A stretch of DNA of 64,000 nt from Reyranella sp. (GTDB lineage: Bacteria; Pseudomonadota; Alphaproteobacteria; Reyranellales; Reyranellaceae), in contig JAQSDW010000221.1 in assembly GCA_029946105.1 (NCBI GenBank), forward strand, positions 1 through 64,000. Reading direction: 5' to 3'. This document shows, piece by piece, positions 1 to 64,000 of this stretch (its first letter is position 1; every line of letters begins with the position of its first letter). A program made the position numbers and the translations under genes. The notes under the pieces are model-generated. The model was not told the DNA's origin. It saw only the letters and a list, made by a program, of their open reading frames with translations, and ran no database searches.

Positions 1-245
1 CGCCTGCGGTGCAGTGGGTGATCTGCGGCGGAGGTGCGCACAATCCGACGCTGCTGCGGGCGATCACGATGGAAACGCGCGGCAAAGTCGTGACCGGAAC
101 CGATCTCGGGTGGGACGGCGATGCACTGGAGGCGCAAGCGTTCGGCTTTCTCGCCGTGCGCTCCCTGCGCGGGCTGCCGCTCACCTTTCCGGCGACGACG
201 GGAGCGCCCGGGCCAATGACCGGCGGGCGGCTCCACCAGCCCTAA
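1..245 (+). CDS. anmK: Anhydro-N-acetylmuramic acid kinase, C-terminal fragment (5' truncated by window edge)
   Basis: VQWVICGGGAHNPTLL...DLGWDGDALEAQAFGFLAVRSLRGLPLTFPATTGAPGPMTGG matches the typical AnmK C-terminus. Confidence 0.9.
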   Translation, partial: PAVQWVICGGGAHNPTLLRAITMETRGKVVTGTDLGWDGDALEAQAFGFLAVRSLRGLPLTFPATTGAPGPMTGGRLHQP

Positions 246-246
246 A

Positions 247-921
247 TCAGGGTTCCTTGTTGCTCGTCGCGCGGCCCGGCGGATTGATCAGGCTCTTGGC
301 TACGTACCTGTCGACATCGACCGCGAGCTTGTCGAGGGAGTCGTGGAAGAAGTGATTGGCACCCTTCACCGTCCGCGACTCGACGGTGATGCCCTTCTGG
401 AGCGACAGCCTCGCCACCAGCTTCTGGATGTCGGCTTGGGGCACGACTTCGTCCTTCTCTGCGCCCACGATCAACCCGGAGGCGGGGCAGGGAGCAAGGA
501 AGGTAAAGTCGTAGGAGTTGGCCGGCGGCGCCACGGAGACGAAGCAATCGATCTCGGGGCGGCGCATCAGGAGTTGCATGCCGATCCAGGCGCCGAACGA
601 GTAGCCCGCGATCCAGCACGACTTGGCGTCGGCGTTCATGCTCTGCAGCCAGTCGAGGGCGGCGGCGGCGTCGCTCAGCTCGCCCATGCCGTTGTCGAAG
701 CGGCCCTGGCTGCGGCCGACACCACGGGTATTGAACCTCAGGACTGAAAAACCGCGGTTCACGAAGACGTGGAACAGCGAAAACACGACCTTGTGGTTCA
801 TCGTCCCGCCGTATTGCGGGTGGGGATGCAGGATCAATGCAATCGGGGCGTGCTCTTCCTTGCTCTGGTGATAGCGGCCCTCAAGGCGACCCTCGGGGCC
901 GGTAAACATCACGTCAGGCAT
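247..921 (-). CDS. Alpha/beta hydrolase
   Basis: HPHPQYGGTMNHKVV..., RFNTRGVGRSQG, GYSFGAWIG nucleophile elbow; typical neighbour of alphaproteobacterial isc operons. Confidence 0.85.
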   Translation of the reverse strand: MPDVMFTGPEGRLEGRYHQSKEEHAPIALILHPHPQYGGTMNHKVVFSLFHVFVNRGFSVLRFNTRGVGRSQGRFDNGMGELSDAAAALDWLQSMNADAKSCWIAGYSFGAWIGMQLLMRRPEIDCFVSVAPPANSYDFTFLAPCPASGLIVGAEKDEVVPQADIQKLVARLSLQKGITVESRTVKGANHFFHDSLDKLAVDVDRYVAKSLINPPGRATSNKEP

Positions 922-992
922 TGAGGCTCCGGTCCTTCACCCATTTGGGCCGTCGTCGGCGCCGAAAGGTGCACTGAATTGGGGGAATCTTG

Positions 993-1017
993 ATACTTGA
1001 CCAAACTACTCGGGTTT
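993..1017. promoter_or_regulatory. Candidate type-1 IscR box upstream of iscR
   Basis: ATACTTGACCAAACTACTCGGGTTT agrees with the E. coli type-1 IscR consensus ATASYYGACTRWWWYAGTCRRSTAT at about 21 of 25 positions by eye. Confidence 0.65.
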
Positions 1018-1154
1018 ACTAAGTCCTACCCTACGAGTTGGTTTTTCCCCAGATCCCATATCGGGGCTTGGAATATCTTAGTAATGCCTTGGTTTTCAAG
1101 ACATTTAGGCATTCGCTAACGACGGCCGGCAGGTGCCGGCACGAGGAGGATGCT

Positions 1155-1631
1155 GTGAAGCTCAGCACCAAAGGACGTTACGCCGTCATGGCGATGGTTG
1201 ATTTGGCCCGTCATGCGCAGGCCAAACCCGTTTCATTGTCGGATATCGCGGCCCGACAGGAAATCTCTTTGTCATATCTGGAACAGCTCTTTGCCCGGCT
1301 GCGGCGTGCCGGCCTGGTGAAGAGCGTGCGTGGTCCGGGCGGCGGCTATCGCCTCGCCCACGGCTCCGCCGAAACCCGGGTGTCGGAGATCATCCTGGCC
1401 GTCGACGAGCCCATCAGCGCCACGCGCTGCACCGAAATGGGGGAGACCGGCTGCCGGGCCGACCGGAGCAAGTGCCTCACCCACGACCTGTGGGAAGAGC
1501 TCGGTAACCAGATCCACGCCTTCCTGAGTTCAGTAACGCTGCTGGACGTCCTGGAGCGGCGGCTCGTGTCGCGCATCACGGAAGCTCCGGCAGCACCGGT
1601 CAAATCGGACTCTATGGCCGCCGCCAGCTAG
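1155..1631 (+). CDS. iscR: Rrf2-family Fe-S cluster regulator IscR
   Basis: MKLSTKGRYAVMAMVDLA..., cluster cysteines CTEMGETGCRADRSKC; GTG start at 1155 preceded by gaggagga; first gene of isc operon. Confidence 0.92.
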   Translation: MKLSTKGRYAVMAMVDLARHAQAKPVSLSDIAARQEISLSYLEQLFARLRRAGLVKSVRGPGGGYRLAHGSAETRVSEIILAVDEPISATRCTEMGETGCRADRSKCLTHDLWEELGNQIHAFLSSVTLLDVLERRLVSRITEAPAAPVKSDSMAAAS

Positions 1632-1644
1632 CAAGGCCCGCTCG

Positions 1645-2766
1645 ATGCCTGCCACCCATACCTATCTGGATCACAATGCCACCAGCCCGCTTCGGCCGGC
1701 GGCGTTCGACGCCATGGTAGGAGCGTTGCAGGCGGGCGGAAATCCATCGTCGGTGCATCGTGCCGGCCGCGGCGCACGGGCGATCGTCGACCATGCGCGT
1801 CGCCAGGTGGCTGCTCTGGTAGGTGCTTTGCCGGCCGAGGTCGTGTTCACGTCGGGCGGCACCGAGGCCAACAACTCGGCTCTCTCCGGTGCGGGCCGCA
1901 GGCGTGTCCTGGTGTCGGCCGTCGAGCACGACAGCGTGTTGAAGGCTGCCAACGGCATGGAAATCGTGCCGGTCCAAGGCAACGGCGTCATCGACCTTGG
2001 CGTTCTGCAAGAGAGCCTGGCGGCATCGCCTGAGCCGGCACTGGTGTCGGTAATGTTCGCCAACAACGAAACCGGCGTGTTGCAGCCGATCGCCGATGTC
2101 GTGCGGGTGGCGCGTGCCACCGGCGCGCTGGTGCATTGCGACGCCGTCCAGGGCGCAGGGAAGGTGTCCGTCGATTTGCACGGCCTCGGCGTCGATTATC
2201 TCAGCCTTTCGGCCCACAAATTTGGTGGCCCGGCCGGAGTGGGCGCACTGATCGTGCGTAGCGGCGCGCCCTTCCTGCCGGACCGTCTCGGAGGCGGGCA
2301 GGAAACCAATCGCCGCGCCGGTACCGAAAATGTGGCAGGCATTGCTGGCTTCGGTGCAGCGGCCGCGGCGGTAGGGAACGGCCTGGCGACCCGCGAATGG
2401 CGCGACCGGTTGGAGGCGCGGCTGCTCGAGATTGCGCCGGCAGCTCGCATCCATGGGGCGTCGGCCGATCGGTTGCCCAACACGACCTGCATTTCCATGC
2501 CGGGTGTCGGGGCGGAGACCCAGGTCATGGCGCTCGACCTGGCTGGTATCTGCGTTTCGGCCGGAGCGGCCTGTTCCTCGGGCAAGGTGACGCGCTCGGC
2601 GGTGCTTCTGGCCATGGGCGTGGAACCTGGCGAAGCCGAGACGGCTCTCAGAATAAGTTTCGGCTGGAACAGCTCTTTCGACGATATTGAACGCTTGATC
2701 GCCGAGTGGCGGGACTTATATATCCGAGTAGGACACTCGGATATAGATCACGCCCGGGCGGCCTAG
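1645..2766 (+). CDS. Cysteine desulfurase, NifS/IscS-like paralogue
   Basis: YLDHNATSPLRPAAFDAM, SLSAHKFGGPAGVGAL PLP lysine, CVSAGAACSSGK active-site loop. Confidence 0.92.
   Translation: MPATHTYLDHNATSPLRPAAFDAMVGALQAGGNPSSVHRAGRGARAIVDHARRQVAALVGALPAEVVFTSGGTEANNSALSGAGRRRVLVSAVEHDSVLKAANGMEIVPVQGNGVIDLGVLQESLAASPEPALVSVMFANNETGVLQPIADVVRVARATGALVHCDAVQGAGKVSVDLHGLGVDYLSLSAHKFGGPAGVGALIVRSGAPFLPDRLGGGQETNRRAGTENVAGIAGFGAAAAAVGNGLATREWRDRLEARLLEIAPAARIHGASADRLPNTTCISMPGVGAETQVMALDLAGICVSAGAACSSGKVTRSAVLLAMGVEPGEAETALRISFGWNSSFDDIERLIAEWRDLYIRVGHSDIDHARAA
2719..2745. promoter_or_regulatory. Candidate internal IscR-type operator (10-bp perfect inverted repeat) ahead of iscS
   Basis: TATATCCGAG-taggaca-CTCGGATATA; about 40 bp before the iscS ATG; about 19/25 positions agree with the type-1 IscR consensus. 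Confidence 0.55.
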
Positions 2767-2784
2767 GATTTTCAAGGGGTTAGC

Positions 2785-4023
2785 ATGAACGCCATTGCCC
2801 AGATCCGGCGCAACGACCAGCCGATCTACCTCGATTACCAGGCGACGACGCCGATGGACCCGCGCGTCCTGGAAGCGATGATGCCTTACTTCACCTACAA
2901 GTTCGGCAATCCGGGCTCGCGCAGCCATTCCTACGGCTGGGAAGCCGAGGAAGGCGTCGAGAAGGCGCGAGGCCAGGTCGCGAAGCTGATCGGCGCCGAC
3001 GAAAAGGAAGTGATCTTCACGTCAGGCGCCACCGAATCGAACAACCTCGCGATCAAGGGCGTCGCCGAGTTCTACAAGGACCGGCGCAACCACATCGTCA
3101 CCACCGTGACCGAGCACAAGTGCGTCCTCGATACCTGCCGCCATCTCGAACAGCAGGGCTTCGACGTCACCTATCTCCCGGTGCAGCAGAACGGCTTGGT
3201 TGATCTCGAGGTCCTGCGCGCGGCGGTCACCGACAAAACTGTCTTGGTCTCGATCATGGCTGTGAACAATGAGATCGGCGTTATCCAGCCGCTGGCCGAG
3301 ATCGGCAAGATCTGCCGCGAGAAGGGCGCCTTCTTCCATACCGACGCGGCGCAGGCCGCTGGCAAGATCGCGCTCGACGTCGAGGCGATGCACATCGACC
3401 TGATGAGCATCTCGGGTCACAAAATCTACGGGCCCAAGGGCATCGGTGCGCTCTACGTCCGACGCAAGCCGCGGGTGCGGCTGGTCGCCATGATCGTGGG
3501 CGGCGGCCAGGAGCGCGGCTTCCGCTCCGGTACGCTGCCGACGCCGCTCTGCGTTGGTCTCGGCGAAGCGGCCGAGATCTGCCTGAAGGAAATGGATGGC
3601 GAGGCCAAGCGTCTCACCAAGCTGCGCGATCGCATGCTGAAGGGGCTGAACGCCAAGCTGCCGGAGATCTACGTCAACGGCGATCTGGACCAACGCATTC
3701 CCGGCAATCTCAACATCAGCTTTGCCCACGTCGAGGGCGAGTCGCTGATGATGGGGATCAAGGGCCTGTCGGTGTCGTCCGGCTCGGCTTGCACCTCGGC
3801 CTCGCTGGAGCCCAGCTACGTGCTGCGCGCCCTCGGCGTCGAGGAGGAAATGGCGCATACATCGCTGCGTATCGGGCTCGGCCGCTTCACGACCGAGCAT
3901 GAAGTCGATACGGCCGTCGAGGAACTGGCGCACCACGTCACCAAGCTGCGCGAAATGAGCCCGCTCTGGGAAATGTCCCAGGAGGGAATCGATATCAAGT
4001 CCATCGAATGGGCCGCCCACTAA
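2785..4023 (+). CDS. iscS: Cysteine desulfurase IscS
   Basis: [62 protein letters not shown]; followed by iscU. Confidence 0.96.
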
Positions 4024-4074
4024 ACTTCCCACTGGGCCCATCGAGGATTTGAAGGAAGATTTGAGGAGAGTGTC

Positions 4075-4485
4075 ATGGCCTACAGCGAAAAGCTTCTCGA
4101 CCACTACGAGAACCCCCGCAACATCGGCTCGCTCGACAAGAATGCCGAGGATGTCGGCACCGGTCTGGTCGGCGCCCCGGCCTGTGGCGACGTCATGAAG
4201 CTGCAGATCAGGGTCGGCGCCGATGGGCTGATCGAGGACGCCAAGTTCAAGACCTTCGGCTGCGGCTCGGCGATCGCTTCGAGCTCGCTGGTCACCGAGT
4301 GGGTCAAGGGCAAGACGATCGACGAGGCCGAGACGATCAAGAACACCGACATCGCGCGCCACCTGGCGCTGCCGCCGGTGAAGATCCATTGCTCGGTGCT
4401 GGCCGAGGACGCGATCAAGGCGGCGATCGCCGACTATCGCGCCAAGGCGTCGAAGAAGGACGAAACCCAGGAAGCCGCCGAGTAG
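4075..4485 (+). CDS. iscU: Fe-S cluster scaffold IscU
   Basis: MAYSEKLLDHYENPRNIGSLD, VGAPACGDVMKLQI, KTFGCGSAIASSSL, LPPVKIHCSVLAEDAIKAAI. Confidence 0.97.
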   Translation: MAYSEKLLDHYENPRNIGSLDKNAEDVGTGLVGAPACGDVMKLQIRVGADGLIEDAKFKTFGCGSAIASSSLVTEWVKGKTIDEAETIKNTDIARHLALPPVKIHCSVLAEDAIKAAIADYRAKASKKDETQEAAE

Positions 4486-4515
4486 GCAGCCGAGTAGATT
4501 TCGGAGCAGAGCGTC

Positions 4516-4935
4516 ATGAGCACGACCACCGAGACGTCCCAACCCGCCGCCGTGGCGACACCGGCTGCCGCACCCGCCGCTACGCCGCGCGTTCGCCGGC
4601 CGCGACCGCAGGTGATGTCGGTGACGCCGGCCGCAGCCGAGCGCGTCAAGGCGCTGATCGATGGCCGCGAAAAGGCGACGGTCGGCATCCGCATCGGCGT
4701 GCGCAGCAAAGGCTGCTCGGGCATGAGCTACACGCTCGAATTCGCCGAGGCCCAGCAGCCGATGGACGAGGTCGTGGAAACGGCCGGCGTGAAACTCCTG
4801 ATCGATCCCAAGGCGTCGCTGTTCCTCATCGGCACGCAGATGGACTATGTCGAGGAGAAGCTGAAGTCGGGTTTCGTGTTCAACAATCCGAACGAGAAGG
4901 GCCGCTGCGGCTGCGGCGAATCCTTCCACGTCTGA
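4516..4935 (+). CDS. iscA: HesB/IscA-type Fe-S assembly protein with Ala/Pro-rich N-terminal extension
   Basis: VRSKGCSGMSYTLEFA ... GRCGCGESFHV cysteine motifs. Confidence 0.94.
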   Translation: MSTTTETSQPAAVATPAAAPAATPRVRRPRPQVMSVTPAAAERVKALIDGREKATVGIRIGVRSKGCSGMSYTLEFAEAQQPMDEVVETAGVKLLIDPKASLFLIGTQMDYVEEKLKSGFVFNNPNEKGRCGCGESFHV

Positions 4936-4944
4936 AGAACTGTC

Positions 4945-5457
4945 ATGGATCATTTCGCGCGGCTGGGATTGCCGGCGGCGCTCGAACTGGATGGTGCCGC
5001 TCTCGACCGGGCCTATTTTGCCGCTCAGCGCCAATGGCATCCCGACCGTTTCGTTGGCAAGCCGCCAGAAGATCGGGCGCGCGCTTCGACCGAAGCGGCC
5101 GGCCTCAACGATGCCTATCGCACCCTGAAGGATCCGCTGTCGCGCGCCGTCTATCTTGCCGGCCTGAACGGCATCGATCTGCCGGGCGATGGCAAGACCA
5201 TCGATGATCCCGACCTCCTCATGGAGGCGATGGAGACCCGGGAAGAACTGCACGAGGCGGCAACGGCTGACGCGGTCGATGTGTTGGCGGCACGTTCCCG
5301 CGACGAGATGACCAAGGCCCTGGCGGGGCTCGGTACTTTGTTCTTGCGCCACGACAAGGCCGCTATCAGAAAGGCGCTCCTTCGCCTGCGCTACCTCGAC
5401 AAGTTTGCCGAGGAGGCGCGTGCCAGGCGCACGAATCTTCACCGAGAGAAGGCATGA
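4945..5457 (+). CDS. hscB: Fe-S co-chaperone HscB (J-domain)
   Basis: MDHFARLGLPAALELD...QRQWHPDRF (HPD) and position between iscA and hscA. Confidence 0.93.
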   Translation: MDHFARLGLPAALELDGAALDRAYFAAQRQWHPDRFVGKPPEDRARASTEAAGLNDAYRTLKDPLSRAVYLAGLNGIDLPGDGKTIDDPDLLMEAMETREELHEAATADAVDVLAARSRDEMTKALAGLGTLFLRHDKAAIRKALLRLRYLDKFAEEARARRTNLHREKA

Positions 5458-7349
5458 GTCTGCTGGAGATCCACGAGCCGGGCGAAACGCCGTTGCCGCA
5501 TGCTGGCGAGGCCTCGCTGGCGGTCGGCATCGATCTCGGCACGACCAATTCGGTGGTGGCGATCGCGCGTGAGGGCGTGCCGGCCGCGCTGCACGACGAC
5601 AGCGGCAAATCGCTGGTGCCCTCGATCGTGGCATATCCTGACGCCGGAGGCGTTCTGGTGGGTGAGGAGGCGCGTCTCCTGATGGCGCGCGAGCCGCGCA
5701 ATACAGTGGCCTCGATCAAGCGTCTGATGGGACGCGGCGCCGCCGATCTTCATGCCGTGGCGGGCGTTCTTCCCTACGAGATCGAGCCGGGCAGCGGCCA
5801 GACCGACATGGTGAAACTGCGGATCGGCGGCAAGGCGCGTTCGCCGGTCGAGATCTCGGCCGAAATCCTGAAGGCGTTGCGGGCGCGGGCGGAAGCGGCG
5901 TTGGACAAGCCGATCGAGCGCGCCGTCATCACGGTGCCGGCCTATTTCGACGATGCCGCCCGCACTGCCACGCGCGATGCCGCGCGCGTGGCAGGCCTCG
6001 AAGTGCTGCGGCTGGTCAACGAACCAACCGCGGCCGCGCTGGCGTACGGCCTCGACAAGGGATCGGAGGGCCTCTACGCGGTCTACGACTTGGGCGGCGG
6101 CACCTTCGACTTCTCCCTGCTGCGGCTGGAGAAGGGCGTGTTCCAGGTGCTGGCGACCGGCGGCGATGCAGCCCTTGGCGGCGACGATTTCGACCGCGCC
6201 ATCGCCGAGCGCATGCTGGCGGAGCGCAAGAAGGATGGTGTCGCCGATCAAGTGGACGAAGCGGCAGTGAAGACCGTGCTGGCACTTGCCCGGCAGATCA
6301 AGGAACAGCTCTCGGGACGCGACCAAGCATCGGGACGCCTCGAGCTCGCGGGCATTCCCTCGTTCCATGCATTGGGTCGCGCCGACTTCGAGGCGATGAT
6401 CGCCAAGGATATTTCACGCACCCTCGACATCGCCGGCAACGTGCTGGCCGATGCCGGGATGACGGCGTCCGACGTGCAGGGCGTGGTGCTGGTCGGCGGC
6501 TCGACCCGTCTGCCGCTGGTGCGGTCGGCAGTGGCCGGCATGATCGGCAAGCCGGCGCTGACGGACATCGACCCGGACGAGGTGGTGGCGCTGGGCGCGG
6601 CACTGCAGGCCGAGGCACTGACCGGCGGCGGCGATACGCTGCTGCTCGACATCACGCCGCTATCGCTCGGTCTCGAGACCATGGGCGGCATCGTCGAGAA
6701 GGTCGTGCCGCGCAACACGCCGATCCCGGTGCAGCTCGCGCAGGAATTCACCACCTACCATGACGGCCAGACCGCCATGGCGATCCATGTCGTGCAGGGT
6801 GAGCGCGAGATGGTGGCCGACTGCCGCAGCCTCGCGCGCTTCGAGCTGTCCGGCATCCCGCCAATGACGGCAGGCGCCGCACGCATTCGTGTCTCCTTCG
6901 CCGTCGATGCCGACGGTCTGCTCGCGGTCTCGGCCGAGGAACGCACGACCGGTGTGGCGCAGCGCATCGAGGTCAAGCCGTCCTATGGGCTCAGCCACGA
7001 CGACATGGCCGACATGCTCTATGACAGCCTGGATAATGCCGAGGCCGACGTGACGCAGCGCTTGCTGGTCGAGGCGCGCGTTGAAGCCAGGCGAAATCTT
7101 CTGGCGCTGGAGGCAGCACTCGCCAAGGACGGCAGCCTACTTGGCGCCGACGAGCGGGTGGCCCTCGATGCCGCACGTGCGCACCTCGAGGCCGCCATCG
7201 CCGGCGAGGATCGCGACGCTATCAATGCCGCCGCCGAGGCGCTGGAAAATCTGTCCAAGCCCTTCGCCGAGCGGCGTATGGACCGCGGCATCCGCGAGGC
7301 GCTGGCGGGTCTGTCGGTCGGCGAGCTGGAAAGCAGGGTCGGCGAGTAG
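5454..7349 (+). CDS. hscA: Fe-S protein assembly chaperone HscA (Hsp70)
   Basis: [46 protein letters not shown]; overlaps hscB by 4 bp. Confidence 0.95.
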
Positions 7350-7361
7350 CTGGAGCAATCG

Positions 7362-7697
7362 ATGCCGAAATTGACGTTCATCCTCAAAGACGGATCGCGC
7401 AAGGAAGTCGATGCGCCGCTCGGTCTGTCGGTGCTGGAAATCGCCCACCGCAATCACATCGACATCGAGGGCGCCTGCGAAGGCTCGCTCGCCTGCTCGA
7501 CCTGCCATGTGGTCGTCGAGAAGGAATGGTTCGACAAGCTCGCGCCAGCCAGCGAGGACGAGGAGGACATGCTCGATCTCGCCTTCGGCCTCACCCACAC
7601 CTCGCGCCTGGGCTGTCAGATCCTGATGAGCGAAGCGCTCGACGGGCTGGTGGTGCGCCTGCCGGCGGCGACCCGCAACATGATGGTCGACAAGTAG
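7362..7697 (+). CDS. fdx: ISC-type 2Fe-2S ferredoxin
   Basis: [24 protein letters not shown]...[16 protein letters not shown]. Confidence 0.95.
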
Positions 7698-7721
7698 GAG
7701 AGGCCACAAATAGGAGAGCTA

Positions 7722-7928
7722 ATGGCACTCAAGCTGCGCTGGACCGACGTTCACGATATCGCGATAAAGCTCGAGGAACGCCACCCCGACATCGACAACG
7801 TCAACTTGCGGTTTACCGACCTGCATCGCTGGGTGATGGAATTGCCTGGTTTTGACGACGATCCCAAGCGCTCCAACGAGAAGATCCTGGAAGCCATCCA
7901 GGCCGCCTGGATCGAGGAACGCGACTAG
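7722..7928 (+). CDS. iscX: Fe-S cluster assembly protein IscX
   Basis: LKLRWTDVHDIAIKLEERHPDIDNVNLRFTDLHRWVMELPGFDDDPKRSNEKILEAIQAAWIEE. Confidence 0.95.
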   Translation: MALKLRWTDVHDIAIKLEERHPDIDNVNLRFTDLHRWVMELPGFDDDPKRSNEKILEAIQAAWIEERD

Positions 7929-7986
7929 CCGCGCGCCGTAATTTGGCCGAAAATACGTGGGAATTGGTACCCGTCAGGAGGCCGTC

Positions 7987-8532
7987 ATGATCGCCAATTG
8001 GGTCCGCCTATCGCTGCTGCCACTCTTGCTGGCAGGCGGACTGGCCGCATGCGACTCCGGGGGCGTGCAGCCTGGCATCGTCAATACATCGGCCGCGGGG
8101 CCGACCATGTCCAATGGCGGCAATGTCATTCCGGGCGGCAACGGCCGTGTGGTCTCGATACGTGAAGTGGCCGTCAAGGGCGCTGGCGGCGGCGGCTCGG
8201 GGCAGGGCGCCCTGATGGGCGGCCTGCTCGGTGCGGCGGGCGGTGCCGCGATCGGCGGCGCGACCAGCCGGTCGGTCGGTGGTGGCCTGGTCGGTGCTTT
8301 GCTGGGTGCCGTGGGCGGCGCGATCGCCGGCAGCATTGCCGACGGCCAGCAAGGCAGCGGTCGCGGTATCGAGGTGGTGGTGCAGCGTGACGACGGGCAG
8401 AAGATGACCGTGGCGCAGAAAGACGACGGCGACGTGCAACTTGGCGACCGGGTCATGGTTGTCCAAGACCGGCAAGGTGTCGCCAAGGTTGTTCGCGACA
8501 CCTCGCGCGGGCCGGACACAGTCACGAATTGA
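7987..8532 (+). CDS. Glycine-zipper outer-membrane-type lipoprotein (copy 1)
   Basis: Signal peptide with lipobox LAGGLAAC; Gly-zipper GALMGGLLGAAGGAAIGGATS...GGAIAGSIADG. Confidence 0.8.
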   Translation: MIANWVRLSLLPLLLAGGLAACDSGGVQPGIVNTSAAGPTMSNGGNVIPGGNGRVVSIREVAVKGAGGGGSGQGALMGGLLGAAGGAAIGGATSRSVGGGLVGALLGAVGGAIAGSIADGQQGSGRGIEVVVQRDDGQKMTVAQKDDGDVQLGDRVMVVQDRQGVAKVVRDTSRGPDTVTN

Positions 8533-8561
8533 ACTGGCACAAACTGAAGGGCACCAAATCA

Positions 8562-9071
8562 ATGGTCGGCAAGTCGCTTTTCCATCTCCTGGCGTCGGCG
8601 GCACTTCTGGCCGGCGTTGCTGCGTGCGAAAGCGGCGGCGGCGTTCAGCCGGGTGTGGTCAACACGCAGTCGGCCAGCGGCCAGCGCGACGAGACAGGAC
8701 GCGTGGTGGCCATTCGCGAAGTGCCGGTGCGCGGCAGCAGTGGCTCGGGGATGAATGATGGCACCCTGGTCGGCGGCGGCGTGGGCGCAGCCGGCGGTGC
8801 CGCCATCGGTGCTGCCACCACCAACTCCGTGGGCGGCGCGGTGGTCGGCGGTCTGTTGGGAGCGATCGGCGGCGCTATTGCCGGCACCGCCATCGACCGC
8901 AGTGGCACTCGGCGTGGCATCGAGGTGACCGTGCAGACGGATACCGGGGGACAGGTGAAGATCGCCCAGCCCGACGATGGCGATGTCCAGATGGGCGATC
9001 GCGTACAAGTCGTCTACGACCGCAACGGCGTCGCCAAGGCCGTCCGCGACTCCAACCCGCCCCGGGGCTGA
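8562..9071 (+). CDS. Glycine-zipper lipoprotein (copy 2, tandem paralogue)
   Basis: Lipobox LLAGVAAC; same layout as 7987-8532 (VVAIREVPVRG..., GGAVVGGLLGAIGGAIAGTAID, GDRVQVVYDRNGVAKAVRD). Confidence 0.8.
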   Translation: MVGKSLFHLLASAALLAGVAACESGGGVQPGVVNTQSASGQRDETGRVVAIREVPVRGSSGSGMNDGTLVGGGVGAAGGAAIGAATTNSVGGAVVGGLLGAIGGAIAGTAIDRSGTRRGIEVTVQTDTGGQVKIAQPDDGDVQMGDRVQVVYDRNGVAKAVRDSNPPRG

Positions 9072-9122
9072 TATCCCGGTCAGCTGGCGGGATTGAGGGG
9101 CCGCGCCTATATAGGCCCCGTC

Positions 9123-10250
9123 ATGGCCCGCAATTCACTCGATCTCGACAAGGCGCCCGGCGACACCCGCGTAGTGGTCGCGATGTCGGGCGGCGTCGAT
9201 TCGTCGGTCACGGCGGCGTTGCTGAAGGAGCAGGGCTATGACGTCGTCGGCGTCACGCTGCAGCTCTATGACCACGGGGTCGCGGTCGGCAAGAAGGGCG
9301 CCTGCTGCGCCGGCCAGGACATCCAGGATGCCCGCCACGTCGCCGACCGCCTCGGCATCCCGCACTATGTCCTCGACTACGAAAGCCGCTTCCGCGCCGA
9401 AGTGATGGACTCCTTCGCCGACGCCTATGCGCGCGGCGAGACGCCGGTGCCTTGCATCGCCTGTAATCGCACGGTGAAGTTTCGCGACCTGCTCAGGACC
9501 GCACGCGACCTCGGCGCCGAGGCGCTGGCGACCGGCCACTATGTCCAGCGCGTCCTGGGTGAAGCAGGACCGGAGCTGCATCGCGGCGCCGATCCGGCGC
9601 GCGACCAGAGCTACTTCCTGTTCGGCACCACGCAGGTCCAGCTCGACTACCTGCGCTTTCCGCTCGGCCACCTTCCCAAGAGCGAGACGCGGGCGCTGGC
9701 CGAGCGCTTCGACTTGCCGGTGGCCGAGAAGCCCGACAGCCAGGATATCTGCTTCGTGCCCGGCGGCGATTATGCCGCTGTCGTGCAGAAGCTGCGGCCC
9801 GAGGCGGTCGAGCCTGGCGAGATCGTCGACTTGCAGGGCCGCGTGGTCGGCCGCCACGACGGCATCGTGCATTTTACGGTGGGCCAGCGTCGCGGCCTGG
9901 CATTGGGCGATCGCGACGGCACCGACAACGACCGGCTCTACGTCGTGCGCCTCGATCCCGAGGCGCGCCGCGTCGTCGTCGGCCCGCGGGCTGCGCTGGG
10001 TCGGACCGAGATTGCACTCCATGACTTGAACTGGATCGGCCCCGCGCTCGAGGGCCGTCTGCCGGTGCAGGTGCGGGTGCGCTCCAGCCAGACGCTGCGC
10101 CCAGCCGAGTTCGAGCTTTCAGGGGACGGCGCCGTCGTCCGTTTCACCGAGCCCGAGATCGGCGTTTCGCCCGGCCAGGCCTGCGTGGTCTATGATGCTG
10201 CGACCGGCAGCCGCGTCCTGGGTGGCGGCTTTATCCGAAGGTTCTCGTAG
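9123..10250 (+). CDS. mnmA: tRNA-specific 2-thiouridylase MnmA
   Basis: [70 protein letters not shown]. Confidence 0.97.
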
Positions 10251-10293
10251 GGCCTGTCATCGCAGCGTCACGTGCCGTCCGGATAAAGCCGGC

Positions 10294-11292
10294 ATGGCAC
10301 ATGAAACCTCCCAACGACTTCTCTCGCGGCGCGACCAGCTTCGTCTCGCGCTCCTCCTGACCCTGGCTCCCTCCGCCGTACTGGCGGAGCAGGGTGCGTA
10401 TCCGTCCAAGCCGGTCAAGTTGATCATCCCCTATCCGCCGGGCGGCGGCACCGACATCACGGGCCGCGCGATGGCGCAAAAACTGTCGGAGCTGCTCGGC
10501 CAGTCGGTCGTCATCGAGAACAAGCCCGGCGCCACCGGCATGATCGGGGCGGCGAGCGTCGCGAAGAGCGCGCCGGACGGCTACACGGTCCTGTTCGGGG
10601 CCGCGAGCGAGATGGCGATCAACGCCAGCCTGTTCAAGAACATGACCTACGACCCGCGCACCGATTTCGAGCCGGTCAGTCTGATCGCGACCTTTCCCCT
10701 GGTGTTCGTGGCGCCGGCCGCGTCGTCGCAATCGCTGGTCGAGCTGATCGAGGCCGCGCGCGCCAAGCCCGACACGATCAGCTACGGCTCGATCGGCAGC
10801 GGTAGTCCGCAGCATCTGGCCGCCGAACTCCTGTCGAGCATGGCGAAGGCCAAGTTTCTCCACATACCCTACAAGGGCTCGGGCCCGCTGGTGCAGGACG
10901 CCGTGGGCGGCCATCTCAACATGGCGGTGAGCAGCGTGCCGCCGGCCGTGCCGCTCGTCAGGGCGGGCAAGCTGCGCGCGCTTGCCGTGACATCATCGGT
11001 GAGATCGGAAGCGCTGCCCGATGTGCCGACGATGGCCGAGCTCGATTTCGCCGGCTACGAATTCAACACCTGGGTGGGCGTTGCCGTTCCGAAGGGAACG
11101 CCAAAGGAGATCGTCGAGCGCCTGCGCGCAGGACTTTTAGGCGCATTGGCGGCCACCGACGTCCAGGCCGTGTTGCGCGATCAGGGGGCCGTGCCCGTGG
11201 GGTCGACCGCGGAGCAGTTTCGGCAATTCGTCCGCGAGGAAGTGGCGAAGAGCGACAGGATCGTCGCGGAAGCCGGTGTCCAGGCGGAATGA
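10294..11292 (+). CDS. Bug/TctC-family tripartite tricarboxylate-type substrate-binding protein (orphan)
   Basis: YPSKPVKLIIPYPPGGGTDITGRAMAQKLSELLGQSVVIENKPGATGMIGAASVAKSAPDGYT. Confidence 0.92.
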   Translation: MAHETSQRLLSRRDQLRLALLLTLAPSAVLAEQGAYPSKPVKLIIPYPPGGGTDITGRAMAQKLSELLGQSVVIENKPGATGMIGAASVAKSAPDGYTVLFGAASEMAINASLFKNMTYDPRTDFEPVSLIATFPLVFVAPAASSQSLVELIEAARAKPDTISYGSIGSGSPQHLAAELLSSMAKAKFLHIPYKGSGPLVQDAVGGHLNMAVSSVPPAVPLVRAGKLRALAVTSSVRSEALPDVPTMAELDFAGYEFNTWVGVAVPKGTPKEIVERLRAGLLGALAATDVQAVLRDQGAVPVGSTAEQFRQFVREEVAKSDRIVAEAGVQAE

Positions 11293-11329
11293 CCATGTCC
11301 TCGGGCTCGACATCGCCTATCATGGCGGC

Positions 11330-12595
11330 ATGACCTCATCTCGCCACCGCCGGGCGATCCTGATCGTCTGCGATGGACTCGGCGCCGAATGGATCAGTGA
11401 AGCGCATACGCCCACGCTCAAGGCCCTGCAGGCCGCGCATCGCCGCGCGACCGATCACAGGGCAGTCTTCCCCTCGGTGACGCGCGTCTCCGCGGCCTCG
11501 ATCGCGACCGGCTGCTTTCCGGGCCGGCATGGGCTCGAGGGCAACCAGATGGCGCTCCTCGAAGACGGCCGCCTCATGGTGCACAACGTCGGCGCGCCCT
11601 CTTTTCGGCAGACCATGCGGCGCGTCACGGGCAAGACGCTGCGTGTGCCGACAATGGCCGAACGGCTGGCGTCGTCCGGCGGTCAGGTCGCCTATTCGAA
11701 CGTCTCGCCAGGGGCTGCCTATTTCCTCGATCCGGATCATTTCGGGACCGTGCTGCATCGCGCCGGCTCCTTCGGGGCAGGCGGCACGCCGCTCATCGGA
11801 GATGCCCATCTCGACGTAACGCACGATCTCGACGGCGACATTGAGATGACCCGCCGTTTCTGCGCGGAGGTCGTGCCGTCGGCAGATTTCAGGTTGGCCA
11901 TTCTCTGGCTGGCCAACCCCGATCTCACGTTGCACCACGACGCGCTCGGATCACCGGAGCATCTCCATGCGCTGGAGGTCACGGACGGCCTGGTCGCGAA
12001 GGTGGTGGAGACGATCGAGGCTCACGAGGATTGCTTCGATACGCTGCTGGTGGTTGGCTCGGATCACGGCCACGAGACCATCGGGCGCTCTGTCCACGTC
12101 GGCAAATGGCTATCGGGAAATGGTCTCGATACCGAGATCAAGGAGGGACGCATCGGCGTCGCCTCGCAGGGTACGTCAGCGCTGATCTATGCCACCGGTG
12201 CGGCGAAAGCCGCCGTGGCGGATCTGCTGCCGAAGATGCGGCAGGAGCGGTGGGCCGGCTCGATCCTCACAGGCGACGCGCTGGCAGCGACCGGGCTCTC
12301 CGGCGAGACGTTGTATGCGGCGGTGGACACGACGCGCCACGACGAGACCAACCGCTACGGGATCGCCGGCACGCGCTGGCTGGTCGAGGATGGCGAAGGC
12401 ACCCCGGAGATCGGCTGCGGTCATCACGGTGGGTTGGGGTTGGGTGAGACGCGGCCTTTCCTCACACTCGTGCATCCCAGATTCGGGCGTGGCGAGATCG
12501 GGCGCAGGACCAGCCTGGTCGACATCGCGCCAACGATCCTGTCCTTTCTCGGTCAGTCCTCGGAAGGCATGGATGGTGCACCGATAACGATCTGA
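11330..12595 (+). CDS. Alkaline phosphatase family / type I phosphodiesterase-nucleotide pyrophosphatase
   Basis: AILIVCDGLGAEWI, VFPSVTRVSAASIATGCFPGRHGL, VGSDHGHETIG. Confidence 0.82.
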   Translation: MTSSRHRRAILIVCDGLGAEWISEAHTPTLKALQAAHRRATDHRAVFPSVTRVSAASIATGCFPGRHGLEGNQMALLEDGRLMVHNVGAPSFRQTMRRVTGKTLRVPTMAERLASSGGQVAYSNVSPGAAYFLDPDHFGTVLHRAGSFGAGGTPLIGDAHLDVTHDLDGDIEMTRRFCAEVVPSADFRLAILWLANPDLTLHHDALGSPEHLHALEVTDGLVAKVVETIEAHEDCFDTLLVVGSDHGHETIGRSVHVGKWLSGNGLDTEIKEGRIGVASQGTSALIYATGAAKAAVADLLPKMRQERWAGSILTGDALAATGLSGETLYAAVDTTRHDETNRYGIAGTRWLVEDGEGTPEIGCGHHGGLGLGETRPFLTLVHPRFGRGEIGRRTSLVDIAPTILSFLGQSSEGMDGAPITI

Positions 12596-12602
12596 GGTTC
12601 GC

Positions 12603-12965
12603 ATGATGAAGTTCGATCATCTGAACATCCCGGTGAGCCATCTCGAACGATCCCGCGACTGGTACATCTCGACGCTGGGTCTCAGGGTCGAATTCGAGGT
12701 GCCAGATCGGCGCACGGTCGCCCTGCAGGACGGCGAGGGTTTCGCGATCTTCCTCCAGGAAAAGCCTTCGGGCGTCGAGCCGAACGGCATCGCTTTGTGG
12801 TTCCAGGTCGACGACACCGACGCAACCCATGTCGCTTAGTCGGCGCGTGGTGTCGCATTCGCCCACGGGCCGCAGAAGAAGTTCTGGGGTTATGGCGCGG
12901 AACTCGCCGACCCGGATGGTTATCTGGTGCGTCTTTGGGACGAGCGCACGATGCGCGAAAAATAA
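12603..12965 (+). pseudogene. VOC/glyoxalase-family protein interrupted by an in-frame TAG
   Basis: MMKFDHLNIPVSHLERSRDWYISTLGLRVEF...DDTDATHVA-TAG(12837-12839)-SARGVAFAHGPQKKFWGYGAELADPDGYLVRLWDERTMREK*; same frame on both sides of the stop. Confidence 0.8.
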
Positions 12966-13023
12966 GGCGTTTTGCGCGTTTCTTGACAGCCCTCGCCCTG
13001 CCCGCATAAAAGCCCCCACCCAT

Positions 13024-13100
13024 GGCTGGGTAGCTCAGCTGGTTAGAGCACGGCACTCATAATGCCGGGGTCGGCGGTTCAAGTCCGCCCCCAGCTACCA
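13024..13100 (+). tRNA. tRNA-Met (anticodon CAU), CCA encoded
   Basis: GGCTGGGTAGCTCAGCTGGTTAGAGCACGGCACTCATAATGCCGGGGTCGGCGGTTCAAGTCCGCCCCCAGCTACCA; full cloverleaf with GGCUGGG/CCCAGCU acceptor stem. Confidence 0.93.
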
Positions 13101-13105
13101 ATTTC

Positions 13106-13155
13106 GGCCCCCGGTCGGTAACCCTCAGCGGTTTCTGTCCGGGGGCCTTTATTTT
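13106..13155 (+). terminator. Rho-independent terminator after the tRNA
   Basis: GGCCCCCGG ... CCGGGGGCC then TTTATTTT. Confidence 0.7.
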
Positions 13156-13182
13156 GTGGCCGCGCTCCGCCACCTTAGGACC

Positions 13183-14205
13183 ATGGCCAACGGAAATTCC
13201 CACCAGACCGACGTTGTCATCGTAGGTGCGGGCCCCGTGGGCCTGTTTGCCGTGTTCGAGTGCGGCATGGTCCGGCTCAACTGCCACGTCGTCGATGTGC
13301 TCGACGATGCCGGCGGCCAGTGCACGGCGCTGTACCCCGAGAAGCCGATCTACGACATTCCCGGTTTTCCCCGCATCGAGGCGGCCGAACTGGTGGTCCG
13401 CCTGAAGGCCCAGGCGGCGGCGTTTCGGCCGGTCTATCACCTCGGCGAGCAGGTCCAGGCGCTGCAGGCGCTGAGCGGCGGCTTCTGGCGGGTGACGACG
13501 TCCAAGGGCACCGTCCTGCAGGCGCGGGCGGTGATCGTGGCGGCCGGCGTCGGCGCCTTCGGCCCCAACCGCCCGCCGCTGCCCGGCATCGAGGCCTATG
13601 AGGGAAAGAGCGTCTTCTATTACGTCACGCGGCGCGAGACCTTCCGCGGCAAGCGCGTGGTGATCGCGGGTGGTGGCGACACCGCCGTCGACTGGGCGAT
13701 CTCGCTGTCCGAGATCGCCTCTCGAGTCTCGGTCATCCATCGCCGCGACAAATTCCGCGCAGCACCCGAGAGCGAGGCCAGGCTGAAGGCGCTGGCCAAG
13801 TCGGGAAAGATCGATCTCGTCGTACCGCATCAGCTCCAGGCGCTCGAGGGCAGCGACGGCCGGCTGAAAGCCGTGATCGCGGCCACGCTCGACGGCGTGC
13901 CCAAGCGCATCGAGGCCGACGTGCTGCTGCCGTTCTTCGGCCTCTCGATGTCGCTCGGCCCGATCGCCGACTGGGACCTCGCCCTGGAGCGCAACCAGAT
14001 CGCCGTAGAGCCATCGACCACCGCCACCAGCAAGCCCGGCATCTTCGCCATTGGCGACGTCGTTACCTATCCGGGCAAGCTGAAGCTGATCCTCACGGGC
14101 TTCGCCGAGGCCGCCATCGCCGCGCGCTCGGCCTATGCGCTGGTCCATCCCGAGACGCCGCTGCACTTCGAATATTCGACGACGTCGGGCGTCCCCGACG
14201 CCTAG
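13183..14205 (+). CDS. Thioredoxin-reductase-like ferredoxin--NADP(+) reductase
   Basis: [20 protein letters not shown]...[63 protein letters not shown]; no CxxC. Confidence 0.9.
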
Positions 14206-15281
14206 CTGGAGTACGCCTTGGCTGCGACGGTGAGCTTGCGCAGCGCCGCGAGGCGCCGGGCGTAGGGTGGTTCGTTCTCGGGCACGATGATCGGCGGCAC
14301 GATCGTCTCGGCATAGTGGCAGGCCACGACCTGGCCTTCGTCGCCCACCGCCCGCAGCGCGGGCTCCTCGACGCGGCAGCGATCCTGGGCATGGGCGCAA
14401 CGGGTGTGGAAGCGGCAGCCCGGTGGCGGATTGAGCGGGCTCGGCACATCGCCGGCGAGCGGGATGCGCGTGCGTTGGGCCGCGGGATCGGGCACCGGCA
14501 CGGCCGAGAGCAGCGCCTGGGTGTAGGGATGACGCGGCCTGGCGAACAGGCTGCGCTTGGGCGCCAGTTCGACGATCTTGCCGAGGTACATCACTGCCAC
14601 GCGATCGCTGATGTGACGCACCACGGCGAGATCGTGGGCGATGAAGATGTAGGAGAGGCCGAGCTTGCGCTTGAGATCCTGCAGCAGGTTGATCACCTGC
14701 GCCTGGATCGAGACGTCGAGCGCCGATACGGGCTCGTCACACACGATTAGCTTGGGCTGCGAGGCGAGCGCGCGGGCGATGCCGATCCTCTGCCGTTGCC
14801 CGCCGGAGAATTCGTGTGGATAGCGCAACGCGTGCCAGGCCGACAGCCCGACCTCCGTCAGCAGTTCGTCGATGCGCCGGCGCAGTTCGGCGCCGGAGGC
14901 GAGCCCATGCAGGCGGAGCGGTTCACCCAGTGTCTGTCCGACGGTGAGGCGCGGATTCAGCGAGGCATAGGGATCCTGGAAGATGATCTGCATGTCTCGC
15001 CGCAGATCGCGCAGCGCGCCGCGATTGAGCGTGCGGACGTCGCGGCCGGCGAAGCGGATGGTGCCCGACGTCGCCTCGATCAGCCGCAGCACCATGCGGC
15101 CGGTGGTCGACTTGCCGCAGCCTGATTCGCCCACGAGTGCGAGGGTCTCGCCCGGCGCCACGTCGAAGGTGAGTCCATCGACGGCGCGTACTGTCCCCAC
15201 GGCGCTCTGGAAGACGATGCCGCGCTTGACCGGAAAGTGCTTGGTCAATCCGCTGACGGAGAGGAGGGGTTCGATGCTCAC
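14202..15281 (-). CDS. Oligopeptide/dipeptide ABC transporter ATP-binding protein (DppF type)
   Basis: [38 protein letters not shown] start overlapping upstream stop. Confidence 0.9.
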
Positions 15282-16288
15282 GCGGCGGCGGCTTTGGCCA
15301 GGGCCTGGTCGAGCGGCGCCTTCCAACAGGCGGTCCGATGGCCACGACCTATCTCACGCAGTTCAGGCGCTTCGCTCCGGCACTGCGCATCGGCGAGCGG
15401 GCAGCGCGGGCTGAAGCGGCAACCCGGCGGCAGGGCGTAAGGGTTTGGCACGACGCCCTCTATGGCGATCAGCCGTTCGTCACCGTCGCTGCCCAGGCGC
15501 GGAATCGAGCCCAGCAGGCCCAGCGTATAGGGATGCTGCGGATCGGCGAACAGCAGGTCGACCGGAGCCTCCTCGACGATGCGGCCGGCGTACATCACGA
15601 TCACGCGGTGCGCGATTTCGGCCACCACGCCGAGATCGTGGGTGATCAGCATGATGGCGGCACCGGTGCGGGCGCGCAGGTCGCGCAGCAGGTCGAGGAT
15701 CTGCGCCTGGATGGTGACGTCGAGTGCCGTCGTCGGCTCGTCGGCGATCAGGATCTTGGGATCGCAGGCGAGCGCCATGGCGATCATCACGCGCTGCCGC
15801 ATGCCGCCCGAAAGCTGGTGCGGGTATTCGTCGAGCCGCGTCTCGGGCGAGGGGATCTTCACGAGCCGCAGCATCTCCAGCGCCCGCGCGCGCGCCTCGG
15901 CCGGGCTCACCGTGCGATGCAGGCGGACCGCCTCGATGATCTGGTCGCCAACGGTCTGCACCGGATTGAGGCTGGTCATCGGTTCCTGGAAGATCATCGA
16001 GATGGCATCGCCACGCACGGCCTGCATCTCGCTTTCCGGCAGGTCGAGGAGATTGCGACCCTCGAACCTGATCTCGCCCGCCGCCACGCGTCCCGGCGGG
16101 CTCGGCACCAGCCGCATGATCGAGAGCGACGTCACCGACTTGCCGCAGCCCGACTCGCCCACGATGCCGAGCGTCTCGCCCGGCGACAGCGTGAAGCTCA
16201 CGCCATCAACGGCTGCGAACACGCTGCCGCCGGAGCGGAACTCGGTACGCAGGCCTTTGACTTCGAGCAGGGCAGGAGAGTCGGTCAA
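15278..16288 (-). CDS. Oligopeptide/dipeptide ABC transporter ATP-binding protein (DppD type)
   Basis: [57 protein letters not shown]. Confidence 0.92.
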
Positions 16289-16298
16289 CGGTGGGCGC

Positions 16299-17762
16299 TC
16301 AGTTCACGGGACGCGACTGCGGCAGACGCTCCTTGGTGCCGTAGACCGGCGGTGCCAGCTGGTCGGCGCTACGGCCGGCCCAATCACGCTGGGCGACAGT
16401 CTCCAGCCGCTTGCGTTGGCCCTCGATCAGGCCCGCGGTTGCCGCCTCGACGTCGACCGTCAGCACCTTGCCGTCACGCACCACCTGCGTGCCGTCGACA
16501 TAGACGTGGCGGATGGCACGGTCGCCTGCTGAATAGATCAGGCTGCGGACCGGCTCGTGCGCCGGCTGCATGTAGGGATGGCTCATGTCGACCAGCGAGA
16601 AGTCGGCCTTGCAGCCTGCCGCCAGCCGCCCGAGATCGGGCCGGCGCAGCATCTTGGCGCCGCCGACGGTGGCTGCCTCGAAGGCGTGGCGGGTCGTTCC
16701 CATCTTGTAGTTCATGGTGAAGACGCGGGCGAGGTAGCAGACGAGACGCATCTCATCGAGCATGTTGTGCGGGAAGGTGTCGGTGCCGATGCCGACCGTG
16801 ATGCCGGCATTCATGTAGCGGCCGATCGAGTTCATCACCATGCCGCGCCGCGCGAATACCGTCGGGCAATGGGCGACCGAGGCACCCGAATCGCGCAACC
16901 GTTCGAAGTCGTTGGCGTGCGGATAGTGGATCTGCGGGTGGTCGTTGAGGAAGATGCCGTGACCGATAATAAGGTCGGGGCCGAGCACGCCGATCGAGTC
17001 GAGCCATTCAATGGGCGTCTTGCCGTGGCGGCGGACCATCTCGTGGAATTCGACGACGGCCTGGCAGGCATGGGTCTGCATCGGCAGGCCGCGCCGCTTG
17101 GCTTCCTGCAGGGCCTCCTTGAAGTAGCCCTCGCCGCAGGTGTCGATCTGTGCCGGCCCGACCATGCCGGAGATGCGGCCGCTCGGATGCTTCGCCGCTT
17201 CATCGAGCATCTTCATCGAATTCTCGAAGGCCTTCGCGCCGGCCTTCTCGTCCCAGGCGTATTCGACCGTGTGGCCGTTCTTGGTGTACCAGACGCCCTG
17301 GCGCATCATCGGGCAGACGACCGCGCGGATGCCGGTCGAGGCGAGGTCTTCGACCCAGCCGTCGCGCGCCATCGACAGATCCGAGATCGTCGTGACACCG
17401 CTCTTCAGAAGTTCCGATATCGCCACCTTCGAGGACGGCCCCGCATCCTCGGGGTTGAGCCCGAACACGGTCAGATATTCATAGAGCGAACTCTGGCCGA
17501 GCTTGTCGCTGCCGTATTCCTCGGTCAGCCCCTTGTTGGCGGGCTCCGAGAAGGGATGGCTGTGCACGTTCACGAGGCCGGGGATGAGCATCATCCCCTT
17601 GCCGTCGATGGTCGTGGCGATCGGACCCGTGTGACCCGGCCCGACGTGGACAATCTCGTTGCCCTTGAACACGAAGTCGGTGTTCTCGAGATAGACGTGT
17701 CGCTGTTCGGCCTCGTCCCACGCAACGACGTGGTCGAGGCCGGCGATCTTGGTCGTCTTCAT
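16299..17762 (-). CDS. Amidohydrolase family protein (TrzA/AtzA-like)
   Basis: [55 protein letters not shown]. Confidence 0.85.
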
Positions 17763-17779
17763 GGCTCGTTTCTTTCCCG

Positions 17780-19366
17780 TTACTTGAGCGCGATCCCGAG
17801 GCCCTTGTACATCGCGCAGCCGTAGTTGCCGTGCGCCTTCATGGGCTTGAGTTTCGCACCGCTCACCAGGAACAGCGGCTCGTGATAGAGCGGGATCCAG
17901 ACGAAGGCGTCGTGCACCTTCTTCTGGACGGCCTGATAGGCCGCCGTGCGCGAGGCGTCGTCGAGCGCCTGCGAGCCCTTGTCGAGGAGCTCGTCGGTCT
18001 CCTTGTCCTTCCAGTTCATGCGGTTCGGCGTCGGCGTGTTCGCCGACCGGAAGTAGAGGTTGAGCGCGTCGCCGGCGCTGACGTAGGGGAAGCTCATGCC
18101 GAAGGCATCGAACTCCTGGGTCGCGAGCTTGCCCCAGGCCACGGTCGAGTCGAAGAGCTGGATCTGCAGGTCGACGCCGACCTTGCGCAGGTCGCCCTGG
18201 ACCGCCTCGGCGATTTCCTTGAAGGCGCCGGAGATGCCGTAGACGACCGGTGCGAGCTTCTTGCCGTCCTTGTAGCGGAAGTTGTCCGGACCCTTCTTCC
18301 AGCCAGCCTCGTCGAGCAGCCTCTCGGCTTCCTTGATGTTCTCGCCGTAGAGCGAGCGATCGAGCTTGGGATTGAAGTCGAGCACGGTCGGCAACAGCAT
18401 CGTGGAGGCGGGCTCGGCGAAGCCGAAGGTGACGGCCTCGGTGATGCCCTTCTGGTCGACGGCGAGGTTGATCGCCTGGCGGACGCGGACGTCGCTCACC
18501 AGTTCCTTGTCGATCTTGAAGCCGATGAAGTAGCTCCAGAAATAGTTCTCGGCCTTCGAGACATTGAGCGCCTTGTTGGCCATCAGTTCCTTCAGCGACC
18601 AGTAGGGTACGTACTGGCTGGCGTCGGCCTGCCCGGCCTGCAGGGCGGTGACGCGGGTATTCTCCTCGGGTACGACCTTCCAGACGACCTTGTCGACCTG
18701 GGCTTCGGTGTAGTCATAGATGCCCGGACCCCAGCTATACCCCTTGTGCTTGGTGAGCACGGTTGAATCGCGCGGCATCCAGCTTTCCATGCAGTAGGGC
18801 CCGGTACCGTCGAACGCTTTTACGCCGAAGTCGGCACCGAGCTGCTTGGCCTGTTCGGCGTTGACCACGGTGTGGAAGTACTGAGTCATCTGGAACAGCA
18901 GTTCGGAGAACGGCTTCTTGAGCTTGTACTCGACAGTGACGTCGTCCGGCGCCGAGATCTTGTCGACGTCGCCCATGCGCCACTTCACCAGGCCCTTGGT
19001 TTCGGGATCGAGCCAGCGCTCGTAGCTTGCGACCACGTCCTTGGCCGTCATCTTCTTGCCGCTGCAGAAGGTGACGTCGTCGCGCAGCTTGAAGGTGTAG
19101 GTGAGGCCGTCCGGCGAGGCGGTCCAGGTCTTGGCGAGACCGGGCTTCAGCGTCTTCATGTCGAAGTCGAGGTTCACCAGCGTGTCGCCGATCATGTACA
19201 TGACCTCGGCGCCCGACCGTGCCGTCGACTTGTGCGGGTCGTAGCGATCGGTGTCGATCTCGCGCACCACCGTCACGCTCTTCTGTGCGAGAGCCGGGCT
19301 TGCCGCGCCCATCGCCGCTGCTGCCGCGGCCAGCATCATCCATTTCGTCCGGTTACTCATGACCAC
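17780..19366 (-). CDS. Peptide-type ABC transporter substrate-binding protein (SBP family 5)
   Basis: Signal peptide; MLAAAAAAMGAASPALAQKSVTVVREIDTDRYDPHKST...DDVTFCSGKKMTAKDVVASYERWLDPE. Confidence 0.92.
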   Translation of the reverse strand: MVMSNRTKWMMLAAAAAAMGAASPALAQKSVTVVREIDTDRYDPHKSTARSGAEVMYMIGDTLVNLDFDMKTLKPGLAKTWTASPDGLTYTFKLRDDVTFCSGKKMTAKDVVASYERWLDPETKGLVKWRMGDVDKISAPDDVTVEYKLKKPFSELLFQMTQYFHTVVNAEQAKQLGADFGVKAFDGTGPYCMESWMPRDSTVLTKHKGYSWGPGIYDYTEAQVDKVVWKVVPEENTRVTALQAGQADASQYVPYWSLKELMANKALNVSKAENYFWSYFIGFKIDKELVSDVRVRQAINLAVDQKGITEAVTFGFAEPASTMLLPTVLDFNPKLDRSLYGENIKEAERLLDEAGWKKGPDNFRYKDGKKLAPVVYGISGAFKEIAEAVQGDLRKVGVDLQIQLFDSTVAWGKLATQEFDAFGMSFPYVSAGDALNLYFRSANTPTPNRMNWKDKETDELLDKGSQALDDASRTAAYQAVQKKVHDAFVWIPLYHEPLFLVSGAKLKPMKAHGNYGCAMYKGLGIALK

Positions 19367-19389
19367 ACCTCCTAGTGACTAAGTTCGGG

Positions 19390-20295
19390 CTATTGCCTCA
19401 GTTTGGGATCCAGGGCGTCGCGCAGCGCGTCGCCCAGGACATTGAATGTGAGAACGACGAGAAAGATCGCCGCGCATGGGATCGTCGAAACGTGCGGCGC
19501 GATCGACAGGAACTTGCGGCCGTCGGCGGCCATGCTGCCCAGTTCCGCCGTCGGCGGCTGGGCGCCGAGGCCCAAAAAGGAAAGGGCGGCGCCGAGCAGA
19601 ATCGCCTGCCCAAGCTGCAGGGTCATGTAGATCAGGATGGTCGGCCAGCAGTTGAGCGCGAGGTAGCGCCAGATCAGGGCAGTGTCACCGAGGCCGACGG
19701 CGCGGCCCGCTTCCATGTATTCCTGCTGCATGATCGACTGGGCGGCGCCACGGGCGATGCGCGCGATCGACGGGACGGCCGCGATACTGAGCGCGATCAC
19801 CAATGAGCCGAGGCCGGTGCCGAGGACGGCGGCGATGGCGAGGCCGAACAGGATCGAGGGAAAGGAGAGCAGCACGTCGATCAGGCGCATCAGCGGCTGA
19901 TCGAGCCGCTTGAAGTAGGCGGCACTCAATCCGATCAGCGCACCCAGGCCGCCGCCGATTGCCACGGCCGTCACGCCCATGCCGAGCGTGGCGCGCAGGC
20001 CGAACAGGATACGGCTCAGCATGTCGCGGCCCTGATTGTCGGCGCCGAGCAGGTAGTCGGGGCAGCGCGCGCCACCGATCGGGCAGAGGCGCAGGCGCAT
20101 GTTGTTGGAGTAGGGGTCGAATGGCGCGATCCAGGGCGCCAGGATCGCCGCTGCGACGATCAGGAAGAGGAAGATCGTGGCGGCGGCAGCCGGCGGGTCC
20201 TTGAGGATGCGCCGCCATACGGCGTTCTTGCGCCGGAGTGCGGCGATGGCGCGCTGATCGGCGCTGCTCTGCACGGAGAGGGCCGCGTCGGTCAT
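19390..20295 (-). CDS. ABC transporter permease (DppC type)
   Basis: ILAPWIAPFDPY..., LLGADNQGRDMLSRILFGLRATLGMG, EAGRAVGLGDTALIWRY. Confidence 0.92.
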   Translation of the reverse strand: MTDAALSVQSSADQRAIAALRRKNAVWRRILKDPPAAAATIFLFLIVAAAILAPWIAPFDPYSNNMRLRLCPIGGARCPDYLLGADNQGRDMLSRILFGLRATLGMGVTAVAIGGGLGALIGLSAAYFKRLDQPLMRLIDVLLSFPSILFGLAIAAVLGTGLGSLVIALSIAAVPSIARIARGAAQSIMQQEYMEAGRAVGLGDTALIWRYLALNCWPTILIYMTLQLGQAILLGAALSFLGLGAQPPTAELGSMAADGRKFLSIAPHVSTIPCAAIFLVVLTFNVLGDALRDALDPKLRQ

Positions 20296-20305
20296 GCGAC
20301 AGCCC

Positions 20306-21244
20306 TCATGACCTGGCGATCCGGGGATCGAGATAGGCGTAGAGCACGTCCACGATCAAGTTCACGGCCATGAAGCCCACGGCCAGGATCAGGATGGCGC
20401 CCTGGGCGAGCGGAAAGTCGCTCGAGGTGATGGCGCCGACGGCCATGCGGCCGACACCCGGCCAGGCGAACATCGTCTCGGTCACGACCGAGCCGCCCAG
20501 CAGGAAGCCGATCTGCAGGCCGACCAGGGTGACCACCGGGATCATGGCGTTGCGCAACGCGTGGCGGATGGTGACCCGCCAGTCGGAGGCGCCTTTGGCG
20601 CGCGCCGTCCGCACATAGTCGGCGCCCAGCGTTTCCAGCAATGACGTGCGTGTCATGCGGGCGACTGGCCCCACGAACACCGCGCCCAGGGTGACGGCGG
20701 GCAGAATGATGCTGAGCAGGCCATCGGCCGTCCAGATCGGCCCGTTGCGGCCCTGGAAGGGCAGCAGGCCGGCGCCGCCGACGTACTGGATGAGCAGCAG
20801 GCCGACCCAGAACACCGGCACCGACACGCCCATGACCGACAGCGCCATGATCGCACGGTCGACGGTCGTGCCGCGGCGTCGGGCGGCGAGAGTGCCCAGC
20901 GAAATTCCAAGCGGCACCGCCCAGATGAGGCAGGCAAGCATCAGTTCGACGGTCGGCCAGAAAGTAAGCGCGATCTCGTCGACCACCGGCCGGTTGGAGA
21001 TCATCGAGCGGCCAAGATCGAGCTGCAGAACGCGGCCCAGATAGCCCGCGAATTGCACCCACAGAGGCCGGTCGAGGCCCATCTGCTGGCGGATCGCCTC
21101 GACTTCGGCCCGGGTGGCGGTGGGGCCGGCAACGACGGTTGCCGGATCGGTCGGCACGACCTGCAGCAGCAGGAAGCCGATCAAAAGCACTCCCAGCAGC
21201 ACTGGCAGCGAAATCATCAATCGTTGGGCGATATGCCGCGCCAT
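20306..21244 (-). CDS. ABC transporter permease (DppB type)
   Basis: MARHIAQRLMISLPVLLGVLLIGFLLLQVVPTDPA, DYVRTARAKGASDWRVTIRHALRNAMIPVVT; start may instead be 21280. Confidence 0.92.
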   Translation of the reverse strand: MARHIAQRLMISLPVLLGVLLIGFLLLQVVPTDPATVVAGPTATRAEVEAIRQQMGLDRPLWVQFAGYLGRVLQLDLGRSMISNRPVVDEIALTFWPTVELMLACLIWAVPLGISLGTLAARRRGTTVDRAIMALSVMGVSVPVFWVGLLLIQYVGGAGLLPFQGRNGPIWTADGLLSIILPAVTLGAVFVGPVARMTRTSLLETLGADYVRTARAKGASDWRVTIRHALRNAMIPVVTLVGLQIGFLLGGSVVTETMFAWPGVGRMAVGAITSSDFPLAQGAILILAVGFMAVNLIVDVLYAYLDPRIARS

Positions 21245-21333
21245 ATCCTGCGAAATCTGCTCCGGTCCGGTTCCAAACACTGGCCCACGCGGTGATGCTC
21301 GACAAGCGCCGTGCGGGTGGCATGATCGCTGCT

Positions 21334-21349
21334 ACGCCATGCATGGCGT
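21334..21349. promoter_or_regulatory. 16-bp perfect palindrome in the divergent promoter region (candidate operator)
   Basis: ACGCCATGCATGGCGT reads identically on both strands, between the divergent dppB-like and dapA-like genes. Confidence 0.5.
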
Positions 21350-21377
21350 TGCAAGAACCGCGCCGAGGAATGTTCGC

Positions 21378-22337
21378 ATGACAGCACAAAAACTCACCGA
21401 AGCCGCCAAAGGTGTCTACATCATCGCCGCGACGCCGTTTACCGACGAGGGTGCGCTCGATTTGCAGAGCGTCGATACCCTGACCGATTTTTATCTGGGC
21501 TGCGGCGTCCATGGCTTCACCCTGCTCGGCATCATGGGCGAGGCGCACAAACTGACGGCCGACGAGTCGATCTCCGTCGTCAACCGCGTCATCGGCCGCG
21601 CGCAAGGCCGGCAAGTGATCGTTGGTGTGAGCCATGCCGGCCTCGAGAACGTGCGGCGTCTCGCGCACGAGGCGATGATCGCCGGGGCCTCGGGCGTGAT
21701 GGTGGCGCCGCCACAGGGCCTCAAGGGCGACGACGGCGTCTATAACTACTATGCGCAGGTCTGCACCGCGCTCGGCCCCGACATCCCGCTGGTCTATCAG
21801 GATTACCCGCAGACCACCGGAGTCTATCTTTCGCCCACCGTGTTCGAGCGCATGGTCGACGACTTCAAGCAGCTCGTGATGTTGAAGCACGAGGATGCGC
21901 CGGGTCTGGCCAAGCTGACGCGCATCCGCGAGGGTGAGAAGAAACCGGGCCGGCGACGCGTGTCGATCCTGGTCGGCAACGGCGGCATCTACTATCCGCA
22001 GGAGATGCGGCGCGGCGCCGATGGTCCGATGACGGGTTTCGCCTGGCCCGAGATGCTGGTGCAGGTCTATGACCTCTTCGCCGCCGGCAAGGCGGACGAG
22101 GCCGAAGATCTGTTCGATATCTACCTGCCGCTGGTGAAGCACGAGGTTCAGCCGGCGATCGGTCTGGCGCTCCGCAAGGAAGTGCTGTTCAAGCGTGGTG
22201 CGCTCAAGAGCCCAAAGCAACGCGCGCCGGGCTCGTCGCTCACCACCACGGACCATGCCGAACTCAATGGCTTGATCGCGCGGCTCGAGCGCAGGCTCGC
22301 GGCATCAGGCCACGGCCGCAAAGTCGCAGCAGAATAG
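21378..22337 (+). CDS. Dihydrodipicolinate synthase (DapA/NAL) family protein
   Basis: GVYIIAATPFTDEGALDLQSVDTLTDFYLGCGVHGFTLLGIMGEAHKLTADE; VYQDYPQTTGVYLS. Confidence 0.88.
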   Translation: MTAQKLTEAAKGVYIIAATPFTDEGALDLQSVDTLTDFYLGCGVHGFTLLGIMGEAHKLTADESISVVNRVIGRAQGRQVIVGVSHAGLENVRRLAHEAMIAGASGVMVAPPQGLKGDDGVYNYYAQVCTALGPDIPLVYQDYPQTTGVYLSPTVFERMVDDFKQLVMLKHEDAPGLAKLTRIREGEKKPGRRRVSILVGNGGIYYPQEMRRGADGPMTGFAWPEMLVQVYDLFAAGKADEAEDLFDIYLPLVKHEVQPAIGLALRKEVLFKRGALKSPKQRAPGSSLTTTDHAELNGLIARLERRLAASGHGRKVAAE

Positions 22338-22344
22338 GGACGAC

Positions 22345-23823
22345 GTGAAGGACATGGCCGACTACGACCTCGTCATCCGCAACGCCAAGGTGGTCACCGA
22401 GGACCGCCAGCTCGATGGAGATATTGCCGTCAAGGACGGCCTCGTCGCGGCGCTAGAACCGGCGATCGCCGGCAAGGGCCGCCGCGAGATCGACGCTGGC
22501 GGCAAGTTCGTCCTGCCGGGCGGCGTCGACAGCCATTGCCACATCGAGCAGAAGTCGGGCTTCGGCATCATGTGCGCCGACGATTTCTATTCGGGCACGG
22601 TGTCGGCAGCATTCGGCGGCACCACGACGGTGATCCCCTTCGCGGCCCAGCATCGCGGCATGTCGCTGCGCCAGGTGGTGAAGGACTATCACGAGGCGGC
22701 GACGCCGAAGGCTGTCATCGACTATGCCTTCCATCTGATCGTCACCGATCCCAGTCCACAGGTGCTGGGCCAGGAACTGCCGGGACTGATCAGGGACGGC
22801 TACACCTCGTTCAAGATTTATATGACCTACGATGCGATGAAGGTCAGCGACTACCAGATGCTCGATATTCTGGCGCTGGCGCGCCGTGACGGCGCGCTGG
22901 TCATGGTGCACGCCGAGAACCACGACATGATCAACTGGCTGGCGCATCATCTGGTCGACCAGGGTCATGTCGCGCCCAAATTCCATGCAATTGCCCATGC
23001 CCGCGTGGCCGAAGCGGAGGCAACCAACCGCGCGATCTCGCTGGCGCGCCTGGTCGATGCGCCACTCCTGATCGTACACATGTCGGAGATCGAGGCGATC
23101 GAGACGGTGCGGCAGGCGCAGAAGAAGGGAATAAAAATCTTCGGCGAGACTTGCCCGCAATATATCGCCCTCACCGCCGACGACATGGACAAGCCCGGCG
23201 TCGAAGGGGCGATGTGGTGTTGCAGCCCGCCGCCGCGTGATTCGGCGGCACAGGAGGCGGTGTGGGCGGCACTGAAGGACGGCACCTTCCAGACCTTCTC
23301 GTCGGATCATGCGCCCTATCAGTTCAACGCGGGCGGCAAGATTCCCAAGGGCGACAAGACGACGTTCAAGGAGATGGCCAACGGCGTCCCGGGCCTCGAA
23401 GTGCGCCTGCCGCTGCTGTTCTCCGAGGGCGTGCAGAAGGGCCGCATCACGCTGCAGCAGTTCGTGGCACTCACCGCCACCAATCATGCGCGGCTCTATG
23501 GTCTTTATCCGCGCAAGGGCACGATCGCCGTGGGTTCCGATGCCGACTTCGCCATCTGGGATGCCGACAAGGAAGTGACGCTCGACTGGACGATGCTGCA
23601 CGATAATGTCGGCTACACGCCCTACGCCGGCCGCCAGATCAAGGGCTGGCCGATCACTGTCGTGAGCCGGGGCCGCGTCGTCGTCGAGGATGGCAAGCTC
23701 AACGCGGAGCGCGGCTCCGGGCAATTTCTGCCCTGCGCCTCGCCCGATTCATCCAAGCCGCTCGGCCAGGCCGCGCCCGAGCTGCAAGCCATGTCGCGCT
23801 TCGGTGCCAAGCCGCTTTTCTAG
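22345..23823 (+). CDS. Dihydropyrimidinase / D-hydantoinase
   Basis: GGVDSHCHIEQ, ADDFYSGTVSAAFGGTTTVIPF, GYTSFKIYMTYDAMKVSD (carboxy-lysine region), SDHAPYQFNAGGKIPKGDKTTFKEMANGVPGLE. Confidence 0.92.
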   Translation: MKDMADYDLVIRNAKVVTEDRQLDGDIAVKDGLVAALEPAIAGKGRREIDAGGKFVLPGGVDSHCHIEQKSGFGIMCADDFYSGTVSAAFGGTTTVIPFAAQHRGMSLRQVVKDYHEAATPKAVIDYAFHLIVTDPSPQVLGQELPGLIRDGYTSFKIYMTYDAMKVSDYQMLDILALARRDGALVMVHAENHDMINWLAHHLVDQGHVAPKFHAIAHARVAEAEATNRAISLARLVDAPLLIVHMSEIEAIETVRQAQKKGIKIFGETCPQYIALTADDMDKPGVEGAMWCCSPPPRDSAAQEAVWAALKDGTFQTFSSDHAPYQFNAGGKIPKGDKTTFKEMANGVPGLEVRLPLLFSEGVQKGRITLQQFVALTATNHARLYGLYPRKGTIAVGSDADFAIWDADKEVTLDWTMLHDNVGYTPYAGRQIKGWPITVVSRGRVVVEDGKLNAERGSGQFLPCASPDSSKPLGQAAPELQAMSRFGAKPLF

Positions 23824-23835
23824 AGGAGAGAGAAG

Positions 23836-24786
23836 GTGTCCCGTCGTCTAAAGGTTTCGTCCGCCCAGTTGGGGCCCATCCATCGCGCCGACAGTCGCGC
23901 GAGCGTGGTCAAGCGGATGGTCGAGATGCTGAAGGAAGCCGATTCGCGCGGCTCGAAGTTCGTGGTGTTTCCCGAACTGGCGCTCACGACTTTCTTCCCG
24001 CGCTACTGGATGGATGATCCGAACGAAGTCGAAAAGTATTTCGAGAACCAGATGCCGAGCCCGGAGACGGCGCCGTTGTTCGAGCTGGCGCGCTCGAAAG
24101 GCATCGGCTTCTACCTGGGTTACGCCGAGCGTACCGAGGAGGGCGGCAAGCCGCATCACTTCAACACGTCGATCCTGGTCGGGCCCGACGGCCGCCTGGT
24201 CGGCAAGTACCGCAAGGTCCATCTGCCCGGCCATGACGACCATCGCCCGAACGTGCCGTACCAGCATCTCGAGAAGAAGTACTTCGAGGTCGGGGATATC
24301 GGATTCAACGTCTGGAAGATGTTCAAGGACGACGTCATCGTCGGCCAGTGCATCTGCAACGACCGGCGCTGGCCCGAGACGTTCCGCGTCATGGGACTGA
24401 AAGGCGCGGAGATGGTCGTGCTGGGCTACAACACGCCGAGTGACAACGTCTATGCGCCGCACGAGCCGCCTTACCTGCGTGTCTTCCATCACAATCTCTC
24501 GCTTCAGGCGGCGGCCTACCAGAACGGCATCTGGGTGGTGGCGACGGCCAAGGCCGGCAAGGAAGACGGTTTCTGGCTGCACGGTGGCTCGGCGATCGTG
24601 GCGCCGACCGGCGAGATCGTGGCCAAGGGCACGACCGAGGAAGACGAGGTCATCTCCTACGACTGCGACCTGGCGCTGGGCGAGTATATTCGCAACACCA
24701 CCTTCAACTTCGCCAAGCACCGCCGTCCCGAACATTACAAACTGATCAGCGAGCGCGCTGGCGTCAAAGTGGAGCCGAGTAACTGA
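23836..24786 (+). CDS. N-carbamoyl-D-amino-acid hydrolase (nitrilase superfamily)
   Basis: FVVFPELALTTFFPRYW (Glu), GKYRKVHLPGH (Lys), CICNDRRWPETFRVMGLKGAEMVVLGYNTP (Cys); strong resemblance to D-carbamoylase. Confidence 0.93.
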   Translation: MSRRLKVSSAQLGPIHRADSRASVVKRMVEMLKEADSRGSKFVVFPELALTTFFPRYWMDDPNEVEKYFENQMPSPETAPLFELARSKGIGFYLGYAERTEEGGKPHHFNTSILVGPDGRLVGKYRKVHLPGHDDHRPNVPYQHLEKKYFEVGDIGFNVWKMFKDDVIVGQCICNDRRWPETFRVMGLKGAEMVVLGYNTPSDNVYAPHEPPYLRVFHHNLSLQAAAYQNGIWVVATAKAGKEDGFWLHGGSAIVAPTGEIVAKGTTEEDEVISYDCDLALGEYIRNTTFNFAKHRRPEHYKLISERAGVKVEPSN

Positions 24787-24787
24787 C

Positions 24788-25414
24788 ATGCAATACGCCG
24801 TCTCAGATGTGAACCATCACGACCGCTACAAGATCCTGACGGCCTTCGTGCTGCCGCGCCCGATCGCCTGGGTGACGACGCTCGGGCCAACCGGTGTCGT
24901 CAACGCCGCGCCCTTCAGCTTCTTCAATGTCTTCGCCGAGGATCCGCCGCTCTGCATGTTCGCCGTCAACAAGCGGCCTGATGGGCGTCTGAAGGACACC
25001 TGGCTCAACATTCAACGGACCGGCGAGTTCGTGGTCAACCTGACCGACGAGCCGCTGGCACGCGCGATGCACGATTCGAGCGGCGACTTTCCGCCTGATG
25101 TCGGCGAGGCCGACTACCTTGGCCTCAAGACCGCGCCCTCGGTCGACATCAAGCCGCCGCGGCTGGCCGATGCGCCGTGGGCGATGGAGTGCAAGACCTG
25201 GCAGGTGATCAACGTCAAGGAAGACCGCCAGCTCATCCTGGGCGAGGGGCTGCGCTTCCATATTCGCGACGAGCTGTGGGATCCCAAGGCGATGCGCGTC
25301 TACATGGATCGCTACCATCCCGTGGGCCGCATGTTCGCGGACCGTTACTGCCGCACCGACGATCGCATGGAGTTTCCGGCGGCGCCTGTCGTGAAGGCCG
25401 AAGCGGCGGAGTGA
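24788..25414 (+). CDS. Flavin reductase (FMN-binding) family protein
   Basis: YKILTAFVLPRPIAWVTTLGPTGVVNAAPFSFFNVFAEDPPLCMFA. Confidence 0.9.
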   Translation: MQYAVSDVNHHDRYKILTAFVLPRPIAWVTTLGPTGVVNAAPFSFFNVFAEDPPLCMFAVNKRPDGRLKDTWLNIQRTGEFVVNLTDEPLARAMHDSSGDFPPDVGEADYLGLKTAPSVDIKPPRLADAPWAMECKTWQVINVKEDRQLILGEGLRFHIRDELWDPKAMRVYMDRYHPVGRMFADRYCRTDDRMEFPAAPVVKAEAAE

Positions 25415-25485
25415 TCTGGTGCGTTATGGGGGGAACCACAGCCGGCCGAAGGTGTATACTCATTTGAGGCAACCACGGTCGACCA

Positions 25486-26259
25486 ATGACGGCACGTTCC
25501 ATTGGCGGCTGGCCACGCTGGCTGGCTGCACTGTTGATGGGCCTGCTGCTTGTCCTGGCCCTTCTGATTGTGTCCTGGTTTCTGCGGACCTGTGCGCCGG
25601 TCGAGCCGGCGGCCGGGATCGTCACGCTCGAAGCGGAGCCGCCACCGCCAGCACCGCCGGTGCCTCCCGATCCCACGCCTGTATTGAAGGCCTCGCTCGA
25701 CGAGGCCGCGGCCGACGGCAGGAAGCTTGCCGCCGAACTGGCCGCACTGGAGGCCGACATCAAGCGGCGCCTGGCGCAATGCAAGCCGGTCGAGCCACCT
25801 AAACCGCCACCCCTGCCGAAACCCGCGCCGCCACCCGTCGTCCAGGCGCCGCCACCACCTCCACCGTTGCCGGCGGACCGCTGGGCGCAGAAGGACCTCA
25901 CCATGCTGCAGGGCTGCTGGCGGCTCGGGCGAGATACCCGCGCCAGCATTGCCCTCGGCGCCCGCTCGGAAACATGCGAGGTCAAGGCAGGCCGGATTTG
26001 CTTCCAGGGCAATGGCAGCGGACAGCGCGAGACCACTTCTGTGTGTCCGGCGACAGGGCCCCTTCGTTGTGTGGCGCCCGTCACAGCCCGGTTCGGCAAC
26101 GATGCGACGCTTGGCACCTCACAACCGGTCGTGAGGTGCGACGTTGCCGGGACGAGCTGGAACGGACCCGAGAACAGCCTGACATGCCGGCGCATCAACG
26201 ATGCACTGGCTATCTGCCGCGATCGCCTGGGCTTCGAGCATGAGTTCCGTCGGGAGTAG
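25486..26259 (+). CDS. Membrane-anchored proline-rich protein with C-terminal Cys-rich domain
   Basis: N-terminal TM helix; PPPPAPPVPPDP and PPKPPPLPKPAPPPVVQAPPPPPPLP linkers; DRWAQKDLTMLQGCWRL domain. Confidence 0.7.
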   Translation: MTARSIGGWPRWLAALLMGLLLVLALLIVSWFLRTCAPVEPAAGIVTLEAEPPPPAPPVPPDPTPVLKASLDEAAADGRKLAAELAALEADIKRRLAQCKPVEPPKPPPLPKPAPPPVVQAPPPPPPLPADRWAQKDLTMLQGCWRLGRDTRASIALGARSETCEVKAGRICFQGNGSGQRETTSVCPATGPLRCVAPVTARFGNDATLGTSQPVVRCDVAGTSWNGPENSLTCRRINDALAICRDRLGFEHEFRRE

Positions 26260-26261
26260 CC

Positions 26262-26939
26262 TCAGGCTGACCAGGCGAGTCGCGAGCGTCCGATCGCCAT
26301 GGCGACGGCGGCCTGGGAGGGCTCGACCACGGGCAGGCCGACATGGCGCTGCAGCCGGTCGCGATAGCGGGCCATGCCGGCGCAGCCCATGACCAGCACG
26401 TCGGCGCCGTCCTCGTCGCGCAGTTCGGCGGCGACCTCGGCCATGCGGGCGAAGGTGGTGGCTTCATTGCTGAGTTCGACGACGCCCAGGCCGATGGCGC
26501 GATCGCCCGCCATGCGGTCGGCGAGGCCCATCTGCCCGACATAGCGCAGGTGGCGCGGAATCGACTTCTTCAGGATCGAGATCACGCCGAAGCGCTGGCC
26601 GAGCGTGAGGGCGGTCAGGATGCCGCACTCGGCAATGCCGAGGACCGGCTTGGCCGTGATTTCGCGCGCTGCATGCAGGCCGGGATCGGAGTAACAGGCG
26701 ATGACGAAGGCGGAGCAGTCGTTGTCGCGCTGGGTCACCATCTTGCCGATCGGTCCCACGACCTGCTCGACATGGGCCTGGCTTTCGATGCCGGGCGGGC
26801 CGTCCTTCAGGGTGATGCATTCGATGACGGGGCCGCCCTTCATGCGCAGCGGCTCCATGGCGGCATCGATGCCGCGGGTCACGGCATCGGTGGAATTGGG
26901 ATTGATGACGAGGATGCGGTCGGACATGGGCACGGACAT
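26262..26939 (-). CDS. Asp/Glu/hydantoin racemase family protein
   Basis: RILVINPNSTDAVTRGID, FVIACYSDPGLHAAREITAKPVLGIAECG, DVLVMGCAGMARYRDRLQ. Confidence 0.85.
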   Translation of the reverse strand: MSVPMSDRILVINPNSTDAVTRGIDAAMEPLRMKGGPVIECITLKDGPPGIESQAHVEQVVGPIGKMVTQRDNDCSAFVIACYSDPGLHAAREITAKPVLGIAECGILTALTLGQRFGVISILKKSIPRHLRYVGQMGLADRMAGDRAIGLGVVELSNEATTFARMAEVAAELRDEDGADVLVMGCAGMARYRDRLQRHVGLPVVEPSQAAVAMAIGRSRLAWSA

Positions 26940-27020
26940 GGGCCGAAGATGGCCCCTAAATTGCTATTCAACAATGCCTGATCTAACGTCCGCGCTTGGG
27001 GATTTCTTTAGGAGGCTAAA

Positions 27021-27872
27021 ATGATGAAACGTCGCTACGCCGCGATTGCCGCGGCCATTCTGCTGTGCGCAAGCCCGGCGCTCGCACAGGACAAGAAGCC
27101 GCCACTGCGGACCGGCGTCGACGGCACCTTCGCCCCGCACGCCATGCCCAAGCTCGGCGGCGGCATCGAAGGCTTCCAGATCGACCTCTTCACCGAGGTC
27201 GCCAAGCGCATGAAGCGCGACATCACGATCGATGCCGTGAGCTTCTCGACGCTCATTCCCGGCATGCAGGCCGGCCGCTACGACTTCATCGCCGCGCCGA
27301 CCACGGTGACCAAGGAGCGCGCCGAGGCGATGCTCTTCACCTCGGGCTATCTGTGGACCGCCTTCCAGTTCGGCATCAAGAAGGGCACGCCGCCGATCAA
27401 GGGCTGGGCCGATCTCAAGGGCAAGGCCGTCTCCGTCAACAAGGGCACGCCCTACGAGACGCTGGCCAAGGCCGAGGGCGAGAAGAACGGTTTTACCGTG
27501 CAGGTCTACGACACCCAGCCCGATGCCACGCAGGCGGTGCTCTCGGGCCGCGCCTACGCGACGCTGGGCGGCAACACCACCATCGTCTACGCCGCCTCGA
27601 AGAACCCGCAGTTCGTGGCCGACCTCGAGCTGAAGGAGACGCGGGCTCACTGGGCCGCTCCCGTCCGCAAGGACAACGTGGCGCTGCGCAACGAGCTGCA
27701 GGACACGCTCGACTGCATGAAGAAGGACGGCACCATCGCCAAGATGGCCGAGAAGTGGTTCGGCAAGAAGCCCGAGGCCGACGACCTCGCCGTCGTCATC
27801 ACGCCGGGCTACGGCGTGCCGGGCATGCCGGGCTACGATCCCACACCGCACGAGTTGAAGTGTGGCACCTGA
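27021..27872 (+). CDS. Amino-acid ABC transporter substrate-binding protein (SBP family 3)
   Basis: Signal peptide; [42 protein letters not shown]. Confidence 0.9.
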
Positions 27873-28611
27873 TACCCAAGCGATCGTCGACGCACGGGCG
27901 ATCCACAAGCACTTCGGCGCCCTTCACGTCTTGAAGGGCGTCGACCTCAAGGTCGCCGAGCGCGAACTGGTGTTCGTGATCGGCCCCTCGGGGTCGGGCA
28001 AGTCGACCCTGCTGCGCTGCCTCAATCGGCTGGAGGAGCCATCCTCCGGCTCGATCCTGGTCGACGGCATCGACATGCTCGATGCCCGGACCGACATCAA
28101 CCACGCCCGCCAGCGCATCGGCATGGTGTTCCAGTCCTTCAATCTCTATCCGCACATGACGGCACTCGGCAACGTGACGCTGGCGCTGCGCAAGGTCGCC
28201 GGCAAGTCGCGCGCCGAGGCCGATCGCCTGGGCCAGGCGGCGCTGGAGCGCGTCGGTCTCGCCGACCGCGCCGGGCACACACCGGGCCAGCTCTCGGGCG
28301 GCCAGCAGCAGCGCGTCGCCATCGCCCGTTCGATCGCGCTGGAGCCGCGCGTCATGCTGTTCGACGAGCCGACGAGCGCACTCGACCCCGAGCTGGTGGG
28401 CTCGGTGCTGGAAGTCATGCGGTCCTTGCGCGAAAGCGGCATGACCATGATCGTGGTCAGCCACGAGATGGGCTTTGCCCGCAACGCCGCCGACCGCGTC
28501 GTGTTCATGGACGACGGGCTGATCGTGGAGCAGGGGCCGCCCGCGGCCATCTTCGAGAGCCCGACCCACGAACGCACCCGCGCCTTCATCGGCCAGATCC
28601 AGCGGCATTGA
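27862..28611 (+). CDS. Amino-acid ABC transporter ATP-binding protein (GlnQ type)
   Basis: [78 protein letters not shown]. Confidence 0.94.
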
Positions 28612-28635
28612 CCGCGCCGTCATGAGCACGCCGCC

Positions 28636-29316
28636 ATGACCAACTTCGAGCGTTTCCTCGACACGTTCTTCAACGGTAAGGTCATGCTGAAGTACCTGCC
28701 AGATATCCTGTCCGGCATGGTGGTGACGATCGAGCTCGCCGTGCTGATCGTGCTGTCGGGCCTCGCCGCCGGCCTGTCGCTCGCCCTGATCCGGAGTCTC
28801 GCGATCCGGCCGATCAACTGGCTGATCATCTTCGTCGTCGACCTGTTCCGCTCGCTGCCTCCTCTCGTGATCATCGTGCTGATGTACTTCGGCCTGCCTT
28901 ATGCCGAGGTCTCGCCCTCGGGGTTCGTCTCGACCTGGCTGTCGCTGGCGCTCGTCCTGATGGCCTTCTCCGAGGAGATCTTCTGGGCCGGCATCACCTC
29001 GGTTCACAAGGGCCAGTGGGAGGCCGCGCGCTCGACCGGGCTCTCGTTCGGCCAGACCCTGATGAACGTCGTGCTGCCCCAGGCGCTCCGGATTACCATC
29101 CCGCCGCTCACCAACCGCACCATCGCCATCACCAAGGGCACCGCGCTCGGCACCGTCGTGGCCGTCACCGAGATCCTGGGCGAGGCGAGCTCGGCCGTCT
29201 CCAACTCCTACAATCCCTCGCCGCTGATGTTGGGCGCGGCGGCCTATCTCGTGCTCTTCCTCCCCGTCGTCGTGCTTGCGCGTCGTCTGGAAACCAAATT
29301 CGCCTGGAAGCGGTGA
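28636..29316 (+). CDS. Amino-acid ABC transporter permease (HisM type)
   Basis: DILSGMVVTIELAVLIVLSGLAAGLSLAL, FRSLPPLVIIVLMYFGLP, AARSTGLSFGQTLMNVVLPQALR. Confidence 0.92.
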   Translation: MTNFERFLDTFFNGKVMLKYLPDILSGMVVTIELAVLIVLSGLAAGLSLALIRSLAIRPINWLIIFVVDLFRSLPPLVIIVLMYFGLPYAEVSPSGFVSTWLSLALVLMAFSEEIFWAGITSVHKGQWEAARSTGLSFGQTLMNVVLPQALRITIPPLTNRTIAITKGTALGTVVAVTEILGEASSAVSNSYNPSPLMLGAAAYLVLFLPVVVLARRLETKFAWKR

Positions 29317-29326
29317 GGGCGAAGCG

Positions 29327-29992
29327 ATGATCCAGACCTTCTTCAACATCGAGATCATCGCGGCGGCCTGGCCGATCGTGCTGTCGGGCCTGCTCAACAC
29401 CGTGCTGCTGTCGCTGATCGTGGTGCCGCTCGGCCTGTTCGGCGGCCTGCTGCTGGCACTGCTGGCATCGATCCGTCACCCGCTGGTGCGCTGGCCGCTG
29501 ATGGCCTGGGTCGATTTCTTTCGCGCCTTTCCGCCGCTGGTCCTCCTCATCCTGCTGTTCGCCGGGCTGCCCTTTGCCGGCCTCGAACTGGGCGGCTTCG
29601 CCTGCGTCGCGATAGCCTTCTTCCTCAACACCGGCGCCTACTACGGCGAGATTTTCCGCGCCGGTATCGATTCGGTTCCGGCGGGGCAGGTCGAGGCCGG
29701 CCGCTCCACCGGCCTCAGCCGCCTGCAGGCCATGACCTGGATCGTCCTGCCCCAGGCGGTGCGCAACGTGCTGCCCGACCTGCTCTCCAACACGCTGGAG
29801 GTGGTGAAGCTCACCTCGCTCGGCAGCGTCGTGGCCGTCCCCGAGCTGCTCTACCAGGCGCGCCAGGCGCAGAGCCTGACGTATAATCCGACCCCGATCG
29901 TGGTGGCGGCGATCATCTACTTCCTGATGCTGTGGCCGCTGGTGCGGCTGTTGAGCCGCCTCGAAAACCGAGCGCTCGCCGGCCGTCGCTAG
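29327..29992 (+). CDS. Amino-acid ABC transporter permease (HisM type)
   Basis: WPIVLSGLLNTVLLSLIVVPLG, FFRAFPPLVLLILLFAGLPFAG, EAGRSTGLSRLQAMTWIVLPQAVRNVLPD. Confidence 0.92.
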   Translation: MIQTFFNIEIIAAAWPIVLSGLLNTVLLSLIVVPLGLFGGLLLALLASIRHPLVRWPLMAWVDFFRAFPPLVLLILLFAGLPFAGLELGGFACVAIAFFLNTGAYYGEIFRAGIDSVPAGQVEAGRSTGLSRLQAMTWIVLPQAVRNVLPDLLSNTLEVVKLTSLGSVVAVPELLYQARQAQSLTYNPTPIVVAAIIYFLMLWPLVRLLSRLENRALAGRR

Positions 29993-29995
29993 CCC

Positions 29996-30361
29996 CTAAT
30001 ACTCCTGAAGCATCCGGCCGTCGGGCAGGATCGTGATCTTGCTCGGCACGCGCTGCTCCTGCGGCGGGCTGAGCGGCCTGATGCGGGTGGCATCGGCCTT
30101 CCAGTTGCCGTCGACTTGCCGTTCGATCCGCTGGACCTTGTAGCCTTCCGACTGGATGCGATCGCGCGCGAACGACTCGGTGTTCGGATAGGCCTGGATC
30201 GGCACGCCGCCGGGCGGGATCGTGGGCGTCGGCGCCGGAGGCGGCGGCGCGAACTGGCCGGACGAGGCACCCGGGAAGCGATGGTCGACCTGGGCACTGG
30301 CAGTGCCGGCAAGGGCAACAAGGACGCCGATCAGGAGCGAAGCGAGGAGGGGGATACGCAT
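29996..30361 (-). CDS. Small secreted hypothetical protein
   Basis: MRIPLLASLLIGVLVALAGTASAQ signal peptide then short Pro-rich domain. Confidence 0.6.
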   Translation of the reverse strand: MRIPLLASLLIGVLVALAGTASAQVDHRFPGASSGQFAPPPPAPTPTIPPGGVPIQAYPNTESFARDRIQSEGYKVQRIERQVDGNWKADATRIRPLSPPQEQRVPSKITILPDGRMLQEY

Positions 30362-30407
30362 GATCTCGATATGGAACCGCATTTAGGCGGCTACAAGCAC
30401 GATCGGA

Positions 30408-30426
30408 TGTCGCCAAAAACACGACA
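30408..30426. promoter_or_regulatory. Candidate operator A (TGTCGCCAAAAACACGACA)
   Basis: TGTCG-N9-CGACA inverted repeat; near-identical to 30523-30541; 47 bp upstream of the 30361 start codon. Confidence 0.4.
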
Positions 30427-30522
30427 AATCAAAGATTCGGATCGGTGCATTCCAGACTGCGAGAATCGAGAGCCAATCCTCTGAACCGATTGCTGAATTT
30501 CCAGCTCGTCACCTCCTCGTCG

Positions 30523-30541
30523 TGTCGCCTAAAACGCGACA
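30523..30541. promoter_or_regulatory. Candidate operator B (TGTCGCCTAAAACGCGACA)
   Basis: TGTCGC-N7-GCGACA; 16/19 identical to operator A, 115 bp away. Confidence 0.4.
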
Positions 30542-30644
30542 TTTCCGAAACTCGTTTCGTGTTTTCCTATTTCTCCGTCGAACTCGATCCAAAACGCGGA
30601 CGCAATTCGCCCGAGAGGAAGTATAGGAAATATGAATCGGCCGG

Positions 30645-31364
30645 TCAAGTCCTAACGCGCGGCGGCATCCACCACAGCCAGGCCGCCGCCACGATCAGCA
30701 GGCCGAAGGCGATCGGCCCGTGCGGGCTCGCGTGCGCGGTCTGCAGCTCCCAGCCGAAGCCGAGCAGGAGCACCATGTTGAGCCAGCCGGCGCGGCCCGA
30801 CAGCAGCAGGGCGGAGGCCACGAGAAAGGCGCTGGCGAAGGCCGCCCACGACGCCGTCTCACTCACGAACGAGCCGACGCCGCCCACCAGCGGATCGACC
30901 CACATGGTGTTGAGCAGCAGCACGACGCCCTCGAGCTGCGCCGGACCGAGCTTGCCGCGCGCCACCAGGTCCTGGACGACGAGGAGGGTGCGGCCAAGGC
31001 CGATGCCGCCGATCCCGTCGAGGATGGTGAAGTAGACCGCGAAGACCAGGATCGCCACCCGGGCGAGCCGGGCCGCGACCACGGCGGCGGTCCCGTCTGC
31101 GGTGCCGATGCCGTCGACCATCAGCCACAGGCCGACGGCGACCAGGGCGACCATCGGCGTCTGGATCATGTGCAGGGTGAACCACCACTGCGGCCCGAAA
31201 TAGCCGAGCGCCGAATGGTTGGCATGCGGATGGGCCTCGGACAGGAACTGGTACATGCCGGGCGAGTTGGTGAAGCCGGCGGGATGGAACAGTTCGAGGC
31301 CGATCAAGACAGCGGGAGCGACGAAGAGGCAGAGCCACCAGAGAATTTGTTTCATCGTCCCCAT
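30645..31364 (-). CDS. Multi-pass membrane protein, unknown function
   Basis: Multiple hydrophobic segments: QILWWLCLFVAPAVLIGLELF, MVALVAVGLWLMVDG, SWAAFASAFLVASALLLSG. Confidence 0.65.
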   Translation of the reverse strand: MGTMKQILWWLCLFVAPAVLIGLELFHPAGFTNSPGMYQFLSEAHPHANHSALGYFGPQWWFTLHMIQTPMVALVAVGLWLMVDGIGTADGTAAVVAARLARVAILVFAVYFTILDGIGGIGLGRTLLVVQDLVARGKLGPAQLEGVVLLLNTMWVDPLVGGVGSFVSETASWAAFASAFLVASALLLSGRAGWLNMVLLLGFGWELQTAHASPHGPIAFGLLIVAAAWLWWMPPRVRT

Positions 31365-31543
31365 CGGCTCATTGCTGGCCAACGTTCCCCCTTTGCCGTC
31401 ACTCGCGCCGACGATGACAGTGACGATGGCAGTTGCACCCCGGTCGGACAAGGCGCGGACCTCCCGGGGGATGAGGACGGTGGTTTGGACGTAGTCCTTG
31501 ATGGAATGCGCCGCCCGGCTGGCCTTGCCCCGGTTCCGCCGCA

Positions 31544-32308
31544 ATGGAGTTCGCCGTGCGCTTTGGTCGGTGGGTTGGACGGTTGGCCGTGGGGTTGGTG
31601 CTGTCGGGCCTGGTTTTCATGGCGACGGCGATGGCGTTCTCTGTTCTGCCCGCCAACGCCGCGAACGGCCCCGCCGAGCCGAGGGGCCAGGCGCCGCGGG
31701 AACAGGCATCGCGGGGCGATGAGGCACCACGGAGCGGTCAGAGCCTCCACTACACCGACCATGCAGCGCCCGCCGCGACGCGGCGCGTAATTTCCCTCTA
31801 TGTCGATCGCGATTTCAGCGACGCCGAACGCGAGCGCATCGCGCTCGCCGTGCGGCAGTGGAACGTCGCCCTCAATGGCTTCATCCAGTTCCGCCTGGGT
31901 CTGCTCGCGCCCAACCCGCAACCGCAGTTGCTGGCGCAGATCCGGCGCTCCGGCGGCTGGGTCCTGGCGCGCATCGACAGCCGCCATCCGGTGGCACGCC
32001 AGGCCGAAGTGCGCCAGGCGATGGCGATGACGATTGGCAGCAGTGCCGGCGGCGGCATCGTCTATGTGATCAGCGACCGCTTCGGCCTGTCCGACTTGAA
32101 CGGCGTCGTCCTGCACGAGCTCGGCCATGTGCTGGGCGCCGGACATGACGATTCCGCCAGCGGTCATTTGATGGCTTCGGTCTACAAGGCCGGTAATGGC
32201 CACTGTATCGACCAGGGCGCGGTGGCAATGGTTGCCAATGCCCAGCGCCTGCCGCTGTCGCGCCTCAACTGGTGCGTCGGCCCGGGGCTCCAGGCGAACG
32301 CGCGCTAA
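31544..32308 (+). CDS. Secreted metzincin-type zinc metalloprotease (matrixin-like)
   Basis: HELGHVLGAGHD fits HExxHxxGxxHD, followed by a Met-turn-like SGHLMAS; hydrophobic N-terminus. Confidence 0.8.
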   Translation: MEFAVRFGRWVGRLAVGLVLSGLVFMATAMAFSVLPANAANGPAEPRGQAPREQASRGDEAPRSGQSLHYTDHAAPAATRRVISLYVDRDFSDAERERIALAVRQWNVALNGFIQFRLGLLAPNPQPQLLAQIRRSGGWVLARIDSRHPVARQAEVRQAMAMTIGSSAGGGIVYVISDRFGLSDLNGVVLHELGHVLGAGHDDSASGHLMASVYKAGNGHCIDQGAVAMVANAQRLPLSRLNWCVGPGLQANAR

Positions 32309-32379
32309 TCCTCTTGATTTCCTCAAGTGAGTCACAACACCGGCGGGCACGGTGGTGCGGCAACCGCGCCGCCACTCCT

Positions 32380-32491
32380 TGACTTGCCGCGTGCGCTGAA
32401 CGTTTTACTATCAACGCATGATCTCCCGCAGGAACACTTTATCGGGGCTGGTTGCGTCGGCCACCGCCGGATGCACCGCTCGGCCGGCATC
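32380..32491 (+). repeat. 112-bp direct repeat copy 1 (promoter plus RR-signal peptide module)
   Basis: About 98/112 identical by eye to 37412-37523, ungapped, ATG at the same offset (+38). Confidence 0.8.
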
Positions 32492-33059
32492 CTTGACACC
32501 TCCCATACCCGGCGGAGGCGAAGAAGTGTCGGTACTGCGGTTAGGTATCTTAGCGATCGTGCTGTCTCTGGCGTTCCTGCCCGCCGCCGGCGCCCAATCT
32601 GCGCTCGACGACGACACCAAGAGCGCGCCCGCCCAACCGCGTTTTCGCGTCGTTGAAGGCGACACCGTGAAGTTTGGCCCGCAGCTCGTGGCTATGTTCG
32701 GCATCGACGCCCCGGATAAGGGCCAGACCTGCGATGACGGCCAATGGTGGCCGAGCCCGCTCGCCAGGAAGGCGCTCGAGGGCTTCATCTCTGGCCGGCC
32801 GGTGACATGTCGCCAGGTCGAACTCGATGTCCGCAACAATCGCCCGGTGGCGCAGTGTTTCGCGGGAGCGGATGACCTGCAGGAAAAGATGGTCTCCGCC
32901 GGTTGGGCTTGGGCCTTCGTGCGCCAGAGCGATCGGTACGTGCCTGAGGAGCGGGATGCTGTGATCCGAAAGGTAGGTGTGCACGGGCACCGATGCCTGT
33001 CACCTTGGGAGTGGAGGGCGCAGCAGAGGCTTTCCAACGAGAAGCGGCAGGGCCAATGA
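32418..33059 (+). CDS. Thermonuclease (SNase)-like protein with a second, duplicated N-terminal signal sequence; native start may be GTG 32527
   Basis: VVEGDTVKFGPQLVAMFGIDAPDKGQTCDDGQWWPSPLARKAL...AGWAWAFVRQSDRYVPEE...CLSPWEWRAQQR. Confidence 0.75.
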   Translation: MISRRNTLSGLVASATAGCTARPASLTPPIPGGGEEVSVLRLGILAIVLSLAFLPAAGAQSALDDDTKSAPAQPRFRVVEGDTVKFGPQLVAMFGIDAPDKGQTCDDGQWWPSPLARKALEGFISGRPVTCRQVELDVRNNRPVAQCFAGADDLQEKMVSAGWAWAFVRQSDRYVPEERDAVIRKVGVHGHRCLSPWEWRAQQRLSNEKRQGQ

Positions 33060-33117
33060 GAAGCGGTAGGGCAGCTCGGAATTTTTCGTGCGCTGCCGGT
33101 CGATGGCTTCAACGAGA

Positions 33118-34287
33118 CTAACGCTGCATTTGCGAGCGGGCGCGGGCTGACGCAATTGCGACTGCCAGGGTAGCGACGATCATCAGGCCAGTGACAACGA
33201 TCAATGCCACGGACAGAGAAACGACGGTCAGTGTCGCGCTTGCGAAGATAACGCCCGTTGCGTTTGCAGTGCGCAGCAGGGCGAACACTTCCGGTCGTCT
33301 CTGCGGTGGGGCGAGGGCATCGAGGATGAGCGAGTAGTAGGTGGCCAGGGGAGCCAGAACAGAACCGATGAGGACGGCTCCGATAACGGTGGTCGTGACG
33401 GATATTTCGAGTGCAGCGAGAGCGGATCCCAGCGTCATGATGATCAGTTGGACAAGGACGGCCTTCCGCGTCGCCATGCGGTTCCGCACGCTAACCCATA
33501 TCCCGCCTGCGACTGAGGCCAGACACAGCGGAACCGTGAAGACGATTGCCAAGGTCGGCTGGTAGCCGAAGTTCAAAGCCAGCGCGACGGCTCCGATCTC
33601 AATGCCCGCAACGGCGGCACCTCCCGCCGCGGCGCACGTAAGCCACAACAGAATGGAAGGGCTGAGAACCGAGCCTTGAGGACCGTGCACACCATCGATG
33701 TGGGCTGAGCCTGTATCCGGGATCAACAATGCCGGAACAGCGCCTATAACCGCGAGCGCCAGGACAGCGAAGGCTGGCGAGACAATGGCCAGACCCGAAG
33801 CCGCCACTGGAGCCAGCACGAAGGTCACCTCGTTGAGCGTGGCCGCAATACCGAGGGCTCGTGGCAGCCTAGAAGCCGACGCCAAATGGTTGAGCACGGC
33901 ACGCAGATATCCAGAAGCAGCGCCGTTGACCAATCCGGCAACTGCCGCAAGCACGATGAGCCACCTGAAGGATGCTTCGTATGCCACGAGCAAAGCAATC
34001 GAGGCCAGAGCAACCGTACGAATGACCACCAATAGCTTCAGGTATGAAGCCAGAGGCAGGGTCTTGCCGAGCCGAGCAATCGGGATGGCGCCGCACACCT
34101 GAGCGAGCGTCATCGCCAGGATCATGGCAGCGCCGTCGGTAGCTTGCCCATTGAGGCTGAAGGCGACGAGCGAGAACGCGACGGGCCCTCCCGCCTGCGG
34201 TACGCCCATGGTGCCGGAAGAAATGAACCAACGAAGCAGCGGCCAGCGAGACGGCGGTGCAGTCGGCCCTGCGCGATACGTGGGCAT
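33118..34287 (-). CDS. MFS-type transporter
   Basis: About 12 hydrophobic segments over 390 aa; MFS-like layout. Confidence 0.65.
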   Translation of the reverse strand: MPTYRAGPTAPPSRWPLLRWFISSGTMGVPQAGGPVAFSLVAFSLNGQATDGAAMILAMTLAQVCGAIPIARLGKTLPLASYLKLLVVIRTVALASIALLVAYEASFRWLIVLAAVAGLVNGAASGYLRAVLNHLASASRLPRALGIAATLNEVTFVLAPVAASGLAIVSPAFAVLALAVIGAVPALLIPDTGSAHIDGVHGPQGSVLSPSILLWLTCAAAGGAAVAGIEIGAVALALNFGYQPTLAIVFTVPLCLASVAGGIWVSVRNRMATRKAVLVQLIIMTLGSALAALEISVTTTVIGAVLIGSVLAPLATYYSLILDALAPPQRRPEVFALLRTANATGVIFASATLTVVSLSVALIVVTGLMIVATLAVAIASARARSQMQR

Positions 34288-34499
34288 TGCCGAAGCTACG
34301 ATACGGACCCTGCGACGGCCATAGCCCGGAAACACCACGCCCGCATCTGCTCAACAGTCGGCGCAGCGCTAGAGGCATGGCCTCCATAGGCGCAGGCACA
34401 ACAGAAGAGCGCCGCGCCCAGCGTAGGGCCGCCGTCCATCTGCGGTTCGCCTACAACTCGTCGAATGCGCGGTTCAGATGAACGCGCGCATGGCTGCAA

Positions 34500-34858
34500 T
34501 CAGCACCGAGGTGCGGTGCGGTTACGGTAGCCGTCGTAGTACTGGCTTCCGCAGGCGACCTGCTGCTGAACGACCTCGTCGCGATTTCCGTTCTGGCCGC
34601 GGTTTGTCACGTTCACCGTGGCATAGCGAGGCTGGTTGTACCCGCCGTAATACCCTGCTGCTGATTGGCGTAATTGTAGGTCGGCGCAGGCTGGTAGTTG
34701 CGGGCAGGCTGGTAGTTGTAGTTTGGCGCAGGCTGGCTGTAGCCCGTTTGTGTGGGCTGATAGTAGCCGCGTGGCGCGGCGTTGCCGTCGTCCTGGCACG
34801 CCGCCCCGGTGATGCCGATGCCCACAACGAGCATCAGTCTCGGAAAGATCTTCAACAT
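34500..34858 (-). pseudogene. Tyr/Gln/Pro-repeat lipoprotein split by a frameshift near 34651-34665
   Basis: Frame 1 MLKIFPRLMLVVGIGITGAACQDDGN...NYQPARNYQPAPTYNYANQ; frame 2 AAGYYGGYNQPRYATVNVTNRGQNGNRDEVVQQQVACGSQYYDGYRNRTAPRC*. Confidence 0.6.
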
Positions 34859-35005
34859 GTCTTCCTCCAAGCCAAGAGGCTTGAATGCTCGAACATTCTG
34901 GCCGCTTGAAGAGGGACAACGGTCTGGGGTCGAATAGGTTCCTGTCTACCGCTTTGGCCAGCCAAGCCTCGAAGGCCGGTTACGCACGCCAGCCATTCTT
35001 CGACC

Positions 35006-36178
35006 TCAGTACACGGACTCAAGGATGGGCACGATCTCCTGGGCCCCGTGGATCGGCCGGGGGTTGGTAAAGGTCCAGTCGTCGAGCATGCAGTTGGTGG
35101 CGATGCGCTGCAGGTCCTCGCGTTTGACGCCGACGTCGCGCAGGCGGCGGGGCAGGCCGAGCCCGGTGATGAAGCGGTCGAGCACGTCCGCTGCTGGTTC
35201 TCCGGCAGCGCACAGCGCGGCGCTGATCTCGGCCTGGCGATCGGCGTTGACCGCTGCGTTGAATGCCAGCACGGCCGGCAGCATGACACAGGACGTGTAG
35301 CCGTGCGGCACGCCGGCGCTGCCGCCCAGTACATGGCCGATGGCGTGGCTCGCGCCCATGCGCGTGCCGGTGACGATGCCGGCCATGGAATTCCAGGCGC
35401 CGATCAGGCAGTCGAGGCGGGCCGCCAGGTCGGCCGGATCGCGCTTCACCGCCGCCAGGCCGCAGCCGAGCAGGCGCAGCGCCTGCAGCGCGGTCGAGTC
35501 GGTGTAGGGATTGCCATCGATCGAGCAGAAGGTTTCGACGGCATGATCGACGGCGCGGATGCCGGTCGAGAGCCACAGCCATTCCGGCGTATGCACGGTG
35601 ATGGCGGGATCGAAGATCACCACGAGCGGGATGAGGCCGGGATGAATATAGGCCTGCTTCAGCCGCAGCCGCGGCTCGGTGACGCCGGCACGGGCGTTGA
35701 ATTCGCCGCCGCTCAGCGTGGTCGGCACGCAGATCTGGCGAACCCGCGGCGCGCGATATTGCGGGAAGTGCCGCTTGCCGGTGATCTCGTCGACCACGGT
35801 GCGGAAAGGCTCCAGGCCATCCGGCTCGCGAATGTCGTGTTCCAGGCAGAGGGTGACCGCCTTGCCGCCGTCCGTCGTCGAGCCGCCACCGACACTGACC
35901 AGCAGATCGCAACCGGCCTCGCGCGCCTTGTTGGCGCAGGCGATCACCGCGTCGCGCGGGCTGTGCCCCGGCATATCGTCGTGCACGCCGGCATAGCGCG
36001 GCCCCAGCGCCTCGGCGATCTGGCGGACGGCATCTGTCTTTCGGTTGAGCGTGCCGCTCGCGAGGATGAACACGCGCCGGGCGTCCAGCCGCTCGGCGGC
36101 CTCGGCCACGGCCGCGGCAGCGGGGCGGCCGAACACCACGCGTTCCATTCCAGTGAAGACGATCTCGCCCGCCCGCAT
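35006..36178 (-). CDS. Iron-containing alcohol dehydrogenase / maleylacetate reductase family
   Basis: ERVVFGRPAAAAVAEAAERL, DLLVSVGGGSTTDGGKAV, STGIRAVDHAVETF, GASHAIGHVLGGSAGVPHGYTSCVMLPAVL. Confidence 0.9.
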   Translation of the reverse strand: MRAGEIVFTGMERVVFGRPAAAAVAEAAERLDARRVFILASGTLNRKTDAVRQIAEALGPRYAGVHDDMPGHSPRDAVIACANKAREAGCDLLVSVGGGSTTDGGKAVTLCLEHDIREPDGLEPFRTVVDEITGKRHFPQYRAPRVRQICVPTTLSGGEFNARAGVTEPRLRLKQAYIHPGLIPLVVIFDPAITVHTPEWLWLSTGIRAVDHAVETFCSIDGNPYTDSTALQALRLLGCGLAAVKRDPADLAARLDCLIGAWNSMAGIVTGTRMGASHAIGHVLGGSAGVPHGYTSCVMLPAVLAFNAAVNADRQAEISAALCAAGEPAADVLDRFITGLGLPRRLRDVGVKREDLQRIATNCMLDDWTFTNPRPIHGAQEIVPILESVY

Positions 36179-36248
36179 GGGATCAGATGTTATAGGCTGG
36201 CATATGGGAGAGGAAGGCGGGGGAGAGGAAGGTAGAGGGAGGGGAGGG

Positions 36249-36271
36249 CTACTGCCCATTCTGGGCAGTAG
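36249..36271. repeat. Perfect 10-bp hairpin next to a polypurine tract
   Basis: CTACTGCCCA-TTC-TGGGCAGTAG, preceded by gggagaggaaggcgggggagaggaaggtagagggagggga (36206-36248). Confidence 0.6.
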
Positions 36272-36387
36272 CGGGCGCGCGTGCCCCATCCAATTTGCAC
36301 ATAATCGCTGGCTGCTTCTGAAAAATGGAATGGCCCGCCCGTGGCTCGTGAGGGATGAGGCTCCTGCGAAAATGGAAAGGCTGCTTC

Positions 36388-36957
36388 ATGATGGCAATCA
36401 GGTCTGTGTGTGCGGTGGCGGTCGGTGGCTTTGCATTGGTTTGCGCCGGAACGGCCGCTGGTCAGGACACGCCGCGGTGGTCCGACATCGATTGCGCCCA
36501 GTCGCGGCTCTCGACCCCGCCGGGGCTGCAGTGCAAGTCCACCCAGAACTATGCAGGTGGCGACAGTTCGACCGGGACTGCGGGAGGCACGTTCAGGCGT
36601 TGGCTGGCAAGCGGTCAAATGAACGGCGCCAGCGTCTTTTACTATCTCGCCGAGGCGACCAGCCTTGGGGCGTCGATGATGGAAGGCTCATCGCTTCAGA
36701 AGGACATCCGATCCGAGATGAAGGACGGCAACATGATCCACGAATTCTCGCCCCTGGGTAATCGCGGAGGGGCCGACTACATGACCTTCACCAGCGGAGC
36801 AGGGAATTCCTGCGTCGGCATTCGCCGCTACGGCCCGTCTCAAGGCGAAGGCTACAAATGGATTCTTTACGGCGTCAGCTGCGATCCGCGCGGCAGGCCG
36901 ATCACCGACGCCCAGATCGACGGCTTCATCGCCGGGGCAAGTTATCGAGGCTCTTGA
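36388..36957 (+). CDS. Secreted hypothetical protein
   Basis: MMAIRSVCAVAVGGFALVCAGTAAGQ signal peptide; compact Cys-containing domain. Confidence 0.65.
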   Translation: MMAIRSVCAVAVGGFALVCAGTAAGQDTPRWSDIDCAQSRLSTPPGLQCKSTQNYAGGDSSTGTAGGTFRRWLASGQMNGASVFYYLAEATSLGASMMEGSSLQKDIRSEMKDGNMIHEFSPLGNRGGADYMTFTSGAGNSCVGIRRYGPSQGEGYKWILYGVSCDPRGRPITDAQIDGFIAGASYRGS

Positions 36958-36986
36958 CGTCGCCCATCGTTTTGAGAGGCTCACCC

Positions 36987-37391
36987 ATGAAGTTCGACGG
37001 ATTGAGTTTTCGCGGCCGGATCAATCGCGCGAAATACTGGCGCATCAAGATCGGCCTCTTCTTTGCGAACTTCTTCTATCATATCTGGGTTGCCACGCAG
37101 TTCGGCCACTCCTCTCTGCATCAGCCTCCGACGAAAACCGGAGAGTGGATTCTGATCGGCGGCCTTGTCTGCGTCACTCTGATCAGTCTTTGGGTCTCGA
37201 TCGCCACGGACGTGAAACGCTTCCACGATCTGGACAAGAGCGGCCGGTGGGTGTGGATCGTTCTCATACCTGTCGTCGGCATGGCCTGGTTGCTCATCGA
37301 GTGCGGCTTTCAGCCCGGCACGGCAGGCCCCAACAGATTTGGTCCTGATCCCTTGGCAAACAAATCGGGCAGCGCTGTCAGCACGGCATGA
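36987..37391 (+). CDS. DUF805 family membrane protein
   Basis: FRGRINRAKYWRIKIGLFFANFFY...ATDVKRFHDLDKSGRWVWIVLIPVVGMAWLLIECGFQPGTAGPNRFGPDP. Confidence 0.88.
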   Translation: MKFDGLSFRGRINRAKYWRIKIGLFFANFFYHIWVATQFGHSSLHQPPTKTGEWILIGGLVCVTLISLWVSIATDVKRFHDLDKSGRWVWIVLIPVVGMAWLLIECGFQPGTAGPNRFGPDPLANKSGSAVSTA

Positions 37392-37411
37392 ATCGTACTT
37401 CGCGCGGACCC

Positions 37412-37523
37412 TGACTTGCTGCGTGCGCCAAACGTCTTACTATCAGCGCATGATCACTCGCAGGACCGCTTTATCGGGGCTGGTTGCGTCGGCCACGGCA
37501 GGATGCACCACTCAGCAGGCATC
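37412..37523 (+). repeat. 112-bp direct repeat copy 2 (native promoter/signal region of GH25 gene)
   Basis: Counterpart of 32380-32491. Confidence 0.8.
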
Positions 37524-38262
37524 GCTCCCGCCCGGTACGTACCCGATCGCGCCGCCACCGCCGGATCGCGCGTCCCAGGGATTGGACGCGGTGATCGACA
37601 TCAGCCGATTCGTGACCGTCTCCGACTTTCGTTTGGTGCGTCAGAGCAACATTCTGGGCGTCATTCACAAGGCGACCGAAGGCGGGGATTACGTCGATCC
37701 GACGTGTGCGCCGAGACGTCCCCAGGCCGAGGCCGCGGGATTGCTGTGGGGCACCTATCATTTCGGCACGGGCCAAATGTCGGGGGCGCAGCAGGCGGCG
37801 TTCTACCTGTCGGTGTCGCGGCCGGGCCCGAAGACCCTCCTGGCCCTCGATCTCGAGGCCAACGAGAACCGGACGAGGAACTCCATGAGGCTCGACCAGG
37901 CCGAGGCCTTCGTGCGGGCCGTGGCCGAGGCGACGGGCCGGCTGCCGATCGTTTACGTGCATCCGACGTGGGCCAACGGCGATCCGCTGCCCAATTCAGG
38001 CCTCAGCCTAGGCGCGCGGATCACGCCCGATTCGATTCTCGCGCGCTGCGGCCTGTGGGTCGCCGACTACCATGACTCGCCCGAGATACCGTTCGCCTGG
38101 GAAGCGAAGGGCTGGCGGCTCTGGCAATATGCCGGCGACGAGAGCGCGGGCCGCCCCGCCTACGGCCAGACCAGCATCGTGAAGGGCGTCACCCATTGCG
38201 ATCGCAATCTGTTCAACGGCGACGCGGCGGGGCTGCAGCAATTCTGGGGCTCGGGCGCCTGA
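37450..38262 (+). CDS. GH25 lysozyme-like glycoside hydrolase, RR-motif lipoprotein-type signal
   Basis: MITRRTALSGLVASATAGCTT; GLDAVIDISRFVTVSDF...GVIHKATEGGDYVDPT...LLWGTYHFGT...LLALDLEANEN...LPIVYVHPTW. Confidence 0.85.
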   Translation: MITRRTALSGLVASATAGCTTQQASLPPGTYPIAPPPPDRASQGLDAVIDISRFVTVSDFRLVRQSNILGVIHKATEGGDYVDPTCAPRRPQAEAAGLLWGTYHFGTGQMSGAQQAAFYLSVSRPGPKTLLALDLEANENRTRNSMRLDQAEAFVRAVAEATGRLPIVYVHPTWANGDPLPNSGLSLGARITPDSILARCGLWVADYHDSPEIPFAWEAKGWRLWQYAGDESAGRPAYGQTSIVKGVTHCDRNLFNGDAAGLQQFWGSGA

Positions 38263-38287
38263 GGTCAGCGCGGTCGGGCGTTCATGG

Positions 38288-38366
38288 GAGCGCGCCACTT
38301 CGGGCGGAGGTTACTCCGCCCGAAGTGGCGCTTACGATCATGAGCGCCACTGGAGTGGCGCGCTCC
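38288..38366. repeat. Nested palindromic intergenic element (REP-like)
   Basis: GCGCCACTTCGGGCGGAG-GTTA-CTCCGCCCGAAGTGGCGC (18-bp perfect stem) plus GCGCCACT-GG-AGTGGCGC; outer arms GGAGCGCGCCACT/AGTGGCGCGCTCC. Confidence 0.8.
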
Positions 38367-38458
38367 TCCGACAGATGATCGCCCGCGCGGCGATGTGTGA
38401 GGCGCTTCCGCTTCGGACGGAACCGCTCTAGCCTTCGCCACCGGCGCCGAAGAGCGCC

Positions 38459-39724
38459 GTGGCGGGAGGGACCTTGATCGATTTCCAACGACTGACGGGC
38501 GCGCTCGATGGCAACGCGGCGCTGCAACGGCGCGCGGCGCTGGCGGCGCTGTCGATCAAGGTGTCGGCGGGCGAGGAAGCCGCGACCGTAAGGGTCGGGT
38601 CGCGCATCACCGTCACGTCAGGCGCTGCCCTCGACACCAGCTTCAGCCTGGCCGCCCCAGAGGCGCATTGGGCCGAGTTCGCCAAGCGGGTGCCCGCGGT
38701 CGGCTTCCAGAGCCTGGTCGGCATGCAGCGCATGGGCCATCTCAAGGTCGAGGGCGACATGGTGGCCTATGGGCGCAACCTCATCTTCCTCGAACAGCTT
38801 TTCAGCGCTCTTCGCCCTGCGGGGCCGGCCGAGAACGCCGCGCCGGTCGGCGAACCCGTGATCGAGCCGGTGATCGGCCGCTACCTGCGGCTCGATTTCA
38901 ACGGCCGGCCGCACCGGATCTATTTCGAGGAAGCGGGGCCAAGTGACGGCGGAGGGATACCGCTCGTGTGCCTGCACACCGCCGGCGCCGACGGGCGGCA
39001 ATATCGTGCCCTGCTGAACGACGCCGAGATCACCAAGCGTTTTCGCGTGCTCGTGTTCGATCTGCCCTGGCACGGCAAATCCTCGCCGCCGCCCGGCTTC
39101 GAGCGCGAGGCCTACCAACTCACGACGGATCTCTATGTCGACACCGTCATGGCCTTCTGCCGTGCGCTGAAACTGGAGCGGCCGGTGGTGATGGGCTGCT
39201 CGATCGGCGGCCGTGCCGTGCTGCATCTGTCGCTGCGCCACGGCGACTACTTCAGGGCGGCGATCGGGCTGCAGTCGGCCACCCATGCCGAGGCCGGCGC
39301 CGACACGCGGCTGCGCGATATCGGTATCCTGTTCCGGCCCGACGTGCATGGCCAGGAAGCCGCCGCCGGCTCCGTGGCCTGCCTGATCTCGCCGACATCG
39401 CCGCAATCCGAGAAGTGGGAGACGCTGTGGCACTACATGCAGGGCGGGCCGGCCGTCTTCATGGGCGACCTGCATTACTATTTCGCCGAGGGCGATCTGC
39501 GGAACGGGCTGCTGGACGGTCTCGACACCAAGAGATGCCCGCTCCATCTGCTGACCGGCGAATACGATCTCTCGGCCACGCCGGCGCTGACGGCCGAGCT
39601 GGCCAAGCTCGTGAACGCCACGTCGTTCCAGGTCATGGAAGGGCTCGGACATTTCCCGATGTCGGAAAGCCCGGTACAGTTCAGGCGGTATTTGCTGCCG
39701 GTACTCGAACGGATTGCGGCGTAA
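38459..39724 (+). CDS. Alpha/beta hydrolase with N-terminal SCP2-like region (GTG start)
   Basis: VLVFDLPWHGKSSPPPGF, VVMGCSIGGRAVLHLSLRH, LTGEYDLSATPA, GLGHFPMSESP. Confidence 0.82.
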   Translation: MAGGTLIDFQRLTGALDGNAALQRRAALAALSIKVSAGEEAATVRVGSRITVTSGAALDTSFSLAAPEAHWAEFAKRVPAVGFQSLVGMQRMGHLKVEGDMVAYGRNLIFLEQLFSALRPAGPAENAAPVGEPVIEPVIGRYLRLDFNGRPHRIYFEEAGPSDGGGIPLVCLHTAGADGRQYRALLNDAEITKRFRVLVFDLPWHGKSSPPPGFEREAYQLTTDLYVDTVMAFCRALKLERPVVMGCSIGGRAVLHLSLRHGDYFRAAIGLQSATHAEAGADTRLRDIGILFRPDVHGQEAAAGSVACLISPTSPQSEKWETLWHYMQGGPAVFMGDLHYYFAEGDLRNGLLDGLDTKRCPLHLLTGEYDLSATPALTAELAKLVNATSFQVMEGLGHFPMSESPVQFRRYLLPVLERIAA

Positions 39725-39727
39725 GAC

Positions 39728-41173
39728 TTGAACAGCCTCCTCGCGCGCAAGTCCGTCTCCGACATCGTCGGCACGGCGGACCCGCGCGTCCCCAAGGTCC
39801 TGGGCGCCGTCAGCATCGTCGCCATGGGCATCGGCGCCATCATCGGCGCCGGCATCTTCGTGCTGACGGGCACCGTGGCGGCGCTCAACGCCGGTCCGGC
39901 CATCGTGATTTCGTTCGTGCTGGCGGCCATCGCCTGCGGCTTCGTCGGCCTCTGCTATGCCGAGCTGTCGGCGCTTCTGCCGGTCTCGGGCAGCACCTAC
40001 ACCTATACCTACGCCACGCTGGGCGAGCTGGCGGCCTGGGTGATCGGCTGGGACCTGATCCTGGAATACGCCATGGGCAGCGCGGCGGTCGCCGTCGGTT
40101 GGTCGGGCTACTTCAACAACCTTCTCGGCATGGCGGGGCTCTCGCTCCCGGCGCGCTTCGCGGCGGCGACCGGGCAGGCGGTCGTGCTGGCCGACGGCAC
40201 CGGCGTCACCGCCATCGCCAATCTTCCCGCTGCGGCCATCGTCCTGCTGATCACCGTGCTGCTGGTCGGTGGCACGAAGGAATCGGTGCGGCTCAACAAC
40301 ATCATGGTGGCGCTCAAGCTCACGGTCATCGTGGCGTTCATCGGGCTCGGCGCTTTTTACGTGCAGAGTACCAACTGGCAGCCGTTCATTCCGGAGAACA
40401 CCGGCACTTTCGGCTCGTTCGGGGCCAGCGGCATCATGCGCGGCGCCTCGATCGTCTTCTTCACCTACATCGGCTTCGACGCCGTCTCGAACTGTGCCCA
40501 AGAGGCGAAACGGCCGCAGCGCGACATGCCGATCGGAATCCTGGGCGCGCTCGGCATCGCCACCGTGCTCTACATCGCGGTCGCCGCCGTGCTGACCGGC
40601 CTGGTGCCGTACCCGCAGCTGAACGTGCCCGATCCCGTCGCCAAGGGGGTGCGCGTCATCGGCTACGAATGGTTCTCGCTGTTCATCGAGCTGGGGGCGC
40701 TGGTGGGCATCACCACCTGCATCCTCGTCCTGCTCTACGGCCAGAGCCGCATACTGGCGACCATGGCCAACGACGGGCTGATGCCGCCGGTGGTCGGCCG
40801 CCTGCATCCGCGCCTCGGCACGCCGTGGATCAGCCAGATCACGCTGGGCGTCGTCGTTGCGACAGCGGCCGCGGTGGCGCCGATGGATGCGCTCGACGAG
40901 CTGGTCGGTGTGGGCACGCTCTTCGCCTTCATCCTGGTTTGCACCGCGGTGATCTACCTCCGGGCAATCGACCCCGAGGTGCACCGGCCGTTCCGCGTTC
41001 CCTATGTGCCGTGGGTGCCGCTGCTGGGCATACTGTCGTGTCTCTCCCTGATGTCCGGCCTGTCGCCCGCATCGTGGCTGCGGCTGGTGGGCTGGCTCGC
41101 GATCGGGCTGGTGATCTATTTCACCTACAGCCGGCACCACTCGCGCCTTGGGCGCCGGCACCCGACCGCCTAG
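39728..41173 (+). CDS. APC-family amino acid permease
   Basis: VLGAVSIVAMGIGAIIGAGIFVLTGTVAAL, CYAELSALLPVSGSTYTYTYATLGELAAWVIGWDLILEY, FFTYIGFDAVSNCAQEAKRPQRDMPIGI. Confidence 0.93.
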   Translation: MNSLLARKSVSDIVGTADPRVPKVLGAVSIVAMGIGAIIGAGIFVLTGTVAALNAGPAIVISFVLAAIACGFVGLCYAELSALLPVSGSTYTYTYATLGELAAWVIGWDLILEYAMGSAAVAVGWSGYFNNLLGMAGLSLPARFAAATGQAVVLADGTGVTAIANLPAAAIVLLITVLLVGGTKESVRLNNIMVALKLTVIVAFIGLGAFYVQSTNWQPFIPENTGTFGSFGASGIMRGASIVFFTYIGFDAVSNCAQEAKRPQRDMPIGILGALGIATVLYIAVAAVLTGLVPYPQLNVPDPVAKGVRVIGYEWFSLFIELGALVGITTCILVLLYGQSRILATMANDGLMPPVVGRLHPRLGTPWISQITLGVVVATAAAVAPMDALDELVGVGTLFAFILVCTAVIYLRAIDPEVHRPFRVPYVPWVPLLGILSCLSLMSGLSPASWLRLVGWLAIGLVIYFTYSRHHSRLGRRHPTA

Positions 41174-41312
41174 GCGGCGTCCAAAGCCCCTCGGCGAATG
41201 GCGGTAGTTCCGAGGATAGCGTTTGGTTATCCCCTGTGGCGGGCGAAGGCCAGATGCTTGGCCCTGATCTTGCTTCCGTTTGGCTGTTGGGGGACAGCCA
41301 AGGGAGAAGGCC

Positions 41313-42305
41313 ATGTCGGGATCACTGATGAGAGGCTTCGGGATCGCTGCTCTTGCGATCGCATTCAGCCAGCCTGCGCTGGCTCAGGACAAGGTGCGGT
41401 TCCAGACCGACTGGATCCCGTCGGGCGAGCACGCGATGTATTACGGGGCCTGGAGCAAGGGGATATTCGCCAAGCACGGCATCGACATCACCATAACGCG
41501 CGGTTATGGCTCGGGCGATACCGTGACCAAGGTGGCGGGCGGGGCGGCCGATTTCGGCGTCGCCGATCTCGCCGCGGTGTTCACCGCCCGGGCCCGGACG
41601 ACTGTGCCGGTCAAGACCATTGCGGTGCTCTACAACGAATCGCCGCATTCCCTGTTCGTGCTCAAGAGTTCGGGCATCACCAGCTTCAAGGGCCTGGAAG
41701 GCAAGAAGATCGGCATCACGCCGGGCAACAGTCACCGGTTCTATTTTCCCGAGGTTGCCAAGAAGGCGGGCACCGATCCCAACAAGCTGATCTGGACCAA
41801 CATGGACGGGGCGGCGATGGCGGCCCAGCTGATTGCCAAGAATATCGACGCCGCGCCGTTCTATTCGATCCACTACTATTACATCAACAAGGCGGCGGTG
41901 AAGGCGGGCGAGGAGATCCTGCCGCTGCCGTTCGTGGCGGTCGGCTTCAAGATCTATGCCGCTACCCTGATCACCACGGACAAGATGTTTCAGGACAAGC
42001 CCGACCTCGTGAAGCGTTTCCTGGCCGCCACCAAGGAAGCGTTCGAATGGGCCAACGCCAATCCCGAGGAAGCCTGCAAGCTGCATGTCGCCCGCTTTCC
42101 GGAGGTCGAGCTCGACGATTGCATGGGCAGCGTGCGGGCGGTCATGCCGTTCGTGTTCAACGACCACAGCAAGGAGTTCGGCTGGGGCAAGGAGAGCGCT
42201 GACCGGCTGAAGTTCTCATGGGAAACGATCGCCGAGGCCAACGAACTGAAAAAGGACTTCGACTACAAGCAGGCGATCGACACCAAGCTCGTGCCGGCGA
42301 AGTAA
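41313..42305 (+). CDS. ABC transporter substrate-binding protein, NMT1/THI5-SsuA type
   Basis: KVRFQTDWIPSGEHAMYYGAWSKGIFAKHGIDITITRGYGSGDTVTKVAGGAADFGVADLAAV. Confidence 0.9.
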   Translation: MSGSLMRGFGIAALAIAFSQPALAQDKVRFQTDWIPSGEHAMYYGAWSKGIFAKHGIDITITRGYGSGDTVTKVAGGAADFGVADLAAVFTARARTTVPVKTIAVLYNESPHSLFVLKSSGITSFKGLEGKKIGITPGNSHRFYFPEVAKKAGTDPNKLIWTNMDGAAMAAQLIAKNIDAAPFYSIHYYYINKAAVKAGEEILPLPFVAVGFKIYAATLITTDKMFQDKPDLVKRFLAATKEAFEWANANPEEACKLHVARFPEVELDDCMGSVRAVMPFVFNDHSKEFGWGKESADRLKFSWETIAEANELKKDFDYKQAIDTKLVPAK

Positions 42306-42332
42306 CGGGCCGGGCGCACAGGGGCTGGCCCC

Positions 42333-43115
42333 ATGATCTCGCTCAACCGCGTCACGCGTATCTTCGAATCGCGTGACGGCGACCGGATCACCGCCCTCGA
42401 AGACGTGTCGCTGTCGATCCGGGACAACGAGTTCGTGACCCTGGTCGGACCTTCGGGCTGCGGGAAGTCGACACTCCTGCGCATCGTCGCCGGGCTCATC
42501 CTGCCGACCGCGGGCACGGCGTCCATCGGTGGCGTGCCGGTCACCGAGCCGCGCCCGGAAACCGGCATCGTCTTCCAGGCGCCGACCCTGCTGCCCTGGG
42601 CAAGCGTCATGGACAACGTGCTGTTTCCATTGCGCATGATGCACAGGATGGACTCCGGCAGCAGGGACAAGGCGGCCGCGCTCCTGACTCTGGTGGGGCT
42701 GAAGGGCTTCGAGGGCAAGTCGCCGCGGGAGCTGTCGGGCGGCATGCAGCAGCGGGTCGCGATCTGCCGGGCGCTGGTGCACGAACCCGACATCCTGCTG
42801 ATGGACGAGCCATTCGGGGCGCTCGATGCGCTCACGCGCGAGGAAATGACGATGGAGCTCCTGCGGATCTGGGGGGAGCGGCCCAAGACCGTGCTGTTCG
42901 TCACGCACTCCATCACCGAAGCCGTGGTGCTGGCCGACCGGGTCGTCGTGATGTCGCCGCGTCCCGGCCGCATCGCGGAGATCATCGACGTGAAATCGGC
43001 CCGGCCGCGCAGCTTCCATGTCGAGGGCGATGCCGATTTCCACGACGCCAGCCGGCGTATCCGCGCTCTTATATTTGGACAGAAGCATGTCGATCCAGGC
43101 CGCGCCGTCGCCTGA
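42333..43115 (+). CDS. ABC transporter ATP-binding protein (SsuB/TauB type)
   Basis: LVGPSGCGKSTLLRIVAGLILPTAG, LSGGMQQRVAICRALVHEPDILLMDEPFGALDALTREEM. Confidence 0.93.
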   Translation: MISLNRVTRIFESRDGDRITALEDVSLSIRDNEFVTLVGPSGCGKSTLLRIVAGLILPTAGTASIGGVPVTEPRPETGIVFQAPTLLPWASVMDNVLFPLRMMHRMDSGSRDKAAALLTLVGLKGFEGKSPRELSGGMQQRVAICRALVHEPDILLMDEPFGALDALTREEMTMELLRIWGERPKTVLFVTHSITEAVVLADRVVVMSPRPGRIAEIIDVKSARPRSFHVEGDADFHDASRRIRALIFGQKHVDPGRAVA

Positions 43116-43902
43116 AAAGTCCCGTAGGAGGCATTCCGCGGCGCTCTACGAGATCGTGGTGCCGTTGCTCGCCACGTCGGCCGGCTTCCTGGTGTGGGAG
43201 GCGATCTGCCGGGCCTTCAACGTGCCGGCCTATCTGGTGCCGGCGCCGAGCGACATACTAAAAGAGACGATGGCGATCGGACCGACGGTGCTCGGACATT
43301 CACTCGCCACCCTCAAGACCGTGTTGCTGGGCTTCGTGGTGTCGATCGCGATCAGCCTGCCGCTGGCCGTCCTTCTGACGGCGTCGCCGGCGATCGCCAG
43401 CGCGCTTTATCCCTTCCTGGTCTGGACCCAGTCGATCCCCAAGGTGGCGCTGGCGCCGATCCTGGTCGTCGTCCTGGGGTCCAACGAACTGCCGCGGATC
43501 GTCATCACGGTGCTGGTCGCCTTCTTTCCGCTGGTCATTTCCAGTGCCACCGGCCTGATGTCGGTGCCGCCGGAGCTGATCGAACTCAGCCGTGCCTGCC
43601 GCGCGTCGAAGTGGAGCGAGCTGTGGCGCATCCGGCTGCCCTACGCCATTCCGTTCATCTTCGCCGGCCTCAAGGTCGCGATTTCGCTCGCCGTGGTGGG
43701 CGCCGTGGTCGCAGAATTCGTCAACGCCGATTCCGGACTCGGCTTCCTGATCGTGACCTCGACCGCCTTCTTCAAGGTGCCGGTGGCGTTCGGGGCGCTG
43801 ATCATTCTTTCCGTCATGGGCGTCGTGCTGTTCCAGATCGTGGTGATCGTGGAGCGGGTGTTCTTTCCGTGGTCGACCGGCAACGCGATGACGGGAACCT
43901 AG
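43087..43902 (+). CDS. ABC transporter permease (SsuC/TauC type)
   Basis: VWEAICRAFNVPAYLVPAPSDILKE, WTQSIPKVALAPILVVVLG, LPYAIPFIFAGLKVAISLAVVGAVVAEFVNADSGLGFLI. Confidence 0.92.
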   Translation: MSIQAAPSPEKSRRRHSAALYEIVVPLLATSAGFLVWEAICRAFNVPAYLVPAPSDILKETMAIGPTVLGHSLATLKTVLLGFVVSIAISLPLAVLLTASPAIASALYPFLVWTQSIPKVALAPILVVVLGSNELPRIVITVLVAFFPLVISSATGLMSVPPELIELSRACRASKWSELWRIRLPYAIPFIFAGLKVAISLAVVGAVVAEFVNADSGLGFLIVTSTAFFKVPVAFGALIILSVMGVVLFQIVVIVERVFFPWSTGNAMTGT

Positions 43903-43922
43903 TTACCTGCAGGAGAGTGGAC

Positions 43923-45455
43923 ATGGCCAAGACCTCTATGACTGTGATCCGTGGCGGGCGCGTGGTCGATATCAAGGGCCATGCCGCGCCGAAGGCCGAT
44001 ATCCTGGTGAAGGGCGACACGATCGTGGAGATCGGCGCCAGGGTGTCGGCGCCGGCGTCGGCCACGGTGATCGATGTCAGGGACAAGCTGTTGCATCCCG
44101 GCTTGATCAATGGCCACACCCACAGCCACGGCAACCTCGCCAAGGGCATGGTCGATCGGGTCACGCTCGAGTTGCTGTTGACGGCGGGGCCCTACATGAG
44201 CGGCGCGCGCACGCTGGAGGACAAATACCTCTCCAGCCTGATCGGTGCCGCCGAGATGGTGATGAAAGGCTGTACGGCGGCCTACGACCTGGCGGCCGAG
44301 TTTCCGATGCCGACCGCAGAGGGGCTGGCCGCGATCGGCCAGGCCTATGCCGACGTCGGCATGCGCGCGATGCTGGCGCCGATGGTGGCCGACACCAGCT
44401 TCTTCCAGGCGATCCCCGGATTGATGGACCAACTCCCGCCGTCATTGCAAAAGGCAGTCGAGGCGTATCGCTTCTCGCCCTACAAGGCGAGCGTGGCGCA
44501 GATGAAAAAGGCGCTGCACGGCTGGAAGCTCGATCGTGCCGGCGTGCATCTGGCCGTCGCCCCCACTATCCCGCACCATTGCAGCCGCGAGTTCCTTCTG
44601 GCCTGCCTCAGGCTCGCCAAGGACTACGACACCGGGCTGCACAGCCACGTGTCGGAATCGAAAGTGCAGGTGGTCGCCGGCTACCAGCTCTACGGCAGCT
44701 CGCTCACGGCCTACATGGATTCGCTGGGTCTGGTCGGGCCGAAGTTCACCGTGGGGCACGGCGTGTGGCTGGACGGCGACGACATGAAGCTGCTGGGCGA
44801 CAAGGGCGCCTCGGTCTCGCATAATCCCGGTTCCAACATGGTGCTGGGCAACGGCATGGCCGACATGCGCGGCATGCTCAATGCCAAGGTGAACGTCGGC
44901 ATCGGCACCGACGGTGCGTCGTGCTCGGACAACCAGAACATGTACGAGAACATGCGCCTGGCCTCGATGGTGTCCAAGGTACAGGGGCCGGACAACCGGC
45001 AGTGGATCACGACCGAAGAGGTACTGCATGCCGCCACCGCCGGCAGCGCTCGCGCCCTCGGGCTGGGTGACAGGATCGGCAAGATCGAAAAGGGCTACAA
45101 GGCCGATATCGTGTTCCTCGATCTCGGCAGCATCAACTGGATCCCGTTCAACGATCCGACCAACCAGATCGTGCATACCGAAGACGGCTCGGGCGTGCAT
45201 TCGGTGATGATCGGCGGGCGCATGGTGATGGAGAACCGCAAGCTGTTGACGATCGACATTGCACAGGTGGCGAGGCGGGCCGAGAAGGCGAGGGAGCGGC
45301 TGGCGAAGGGCCGCGCGCCCGCCAAGTCGCTCTACGACAAACTCGAGAAGATCGTGAATACCTTCTGCCCCGGCCTTGCCAAGCAACCGCTGCACATCGA
45401 CCGTTTCGGGGGCGGGCATCACCACGCCTATGGCCACGCTCCGCACATGCACTAG
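43923..45455 (+). CDS. Amidohydrolase (TrzA/AtzA/cytosine-deaminase-like) with His-rich C-terminal tail
   Basis: LLHPGLINGHTHSHGNLAKG, VGHGVWLDGDDMKLLGDKGASVSHNPGSNMVLGNG, VGIGTDGASCSDNQNMYENMRLA; tail DRFGGGHHHAYGHAPHMH. Confidence 0.88.
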   Translation: MAKTSMTVIRGGRVVDIKGHAAPKADILVKGDTIVEIGARVSAPASATVIDVRDKLLHPGLINGHTHSHGNLAKGMVDRVTLELLLTAGPYMSGARTLEDKYLSSLIGAAEMVMKGCTAAYDLAAEFPMPTAEGLAAIGQAYADVGMRAMLAPMVADTSFFQAIPGLMDQLPPSLQKAVEAYRFSPYKASVAQMKKALHGWKLDRAGVHLAVAPTIPHHCSREFLLACLRLAKDYDTGLHSHVSESKVQVVAGYQLYGSSLTAYMDSLGLVGPKFTVGHGVWLDGDDMKLLGDKGASVSHNPGSNMVLGNGMADMRGMLNAKVNVGIGTDGASCSDNQNMYENMRLASMVSKVQGPDNRQWITTEEVLHAATAGSARALGLGDRIGKIEKGYKADIVFLDLGSINWIPFNDPTNQIVHTEDGSGVHSVMIGGRMVMENRKLLTIDIAQVARRAEKARERLAKGRAPAKSLYDKLEKIVNTFCPGLAKQPLHIDRFGGGHHHAYGHAPHMH

Positions 45456-45540
45456 GACGCAATTCCGGCTGCCTGCGCCGGCCTGCTGGGATGGATGTGA
45501 GGCGTTTCCAGGAGTAGTCTCGACAGGCGGGAGGATCGCA

Positions 45541-45894
45541 ATGTCGGGCAGGTCCGTTCTCATCGCCATCGCCCTCAGTGGCTGGCTCATCGTCTCCATC
45601 GTGGCCGCCATGACCGTTGCCTATGCAGGTTTCCTCGGCATCGGCGTGATGGGCCTGCTGATGTGGTTCATCTGCACCATCGTCGATCTTGAAATGGACG
45701 GCGCCGTGGGCAGCGGCATGTCGCCCGACTTTATGGCGCAGCAGCTCAGGGCGAAGGCGGAAAGTTCGCGCGACGCGCGCGCGGTCCGGTTCGGCGAGAA
45801 GCTGCTGGCGGCGCAGTCGGCGCGCTTCTTCAAGTACCTGGGTGCGGCGCTTGCCGTGATCGGCATGACGGGCTTCGTCGTCTTCCAGCTCTAG
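45541..45894 (+). CDS. Small membrane protein, unknown
   Basis: Two N-terminal and one C-terminal hydrophobic segments. Confidence 0.6.
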   Translation: MSGRSVLIAIALSGWLIVSIVAAMTVAYAGFLGIGVMGLLMWFICTIVDLEMDGAVGSGMSPDFMAQQLRAKAESSRDARAVRFGEKLLAAQSARFFKYLGAALAVIGMTGFVVFQL

Positions 45895-45911
45895 CGCCCC
45901 AGCGAAGAAAT

Positions 45912-47237
45912 TCAGAACGTCAGCCTCACCTGCAGGCCCAGCACCAGGGCGTTGGGGATCGTGGTCACGGCGTTGGGCTGCATCACGTACTGGATGTTCG
46001 GCATGACGGTCGACCACGGCGTGAGCTGGGCGCGGTAGTTGAGCTCGATCGCGGTCTCGGCGGACTGGACGGCGACGGATCCCGGGATTTGGGCGTTGGC
46101 TAGATTCTGCGCCGCGACGAGCTGGCTGCTGATCCGGACCTGATTGACCGCGAGACCGATCGTGTCCTGAGGGCGGTCGGTGAAGGTGCCCTTCTGAAGA
46201 AAGCCGAGCTGCCAGTAGGACTGGAGCATCGCGGTGTCGGGACCGCCATAGGCCATGACGGCAAAGGCCGTGAGACCCTGGTCCGAGCCGGGTGTCGTGC
46301 GATGGAGCATCTGGTCGGCCTGGAGGTAGAAGCCCCAGCGGCCGCGCATGGTCGACTGCGGACCGCCGAGGGGAGAGCCCAGGTAGGGCGCATCCGACGT
46401 GTCGTAGTAGCCGCCGATCCTGATGTGGGCGGCGGGCAGGGCGGCGGGGCCGAGCCGGGGCTGCCAGCCGATTTCACCGGGCACGATGACGCCTGTCGCG
46501 CCCGAAGTGCCGAGCTTGAAGCCGTTGGCCGCCAGCGACAGCGTCGGATTGACCTCGTAGATGCCGGCCTGAAGGTAGAGATCGTCCCGAACATTGGCCC
46601 TCACCACGCTGCCCCAGCTCCCGGTGGGGAAGATGGTGAAGCCGCTGTTGATGACGATGCCGATCTGGCCGCAGAAGCCGTTGTTCTGGAAGTGGCAGTA
46701 GATCGGCGAGGAGGCGAAATCGTCCGACGCGTGGATCCAGCCGAGCTTGGCCTCGATGCGCTCCTCGAACAGTTTCTGCGCGTAGGAAAGTCCGGCGAGG
46801 CGGATATTCTGGCCGCTGCCGAAGATTTCCTGCACCGAGATGATGTTGCCGATCGACTGGGCGGCCAGGCTTTGCCCGGCGCGTTCGGTGAAGGTCGCGT
46901 GGATCTTGCCGCCGGGCAGGCCGATCAACTTGCCAAGATCAAGATCGAAGCCGGCATCGACCTGATGGGCATAGGCCGAGCCCTGGCGGAGCCCACCGAC
47001 GGGATTGGCAGCACTTTCCGAGATGTAATGGGCGCGGAGCCCGATCCCCATGGCCTGGAGCGTGTGCCGCGTGCCGCCCCACTCGCCGGTCATGTATCGT
47101 CCCTGTAGCCACGACGGCAGGTGCGTCGCCAGAGGGGGCGGCTGGTCCGGGAGCGGCTCTTCAGTCGGTCGGAATTGGGCCTGCGCCGTGGCCGTGCTCA
47201 ACAGCACGACCCAGAAAGCAGCGGCCGCGAGGCGCAC
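45912..47237 (-). CDS. OprB-family carbohydrate porin
   Basis: Signal peptide; LPSWLQGRYMTGEWGGTRHTLQAMGIGLRAHYISESAANPVGG; ends ...LVLGLQVRLTF. Confidence 0.88.
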   Translation of the reverse strand: MRLAAAAFWVVLLSTATAQAQFRPTEEPLPDQPPPLATHLPSWLQGRYMTGEWGGTRHTLQAMGIGLRAHYISESAANPVGGLRQGSAYAHQVDAGFDLDLGKLIGLPGGKIHATFTERAGQSLAAQSIGNIISVQEIFGSGQNIRLAGLSYAQKLFEERIEAKLGWIHASDDFASSPIYCHFQNNGFCGQIGIVINSGFTIFPTGSWGSVVRANVRDDLYLQAGIYEVNPTLSLAANGFKLGTSGATGVIVPGEIGWQPRLGPAALPAAHIRIGGYYDTSDAPYLGSPLGGPQSTMRGRWGFYLQADQMLHRTTPGSDQGLTAFAVMAYGGPDTAMLQSYWQLGFLQKGTFTDRPQDTIGLAVNQVRISSQLVAAQNLANAQIPGSVAVQSAETAIELNYRAQLTPWSTVMPNIQYVMQPNAVTTIPNALVLGLQVRLTF

Positions 47238-47243
47238 GCGCCT

Positions 47244-47816
47244 TTAGCGCGCCGTCACGCCGATCAGCGAGTCGTGCAGCCACATCATCGCGACATAGGC
47301 CACGGTGCCGATCACGACGACGATGGCGTCGTTGAGCTTGAAGCCGTCGACCGGCGGCGCGCCCCTATCGCCACGGCGCTTGAGCGCGATGCGGTCGTAG
47401 ACCGCCCAGGCGAGCAGGCCGCCGAACAGCAGTATCGAGCCGAGATCGCCATTCACCAGCAGGTGGGAGAGCGCCCAGGCCTTGACCGCCACCAGCATGG
47501 GATGGCGCAGCATTGCCTTGATCTTGCCGGCCGGCGCGTAGGCGGCGACCAGGGCCACGAAGGCGAACCACAGCAGGACGAGGGCGATGGGATGGAAGAT
47601 CGCCTGCGGCGGGTTCCAGACCTGGATGTAGCCGCCGCTGCGGTAGCTGCCGAAGCCCCAGACGATGAGCACCAGGCCGACAGCCGAGACCAGGGAATAG
47701 AGGCCCTTGTAGCCGCCCTCCCCCAGCCGGCCGATCATCGCCGCGCGGGTCTCGCGCATCGTGGTGAGCGTGTGGATGCCGAGGAAGAGCACGAGACCGA
47801 GGATCAGGAAGGACAT
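47244..47816 (-). CDS. NnrU family membrane protein
   Basis: LGLVLFLGIHTLTTMRETRAAMIGRLGEGGYKGLYSLVSAVGLVLIVWGFGSYRSGG...LRHPMLVAVKAWALSHLLVNGD. Confidence 0.9.
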   Translation of the reverse strand: MSFLILGLVLFLGIHTLTTMRETRAAMIGRLGEGGYKGLYSLVSAVGLVLIVWGFGSYRSGGYIQVWNPPQAIFHPIALVLLWFAFVALVAAYAPAGKIKAMLRHPMLVAVKAWALSHLLVNGDLGSILLFGGLLAWAVYDRIALKRRGDRGAPPVDGFKLNDAIVVVIGTVAYVAMMWLHDSLIGVTAR

Positions 47817-47870
47817 GGCGGCAGTGTATCACAGCCGATGGCTAGTGGTTGAAATCAGACACAAGAGTCC

Positions 47871-47943
47871 CATGAGCGCGCAGGATGCGCGCGGTCCAAA
47901 AAATCATGAGTCTTCTGGACCGGGCGCATCCTGCGCGCTCATG
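47871..47943. repeat. Large intergenic inverted repeat, 28-bp arms (REP-like)
   Basis: CATGAGCGCGCAGGATGCGCGCGGTCCA-17 nt-TGGACCGGGCGCATCCTGCGCGCTCATG, 27/28 complementary. Confidence 0.85.
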
Positions 47944-48005
47944 TCGTGCGATACGCCACGAGGCTCTTGCTTTCAGACACGGTACCTTCTGTTGGATTCG
48001 ATCCA

Positions 48006-48395
48006 CTAGCTGAGGTCTTCGGTCGAGGCCCGGGGGTCGTAGGCGGCGTCGCAGCCCAGCACCTTGGTGAAGGTCTCGTCGACCAGGCGGGCGACATCGG
48101 CCGGTTCATTGCCGGCGGTGCCGACGGTGGCAAAGGCGTTGGCGTCCCAGTCGACCAGCTCGAGCTCCATCTCCTCGACACCCTCCATGGCGCCGCTCAG
48201 CTCCAGGCGGGTGAGCGGCTCCTCGCTGTAGGGATAGGGCGAGATGTTGATCGAATCGGCCATGACCTGGATCGACACGTCTGTGCCGCCGGCATTCACT
48301 GCCTCGATCGTGCAACAGAGCATGCCGCTCTCGTTGGGTTGGCCGTAGATGTCGGCGATTGCCGCCACAATCGCATCGACCTGACGCTGAGGCAT
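48006..48395 (-). CDS. Hypothetical cytoplasmic protein
   Basis: 130-codon ORF MPQRQVDAIVAAIADIYGQPNESGMLCCTIEAVNAGG..., acidic. Confidence 0.55.
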   Translation of the reverse strand: MPQRQVDAIVAAIADIYGQPNESGMLCCTIEAVNAGGTDVSIQVMADSINISPYPYSEEPLTRLELSGAMEGVEEMELELVDWDANAFATVGTAGNEPADVARLVDETFTKVLGCDAAYDPRASTEDLS

Positions 48396-48533
48396 TATCG
48401 TCTCCTGATTGACCCTGATTCCTATCCGGCGATCGCGGATATCATGGTTTCGCACAGCCTCCCGAGCAACCTTTGCGACTTGGGGCCCGTTTAAGTCAGG
48501 GATCTCCCTAATCGGGTGGTCTGGAGGCGTATC

Positions 48534-49097
48534 ATGAAACAGTTTTCGGGCACTTTGCTTGCCGTTCTTCTCCTTGCCGGCGGCTCGGCGCTGGCCGAGC
48601 AGCAACTGGCACTCAGTCCCGCCCAGCGCTCTGCGGCGGCGGAACCCGATTCGGTCCAGATCAGCTGGACGGCGCCCTGCGACGGCGGTGGGTGGCTGTT
48701 CGATACCGAGACAGGATGCCGGATGTGGGACTGGCATCCCGAACCTGGCGACAAGGGGGTGTGGAGCGGCGTCTGGCGCGACGGCCTGAAACACGGCCGC
48801 GGCGTCGTGCAGTGGACCGAGCACGGCCAGAAGATCGACCGGTTCGAGGGCAGCTACCGCTTTGGCCGGCGCGAGGGTTTTGGCCGCTACGTCTGGAACA
48901 AGGACAATCGTTTCGAGGGCAATTATGCCGACGATGTCCCTGACGGCTACGGCACGGCGCAACTGGCCGGCCAGACGTTCTCCGGGCAATGGCACAATGG
49001 CTGCCTGGCCGCCGACGGCCGCGTCGTGGCGATCGGCGTACCGCGTGCGTCGTGTGCCGGCGGCGAGGAGCGGCCGCTCAGGTCGGCGCAGCAGTAA
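48534..49097 (+). CDS. Secreted MORN-repeat protein
   Basis: Signal peptide; GVWSGVWRDGLKHGRGVVQW...FEGSYRFGRREGFGRYVWNKDNRFEGNYADDVPDGYGTAQL. Confidence 0.8.
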   Translation: MKQFSGTLLAVLLLAGGSALAEQQLALSPAQRSAAAEPDSVQISWTAPCDGGGWLFDTETGCRMWDWHPEPGDKGVWSGVWRDGLKHGRGVVQWTEHGQKIDRFEGSYRFGRREGFGRYVWNKDNRFEGNYADDVPDGYGTAQLAGQTFSGQWHNGCLAADGRVVAIGVPRASCAGGEERPLRSAQQ

Positions 49098-49121
49098 GCC
49101 CGGCCCGTACCGATCCGGGTA

Positions 49122-49409
49122 TCAACCCGAGGTCGGGACGTCGGTGCGGCCGAAGGACTTCACCTTGCCGTCGTCGTAGCAGACGTAATAGCGGTTGGAG
49201 AGGGTCCAAGGTGTGCGGCTCCAGAAATCCTTCAGCACCGTGTAGTAGGAGCACTGCAAGCCGGGCGCATGCGCCACCGTCTCCGGCTCGCCCAGGATGG
49301 ACTGCACCTGTTCGGGACTCATGCCGGCGTGGACGCTTTCCACGTTCGAGGCGGTGACGCAGCCGGCGAGCAGGCCGGCCGTCGCGATGACAGGGGCAAT
49401 TCGCTTCAT
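49122..49409 (-). CDS. Small SmpA/OmlA-like lipoprotein
   Basis: Lipobox LLAGC; VHAGMSPEQVQSILGEPE. Confidence 0.75.
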   Translation of the reverse strand: MKRIAPVIATAGLLAGCVTASNVESVHAGMSPEQVQSILGEPETVAHAPGLQCSYYTVLKDFWSRTPWTLSNRYYVCYDDGKVKSFGRTDVPTSG

Positions 49410-49463
49410 CGGTATATTTTGCGCCGGAGGCGGCCGGACGAAAAGCCCTTAAATCAGGGCCCC

Positions 49464-49988
49464 CTAGATCAGGTAGAGGCCGATCCCCACCAGTCCACTC
49501 ACCACGATCGGAATGGCGGGGTTGATCTTGGTCAGCATCAAGAGCGCGAAAACGCCGACGGCGAGTGCCACGGTGAGGGTATTGGTGAGGGCGCCGCGCG
49601 CCAGCACGATGCCGCCGGCCAGCACGAGGCCGACCGAAACAGGACCCAGGCCGCGCTGGATCGACGGCCGCCACGGCCAATCGTGCAGGCGGTTCCACAG
49701 TCGGCCGATGCCAAAGGTGAGCAGCCCGGTCGGCAGGATGAAGGCGACCAGGACGACCGCGGCGCCGGGGAGGCCCGCGACCTGGGCGCCGATCGAGGCC
49801 ACCATCATCATGTTGGGGCCGGGGGCGAGCTGCCCAAGGCTGTAGTAATGCATGAGCTCGGGAAAGGTGACCCAGTGGTGGACGTCGACCGTGAGATCTT
49901 TCAGCTCCGGGAACGCCGCCATGCCGCCGCCGACGGTCAGCAGCGAGATGTAGCCAAAGACCATGGCCAGATCGAGGAGCTGCTTCAT
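49464..49988 (-). CDS. Chromate transporter, CHR domain half 2
   Basis: FGYISLLTVGGGMAAFPELKDLTV...MHYYSLGQLAPGPNMMMVASIGAQVAGLPGA. Confidence 0.88.
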   Translation of the reverse strand: MKQLLDLAMVFGYISLLTVGGGMAAFPELKDLTVDVHHWVTFPELMHYYSLGQLAPGPNMMMVASIGAQVAGLPGAAVVLVAFILPTGLLTFGIGRLWNRLHDWPWRPSIQRGLGPVSVGLVLAGGIVLARGALTNTLTVALAVGVFALLMLTKINPAIPIVVSGLVGIGLYLI

Positions 49989-50608
49989 GGGTGATCCTTG
50001 AAGTGCGGATCCACGGGCTTGGGCGCAGCGCCCTTGCGCGGCCTGTGCCACCAGATGGCGAGGGCTCCGACGCCAACCAGGGCATAGAGAACCGGCACGT
50101 GCAGGAAAGCGACAAGGACGGCGGTCAGGACCACGAAGGCATAGTCGGCAATCTCGACCAGCACCTTGGAGCCCAACTGCACCATGACGACGGCGATCAG
50201 TCCGACGGCGCCGGCCGCGATGGCGTGCAGAAACGCCTTGGACAGTGGATCGTCGCCACCGACGCCGACGGCGAAAGCGGCCGCGGTCATCAGAGCGGCG
50301 CCGGGCAGGCACATGCCGAGGGCGGCGAGGAAGGCGCCCGGCCAGCCGCGCAGCCGGTCGCCCGACAGGATCGACATGTTGGTGGCGTTGAGGCCGGGCA
50401 GGCTCTGGCTGATCGCCATCAGCTCGACGAAGGTCTCGTCGTCGAGCCATCGGTAGTTGCTCACCAGGCCCGTCCGGAGATAGGCGATGACACCGCCGCC
50501 GAGGCTGGTCGAGCCCATGATGAAGAAGCCCAGGAACAGCCGCCACAGCGACGGCGGCGGGGCGAGCGGAAGCGCGGGGCCCTTCGGGGCGGCGGCGTGG
50601 GGTTTCAT
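49985..50608 (-). CDS. Chromate transporter, CHR domain half 1
   Basis: SLWRLFLGFFIMGSTSLGGGVIAYLRTGLV...FVELMAISQSLPGLNATNMSILSG. Confidence 0.88.
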   Translation of the reverse strand: MKPHAAAPKGPALPLAPPPSLWRLFLGFFIMGSTSLGGGVIAYLRTGLVSNYRWLDDETFVELMAISQSLPGLNATNMSILSGDRLRGWPGAFLAALGMCLPGAALMTAAAFAVGVGGDDPLSKAFLHAIAAGAVGLIAVVMVQLGSKVLVEIADYAFVVLTAVLVAFLHVPVLYALVGVGALAIWWHRPRKGAAPKPVDPHFKDHP

Positions 50609-51555
50609 TCGTGGGCTTGCGGTGGATTACCTTTGAGGCGGTAGACTGCGCCGGTCTTGGTCGTGGTGAGCGCCAGCCAGTCGCCGGCGATCTGCTGCAG
50701 TTCGAGGAAGAAGCGCTCGCATGCCACCAGCGCCTTGTGGCTGATGTCGTTGGGGCCGGGGAAGCGGAGCTGGTAGGCGAACTCGCCGACGAAGGCGTGG
50801 TGGTCGCCGCGTGCACGCCACAGGCCGAGATTGGCGGTGGCCGCCGTGTGATGGCCGAAATCGAGGAAGCAGATGTCCTGCAGCAGTTCCTCGACGATGG
50901 TCTGGTTGACCAGCGAGACGTCGTCGGGTCCGTCGCAGGAGATCGTCGACAGGGCCGGGAAGATCTGGGTCAGCTCCGGCAGCGACATGTGGCCCAGCGA
51001 AGACATCACGATGCGCGCCGCCTGGGGGGCCTGGCTGAGGCCGAACTCGACATTATGCGACAGCAGGCGCCGCATGCCGCCGATGCGATCCTTGAGCGGC
51101 ATGATCTCGAGCTTGAACTTGATCTTGAACTTGCCGTCGATATGCGGCCGCACGTCGATGGCCTGGGCCTTGGCCATGTCGTCGCTGCGGTATTTGAAGA
51201 CGATCTCGGGGTCGCCGATCGCGAAGCCGTCCTCGTAGGCGATGCGCCGCCGGCAGATGAACGAGTTGTTGTAGAGGTGGTAGCCGCCGGTATCGAGGAA
51301 CAGGACCTCGCGCACTTCGGGTCGCTGCTGCGACTTGGGCGTGTGCTGATAGCCGACGCCGGTCGTCGCGGCGGCGCGTTGCACCAGGGCGGCGAACTCC
51401 TTGAATACATGGGCCGACGTGAAGCGTTCGGGCTTCAGAATCAATTTGCACTGCAGGTAACCCAGCTCGTCGCAGCGTCGGCCATCAGCATAGGTGCCGC
51501 CGTACTGCTCGGCCAGCCAGGTTTTAAGTTCCGATTCCTTGATGTCGTTTGGCAT
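50605..51555 (-). CDS. CYTH/TTM-like protein (putative), translationally coupled to the chromate transporter
   Basis: REVLFLDTGGYHLYNNSFICRRRIAYEDG...DPEIVFKYRSDD...KFKIKFKLEI; ATGA overlap with 49985-50608. Confidence 0.5.
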   Translation of the reverse strand: MPNDIKESELKTWLAEQYGGTYADGRRCDELGYLQCKLILKPERFTSAHVFKEFAALVQRAAATTGVGYQHTPKSQQRPEVREVLFLDTGGYHLYNNSFICRRRIAYEDGFAIGDPEIVFKYRSDDMAKAQAIDVRPHIDGKFKIKFKLEIMPLKDRIGGMRRLLSHNVEFGLSQAPQAARIVMSSLGHMSLPELTQIFPALSTISCDGPDDVSLVNQTIVEELLQDICFLDFGHHTAATANLGLWRARGDHHAFVGEFAYQLRFPGPNDISHKALVACERFFLELQQIAGDWLALTTTKTGAVYRLKGNPPQAHE

Positions 51556-51682
51556 GCGTCCTCCCCATCCGGAGCGTAACGTGTCGTCATCGTGCTGTCA
51601 TCCGAGCCACGGGCCTGATGCTTTCCGCCTGATGCGATGGAATGCTCATTGCCGGCCTATTGGCGAAGATCGATCATGGGCC

Positions 51683-52126
51683 ATGTTCGCCAATCTCGCG
51701 CTCGCCACCTTCATGGTCGCCTTGACCGTGTCCATTCACCTCGGCGGGCTGCTCGGCCTGCTGTGGATCCTGCGCGACCGCGCGCACCGGCTGCGACCCC
51801 ACGACAGCCGCGTCGGACAGCTCGCGGTCATCCTGTTCGTCGTGCTCGGCCTCGTGGCCATCCATACGGTCGAGATCTGGCTCTACGGCTTTGCCTTCTG
51901 GGTAATCGGCGCGGTCCACGACTTCGAATCGGCGCTGTATTTCTCGACCGTGACCTTCACCACGCTGGGCTATGGCGACATCGTCCTGGATGGACAGTGG
52001 CGCCTGTTCGGCGCCATCGAAGGCGGCAACGGGCTGATCCTGTTCGGCTGGTCGACGGCATTCCTGCTCTCGGTCACCAGCCGCCTGCGGATGCTCGAGC
52101 ACGACTGGCTGGAACGGCCCGAGTGA
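51683..52126 (+). CDS. Two-TM potassium-channel-like protein
   Basis: FSTVTFTTLGYGDIVLDGQWRLFGAIEGGNGLILFGWSTAFL (TxGYGD-like filter). Confidence 0.85.
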   Translation: MFANLALATFMVALTVSIHLGGLLGLLWILRDRAHRLRPHDSRVGQLAVILFVVLGLVAIHTVEIWLYGFAFWVIGAVHDFESALYFSTVTFTTLGYGDIVLDGQWRLFGAIEGGNGLILFGWSTAFLLSVTSRLRMLEHDWLERPE

Positions 52127-52212
52127 TTCCGGGATGCCGCTAAGGATACCTATGAGAAAGTCTCGCCCTGGGATGCTGGCGCGGGGCAGGGCGATGGGTT
52201 AATTCCGGGGCC

Positions 52213-53424
52213 ATGCAAACCGACACTCGTTTCCTGCCGCCGGGCCTCGCTGCCTCGCTGAGCGGCCCGATCGGGACTTTGCCCGAATCGCCGATCTCCG
52301 ACGTCGCCATGAGCGTGTTCGGTGACCCCGACGTCGTGCCGCTGTGGTTCGGCGAGGGCGATCTCGTCACGCCCGATTTCGTGCGCGACGCCGCGGCGAA
52401 GGCCCTGCAGGCAGGCGAGACCTTCTACACCTGGCAGCGCGGCATTCCGCCGTTGCGCGCCGCCCTCAGCGCCTACACCGAGCGGCTCTACGGTATCGAC
52501 TGTCCGGTCGATCGCATCAGCGTCACAACCGGCGGCATGCAGGCGATCCTGCTCTCCGTCCAGATGCTGGTCGATCCCGGCGACAACGTGGTGATCGTCT
52601 CGCCGATTTGGCCCAACATCACCTCGGCCACCAAGCTGATGCGCGGCGTGCCGAAGTACGTGGCGCTCGAACGGACGGCGCACGGCGGCTGGACGCTCGA
52701 CCTGCAGCGCCTGTTCGATGCGGTCGACGAGCGCACGCGGGCGATCTTCGTCAACTCGCCGGGCAATCCGACCGGCTGGATGATGTCGTCGGACGAGCAG
52801 CGCGCGCTGCTCGACTTTGCCCGCAAGCGTGGCATCTGGATCATGGCCGACGAGGTCTACGCCCGGCTGATCTACTCCAAGCGCCCCGACGGCCGGCAGG
52901 TGGCGCCGTCGTTCCTGGAACATGCCGGTCCCGACGATCCTCTGATCGTGCTCAACAGCTTCTCCAAGCCGTGGGCGATGACGGGCTGGCGCCTGGGCTG
53001 GCTCACGCATCCCGCCCAACTCGGCGACCAGATCGCCAAGCTCGTGCAGATCAACACCTCGGGCGCACCGGCGTTCCTGCAGCGGGGCGCTGTTGCCGCC
53101 ATCGAAAAGGGCGACGATTTCCTGGCTCAGATGGTCGAGCGCTGCCGCGCGGGTGGCGAGCAAGTCTTCCAGCGCCTGTCGGGCCTGCCCAAGGTCACGA
53201 TCTCGCGGCCGGAGGCGGCGTTCTATGCCTTCTTCTCGGTCGATAGCGTCGACGACACCATGGCCTTCTGCAAGAAACTGGCGAAGGAATACAAGGTCGG
53301 CCTGGCGCCGGGCGAGGCCTTCGGGCCGGGCGGCACCGGCAACATCCGCCTGTGCTTCGCCTCGGGCGCCGAGCGCCTCAGCAAGGGCCTCGACCGTATC
53401 GAAGCGGCGATCAAGGCAATATGA
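52213..53424 (+). CDS. Class I/II pyridoxal-phosphate aminotransferase
   Basis: FVNSPGNPTGWMMSSDEQ, IMADEVYARLIY, LNSFSKPWAMTGWRLGWLTHP. Confidence 0.93.
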   Translation: MQTDTRFLPPGLAASLSGPIGTLPESPISDVAMSVFGDPDVVPLWFGEGDLVTPDFVRDAAAKALQAGETFYTWQRGIPPLRAALSAYTERLYGIDCPVDRISVTTGGMQAILLSVQMLVDPGDNVVIVSPIWPNITSATKLMRGVPKYVALERTAHGGWTLDLQRLFDAVDERTRAIFVNSPGNPTGWMMSSDEQRALLDFARKRGIWIMADEVYARLIYSKRPDGRQVAPSFLEHAGPDDPLIVLNSFSKPWAMTGWRLGWLTHPAQLGDQIAKLVQINTSGAPAFLQRGAVAAIEKGDDFLAQMVERCRAGGEQVFQRLSGLPKVTISRPEAAFYAFFSVDSVDDTMAFCKKLAKEYKVGLAPGEAFGPGGTGNIRLCFASGAERLSKGLDRIEAAIKAI

Positions 53425-53431
53425 TGCGGTC

Positions 53432-54205
53432 ATGCCTAACGGTCCCGCCATCAATGTCCGGCATCTGCGCAAGATGTACGGCGAGGTCGTTGCAGTCGAC
53501 GATCTGACGTTCACAGTCCCGCGCGGCACCGTGCTCGGCCTGCTGGGCGGCAACGGGGCGGGCAAGACCACGACTATCGCCATGCTGCTCGGGCTGCTGG
53601 AGCCGACCTCGGGCCAGATCGAGGTGCTGGGCGTCGACATGCTGAAGCGGCGCTATGCGGCGCTGTCGCGCATGAATTTCTCCTCGCCCTACGTCGACCT
53701 GCCGCATCGCCTCACGGTGCGCCAGAACCTGCTGTTCTATGGCCGCCTGTACGGCGTCAAGCAGGTCAACCGGCGTATCGAGGAGATCGCCGCGCGAATG
53801 CAGATCTCGGAGTTCCTCGAGCGTCCTGCCGGCAAGCTCTCGGCCGGGCAGAAAACGCGCGTGGCGCTGGCCAAGGCGCTGATCAACCGGCCCGACGTGC
53901 TGCTGCTCGACGAGCCCACTGCGTCGCTCGATCCCGACACCGCCGACTGGGTGCGCAGCTACCTCAAGGAATACCAGGGCGAGACCCACGCCACGATCCT
54001 GCTCGCTTCGCACAACATGAGCGAGGTCGAGCGGCTGTGCGACGACGTGATCCTGCTGCAGTCCGGCCGCGTCTTCGAGCGCGGCAGCCCGCGCGAGCTG
54101 ATCGAGCGGTTCGGTCGCGAGGACATGGAAGAGGTGTTCCTCGACATGGCGCGCGGCCGTGGCCATGGGCTCGATGCGCTGAAGAAGGGGGAGGCGGCGC
54201 AATGA
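53432..54205 (+). CDS. ABC-2 type exporter ATP-binding protein
   Basis: VLGLLGGNGAGKTTTIAMLLGLLEPTSGQ, LSAGQKTRVALAKALINRPDVLLLDEPTASLDPDT. Confidence 0.93.
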   Translation: MPNGPAINVRHLRKMYGEVVAVDDLTFTVPRGTVLGLLGGNGAGKTTTIAMLLGLLEPTSGQIEVLGVDMLKRRYAALSRMNFSSPYVDLPHRLTVRQNLLFYGRLYGVKQVNRRIEEIAARMQISEFLERPAGKLSAGQKTRVALAKALINRPDVLLLDEPTASLDPDTADWVRSYLKEYQGETHATILLASHNMSEVERLCDDVILLQSGRVFERGSPRELIERFGREDMEEVFLDMARGRGHGLDALKKGEAAQ

Positions 54206-54999
54206 GCGGCTCCATCGGACGCATCCATGCCCTGGTGATGCGCCACGTGTGGATATGGCGCAGCTCGATCATGCGGCTGGTCGATTCGATCTACTGGCCG
54301 GCGGTGCAGATGGTGATGTGGGGCTTCATGACCCAGTACCTGCTGCCGCAAGCGTCGTTCGTGGCCCAGGCTGCGGGTGTGCTGCTGTCGGGCCTGCTGC
54401 TGTGGGAAGTCGTCGTGCGCGGCAATCTCTCGCTCAGCGTCGCGTTTTTAGAGGAGATGTGGTCGCGCAACCTCGGCCATTTGTTCGTGAGCCCGATCCG
54501 CTCATGGGAGATGGCGACCGGCATCATCATCGCGGCGCTCCTGCGCACGCTGCTGGGGCTGATCCCGGTGTCGCTGATGGCGTGGGCCTTCTTCGGCTAC
54601 AACATCTACTCGCTCGGCCTGCCGCTGGTCGCTTTCTTCGCCATCCTGCAGATGTTCTCGTGGTCGATCGGGCTGGCCATGTCCGGCATGATCATGCGCG
54701 TTGGCCAAAGCGCGGAAAGCTTCGCCTGGGCCGCCGTGTTCATCCTGATGCCGGTGAGCGGCGTCTATTATCCTGTGACGGTGCTGCCGCACTGGCTGCA
54801 GGTGATCGCGTGGGGATTGCCGCCGGCATATGTCTTCGAAGGCATGCGCTCCATCCTGGCGGAGAAGACCGTCCATTGGGATCTGTTCGCCATCGCCTTC
54901 GGCCTGTCGGTGGTCTATCTGGTGATAGGCTTCCAGATCTTCCAATGGTTCTTCCGCGCGTCGCGTCGCGCCGGTACGCTGCTGGGGCAGGGTGAGTAA
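54202..54999 (+). CDS. ABC-2 type exporter permease
   Basis: Six hydrophobic segments; LMPVSGVYYPVTVLPHWLQVIAWGLPPAYVFEGMRSIL; 4-bp overlap with ATPase gene. Confidence 0.9.
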   Translation: MSGSIGRIHALVMRHVWIWRSSIMRLVDSIYWPAVQMVMWGFMTQYLLPQASFVAQAAGVLLSGLLLWEVVVRGNLSLSVAFLEEMWSRNLGHLFVSPIRSWEMATGIIIAALLRTLLGLIPVSLMAWAFFGYNIYSLGLPLVAFFAILQMFSWSIGLAMSGMIMRVGQSAESFAWAAVFILMPVSGVYYPVTVLPHWLQVIAWGLPPAYVFEGMRSILAEKTVHWDLFAIAFGLSVVYLVIGFQIFQWFFRASRRAGTLLGQGE

Positions 55000-55017
55000 A
55001 AGGAGACGAGACGAGCG

Positions 55018-55392
55018 ATGACGATCCGGACATTGTGCAGCGTGCTGCTCGCCGTGGGCGTGGCGGCCTGCAATCCCGTTCCCAAGCCCCAGCCCAACGC
55101 GCCGCTGTGGTCGGCGACCTATAACGTTCCCTACACCACCATGGCGAACTGTCTGGCGGCGCAACCCATCGGCGGGTTCACCGGAGTGCCGCGGATCCAG
55201 TCCGATACAGGCGTGGCGACAGTGACGCTCGCGTTGGGCGACGGCACACAGTTGGCCATCAACTTCATCATACGGCGAACCGGCAGCGGCACGAGCATGG
55301 TGGAGTGGCGGCGTCATTTGACGGTCGGTGGATGGGAGCCGATCGACTCGGATGCCCACACCCGCGCGGACACCTGCGGCGGCGTCTCTTGA
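55018..55392 (+). CDS. Small lipoprotein, unknown
   Basis: LLAVGVAAC lipobox. Confidence 0.65.
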   Translation: MTIRTLCSVLLAVGVAACNPVPKPQPNAPLWSATYNVPYTTMANCLAAQPIGGFTGVPRIQSDTGVATVTLALGDGTQLAINFIIRRTGSGTSMVEWRRHLTVGGWEPIDSDAHTRADTCGGVS

Positions 55393-55428
55393 TTCCTGAC
55401 GACTGATCCCGGATTTACTGATCCGGAA

Positions 55429-56256
55429 CTATGGCGCCTTCAGGACCTGTTGGCAGGCCGCCGGCAGTTTCGGCCGGTAGGGCTTCGCCGCGGCGGCGGG
55501 TGGCGGCGTGACTGGCGCCCTGCGGAACCAGGAGTCGAGCGCCTCGCCGCAGCCATCATCGTCGGAGTACGTGGCCTGCGCTTGGCATTGCGGATTGCCC
55601 GGCGGGCAATAGAGCCTGATGTGGAAATGCTCGTCATGGCCGAACCAGGGAACGAGCTTGCGCAGCCAGCTCCGGTTGCCTGTCGCGGTATTGCAGATTC
55701 GCTGCTTGATCCACTTGTTCACGAACATGCGGTCGAGATTGGGCATCTCCGCCGCCGTTCGCAGCAGCAGGACATGCTGGGCGGAAAAGACCGTGTCGTC
55801 GATGCCGCTGTCGTCGGCCTGAACCAGCGAGCGCAGGCGGGGATTTTCGCGATCGGCCGGTACCCGACGCGCCCCGGGCTGGCGCTCGAACCAGATGTCG
55901 GCGTCGAGGCCGACCTGGTGGCTGGCATGGCCGGCCGGGGCGGGCCCGCCACGCGGCTGGCCTATGTCGCCGATGTAGAGATGCGCCTGGCCCGCTGCGC
56001 GCATCTTCTCGGCCAGGATCTTGGTGAAGTCGACCGTGACGGGCTGGCCCCAGTAGCGGTTGCGGCTGACGCGGATTGCCTCGTAGCCCGGCCCGTCGAG
56101 CGGGAGCGCCTGCGCACCCTGGAGGCAGCCGGCCGTGTAGAAGCCGATCGACTGGGTCGGCCCTGGGGTGGGCGTCGACACCGTCGCCCAATCCTGCGCC
56201 GAGGCGGAGGAAACCGACAAGATCGCCGCGAGCAGCGGAACAACGAAACACATCAT
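55429..56256 (-). CDS. mepA: Penicillin-insensitive murein endopeptidase
   Basis: SIGFYTAGCLQGAQALPLDGPGYEAIRVSRNRYWG, GQPRGGPAPAGHASHQVGLDADIWF, WFGHDEHFHIRLYCPPG. Confidence 0.92.
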   Translation of the reverse strand: MMCFVVPLLAAILSVSSASAQDWATVSTPTPGPTQSIGFYTAGCLQGAQALPLDGPGYEAIRVSRNRYWGQPVTVDFTKILAEKMRAAGQAHLYIGDIGQPRGGPAPAGHASHQVGLDADIWFERQPGARRVPADRENPRLRSLVQADDSGIDDTVFSAQHVLLLRTAAEMPNLDRMFVNKWIKQRICNTATGNRSWLRKLVPWFGHDEHFHIRLYCPPGNPQCQAQATYSDDDGCGEALDSWFRRAPVTPPPAAAAKPYRPKLPAACQQVLKAP

Positions 56257-56293
56257 CTTGTTGGCAGGATACCCGCCCGCTAAGACTTTGCCC

Positions 56294-57103
56294 ATGGCCG
56301 GACCAACTTACACGAACATCAAGCTCGAGCGGGACGGCGCGGTGGCGCGGCTGGTGCTGAACCGGCCCGAACGGCGCAATGCGCTGACGCATGACATGAT
56401 GGTCGAGCTTGAGGATGCCTTCGCCCGGGTGCGCGACGATGCGGACTGCCGCGTGCTGGTGTTGCGCGGCGCCGGCGGCCATTTCTGCGCCGGCGGCGAT
56501 CTCGACGCCATGGCCGTGTTGCCGCCGTTGCCGGGCGACGGCGCGTCCGATCCGCTGATCCCGGCCTATCGCCAGTTCGGCGACGCATTGCTTGTCCTCA
56601 ATTCCCTGCCGCAGGCCACGATCGCTATCGTCGAAGGCTCGGCCGTAGGCGGCGGCTTCGGCATGGCCTGCTGCTCGGATGTCGTGATCCTGCACGACAG
56701 CGCCAGGTTCGGCCTGCCCGAACCCAAGGTGGGGTTCATCCCCTCCCAGGTGATTCCCTTCGTGGTCCGCCGGCTGGGCGAGGGCGCGGCGCGCGATCTC
56801 GCGGTCAGTGGCCGGGTGGTCGATGGCGTGGAAGCCCATCGCCTGGGGATCGGACGCTATCTCTACCGGACGACGGTCGAACTCGGCACGATCCTGCGTG
56901 GCCTGCTCGACGATATTCTGAAGATGGAGCCACAGGCGCTGGCGACCGTGAAGCGTCTGGTGCTGGCATGCGCCACGGAGGATGATCGCGCCGTGCTCGA
57001 CGACGCAGCGGAGAGCCTCGTCGGCCTCCTGCGCCGACCACAGGCGGCGCAGGGGATCGAGGCATTCATGGCGAAGACGGCGCCCCCGTGGGCGAAGGGA
57101 TGA
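56294..57103 (+). CDS. Enoyl-CoA hydratase/isomerase family protein
   Basis: VARLVLNRPERRNALTHDMM, RGAGGHFCAGGDLDAM, VEGSAVGGGFGMACCSDVVI. Confidence 0.92.
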   Translation: MAGPTYTNIKLERDGAVARLVLNRPERRNALTHDMMVELEDAFARVRDDADCRVLVLRGAGGHFCAGGDLDAMAVLPPLPGDGASDPLIPAYRQFGDALLVLNSLPQATIAIVEGSAVGGGFGMACCSDVVILHDSARFGLPEPKVGFIPSQVIPFVVRRLGEGAARDLAVSGRVVDGVEAHRLGIGRYLYRTTVELGTILRGLLDDILKMEPQALATVKRLVLACATEDDRAVLDDAAESLVGLLRRPQAAQGIEAFMAKTAPPWAKG

Positions 57104-57108
57104 GGCAG

Positions 57109-57945
57109 ATGCGCAACTATCGACACATCGAAGTGCGGCCGATCGCCGGAGCGCTGGGCGCGGAAATCCACGGTGTCGACATGTCGCGCGATCTCGCCGA
57201 CGATGTCGTGGGCGAGATGCGCCAGGCCCTCCTCGACCATCTCGTCATCTTCCTGCGCGGCCAGCAGGCGACACCGTCGCAGCAGGTGGCTTTTGCGCGC
57301 CGGTTCGGCACGCCGATGGAGTATCCGCAGCTCAAGGGTCTGGCCGAGGCGCCGCTGATCACGCCGGTCGTGAAGCTCGAGCATGAGCGCAACAATTTCG
57401 GCGGCATCTGGCATTCCGACACGACGTATCTCGCCGAGCCGCCGATGGGCAGCATGCTGCTCGCCCGCGAGGTGCCGCCCTACGGCGGCGACACCATGTT
57501 CGCCAACCAGTACCTCGCCTACGAGGCGCTGTCGGACGGCCTGAAGAAGACCCTGGTCGGGCTGATGGGTGTGAGTTCCTCGGCCAAGGCCGAAGTCACC
57601 AAGACGCGTGAAGACCAGATGAAGGCCGCCGGTGCGCAGCTCAAGGTCCTGTCGGCCGAGCACCCGATCGTGCGCAGCCATCCCGAGACCGGCCGCAAGG
57701 CGCTCTACACCAGCGAGGCCCATACCGCGCATATCAAGGGCTGGACCGAGGCCGAGAGCCTGCCGCTGCTGCGCTTCCTGTGGCAGCACCAGGTCCGGCC
57801 GGAATTCACCTGCCGCTTCCGCTGGGAAGCGGGGTCGCTTGCCTTCTGGGACAACCGCGCGGCCATGCACAATCCGATCAACGATTACCACGGCCACCGC
57901 CGTGTCATGCATCGCGTCACGCTGGCGGGCGACAAGCCGCGCTAG
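57109..57945 (+). CDS. TauD/TfdA-family 2-oxoglutarate-dependent dioxygenase
   Basis: LGAEIHGVDMSRDL, IWHSDTTYLAEPPMGSMLLAREVPPYGGDTMFANQY, FWDNRAAMHNPINDYHGHRRVMHRVTLAGDKP. Confidence 0.93.
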   Translation: MRNYRHIEVRPIAGALGAEIHGVDMSRDLADDVVGEMRQALLDHLVIFLRGQQATPSQQVAFARRFGTPMEYPQLKGLAEAPLITPVVKLEHERNNFGGIWHSDTTYLAEPPMGSMLLAREVPPYGGDTMFANQYLAYEALSDGLKKTLVGLMGVSSSAKAEVTKTREDQMKAAGAQLKVLSAEHPIVRSHPETGRKALYTSEAHTAHIKGWTEAESLPLLRFLWQHQVRPEFTCRFRWEAGSLAFWDNRAAMHNPINDYHGHRRVMHRVTLAGDKPR

Positions 57946-57984
57946 AACCCGCCAGGCGACGCGGCATCTGCTGGAGAAAGTCGC

Positions 57985-59298
57985 ATGCTCGAATACGGTG
58001 GCCTGTTGGCTGTCCTGCTCCTCGTCGGCGCCAACGGCTTCTTCGTCGCCGCCGAATTCTCCCTCGTTGCCGTTCGCCGCAGCCGTGTGGTCGAGCTGGT
58101 CGCCGCCGGAAAGATGAACGCGCAGGCGCTGGAGCGGGCGCTGAAGCATCTCGACTCGAACCTTGCCGCCACCCAGCTCGGCATCACCATCTCGTCGCTG
58201 GCGCTGGGCTGGATCGGCGAGCCCGCGATCGCGCACCTGATCGAGCCCTGGTTGGCCGGCAGCATCGGATCCCTGGCCGGCGTCAGCGCCTATGCCATCG
58301 CGGTGGCGATCTCGTTCTTCATCATCACCGCCCTGCATATCGTGCTGGGGGAACTTGCGCCGAAGAGCCTCGCCCTTCAGCGCAGCGAGGCCACGGCATT
58401 GTGGATCGTGCGGCCGCTCGGCCTGTTCCGTTGGCTGCTCAGTCCGGCGATCACCGTCCTGAACGGCCTCGGCAATCTCGTGCTCCGCCTCTGTGGCCTG
58501 CAAGCCGGAACCGGCGAGGCTTCGCTGCATTCGGCCGGCGAACTGAAGCTGCTGGTCGTCGAAAGCCAGGAAGCCGGCCTCCTGCAGGAAGCGCAGGAGG
58601 AAGTCGTGGTGCGGGCGCTCGACATCGGCAGCCGACGCATCGGCGACATCATGACACCACGCACCGAAGTGGACTGGATAGATATCAACGACAATCACGA
58701 GGAGATCCAGAAAGCCATTCTCGAAAGCCGGCGCGAACAGCTCCTGCTCGCGCGGGGCAGTATCGACGAATTGCTGGGCGTGGTCGCCAAGAGGACGCTG
58801 CTCGCGCAGGTGTTGGGCGGCGGCGAGGTCGACCTGCTGGCCGCTGTCGGCCAGCCCCTCCTGGTCCATGAGAGCATGCCGATCTTCAAGGTGCTCGAAC
58901 AGTTCAAGCAGGCGCCGGTGCGTCTGGCGGTCGTCGTCGACGAGTATGGCGGCGTCGAAGGGATCGTCACCCAGTCCGACCTGCTGGAGGCGCTGGCCGG
59001 CGATCTGCCGGACCAGGACGGCGAGCAGCCTGACGTCGTCGCCTGTGACGACGGCACGTTACTCATCGACGGCATGGCGCCTGCCCACGAAATCTTCGAA
59101 CGGTTGGAGGTCAAGCCGCCGACCAAGGTCCGGTTCCATACCATCGCGGGCTTCGCACTGGCCGAATTCGGCCATCTGCCCGAGACCGGTGATTGGTTCG
59201 TGCACGAGGGTTGGCGCTTCCAGGTGGTCGACATGGACGGTCGGCGCATCGACAAGCTGATGGTGAGGCGGGAAGCGCCGCTCACGCCGGCGGCGTGA
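57985..59298 (+). CDS. CNNM/HlyC-CorC family membrane protein with CBS domains
   Basis: LLVGANGFFVAAEFSLVAVRRSRVVEL, GITISSLALGWIGEPAIAHLI, IGDIMTPRTEVDWID, AVVVDEYGGVEGIVTQSDLLEALAGDL. Confidence 0.93.
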   Translation: MLEYGGLLAVLLLVGANGFFVAAEFSLVAVRRSRVVELVAAGKMNAQALERALKHLDSNLAATQLGITISSLALGWIGEPAIAHLIEPWLAGSIGSLAGVSAYAIAVAISFFIITALHIVLGELAPKSLALQRSEATALWIVRPLGLFRWLLSPAITVLNGLGNLVLRLCGLQAGTGEASLHSAGELKLLVVESQEAGLLQEAQEEVVVRALDIGSRRIGDIMTPRTEVDWIDINDNHEEIQKAILESRREQLLLARGSIDELLGVVAKRTLLAQVLGGGEVDLLAAVGQPLLVHESMPIFKVLEQFKQAPVRLAVVVDEYGGVEGIVTQSDLLEALAGDLPDQDGEQPDVVACDDGTLLIDGMAPAHEIFERLEVKPPTKVRFHTIAGFALAEFGHLPETGDWFVHEGWRFQVVDMDGRRIDKLMVRREAPLTPAA

Positions 59299-59301
59299 CG
59301 C

Positions 59302-61752
59302 CTAGCGGACAGGTGGCGAGAGCGTGATCGTGCCGACGGCGGTGCGGGCGGCTTCGGCGCGGGTGCCGCCGATCTCAATGTATTTCAGCGCCTGCCAGCG
59401 GTCGACGAAGTTGCGTGCCCAGGGCGACAGCATGTTGCCCGACTGGCCGAGCGGAATGGCGAAGCGGCTGTTCTCGAGATCGGCGAAGTCGTAGACGGCG
59501 CGGTAGCCGGCGCCATGCACCGCATCGAACGGGCGTTTCCCGAGATACGACGGCTGGGCCCGGTTCAGGGTTTGCGCGCCGCCGTCCGACGGAAAGCGCA
59601 CCGAGGCAAGGTCGCGCAGCAGGGGCACGCCGTCGAACAGCGGGTGGCGGTGGACTGCGAGGTGCTCGCGACCCCATTGCCAATTATCGATGTCGGGACC
59701 CTGCAGGCGCGCGATGCCGTCGAGTGCGCGCTCGAGCGCCAGCGCGATGGTGTCGTCGCAGGTTTCGGCGACGCGTGTGCCGCCGTCGTCGCACCAGCCC
59801 GGCTGCTCGCGCAGGATGCGCATCATCAGCGGGACGTTGGGGGTGGCCAGCGACTCGTAGAGGTCGTTGCCCAGCTCGTCGGCCATCAGGCCACGCTGCA
59901 GTTCGGTGATCCAGGCCGTGTAGATCAGCGGTTCTGCCCGGCTCGCCAGCATGAAGTGGTTCCAGCGGCCGAGCAGGTCGTGCACCTTGGCCGCCCGCGG
60001 ATTGCGCGGCGCCGACTTCAGCAGCATCGGGACCATGTCGACGGCATCGAGCGAAAGATTATCGGCCTGGATCACGATCATGCCGTAGACCGGATGGCGC
60101 TCGACCTCGCGCAGAAGCTGGCCGGCGCGGCGCTGGCGGTAGGGTTCGGCCCAGTCACGCGTGATGAAGTAGCGATAGTAATCCGACACCACGCGGGCGT
60201 TGGCGTTGACCAGGATGCCGCTGGCCGGATTGTAGACGCGGGGCAGGGCGTCGAAGGGCACGACGCCTGCCCAGTCGTATTCCCCGGTCCACCCCGGCAC
60301 CGGCATCGAGCCGTCGCCCTTGCGCCGCATCGGCACGCGCGCCGGCGAGATCAGGCCAGTGTTTCCGGCAGTGTCGGCATAGACGATGTTCTGCATCGGC
60401 GAGACGATCTTGCGCGCCGCGGTCAGGAATTCGTCCCAATTCTGCGCCAGACCGAGACGGGCAAAACCTTCGGCCGAGGTATCGGCGCCATCGAGCGCGG
60501 TCGCCTGCAGTGCCAGCACATGGCCGGCCGGCGTGAGGCCGGGCACGTTAGGGTCATCGGTGCGGCGGGCGATGAAATCGTCGATCACCACGCCATGCCG
60601 GGTCTGACGCACGCGCAGCGGCACGGGATCGCCCCACAGGACGTTGATCGTCTCGTCGCGGACGGCGAACGGCCGCGCACCATCTGGTGTGATGTAGCGG
60701 CTGGGATCGGTCGGATCGACGCGCTCGACGAACAGATCCTGGCTGTCGAGGTTGGTGGTGGTGAAGCCCCAGCCGATCGTACCGTTGTGGCCGAGCACGA
60801 TGGCGGGCGAGCCGGGCGAGGAGGCACCGCGGATGTCGAAGCCGGGGCCGATCAGGCGCGCGAGGTACCAGATGCCGGGGAAGGTGAGGGCGAGATGCGG
60901 ATCGTTGGCGAGCAGCGGCTTGCCCGACACCGCGTGGGCGCCCGACAGCACCCATTCGTTGGAAGCCTCGCGCTTGCGCGTGGCGATATTGTCGGTGCCG
61001 CGATAAAGCCGCTCGAGATCGATGCCCTTCGTTGCCGCCCGGACGATCGACAGCGTGGAGTCGGCATTGTCGCCGGACGGTTCGATCAGGAATTTCACGC
61101 CGGCGTCGCCGATCTTCTGCGCGAGGCGCAGACGCAGAAGTTCGGCGCGCCAGTTGCCGTCGAGGCCGAGCGCCATCAGCTTGGCCCAGACCAGCGAATC
61201 AGCGGGCCGCCACTGGTCGGGCCGGTAGCGGCCGCCCGACAGCAGCTTGATGACGGTGAGCTCGAGGCCGAACTGCTGGTCGTCGTCGGCGAGCCAGGCG
61301 TTGACGCCGGCGGCATAGGACTCGAGCAGGGTGCGCGTGCCGGGCGACAGCGCGTTCACGCTTTCGCTCGCCTGCCGATAAACACCCAGCCCGCGCATGG
61401 TGCGGTCGGTGTCGATCAGGCCGCTGCCAATCATTGCCGGGGGGATGATCTCGGAGAGGCGGCCCTGGCCCAGGCGGCGCATCAGCTCCATCTGCCAGAA
61501 GCGGTCCTGGGCGTGAACGTAGCCGAGGCCAAAGGCGGCGTCTTCGATGGAGCCGGCGATGATGTGGGGCACCGCGTTCTTGTCGCGCAGGATCTCGACC
61601 GGGGCTTTCAGCCCGGCGGCCTCGACGTGGCCACTGTAGGGCGGCAGCGCACCGCGCACCTGGAAGTAGGCGCCGGTCAGGAAGACAAGAATCGCGAGTA
61701 CCGTGCCTGCCAGGAATTTCAGGAAGCCGGTGCCGAGGCGAAGCATGATCAT
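59302..61752 (-). CDS. Penicillin acylase family protein (Ntn hydrolase)
   Basis: VPHIIAGSIEDAAFGLGYVHAQDRFWQMELMRR, ASNEWVLSGAHAVSGKPLLANDPHL, LGHNGTIGWGFTTTNLDSQDLFVERVDP. Confidence 0.93.
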   Translation of the reverse strand: MIMLRLGTGFLKFLAGTVLAILVFLTGAYFQVRGALPPYSGHVEAAGLKAPVEILRDKNAVPHIIAGSIEDAAFGLGYVHAQDRFWQMELMRRLGQGRLSEIIPPAMIGSGLIDTDRTMRGLGVYRQASESVNALSPGTRTLLESYAAGVNAWLADDDQQFGLELTVIKLLSGGRYRPDQWRPADSLVWAKLMALGLDGNWRAELLRLRLAQKIGDAGVKFLIEPSGDNADSTLSIVRAATKGIDLERLYRGTDNIATRKREASNEWVLSGAHAVSGKPLLANDPHLALTFPGIWYLARLIGPGFDIRGASSPGSPAIVLGHNGTIGWGFTTTNLDSQDLFVERVDPTDPSRYITPDGARPFAVRDETINVLWGDPVPLRVRQTRHGVVIDDFIARRTDDPNVPGLTPAGHVLALQATALDGADTSAEGFARLGLAQNWDEFLTAARKIVSPMQNIVYADTAGNTGLISPARVPMRRKGDGSMPVPGWTGEYDWAGVVPFDALPRVYNPASGILVNANARVVSDYYRYFITRDWAEPYRQRRAGQLLREVERHPVYGMIVIQADNLSLDAVDMVPMLLKSAPRNPRAAKVHDLLGRWNHFMLASRAEPLIYTAWITELQRGLMADELGNDLYESLATPNVPLMMRILREQPGWCDDGGTRVAETCDDTIALALERALDGIARLQGPDIDNWQWGREHLAVHRHPLFDGVPLLRDLASVRFPSDGGAQTLNRAQPSYLGKRPFDAVHGAGYRAVYDFADLENSRFAIPLGQSGNMLSPWARNFVDRWQALKYIEIGGTRAEAARTAVGTITLSPPVR

Positions 61753-61772
61753 CGCGGGGGTGCCCGCACCGT

Positions 61773-62948
61773 CTAGCTGCCGAGGGAGGCGAGGATGGCC
61801 TGGCGGTCGCCGTCGAGGTCGGGTGCAGGCGCGCGCGTCGTCGGATCGGCGAAGGCCGACATCTTGAGCGGATTGCCGGCGAGCTTGAGCGTGCCGCCGC
61901 TGCCGTCGGGAACCTCGACCACCATGTTGCGCGCTGCCACCTGCGGGTGCTCCAGCGCTTGGGCGATGTTGTTGATCGGCCCACAGGGCACGCCACCCTT
62001 GGAGACGACGGCGATCCAGTGATCGGTCGTATTGGTCTTCAGCACGGACTCGATTTCGTGCTTCAGCTTCTTCTGGCTCTTCTGGCGCAATGCGTTCGAC
62101 TTGTACGCGGGGTTGGTTGCCATGTCGGACAGGCCGAGCGCCCCGCACATCTTGATGAACAGGCTGTCGTTGCCCGCGGCGATGATCATCGAGCCGTCGG
62201 ACGTGGCAAAAGCTTCGAAGGGGGTGATGGTCGGATGGCGCGCGCCGAGCGGGCCGGGGATTTCCTTCTCCACCGTGTAACGCATGATCGCGTTCTCGAG
62301 CAGCGCGAGCTGGCAGTCGAACATCGCGATATCGATCTTGGTGGATTCACCGGTCTTGAGGCGGTGCACGATCGCGGCGTTGACGGCGACGGCCGTGTAG
62401 AGGCCGGCACCGATGTCGCCGATCGACATGCCGACGCGGCTCGGCGGCTGACCCTCGTTGCCAGTGATGCTCATGATGCCGCCCTGGCCCTGCATGACCA
62501 TGTCATAGGCGGGATCCTTCGAGTTCGGACCGGTATGACCGAAGCCCGACGCCGCGGCGTAGATCAGGTTTGGATACTTTTGGTGCAGCGTCTCCCAGCC
62601 GTAGCCCAGCTTCTCCATCGTGCCGGGGCGGAAGTTCTCGACCACCACGTCGGCCTTTTCAAGCAACTGCTCGAAGATCTTCCGGTCGGCGTCGCTCTTG
62701 AGGTCGAGGGCAATGCTTTCCTTGCCGCGGTTGACCGAGGCGAAATAGGTCGACTTGCCGTTGACGAAGGGCCCATAGGCACGCGCGTCGTCGCCGCCTT
62801 TTGGCGGCTCGACCTTGATCACCCGGGCGCCCATCTCGGCCATCAGCAGGGTGCAGTAGGGGCCGGCGAGAATACGGGAGAGATCGACGACGAGGATGCC
62901 CGACAGGGGGCCACTCTTGGAAGTATCGGGGACGGCGTTCAGGGTCAT
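61773..62948 (-). CDS. Family III CoA-transferase (CaiB/BaiF)
   Basis: GPLSGILVVDLSRILAGPYCTLLMAEMGARVIKVEPPKGGDDARAYGPFVNGKSTYFASVNRGKESIALDLK. Confidence 0.95.
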   Translation of the reverse strand: MTLNAVPDTSKSGPLSGILVVDLSRILAGPYCTLLMAEMGARVIKVEPPKGGDDARAYGPFVNGKSTYFASVNRGKESIALDLKSDADRKIFEQLLEKADVVVENFRPGTMEKLGYGWETLHQKYPNLIYAAASGFGHTGPNSKDPAYDMVMQGQGGIMSITGNEGQPPSRVGMSIGDIGAGLYTAVAVNAAIVHRLKTGESTKIDIAMFDCQLALLENAIMRYTVEKEIPGPLGARHPTITPFEAFATSDGSMIIAAGNDSLFIKMCGALGLSDMATNPAYKSNALRQKSQKKLKHEIESVLKTNTTDHWIAVVSKGGVPCGPINNIAQALEHPQVAARNMVVEVPDGSGGTLKLAGNPLKMSAFADPTTRAPAPDLDGDRQAILASLGS

Positions 62949-63001
62949 ACTCAGTTCTTAGCCAGTGATCGGCCCTGAATCCAGCCGGCCGTGACGGCCA
63001 T

Positions 63002-64000
63002 TCAGCGCACTTGGAGCTTGCCCACTTGGAGCTTGAAGGTATTGCGGAGAAACGTGGCGACATCCTGTTCGGCGTGTGCAAGTGCCGCGGCATTGCCCCC
63101 CATGGTCGCACCGCGCTGCATGCAAGAGCGGAAGTAGGCGGAAATCGCCACCGGATCGCGCAGCGCCTCGCCGGTGTCGTGGCGGCGCACGGTGCCACTA
63201 TCGACATCGACTTCCGCGTTGCAGCCGCGGGCGCTTTGCAGGGCCGGCAGGAAGCGCGGCGGGTCGGAGATGTCGAAGTCGTGATAGGCGCCGTCATAGG
63301 AGATGACCTTGGCCGGGACGCCCTTGGCCATAAACCACGCGGTGTAGTCACGGCACGCGGCAGCCGGCGTGTAGTCGTCGGCGCCACCCAGCAGCATCAG
63401 GATAGGCGCGCCGCTCAGCCGCTCCGCGCGGTAGGGAATGCTGCAGGACGGGTAAAGGGCGACGTGGGCGGCAAAGCGGAGGTTGCCGTCGATCATGCCC
63501 TGCCGCAACGGTTCCAGGGCGCTGTAAAGGGCGACCTGGCCACCCCGCGAGAAACCCATGACGCCGATTCGTGTCGGGTCGATGCGCGGGTGGGTGGCGA
63601 GCAGCCGCAACGCGGCGAGCGCATCGGCCAGATTGGCCATGGTCGAAAGCCGGCTCTGATCGCGCGATGTCGACTGCAGGCCTCGCGGCGTGAAACTGTC
63701 GACCACGAAGGTGGCGATGCCGAGCGCGTTGAGGCGCGCCGCCCAGGCGGCCTCGCGACCGGGCAGAATGCCGCCGCTGCCATGGGCGATGACCATTGCG
63801 GGTATTTTGTCGTCAGTGGTTTGCGGCAGAGTGAGCGTGCCGGGAACGACGACTCCGGCTGCCGGATAGGTCCGGCGGACAAGTTCGGTCGGTCCGCTCG
63901 GGGTCGCAGATTGAAACTCGATGCGGCCGGTTCGGCCGTCAGCGAGCGAGGAGAGAGGCTCGGCAACGAGAGGCGATGACATCCCCAGCAGCAGGGAAGT
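63002..64000 (-). CDS. Dienelactone hydrolase family protein, N-terminus truncated by window end
   Basis: PAMVIAHGSGGILPGREAAWAARLNALGIATFVVDSFTPRG, GVMGFSRGGQVALYSAL; the frame stays open upstream of ATG 63982 with a signal-like SLLLGMSSPLVAEP. Confidence 0.85.
   Translation of the reverse strand, partial: TSLLLGMSSPLVAEPLSSLADGRTGRIEFQSATPSGPTELVRRTYPAAGVVVPGTLTLPQTTDDKIPAMVIAHGSGGILPGREAAWAARLNALGIATFVVDSFTPRGLQSTSRDQSRLSTMANLADALAALRLLATHPRIDPTRIGVMGFSRGGQVALYSALEPLRQGMIDGNLRFAAHVALYPSCSIPYRAERLSGAPILMLLGGADDYTPAAACRDYTAWFMAKGVPAKVISYDGAYHDFDISDPPRFLPALQSARGCNAEVDVDSGTVRRHDTGEALRDPVAISAYFRSCMQRGATMGGNAAALAHAEQDVATFLRNTFKLQVGKLQVR

Follow-up and report, generated by a model that had tools for sequence, protein, structure and literature searches.

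In the isc locus of Reyranella sp., a perfect palindrome lies within the last codons of the first of two tandem cysteine desulfurase genes, just upstream of iscS, which raises the question of whether this stretch of coding sequence also serves as an operator for IscR and, if so, what an operator would do at such a place. The window considered here is the whole stretch of DNA analysed, 64,000 nucleotides in length. The main features of the locus, with hscA assigned by sequence and position, are the following.

993..1017, no strand: first of two predicted IscR boxes in the iscR promoter (box 1), ATACTTGACC-AAACT-ACTCGGGTTT, holding a TTGACC -35-like hexamer and near-identical to IscR site B of P. 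aeruginosa (PMC6599224)
1021..1045, no strand: second predicted IscR box in the iscR promoter (box 2), spaced 28 bp from box 1, its left arm degenerate in the window
1155..1631, + strand: iscR, with the recognition helix SLSYLEQLF, the R59-equivalent and the Cys3His cluster ligands kept
1645..2766, + strand: first cysteine desulfurase (NifS/IscS-like), with the internal box in its last codons
2695..2724, + strand: putative internal promoter, with a -35-like TTGATC (2695-2700) and a -10-like TATATA (2717-2722, 16-nt spacer) or TATATC (2719-2724, 18-nt spacer)
2720..2744, no strand: internal Type-1-like IscR box, ATATCCGAGT-AGGAC-ACTCGGATAT, within the perfect dyad 2719-2745, in 36/36 congeners and 46/46 named records
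2785..7928, + strand: iscS, iscU, iscA, hscB, hscA, fdx and iscX, the genes that the putative internal promoter would serve

The palindrome was located exactly in the window as TATATCCGAG-TAGGACA-CTCGGATATA at 2719-2745, in frame within the 3'-terminal part of the desulfurase ORF (1645-2766; ...RDLYIRVGHSDID...). A previous reading of this DNA, made from the sequence alone, had given the same position together with arms of 10 bp and a 7-nt spacer; the position holds, but the maximal perfect arms comprise 11 bp around a 5-nt centre (TATATCCGAGT-AGGAC-ACTCGGATATA). The distance to the iscS start codon, previously put at about 40 bp, amounts to 39 nt between 2745 and the ATG at 2785. Trimming of one base pair per end leaves a 25-bp dyad (2720-2744) arranged 10-5-10 like an IscR Type-1 box. 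This dyad agrees with the E. coli Type-1 consensus in 19/25 positions, as that reading had estimated, the corresponding value for the 993 site being 21/25; these two sites are the top matches to the E. coli consensus within the 64-kb window. The full palindrome found no match in 100 shuffles, and the only site of the 5.6-Mb genome at three mismatches or fewer from ATATCCGAGTnnnnnASTCGGATAT is the palindrome at 2719-2745.

The element occupies identical desulfurase codons in each of 36 congeneric genomes, a set to which the window belongs, and in 46/46 named records of the Reyranella clade, two sets which overlap in organisms and whose counts are not additive; the same locus occurs in Reyranella soli, R. 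aquatilis and Enhydrobacter aerosaccus ATCC 27094. According to the codon alignment, both the highest synonymous conservation and the highest use of rare codons of the gene are found at the element. The codon CGA at 2725 is present in 36/36 genomes (no other Arg column exceeds 4/36), CTA at 2716 in 32/36 (at most 1 elsewhere) and TTG at 2695 in 36/36 (at most 18 in other Leu columns), counts which take related genomes as separate and describe conservation rather than probabilities. A palindrome more conserved than its codons demand was the test proposed by the sequence-only reading, and the fixed rare CTA, CGA and TTG together with the maximal synonymous conservation answer it clearly. The locus offers in this respect a clean example of a putative regulatory site preserved genus-wide in coding sequence, whose constraint is legible in the codons.

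From an element thus established, conserved in the whole genus beyond coding need and built on the same motif as the iscR promoter, we infer IscR binding, promoter activity and the direction of control. The palindrome is rather likely a Type-1 IscR operator placed over the -10 region and start of a sigma-70-type internal promoter, located within the final 70 bp of the gene for the first desulfurase, with holo-IscR acting as a repressor of both promoters. When Fe-S clusters are plentiful, [2Fe-2S]-IscR would occupy the internal box and the two boxes upstream of iscR, and both promoters would be repressed; when clusters are scarce, both would open, and the internal promoter would deliver an extra iscS-iscU-iscA-hscB-hscA-fdx-iscX transcript on top of the read-through from iscR. 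The previous suggestion that this arrangement uncouples the two desulfurases is doubtful, since both promoters carry boxes for one regulator, and what is to be expected from such a layout is an additional dose of iscSUA-hscBA-fdx under common regulation, or a roadblock, rather than separate signalling. By itself, the common regulator leaves the need for a second promoter unexplained. For operons that carry two desulfurases in tandem, the arrangement suggests a rebalancing of the parts through an internal feedback-controlled promoter.

With respect to the promoter, the pattern TTGAT[CT]-18-TAT[AG][TCA]C occurs in 36/36 genomes and 46/46 named records, the two Ala codons between the TTG and TATAT hexamers vary freely while the hexamer positions are invariant, and the -10-like hexamer overlaps the left arm of the internal box. 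This conserved -35/-10-like pair overlapping the box supports the internal promoter proposed earlier, but the hexamers share 8/12 bases with the consensus and the promoter scan made no call there. Part of the constancy of TTG and CTATAT could reflect codon choice, because these codons stand among conserved residues. The promoters of Rhodobacter sphaeroides are reported (PMC6956336) to have little in common beyond TTG around -35 and an A around -10. Judged on these sequence features, an internal promoter at the box is likely. Its main rival is a roadblock, in which IscR bound to the box would halt RNA polymerase coming from the iscR promoter and would repress the distal genes more than iscR and the first desulfurase, with no internal promoter at all. 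The strength and symmetry of the box and the weakness of the hexamers by consensus speak for such a roadblock, which leaves unexplained both the TTG codon that every genome keeps 16-18 nt ahead of TATAT and the Rhodobacter precedent with its mapped start (PMC6956336), and which we hold to be unlikely. Between the desulfurase gene and the ATG of iscS, the leader 2767-2784 (TTTCAAGGGGTTAGC) is almost invariant in the genus and has TTTTCAAG..TTAG in common with the iscR leader; this stretch may be a ribosome-binding site alone.

The assignment of the motif to IscR starts from the boxes of the iscR promoter, among which the second, at 1021, was absent from the sequence-only reading. In its genus form the 993 box reads ATACTTGACCnnnnnACTCGGRTTT, and the 1021 box reads AAAYCCGAGYnnnnnAGTYGGTTTT in many congeners. 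A symmetric half-site matrix trained on these two boxes only (993-1017 and 1021-1045) gave the internal site 21-28 bits and a rank of 1-3 in 36/36 loci, the best unrelated site remaining below 8. The internal site combines a 25-bp dyad, AT-rich ends and arms of the YYGAC/AGTCRR type in a 10-5-10 arrangement, and the IscR encoded by the genome has the recognition residues and cluster ligands to match: the alignment and the comparison across the genus give recognition helix, wing and cluster ligands as in E. coli IscR, and the best PDB matches of the window protein are the E. coli IscR entries 4hf0/4hf1/4hf2/4chu. The operator reading proposed from the sequence is borne out by this Type-1 geometry, by the consensus match and by the motif shared with the iscR promoter, and a usable IscR motif for Reyranella has been obtained. 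An operator for a different regulator sharing the iscR promoter, either another Rrf2 protein or an iron regulator, would agree with the GAGT/ACTC arms found instead of GACT/AGTC and with an IscR binding that is only predicted for this box; in view of the geometry and the 19/25 match, of the GAGT/ACTC arms that also occur in IscR sites of P. aeruginosa (PMC6599224), and of the boxes present both in the iscR promoter and before rpoH, this identity appears quite improbable. Downstream of the iscR promoter boxes, the iscR leader (1067-1130) holds a stretch, GGAATATCKTAGYAAYGCCTTGGTTTTCAAGACCTTTAGGCRTT, that hardly varies across the genus. It can fold into a stem, AAYGCCT/AGGCRTT, in which one pair has changed on both sides (T-A to C-G); a search of this stretch against Rfam gave no match, and a 5'-UTR structure or another operator is possible.

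When the own genome and ten congeners were scanned for the pattern, one further conserved target emerged, the boxes upstream of rpoH. The motif stands ahead of rpoH, single or in tandem, in 8/8 congeners inspected, and in the two loci that were read closely the boxes follow rluD. At one of these (L163 2452-2516, C141:11951-12015 of the own genome), tandem IscR-like boxes 40 bp apart lie between rluD and rpoH, with a TTGACC between them; seven further congeners have one or two boxes before rpoH. Since binding of IscR to the rpoH region has been confirmed in Caulobacter (PMC11475020), the rpoH boxes provide independent support for the motif as an IscR box, and rpoH is predicted to be an IscR target in Reyranella, with a cross-talk between Fe-S and heat-shock responses like that of Caulobacter. 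Other sites of the own genome that deviate by two mismatches, C1:1756 and C102:17995 among them, seem to be chance matches; C1:1756 and C102:17995 score far lower, and C1:1756 lies in addition inside an unrelated ORF. In one congener, a strong single box, ATATCCGACTATTTGACTCAGTTAT, occurs at L171 2471-2495 (G011:C6:130770) upstream of an ORF resembling a helix-turn-helix regulator; neither this strong single site nor that of G031:C1 was recovered in the other genomes searched.

Inverted repeats can also act in the transcript, and a hairpin of the mRNA involved in processing, attenuation or translational coupling to iscS would account for the 11-bp stem which the arms form in the window, with a fold z-score of -2.1. 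Against this reading, one stem pair places G opposite G in 20/36 genomes and another C opposite A in 6, compensation on both sides occurs in 2 cells only across the 36 genomes, and the boxes of the iscR promoter show the same G/C freedom, as expected of a protein site. The Rfam search of the internal inverted repeat gave no match, and with pairing not kept and hardly any covariation the hairpin was rejected as highly improbable. A terminator at the palindrome was likewise discarded, the site being devoid of a T-run and none being called there by the scan. Chance, or maintenance solely for the C-terminal peptide, is hardly credible: the residues LYIRV..SDI are themselves conserved within the genus and YIRT-like residues occur in one outgroup (L039), but the synonymous positions are locked to codons rare elsewhere in the gene and shuffles yield no comparable site, and it is this codon-level conservation that refutes the idea.

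The Type-1 operator reading, with its internal promoter, can be compared with three known systems. The E. coli IscR Type-1 sites, quoted as ATASYYGACTRWWWYAGTCRRSTAT in PMC6599224, share with the Reyranella box the 25-bp dyad, the AT ends and the 10-5-10 layout; the latter differs by having GAGT/ACTC, on one arm or on both, where the E. coli sites have GACT/AGTC, by a centre that is not A/T-rich and by its location inside coding sequence. In P. aeruginosa, the isc promoter contains tandem Type-1 sites A and B upstream of iscR, site B being ATAGTTGACCTAATTACTCGGATAA, which is bound by IscR (PMC6599224). Site B has a left arm nearly identical to that of the 993 box and a right arm nearly identical to the internal arm ACTCGGATAT, the half-sites of the internal box being equal or nearly equal to IscR-bound P. 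aeruginosa sites (PMC6599224). The P. aeruginosa boxes are spaced by 25 bp as opposed to 28 bp in Reyranella, and none of the P. aeruginosa isc sites is of the internal type. The closest functional precedent is promoter P3 of the isc-suf operon of Rhodobacter sphaeroides, located inside iscS, whose box GACTATTTCTGTCGG resembles the IscR consensus and was bound by IscR in gel shift (PMC6956336). P3 and the putative Reyranella promoter are alike in lying within a desulfurase gene of an Fe-S operon, at an IscR-like box and ahead of assembly genes, which P3 drives and the Reyranella promoter would drive, and the TTG near -34 of P3 recurs in the -35-like hexamer of Reyranella. In contrast, P3 drives suf genes where the Reyranella promoter would drive iscSUA-hscBA-fdx, and P3 possesses an Irr site as well and a less symmetric box.

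In several other Alphaproteobacteria, iscR is preceded, directly or at a greater distance, by a box of the kind ATACTTGACTnnnnnAGTCRG, and in several of these genomes the desulfurase is followed by a SufB-like protein, named by eye from sequence; on account of this neighbour, the first desulfurase is probably the ortholog of the IscS of isc-suf operons. Among the other alphaproteobacterial families examined, the 3' end of the orthologous desulfurase gene has no box, for which reason an ancestral alphaproteobacterial element was rejected. Since these families lack a box at the Reyranella position, the element has a precedent in P3 but was probably gained separately. We give about even chances to the fuller scenario in which the operator was gained at the base of Reyranella, inside codons, and provided an IscR-regulated ISC promoter of its own that doses the scaffold/chaperone part apart from IscR and the first desulfurase, a like layout having arisen independently in Rhodobacteraceae. 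Taken with the Rhodobacter case, the element points to internal IscR control having evolved more than once in the Fe-S operons of Alphaproteobacteria. In Zavarzinia aquatilis, a pair of IscR-like boxes (L128 96-148), spaced by 28 bp like those of the iscR promoter in Reyranella, lies about 900 bp upstream of iscR and, owing to this distance, probably heads a longer operon.
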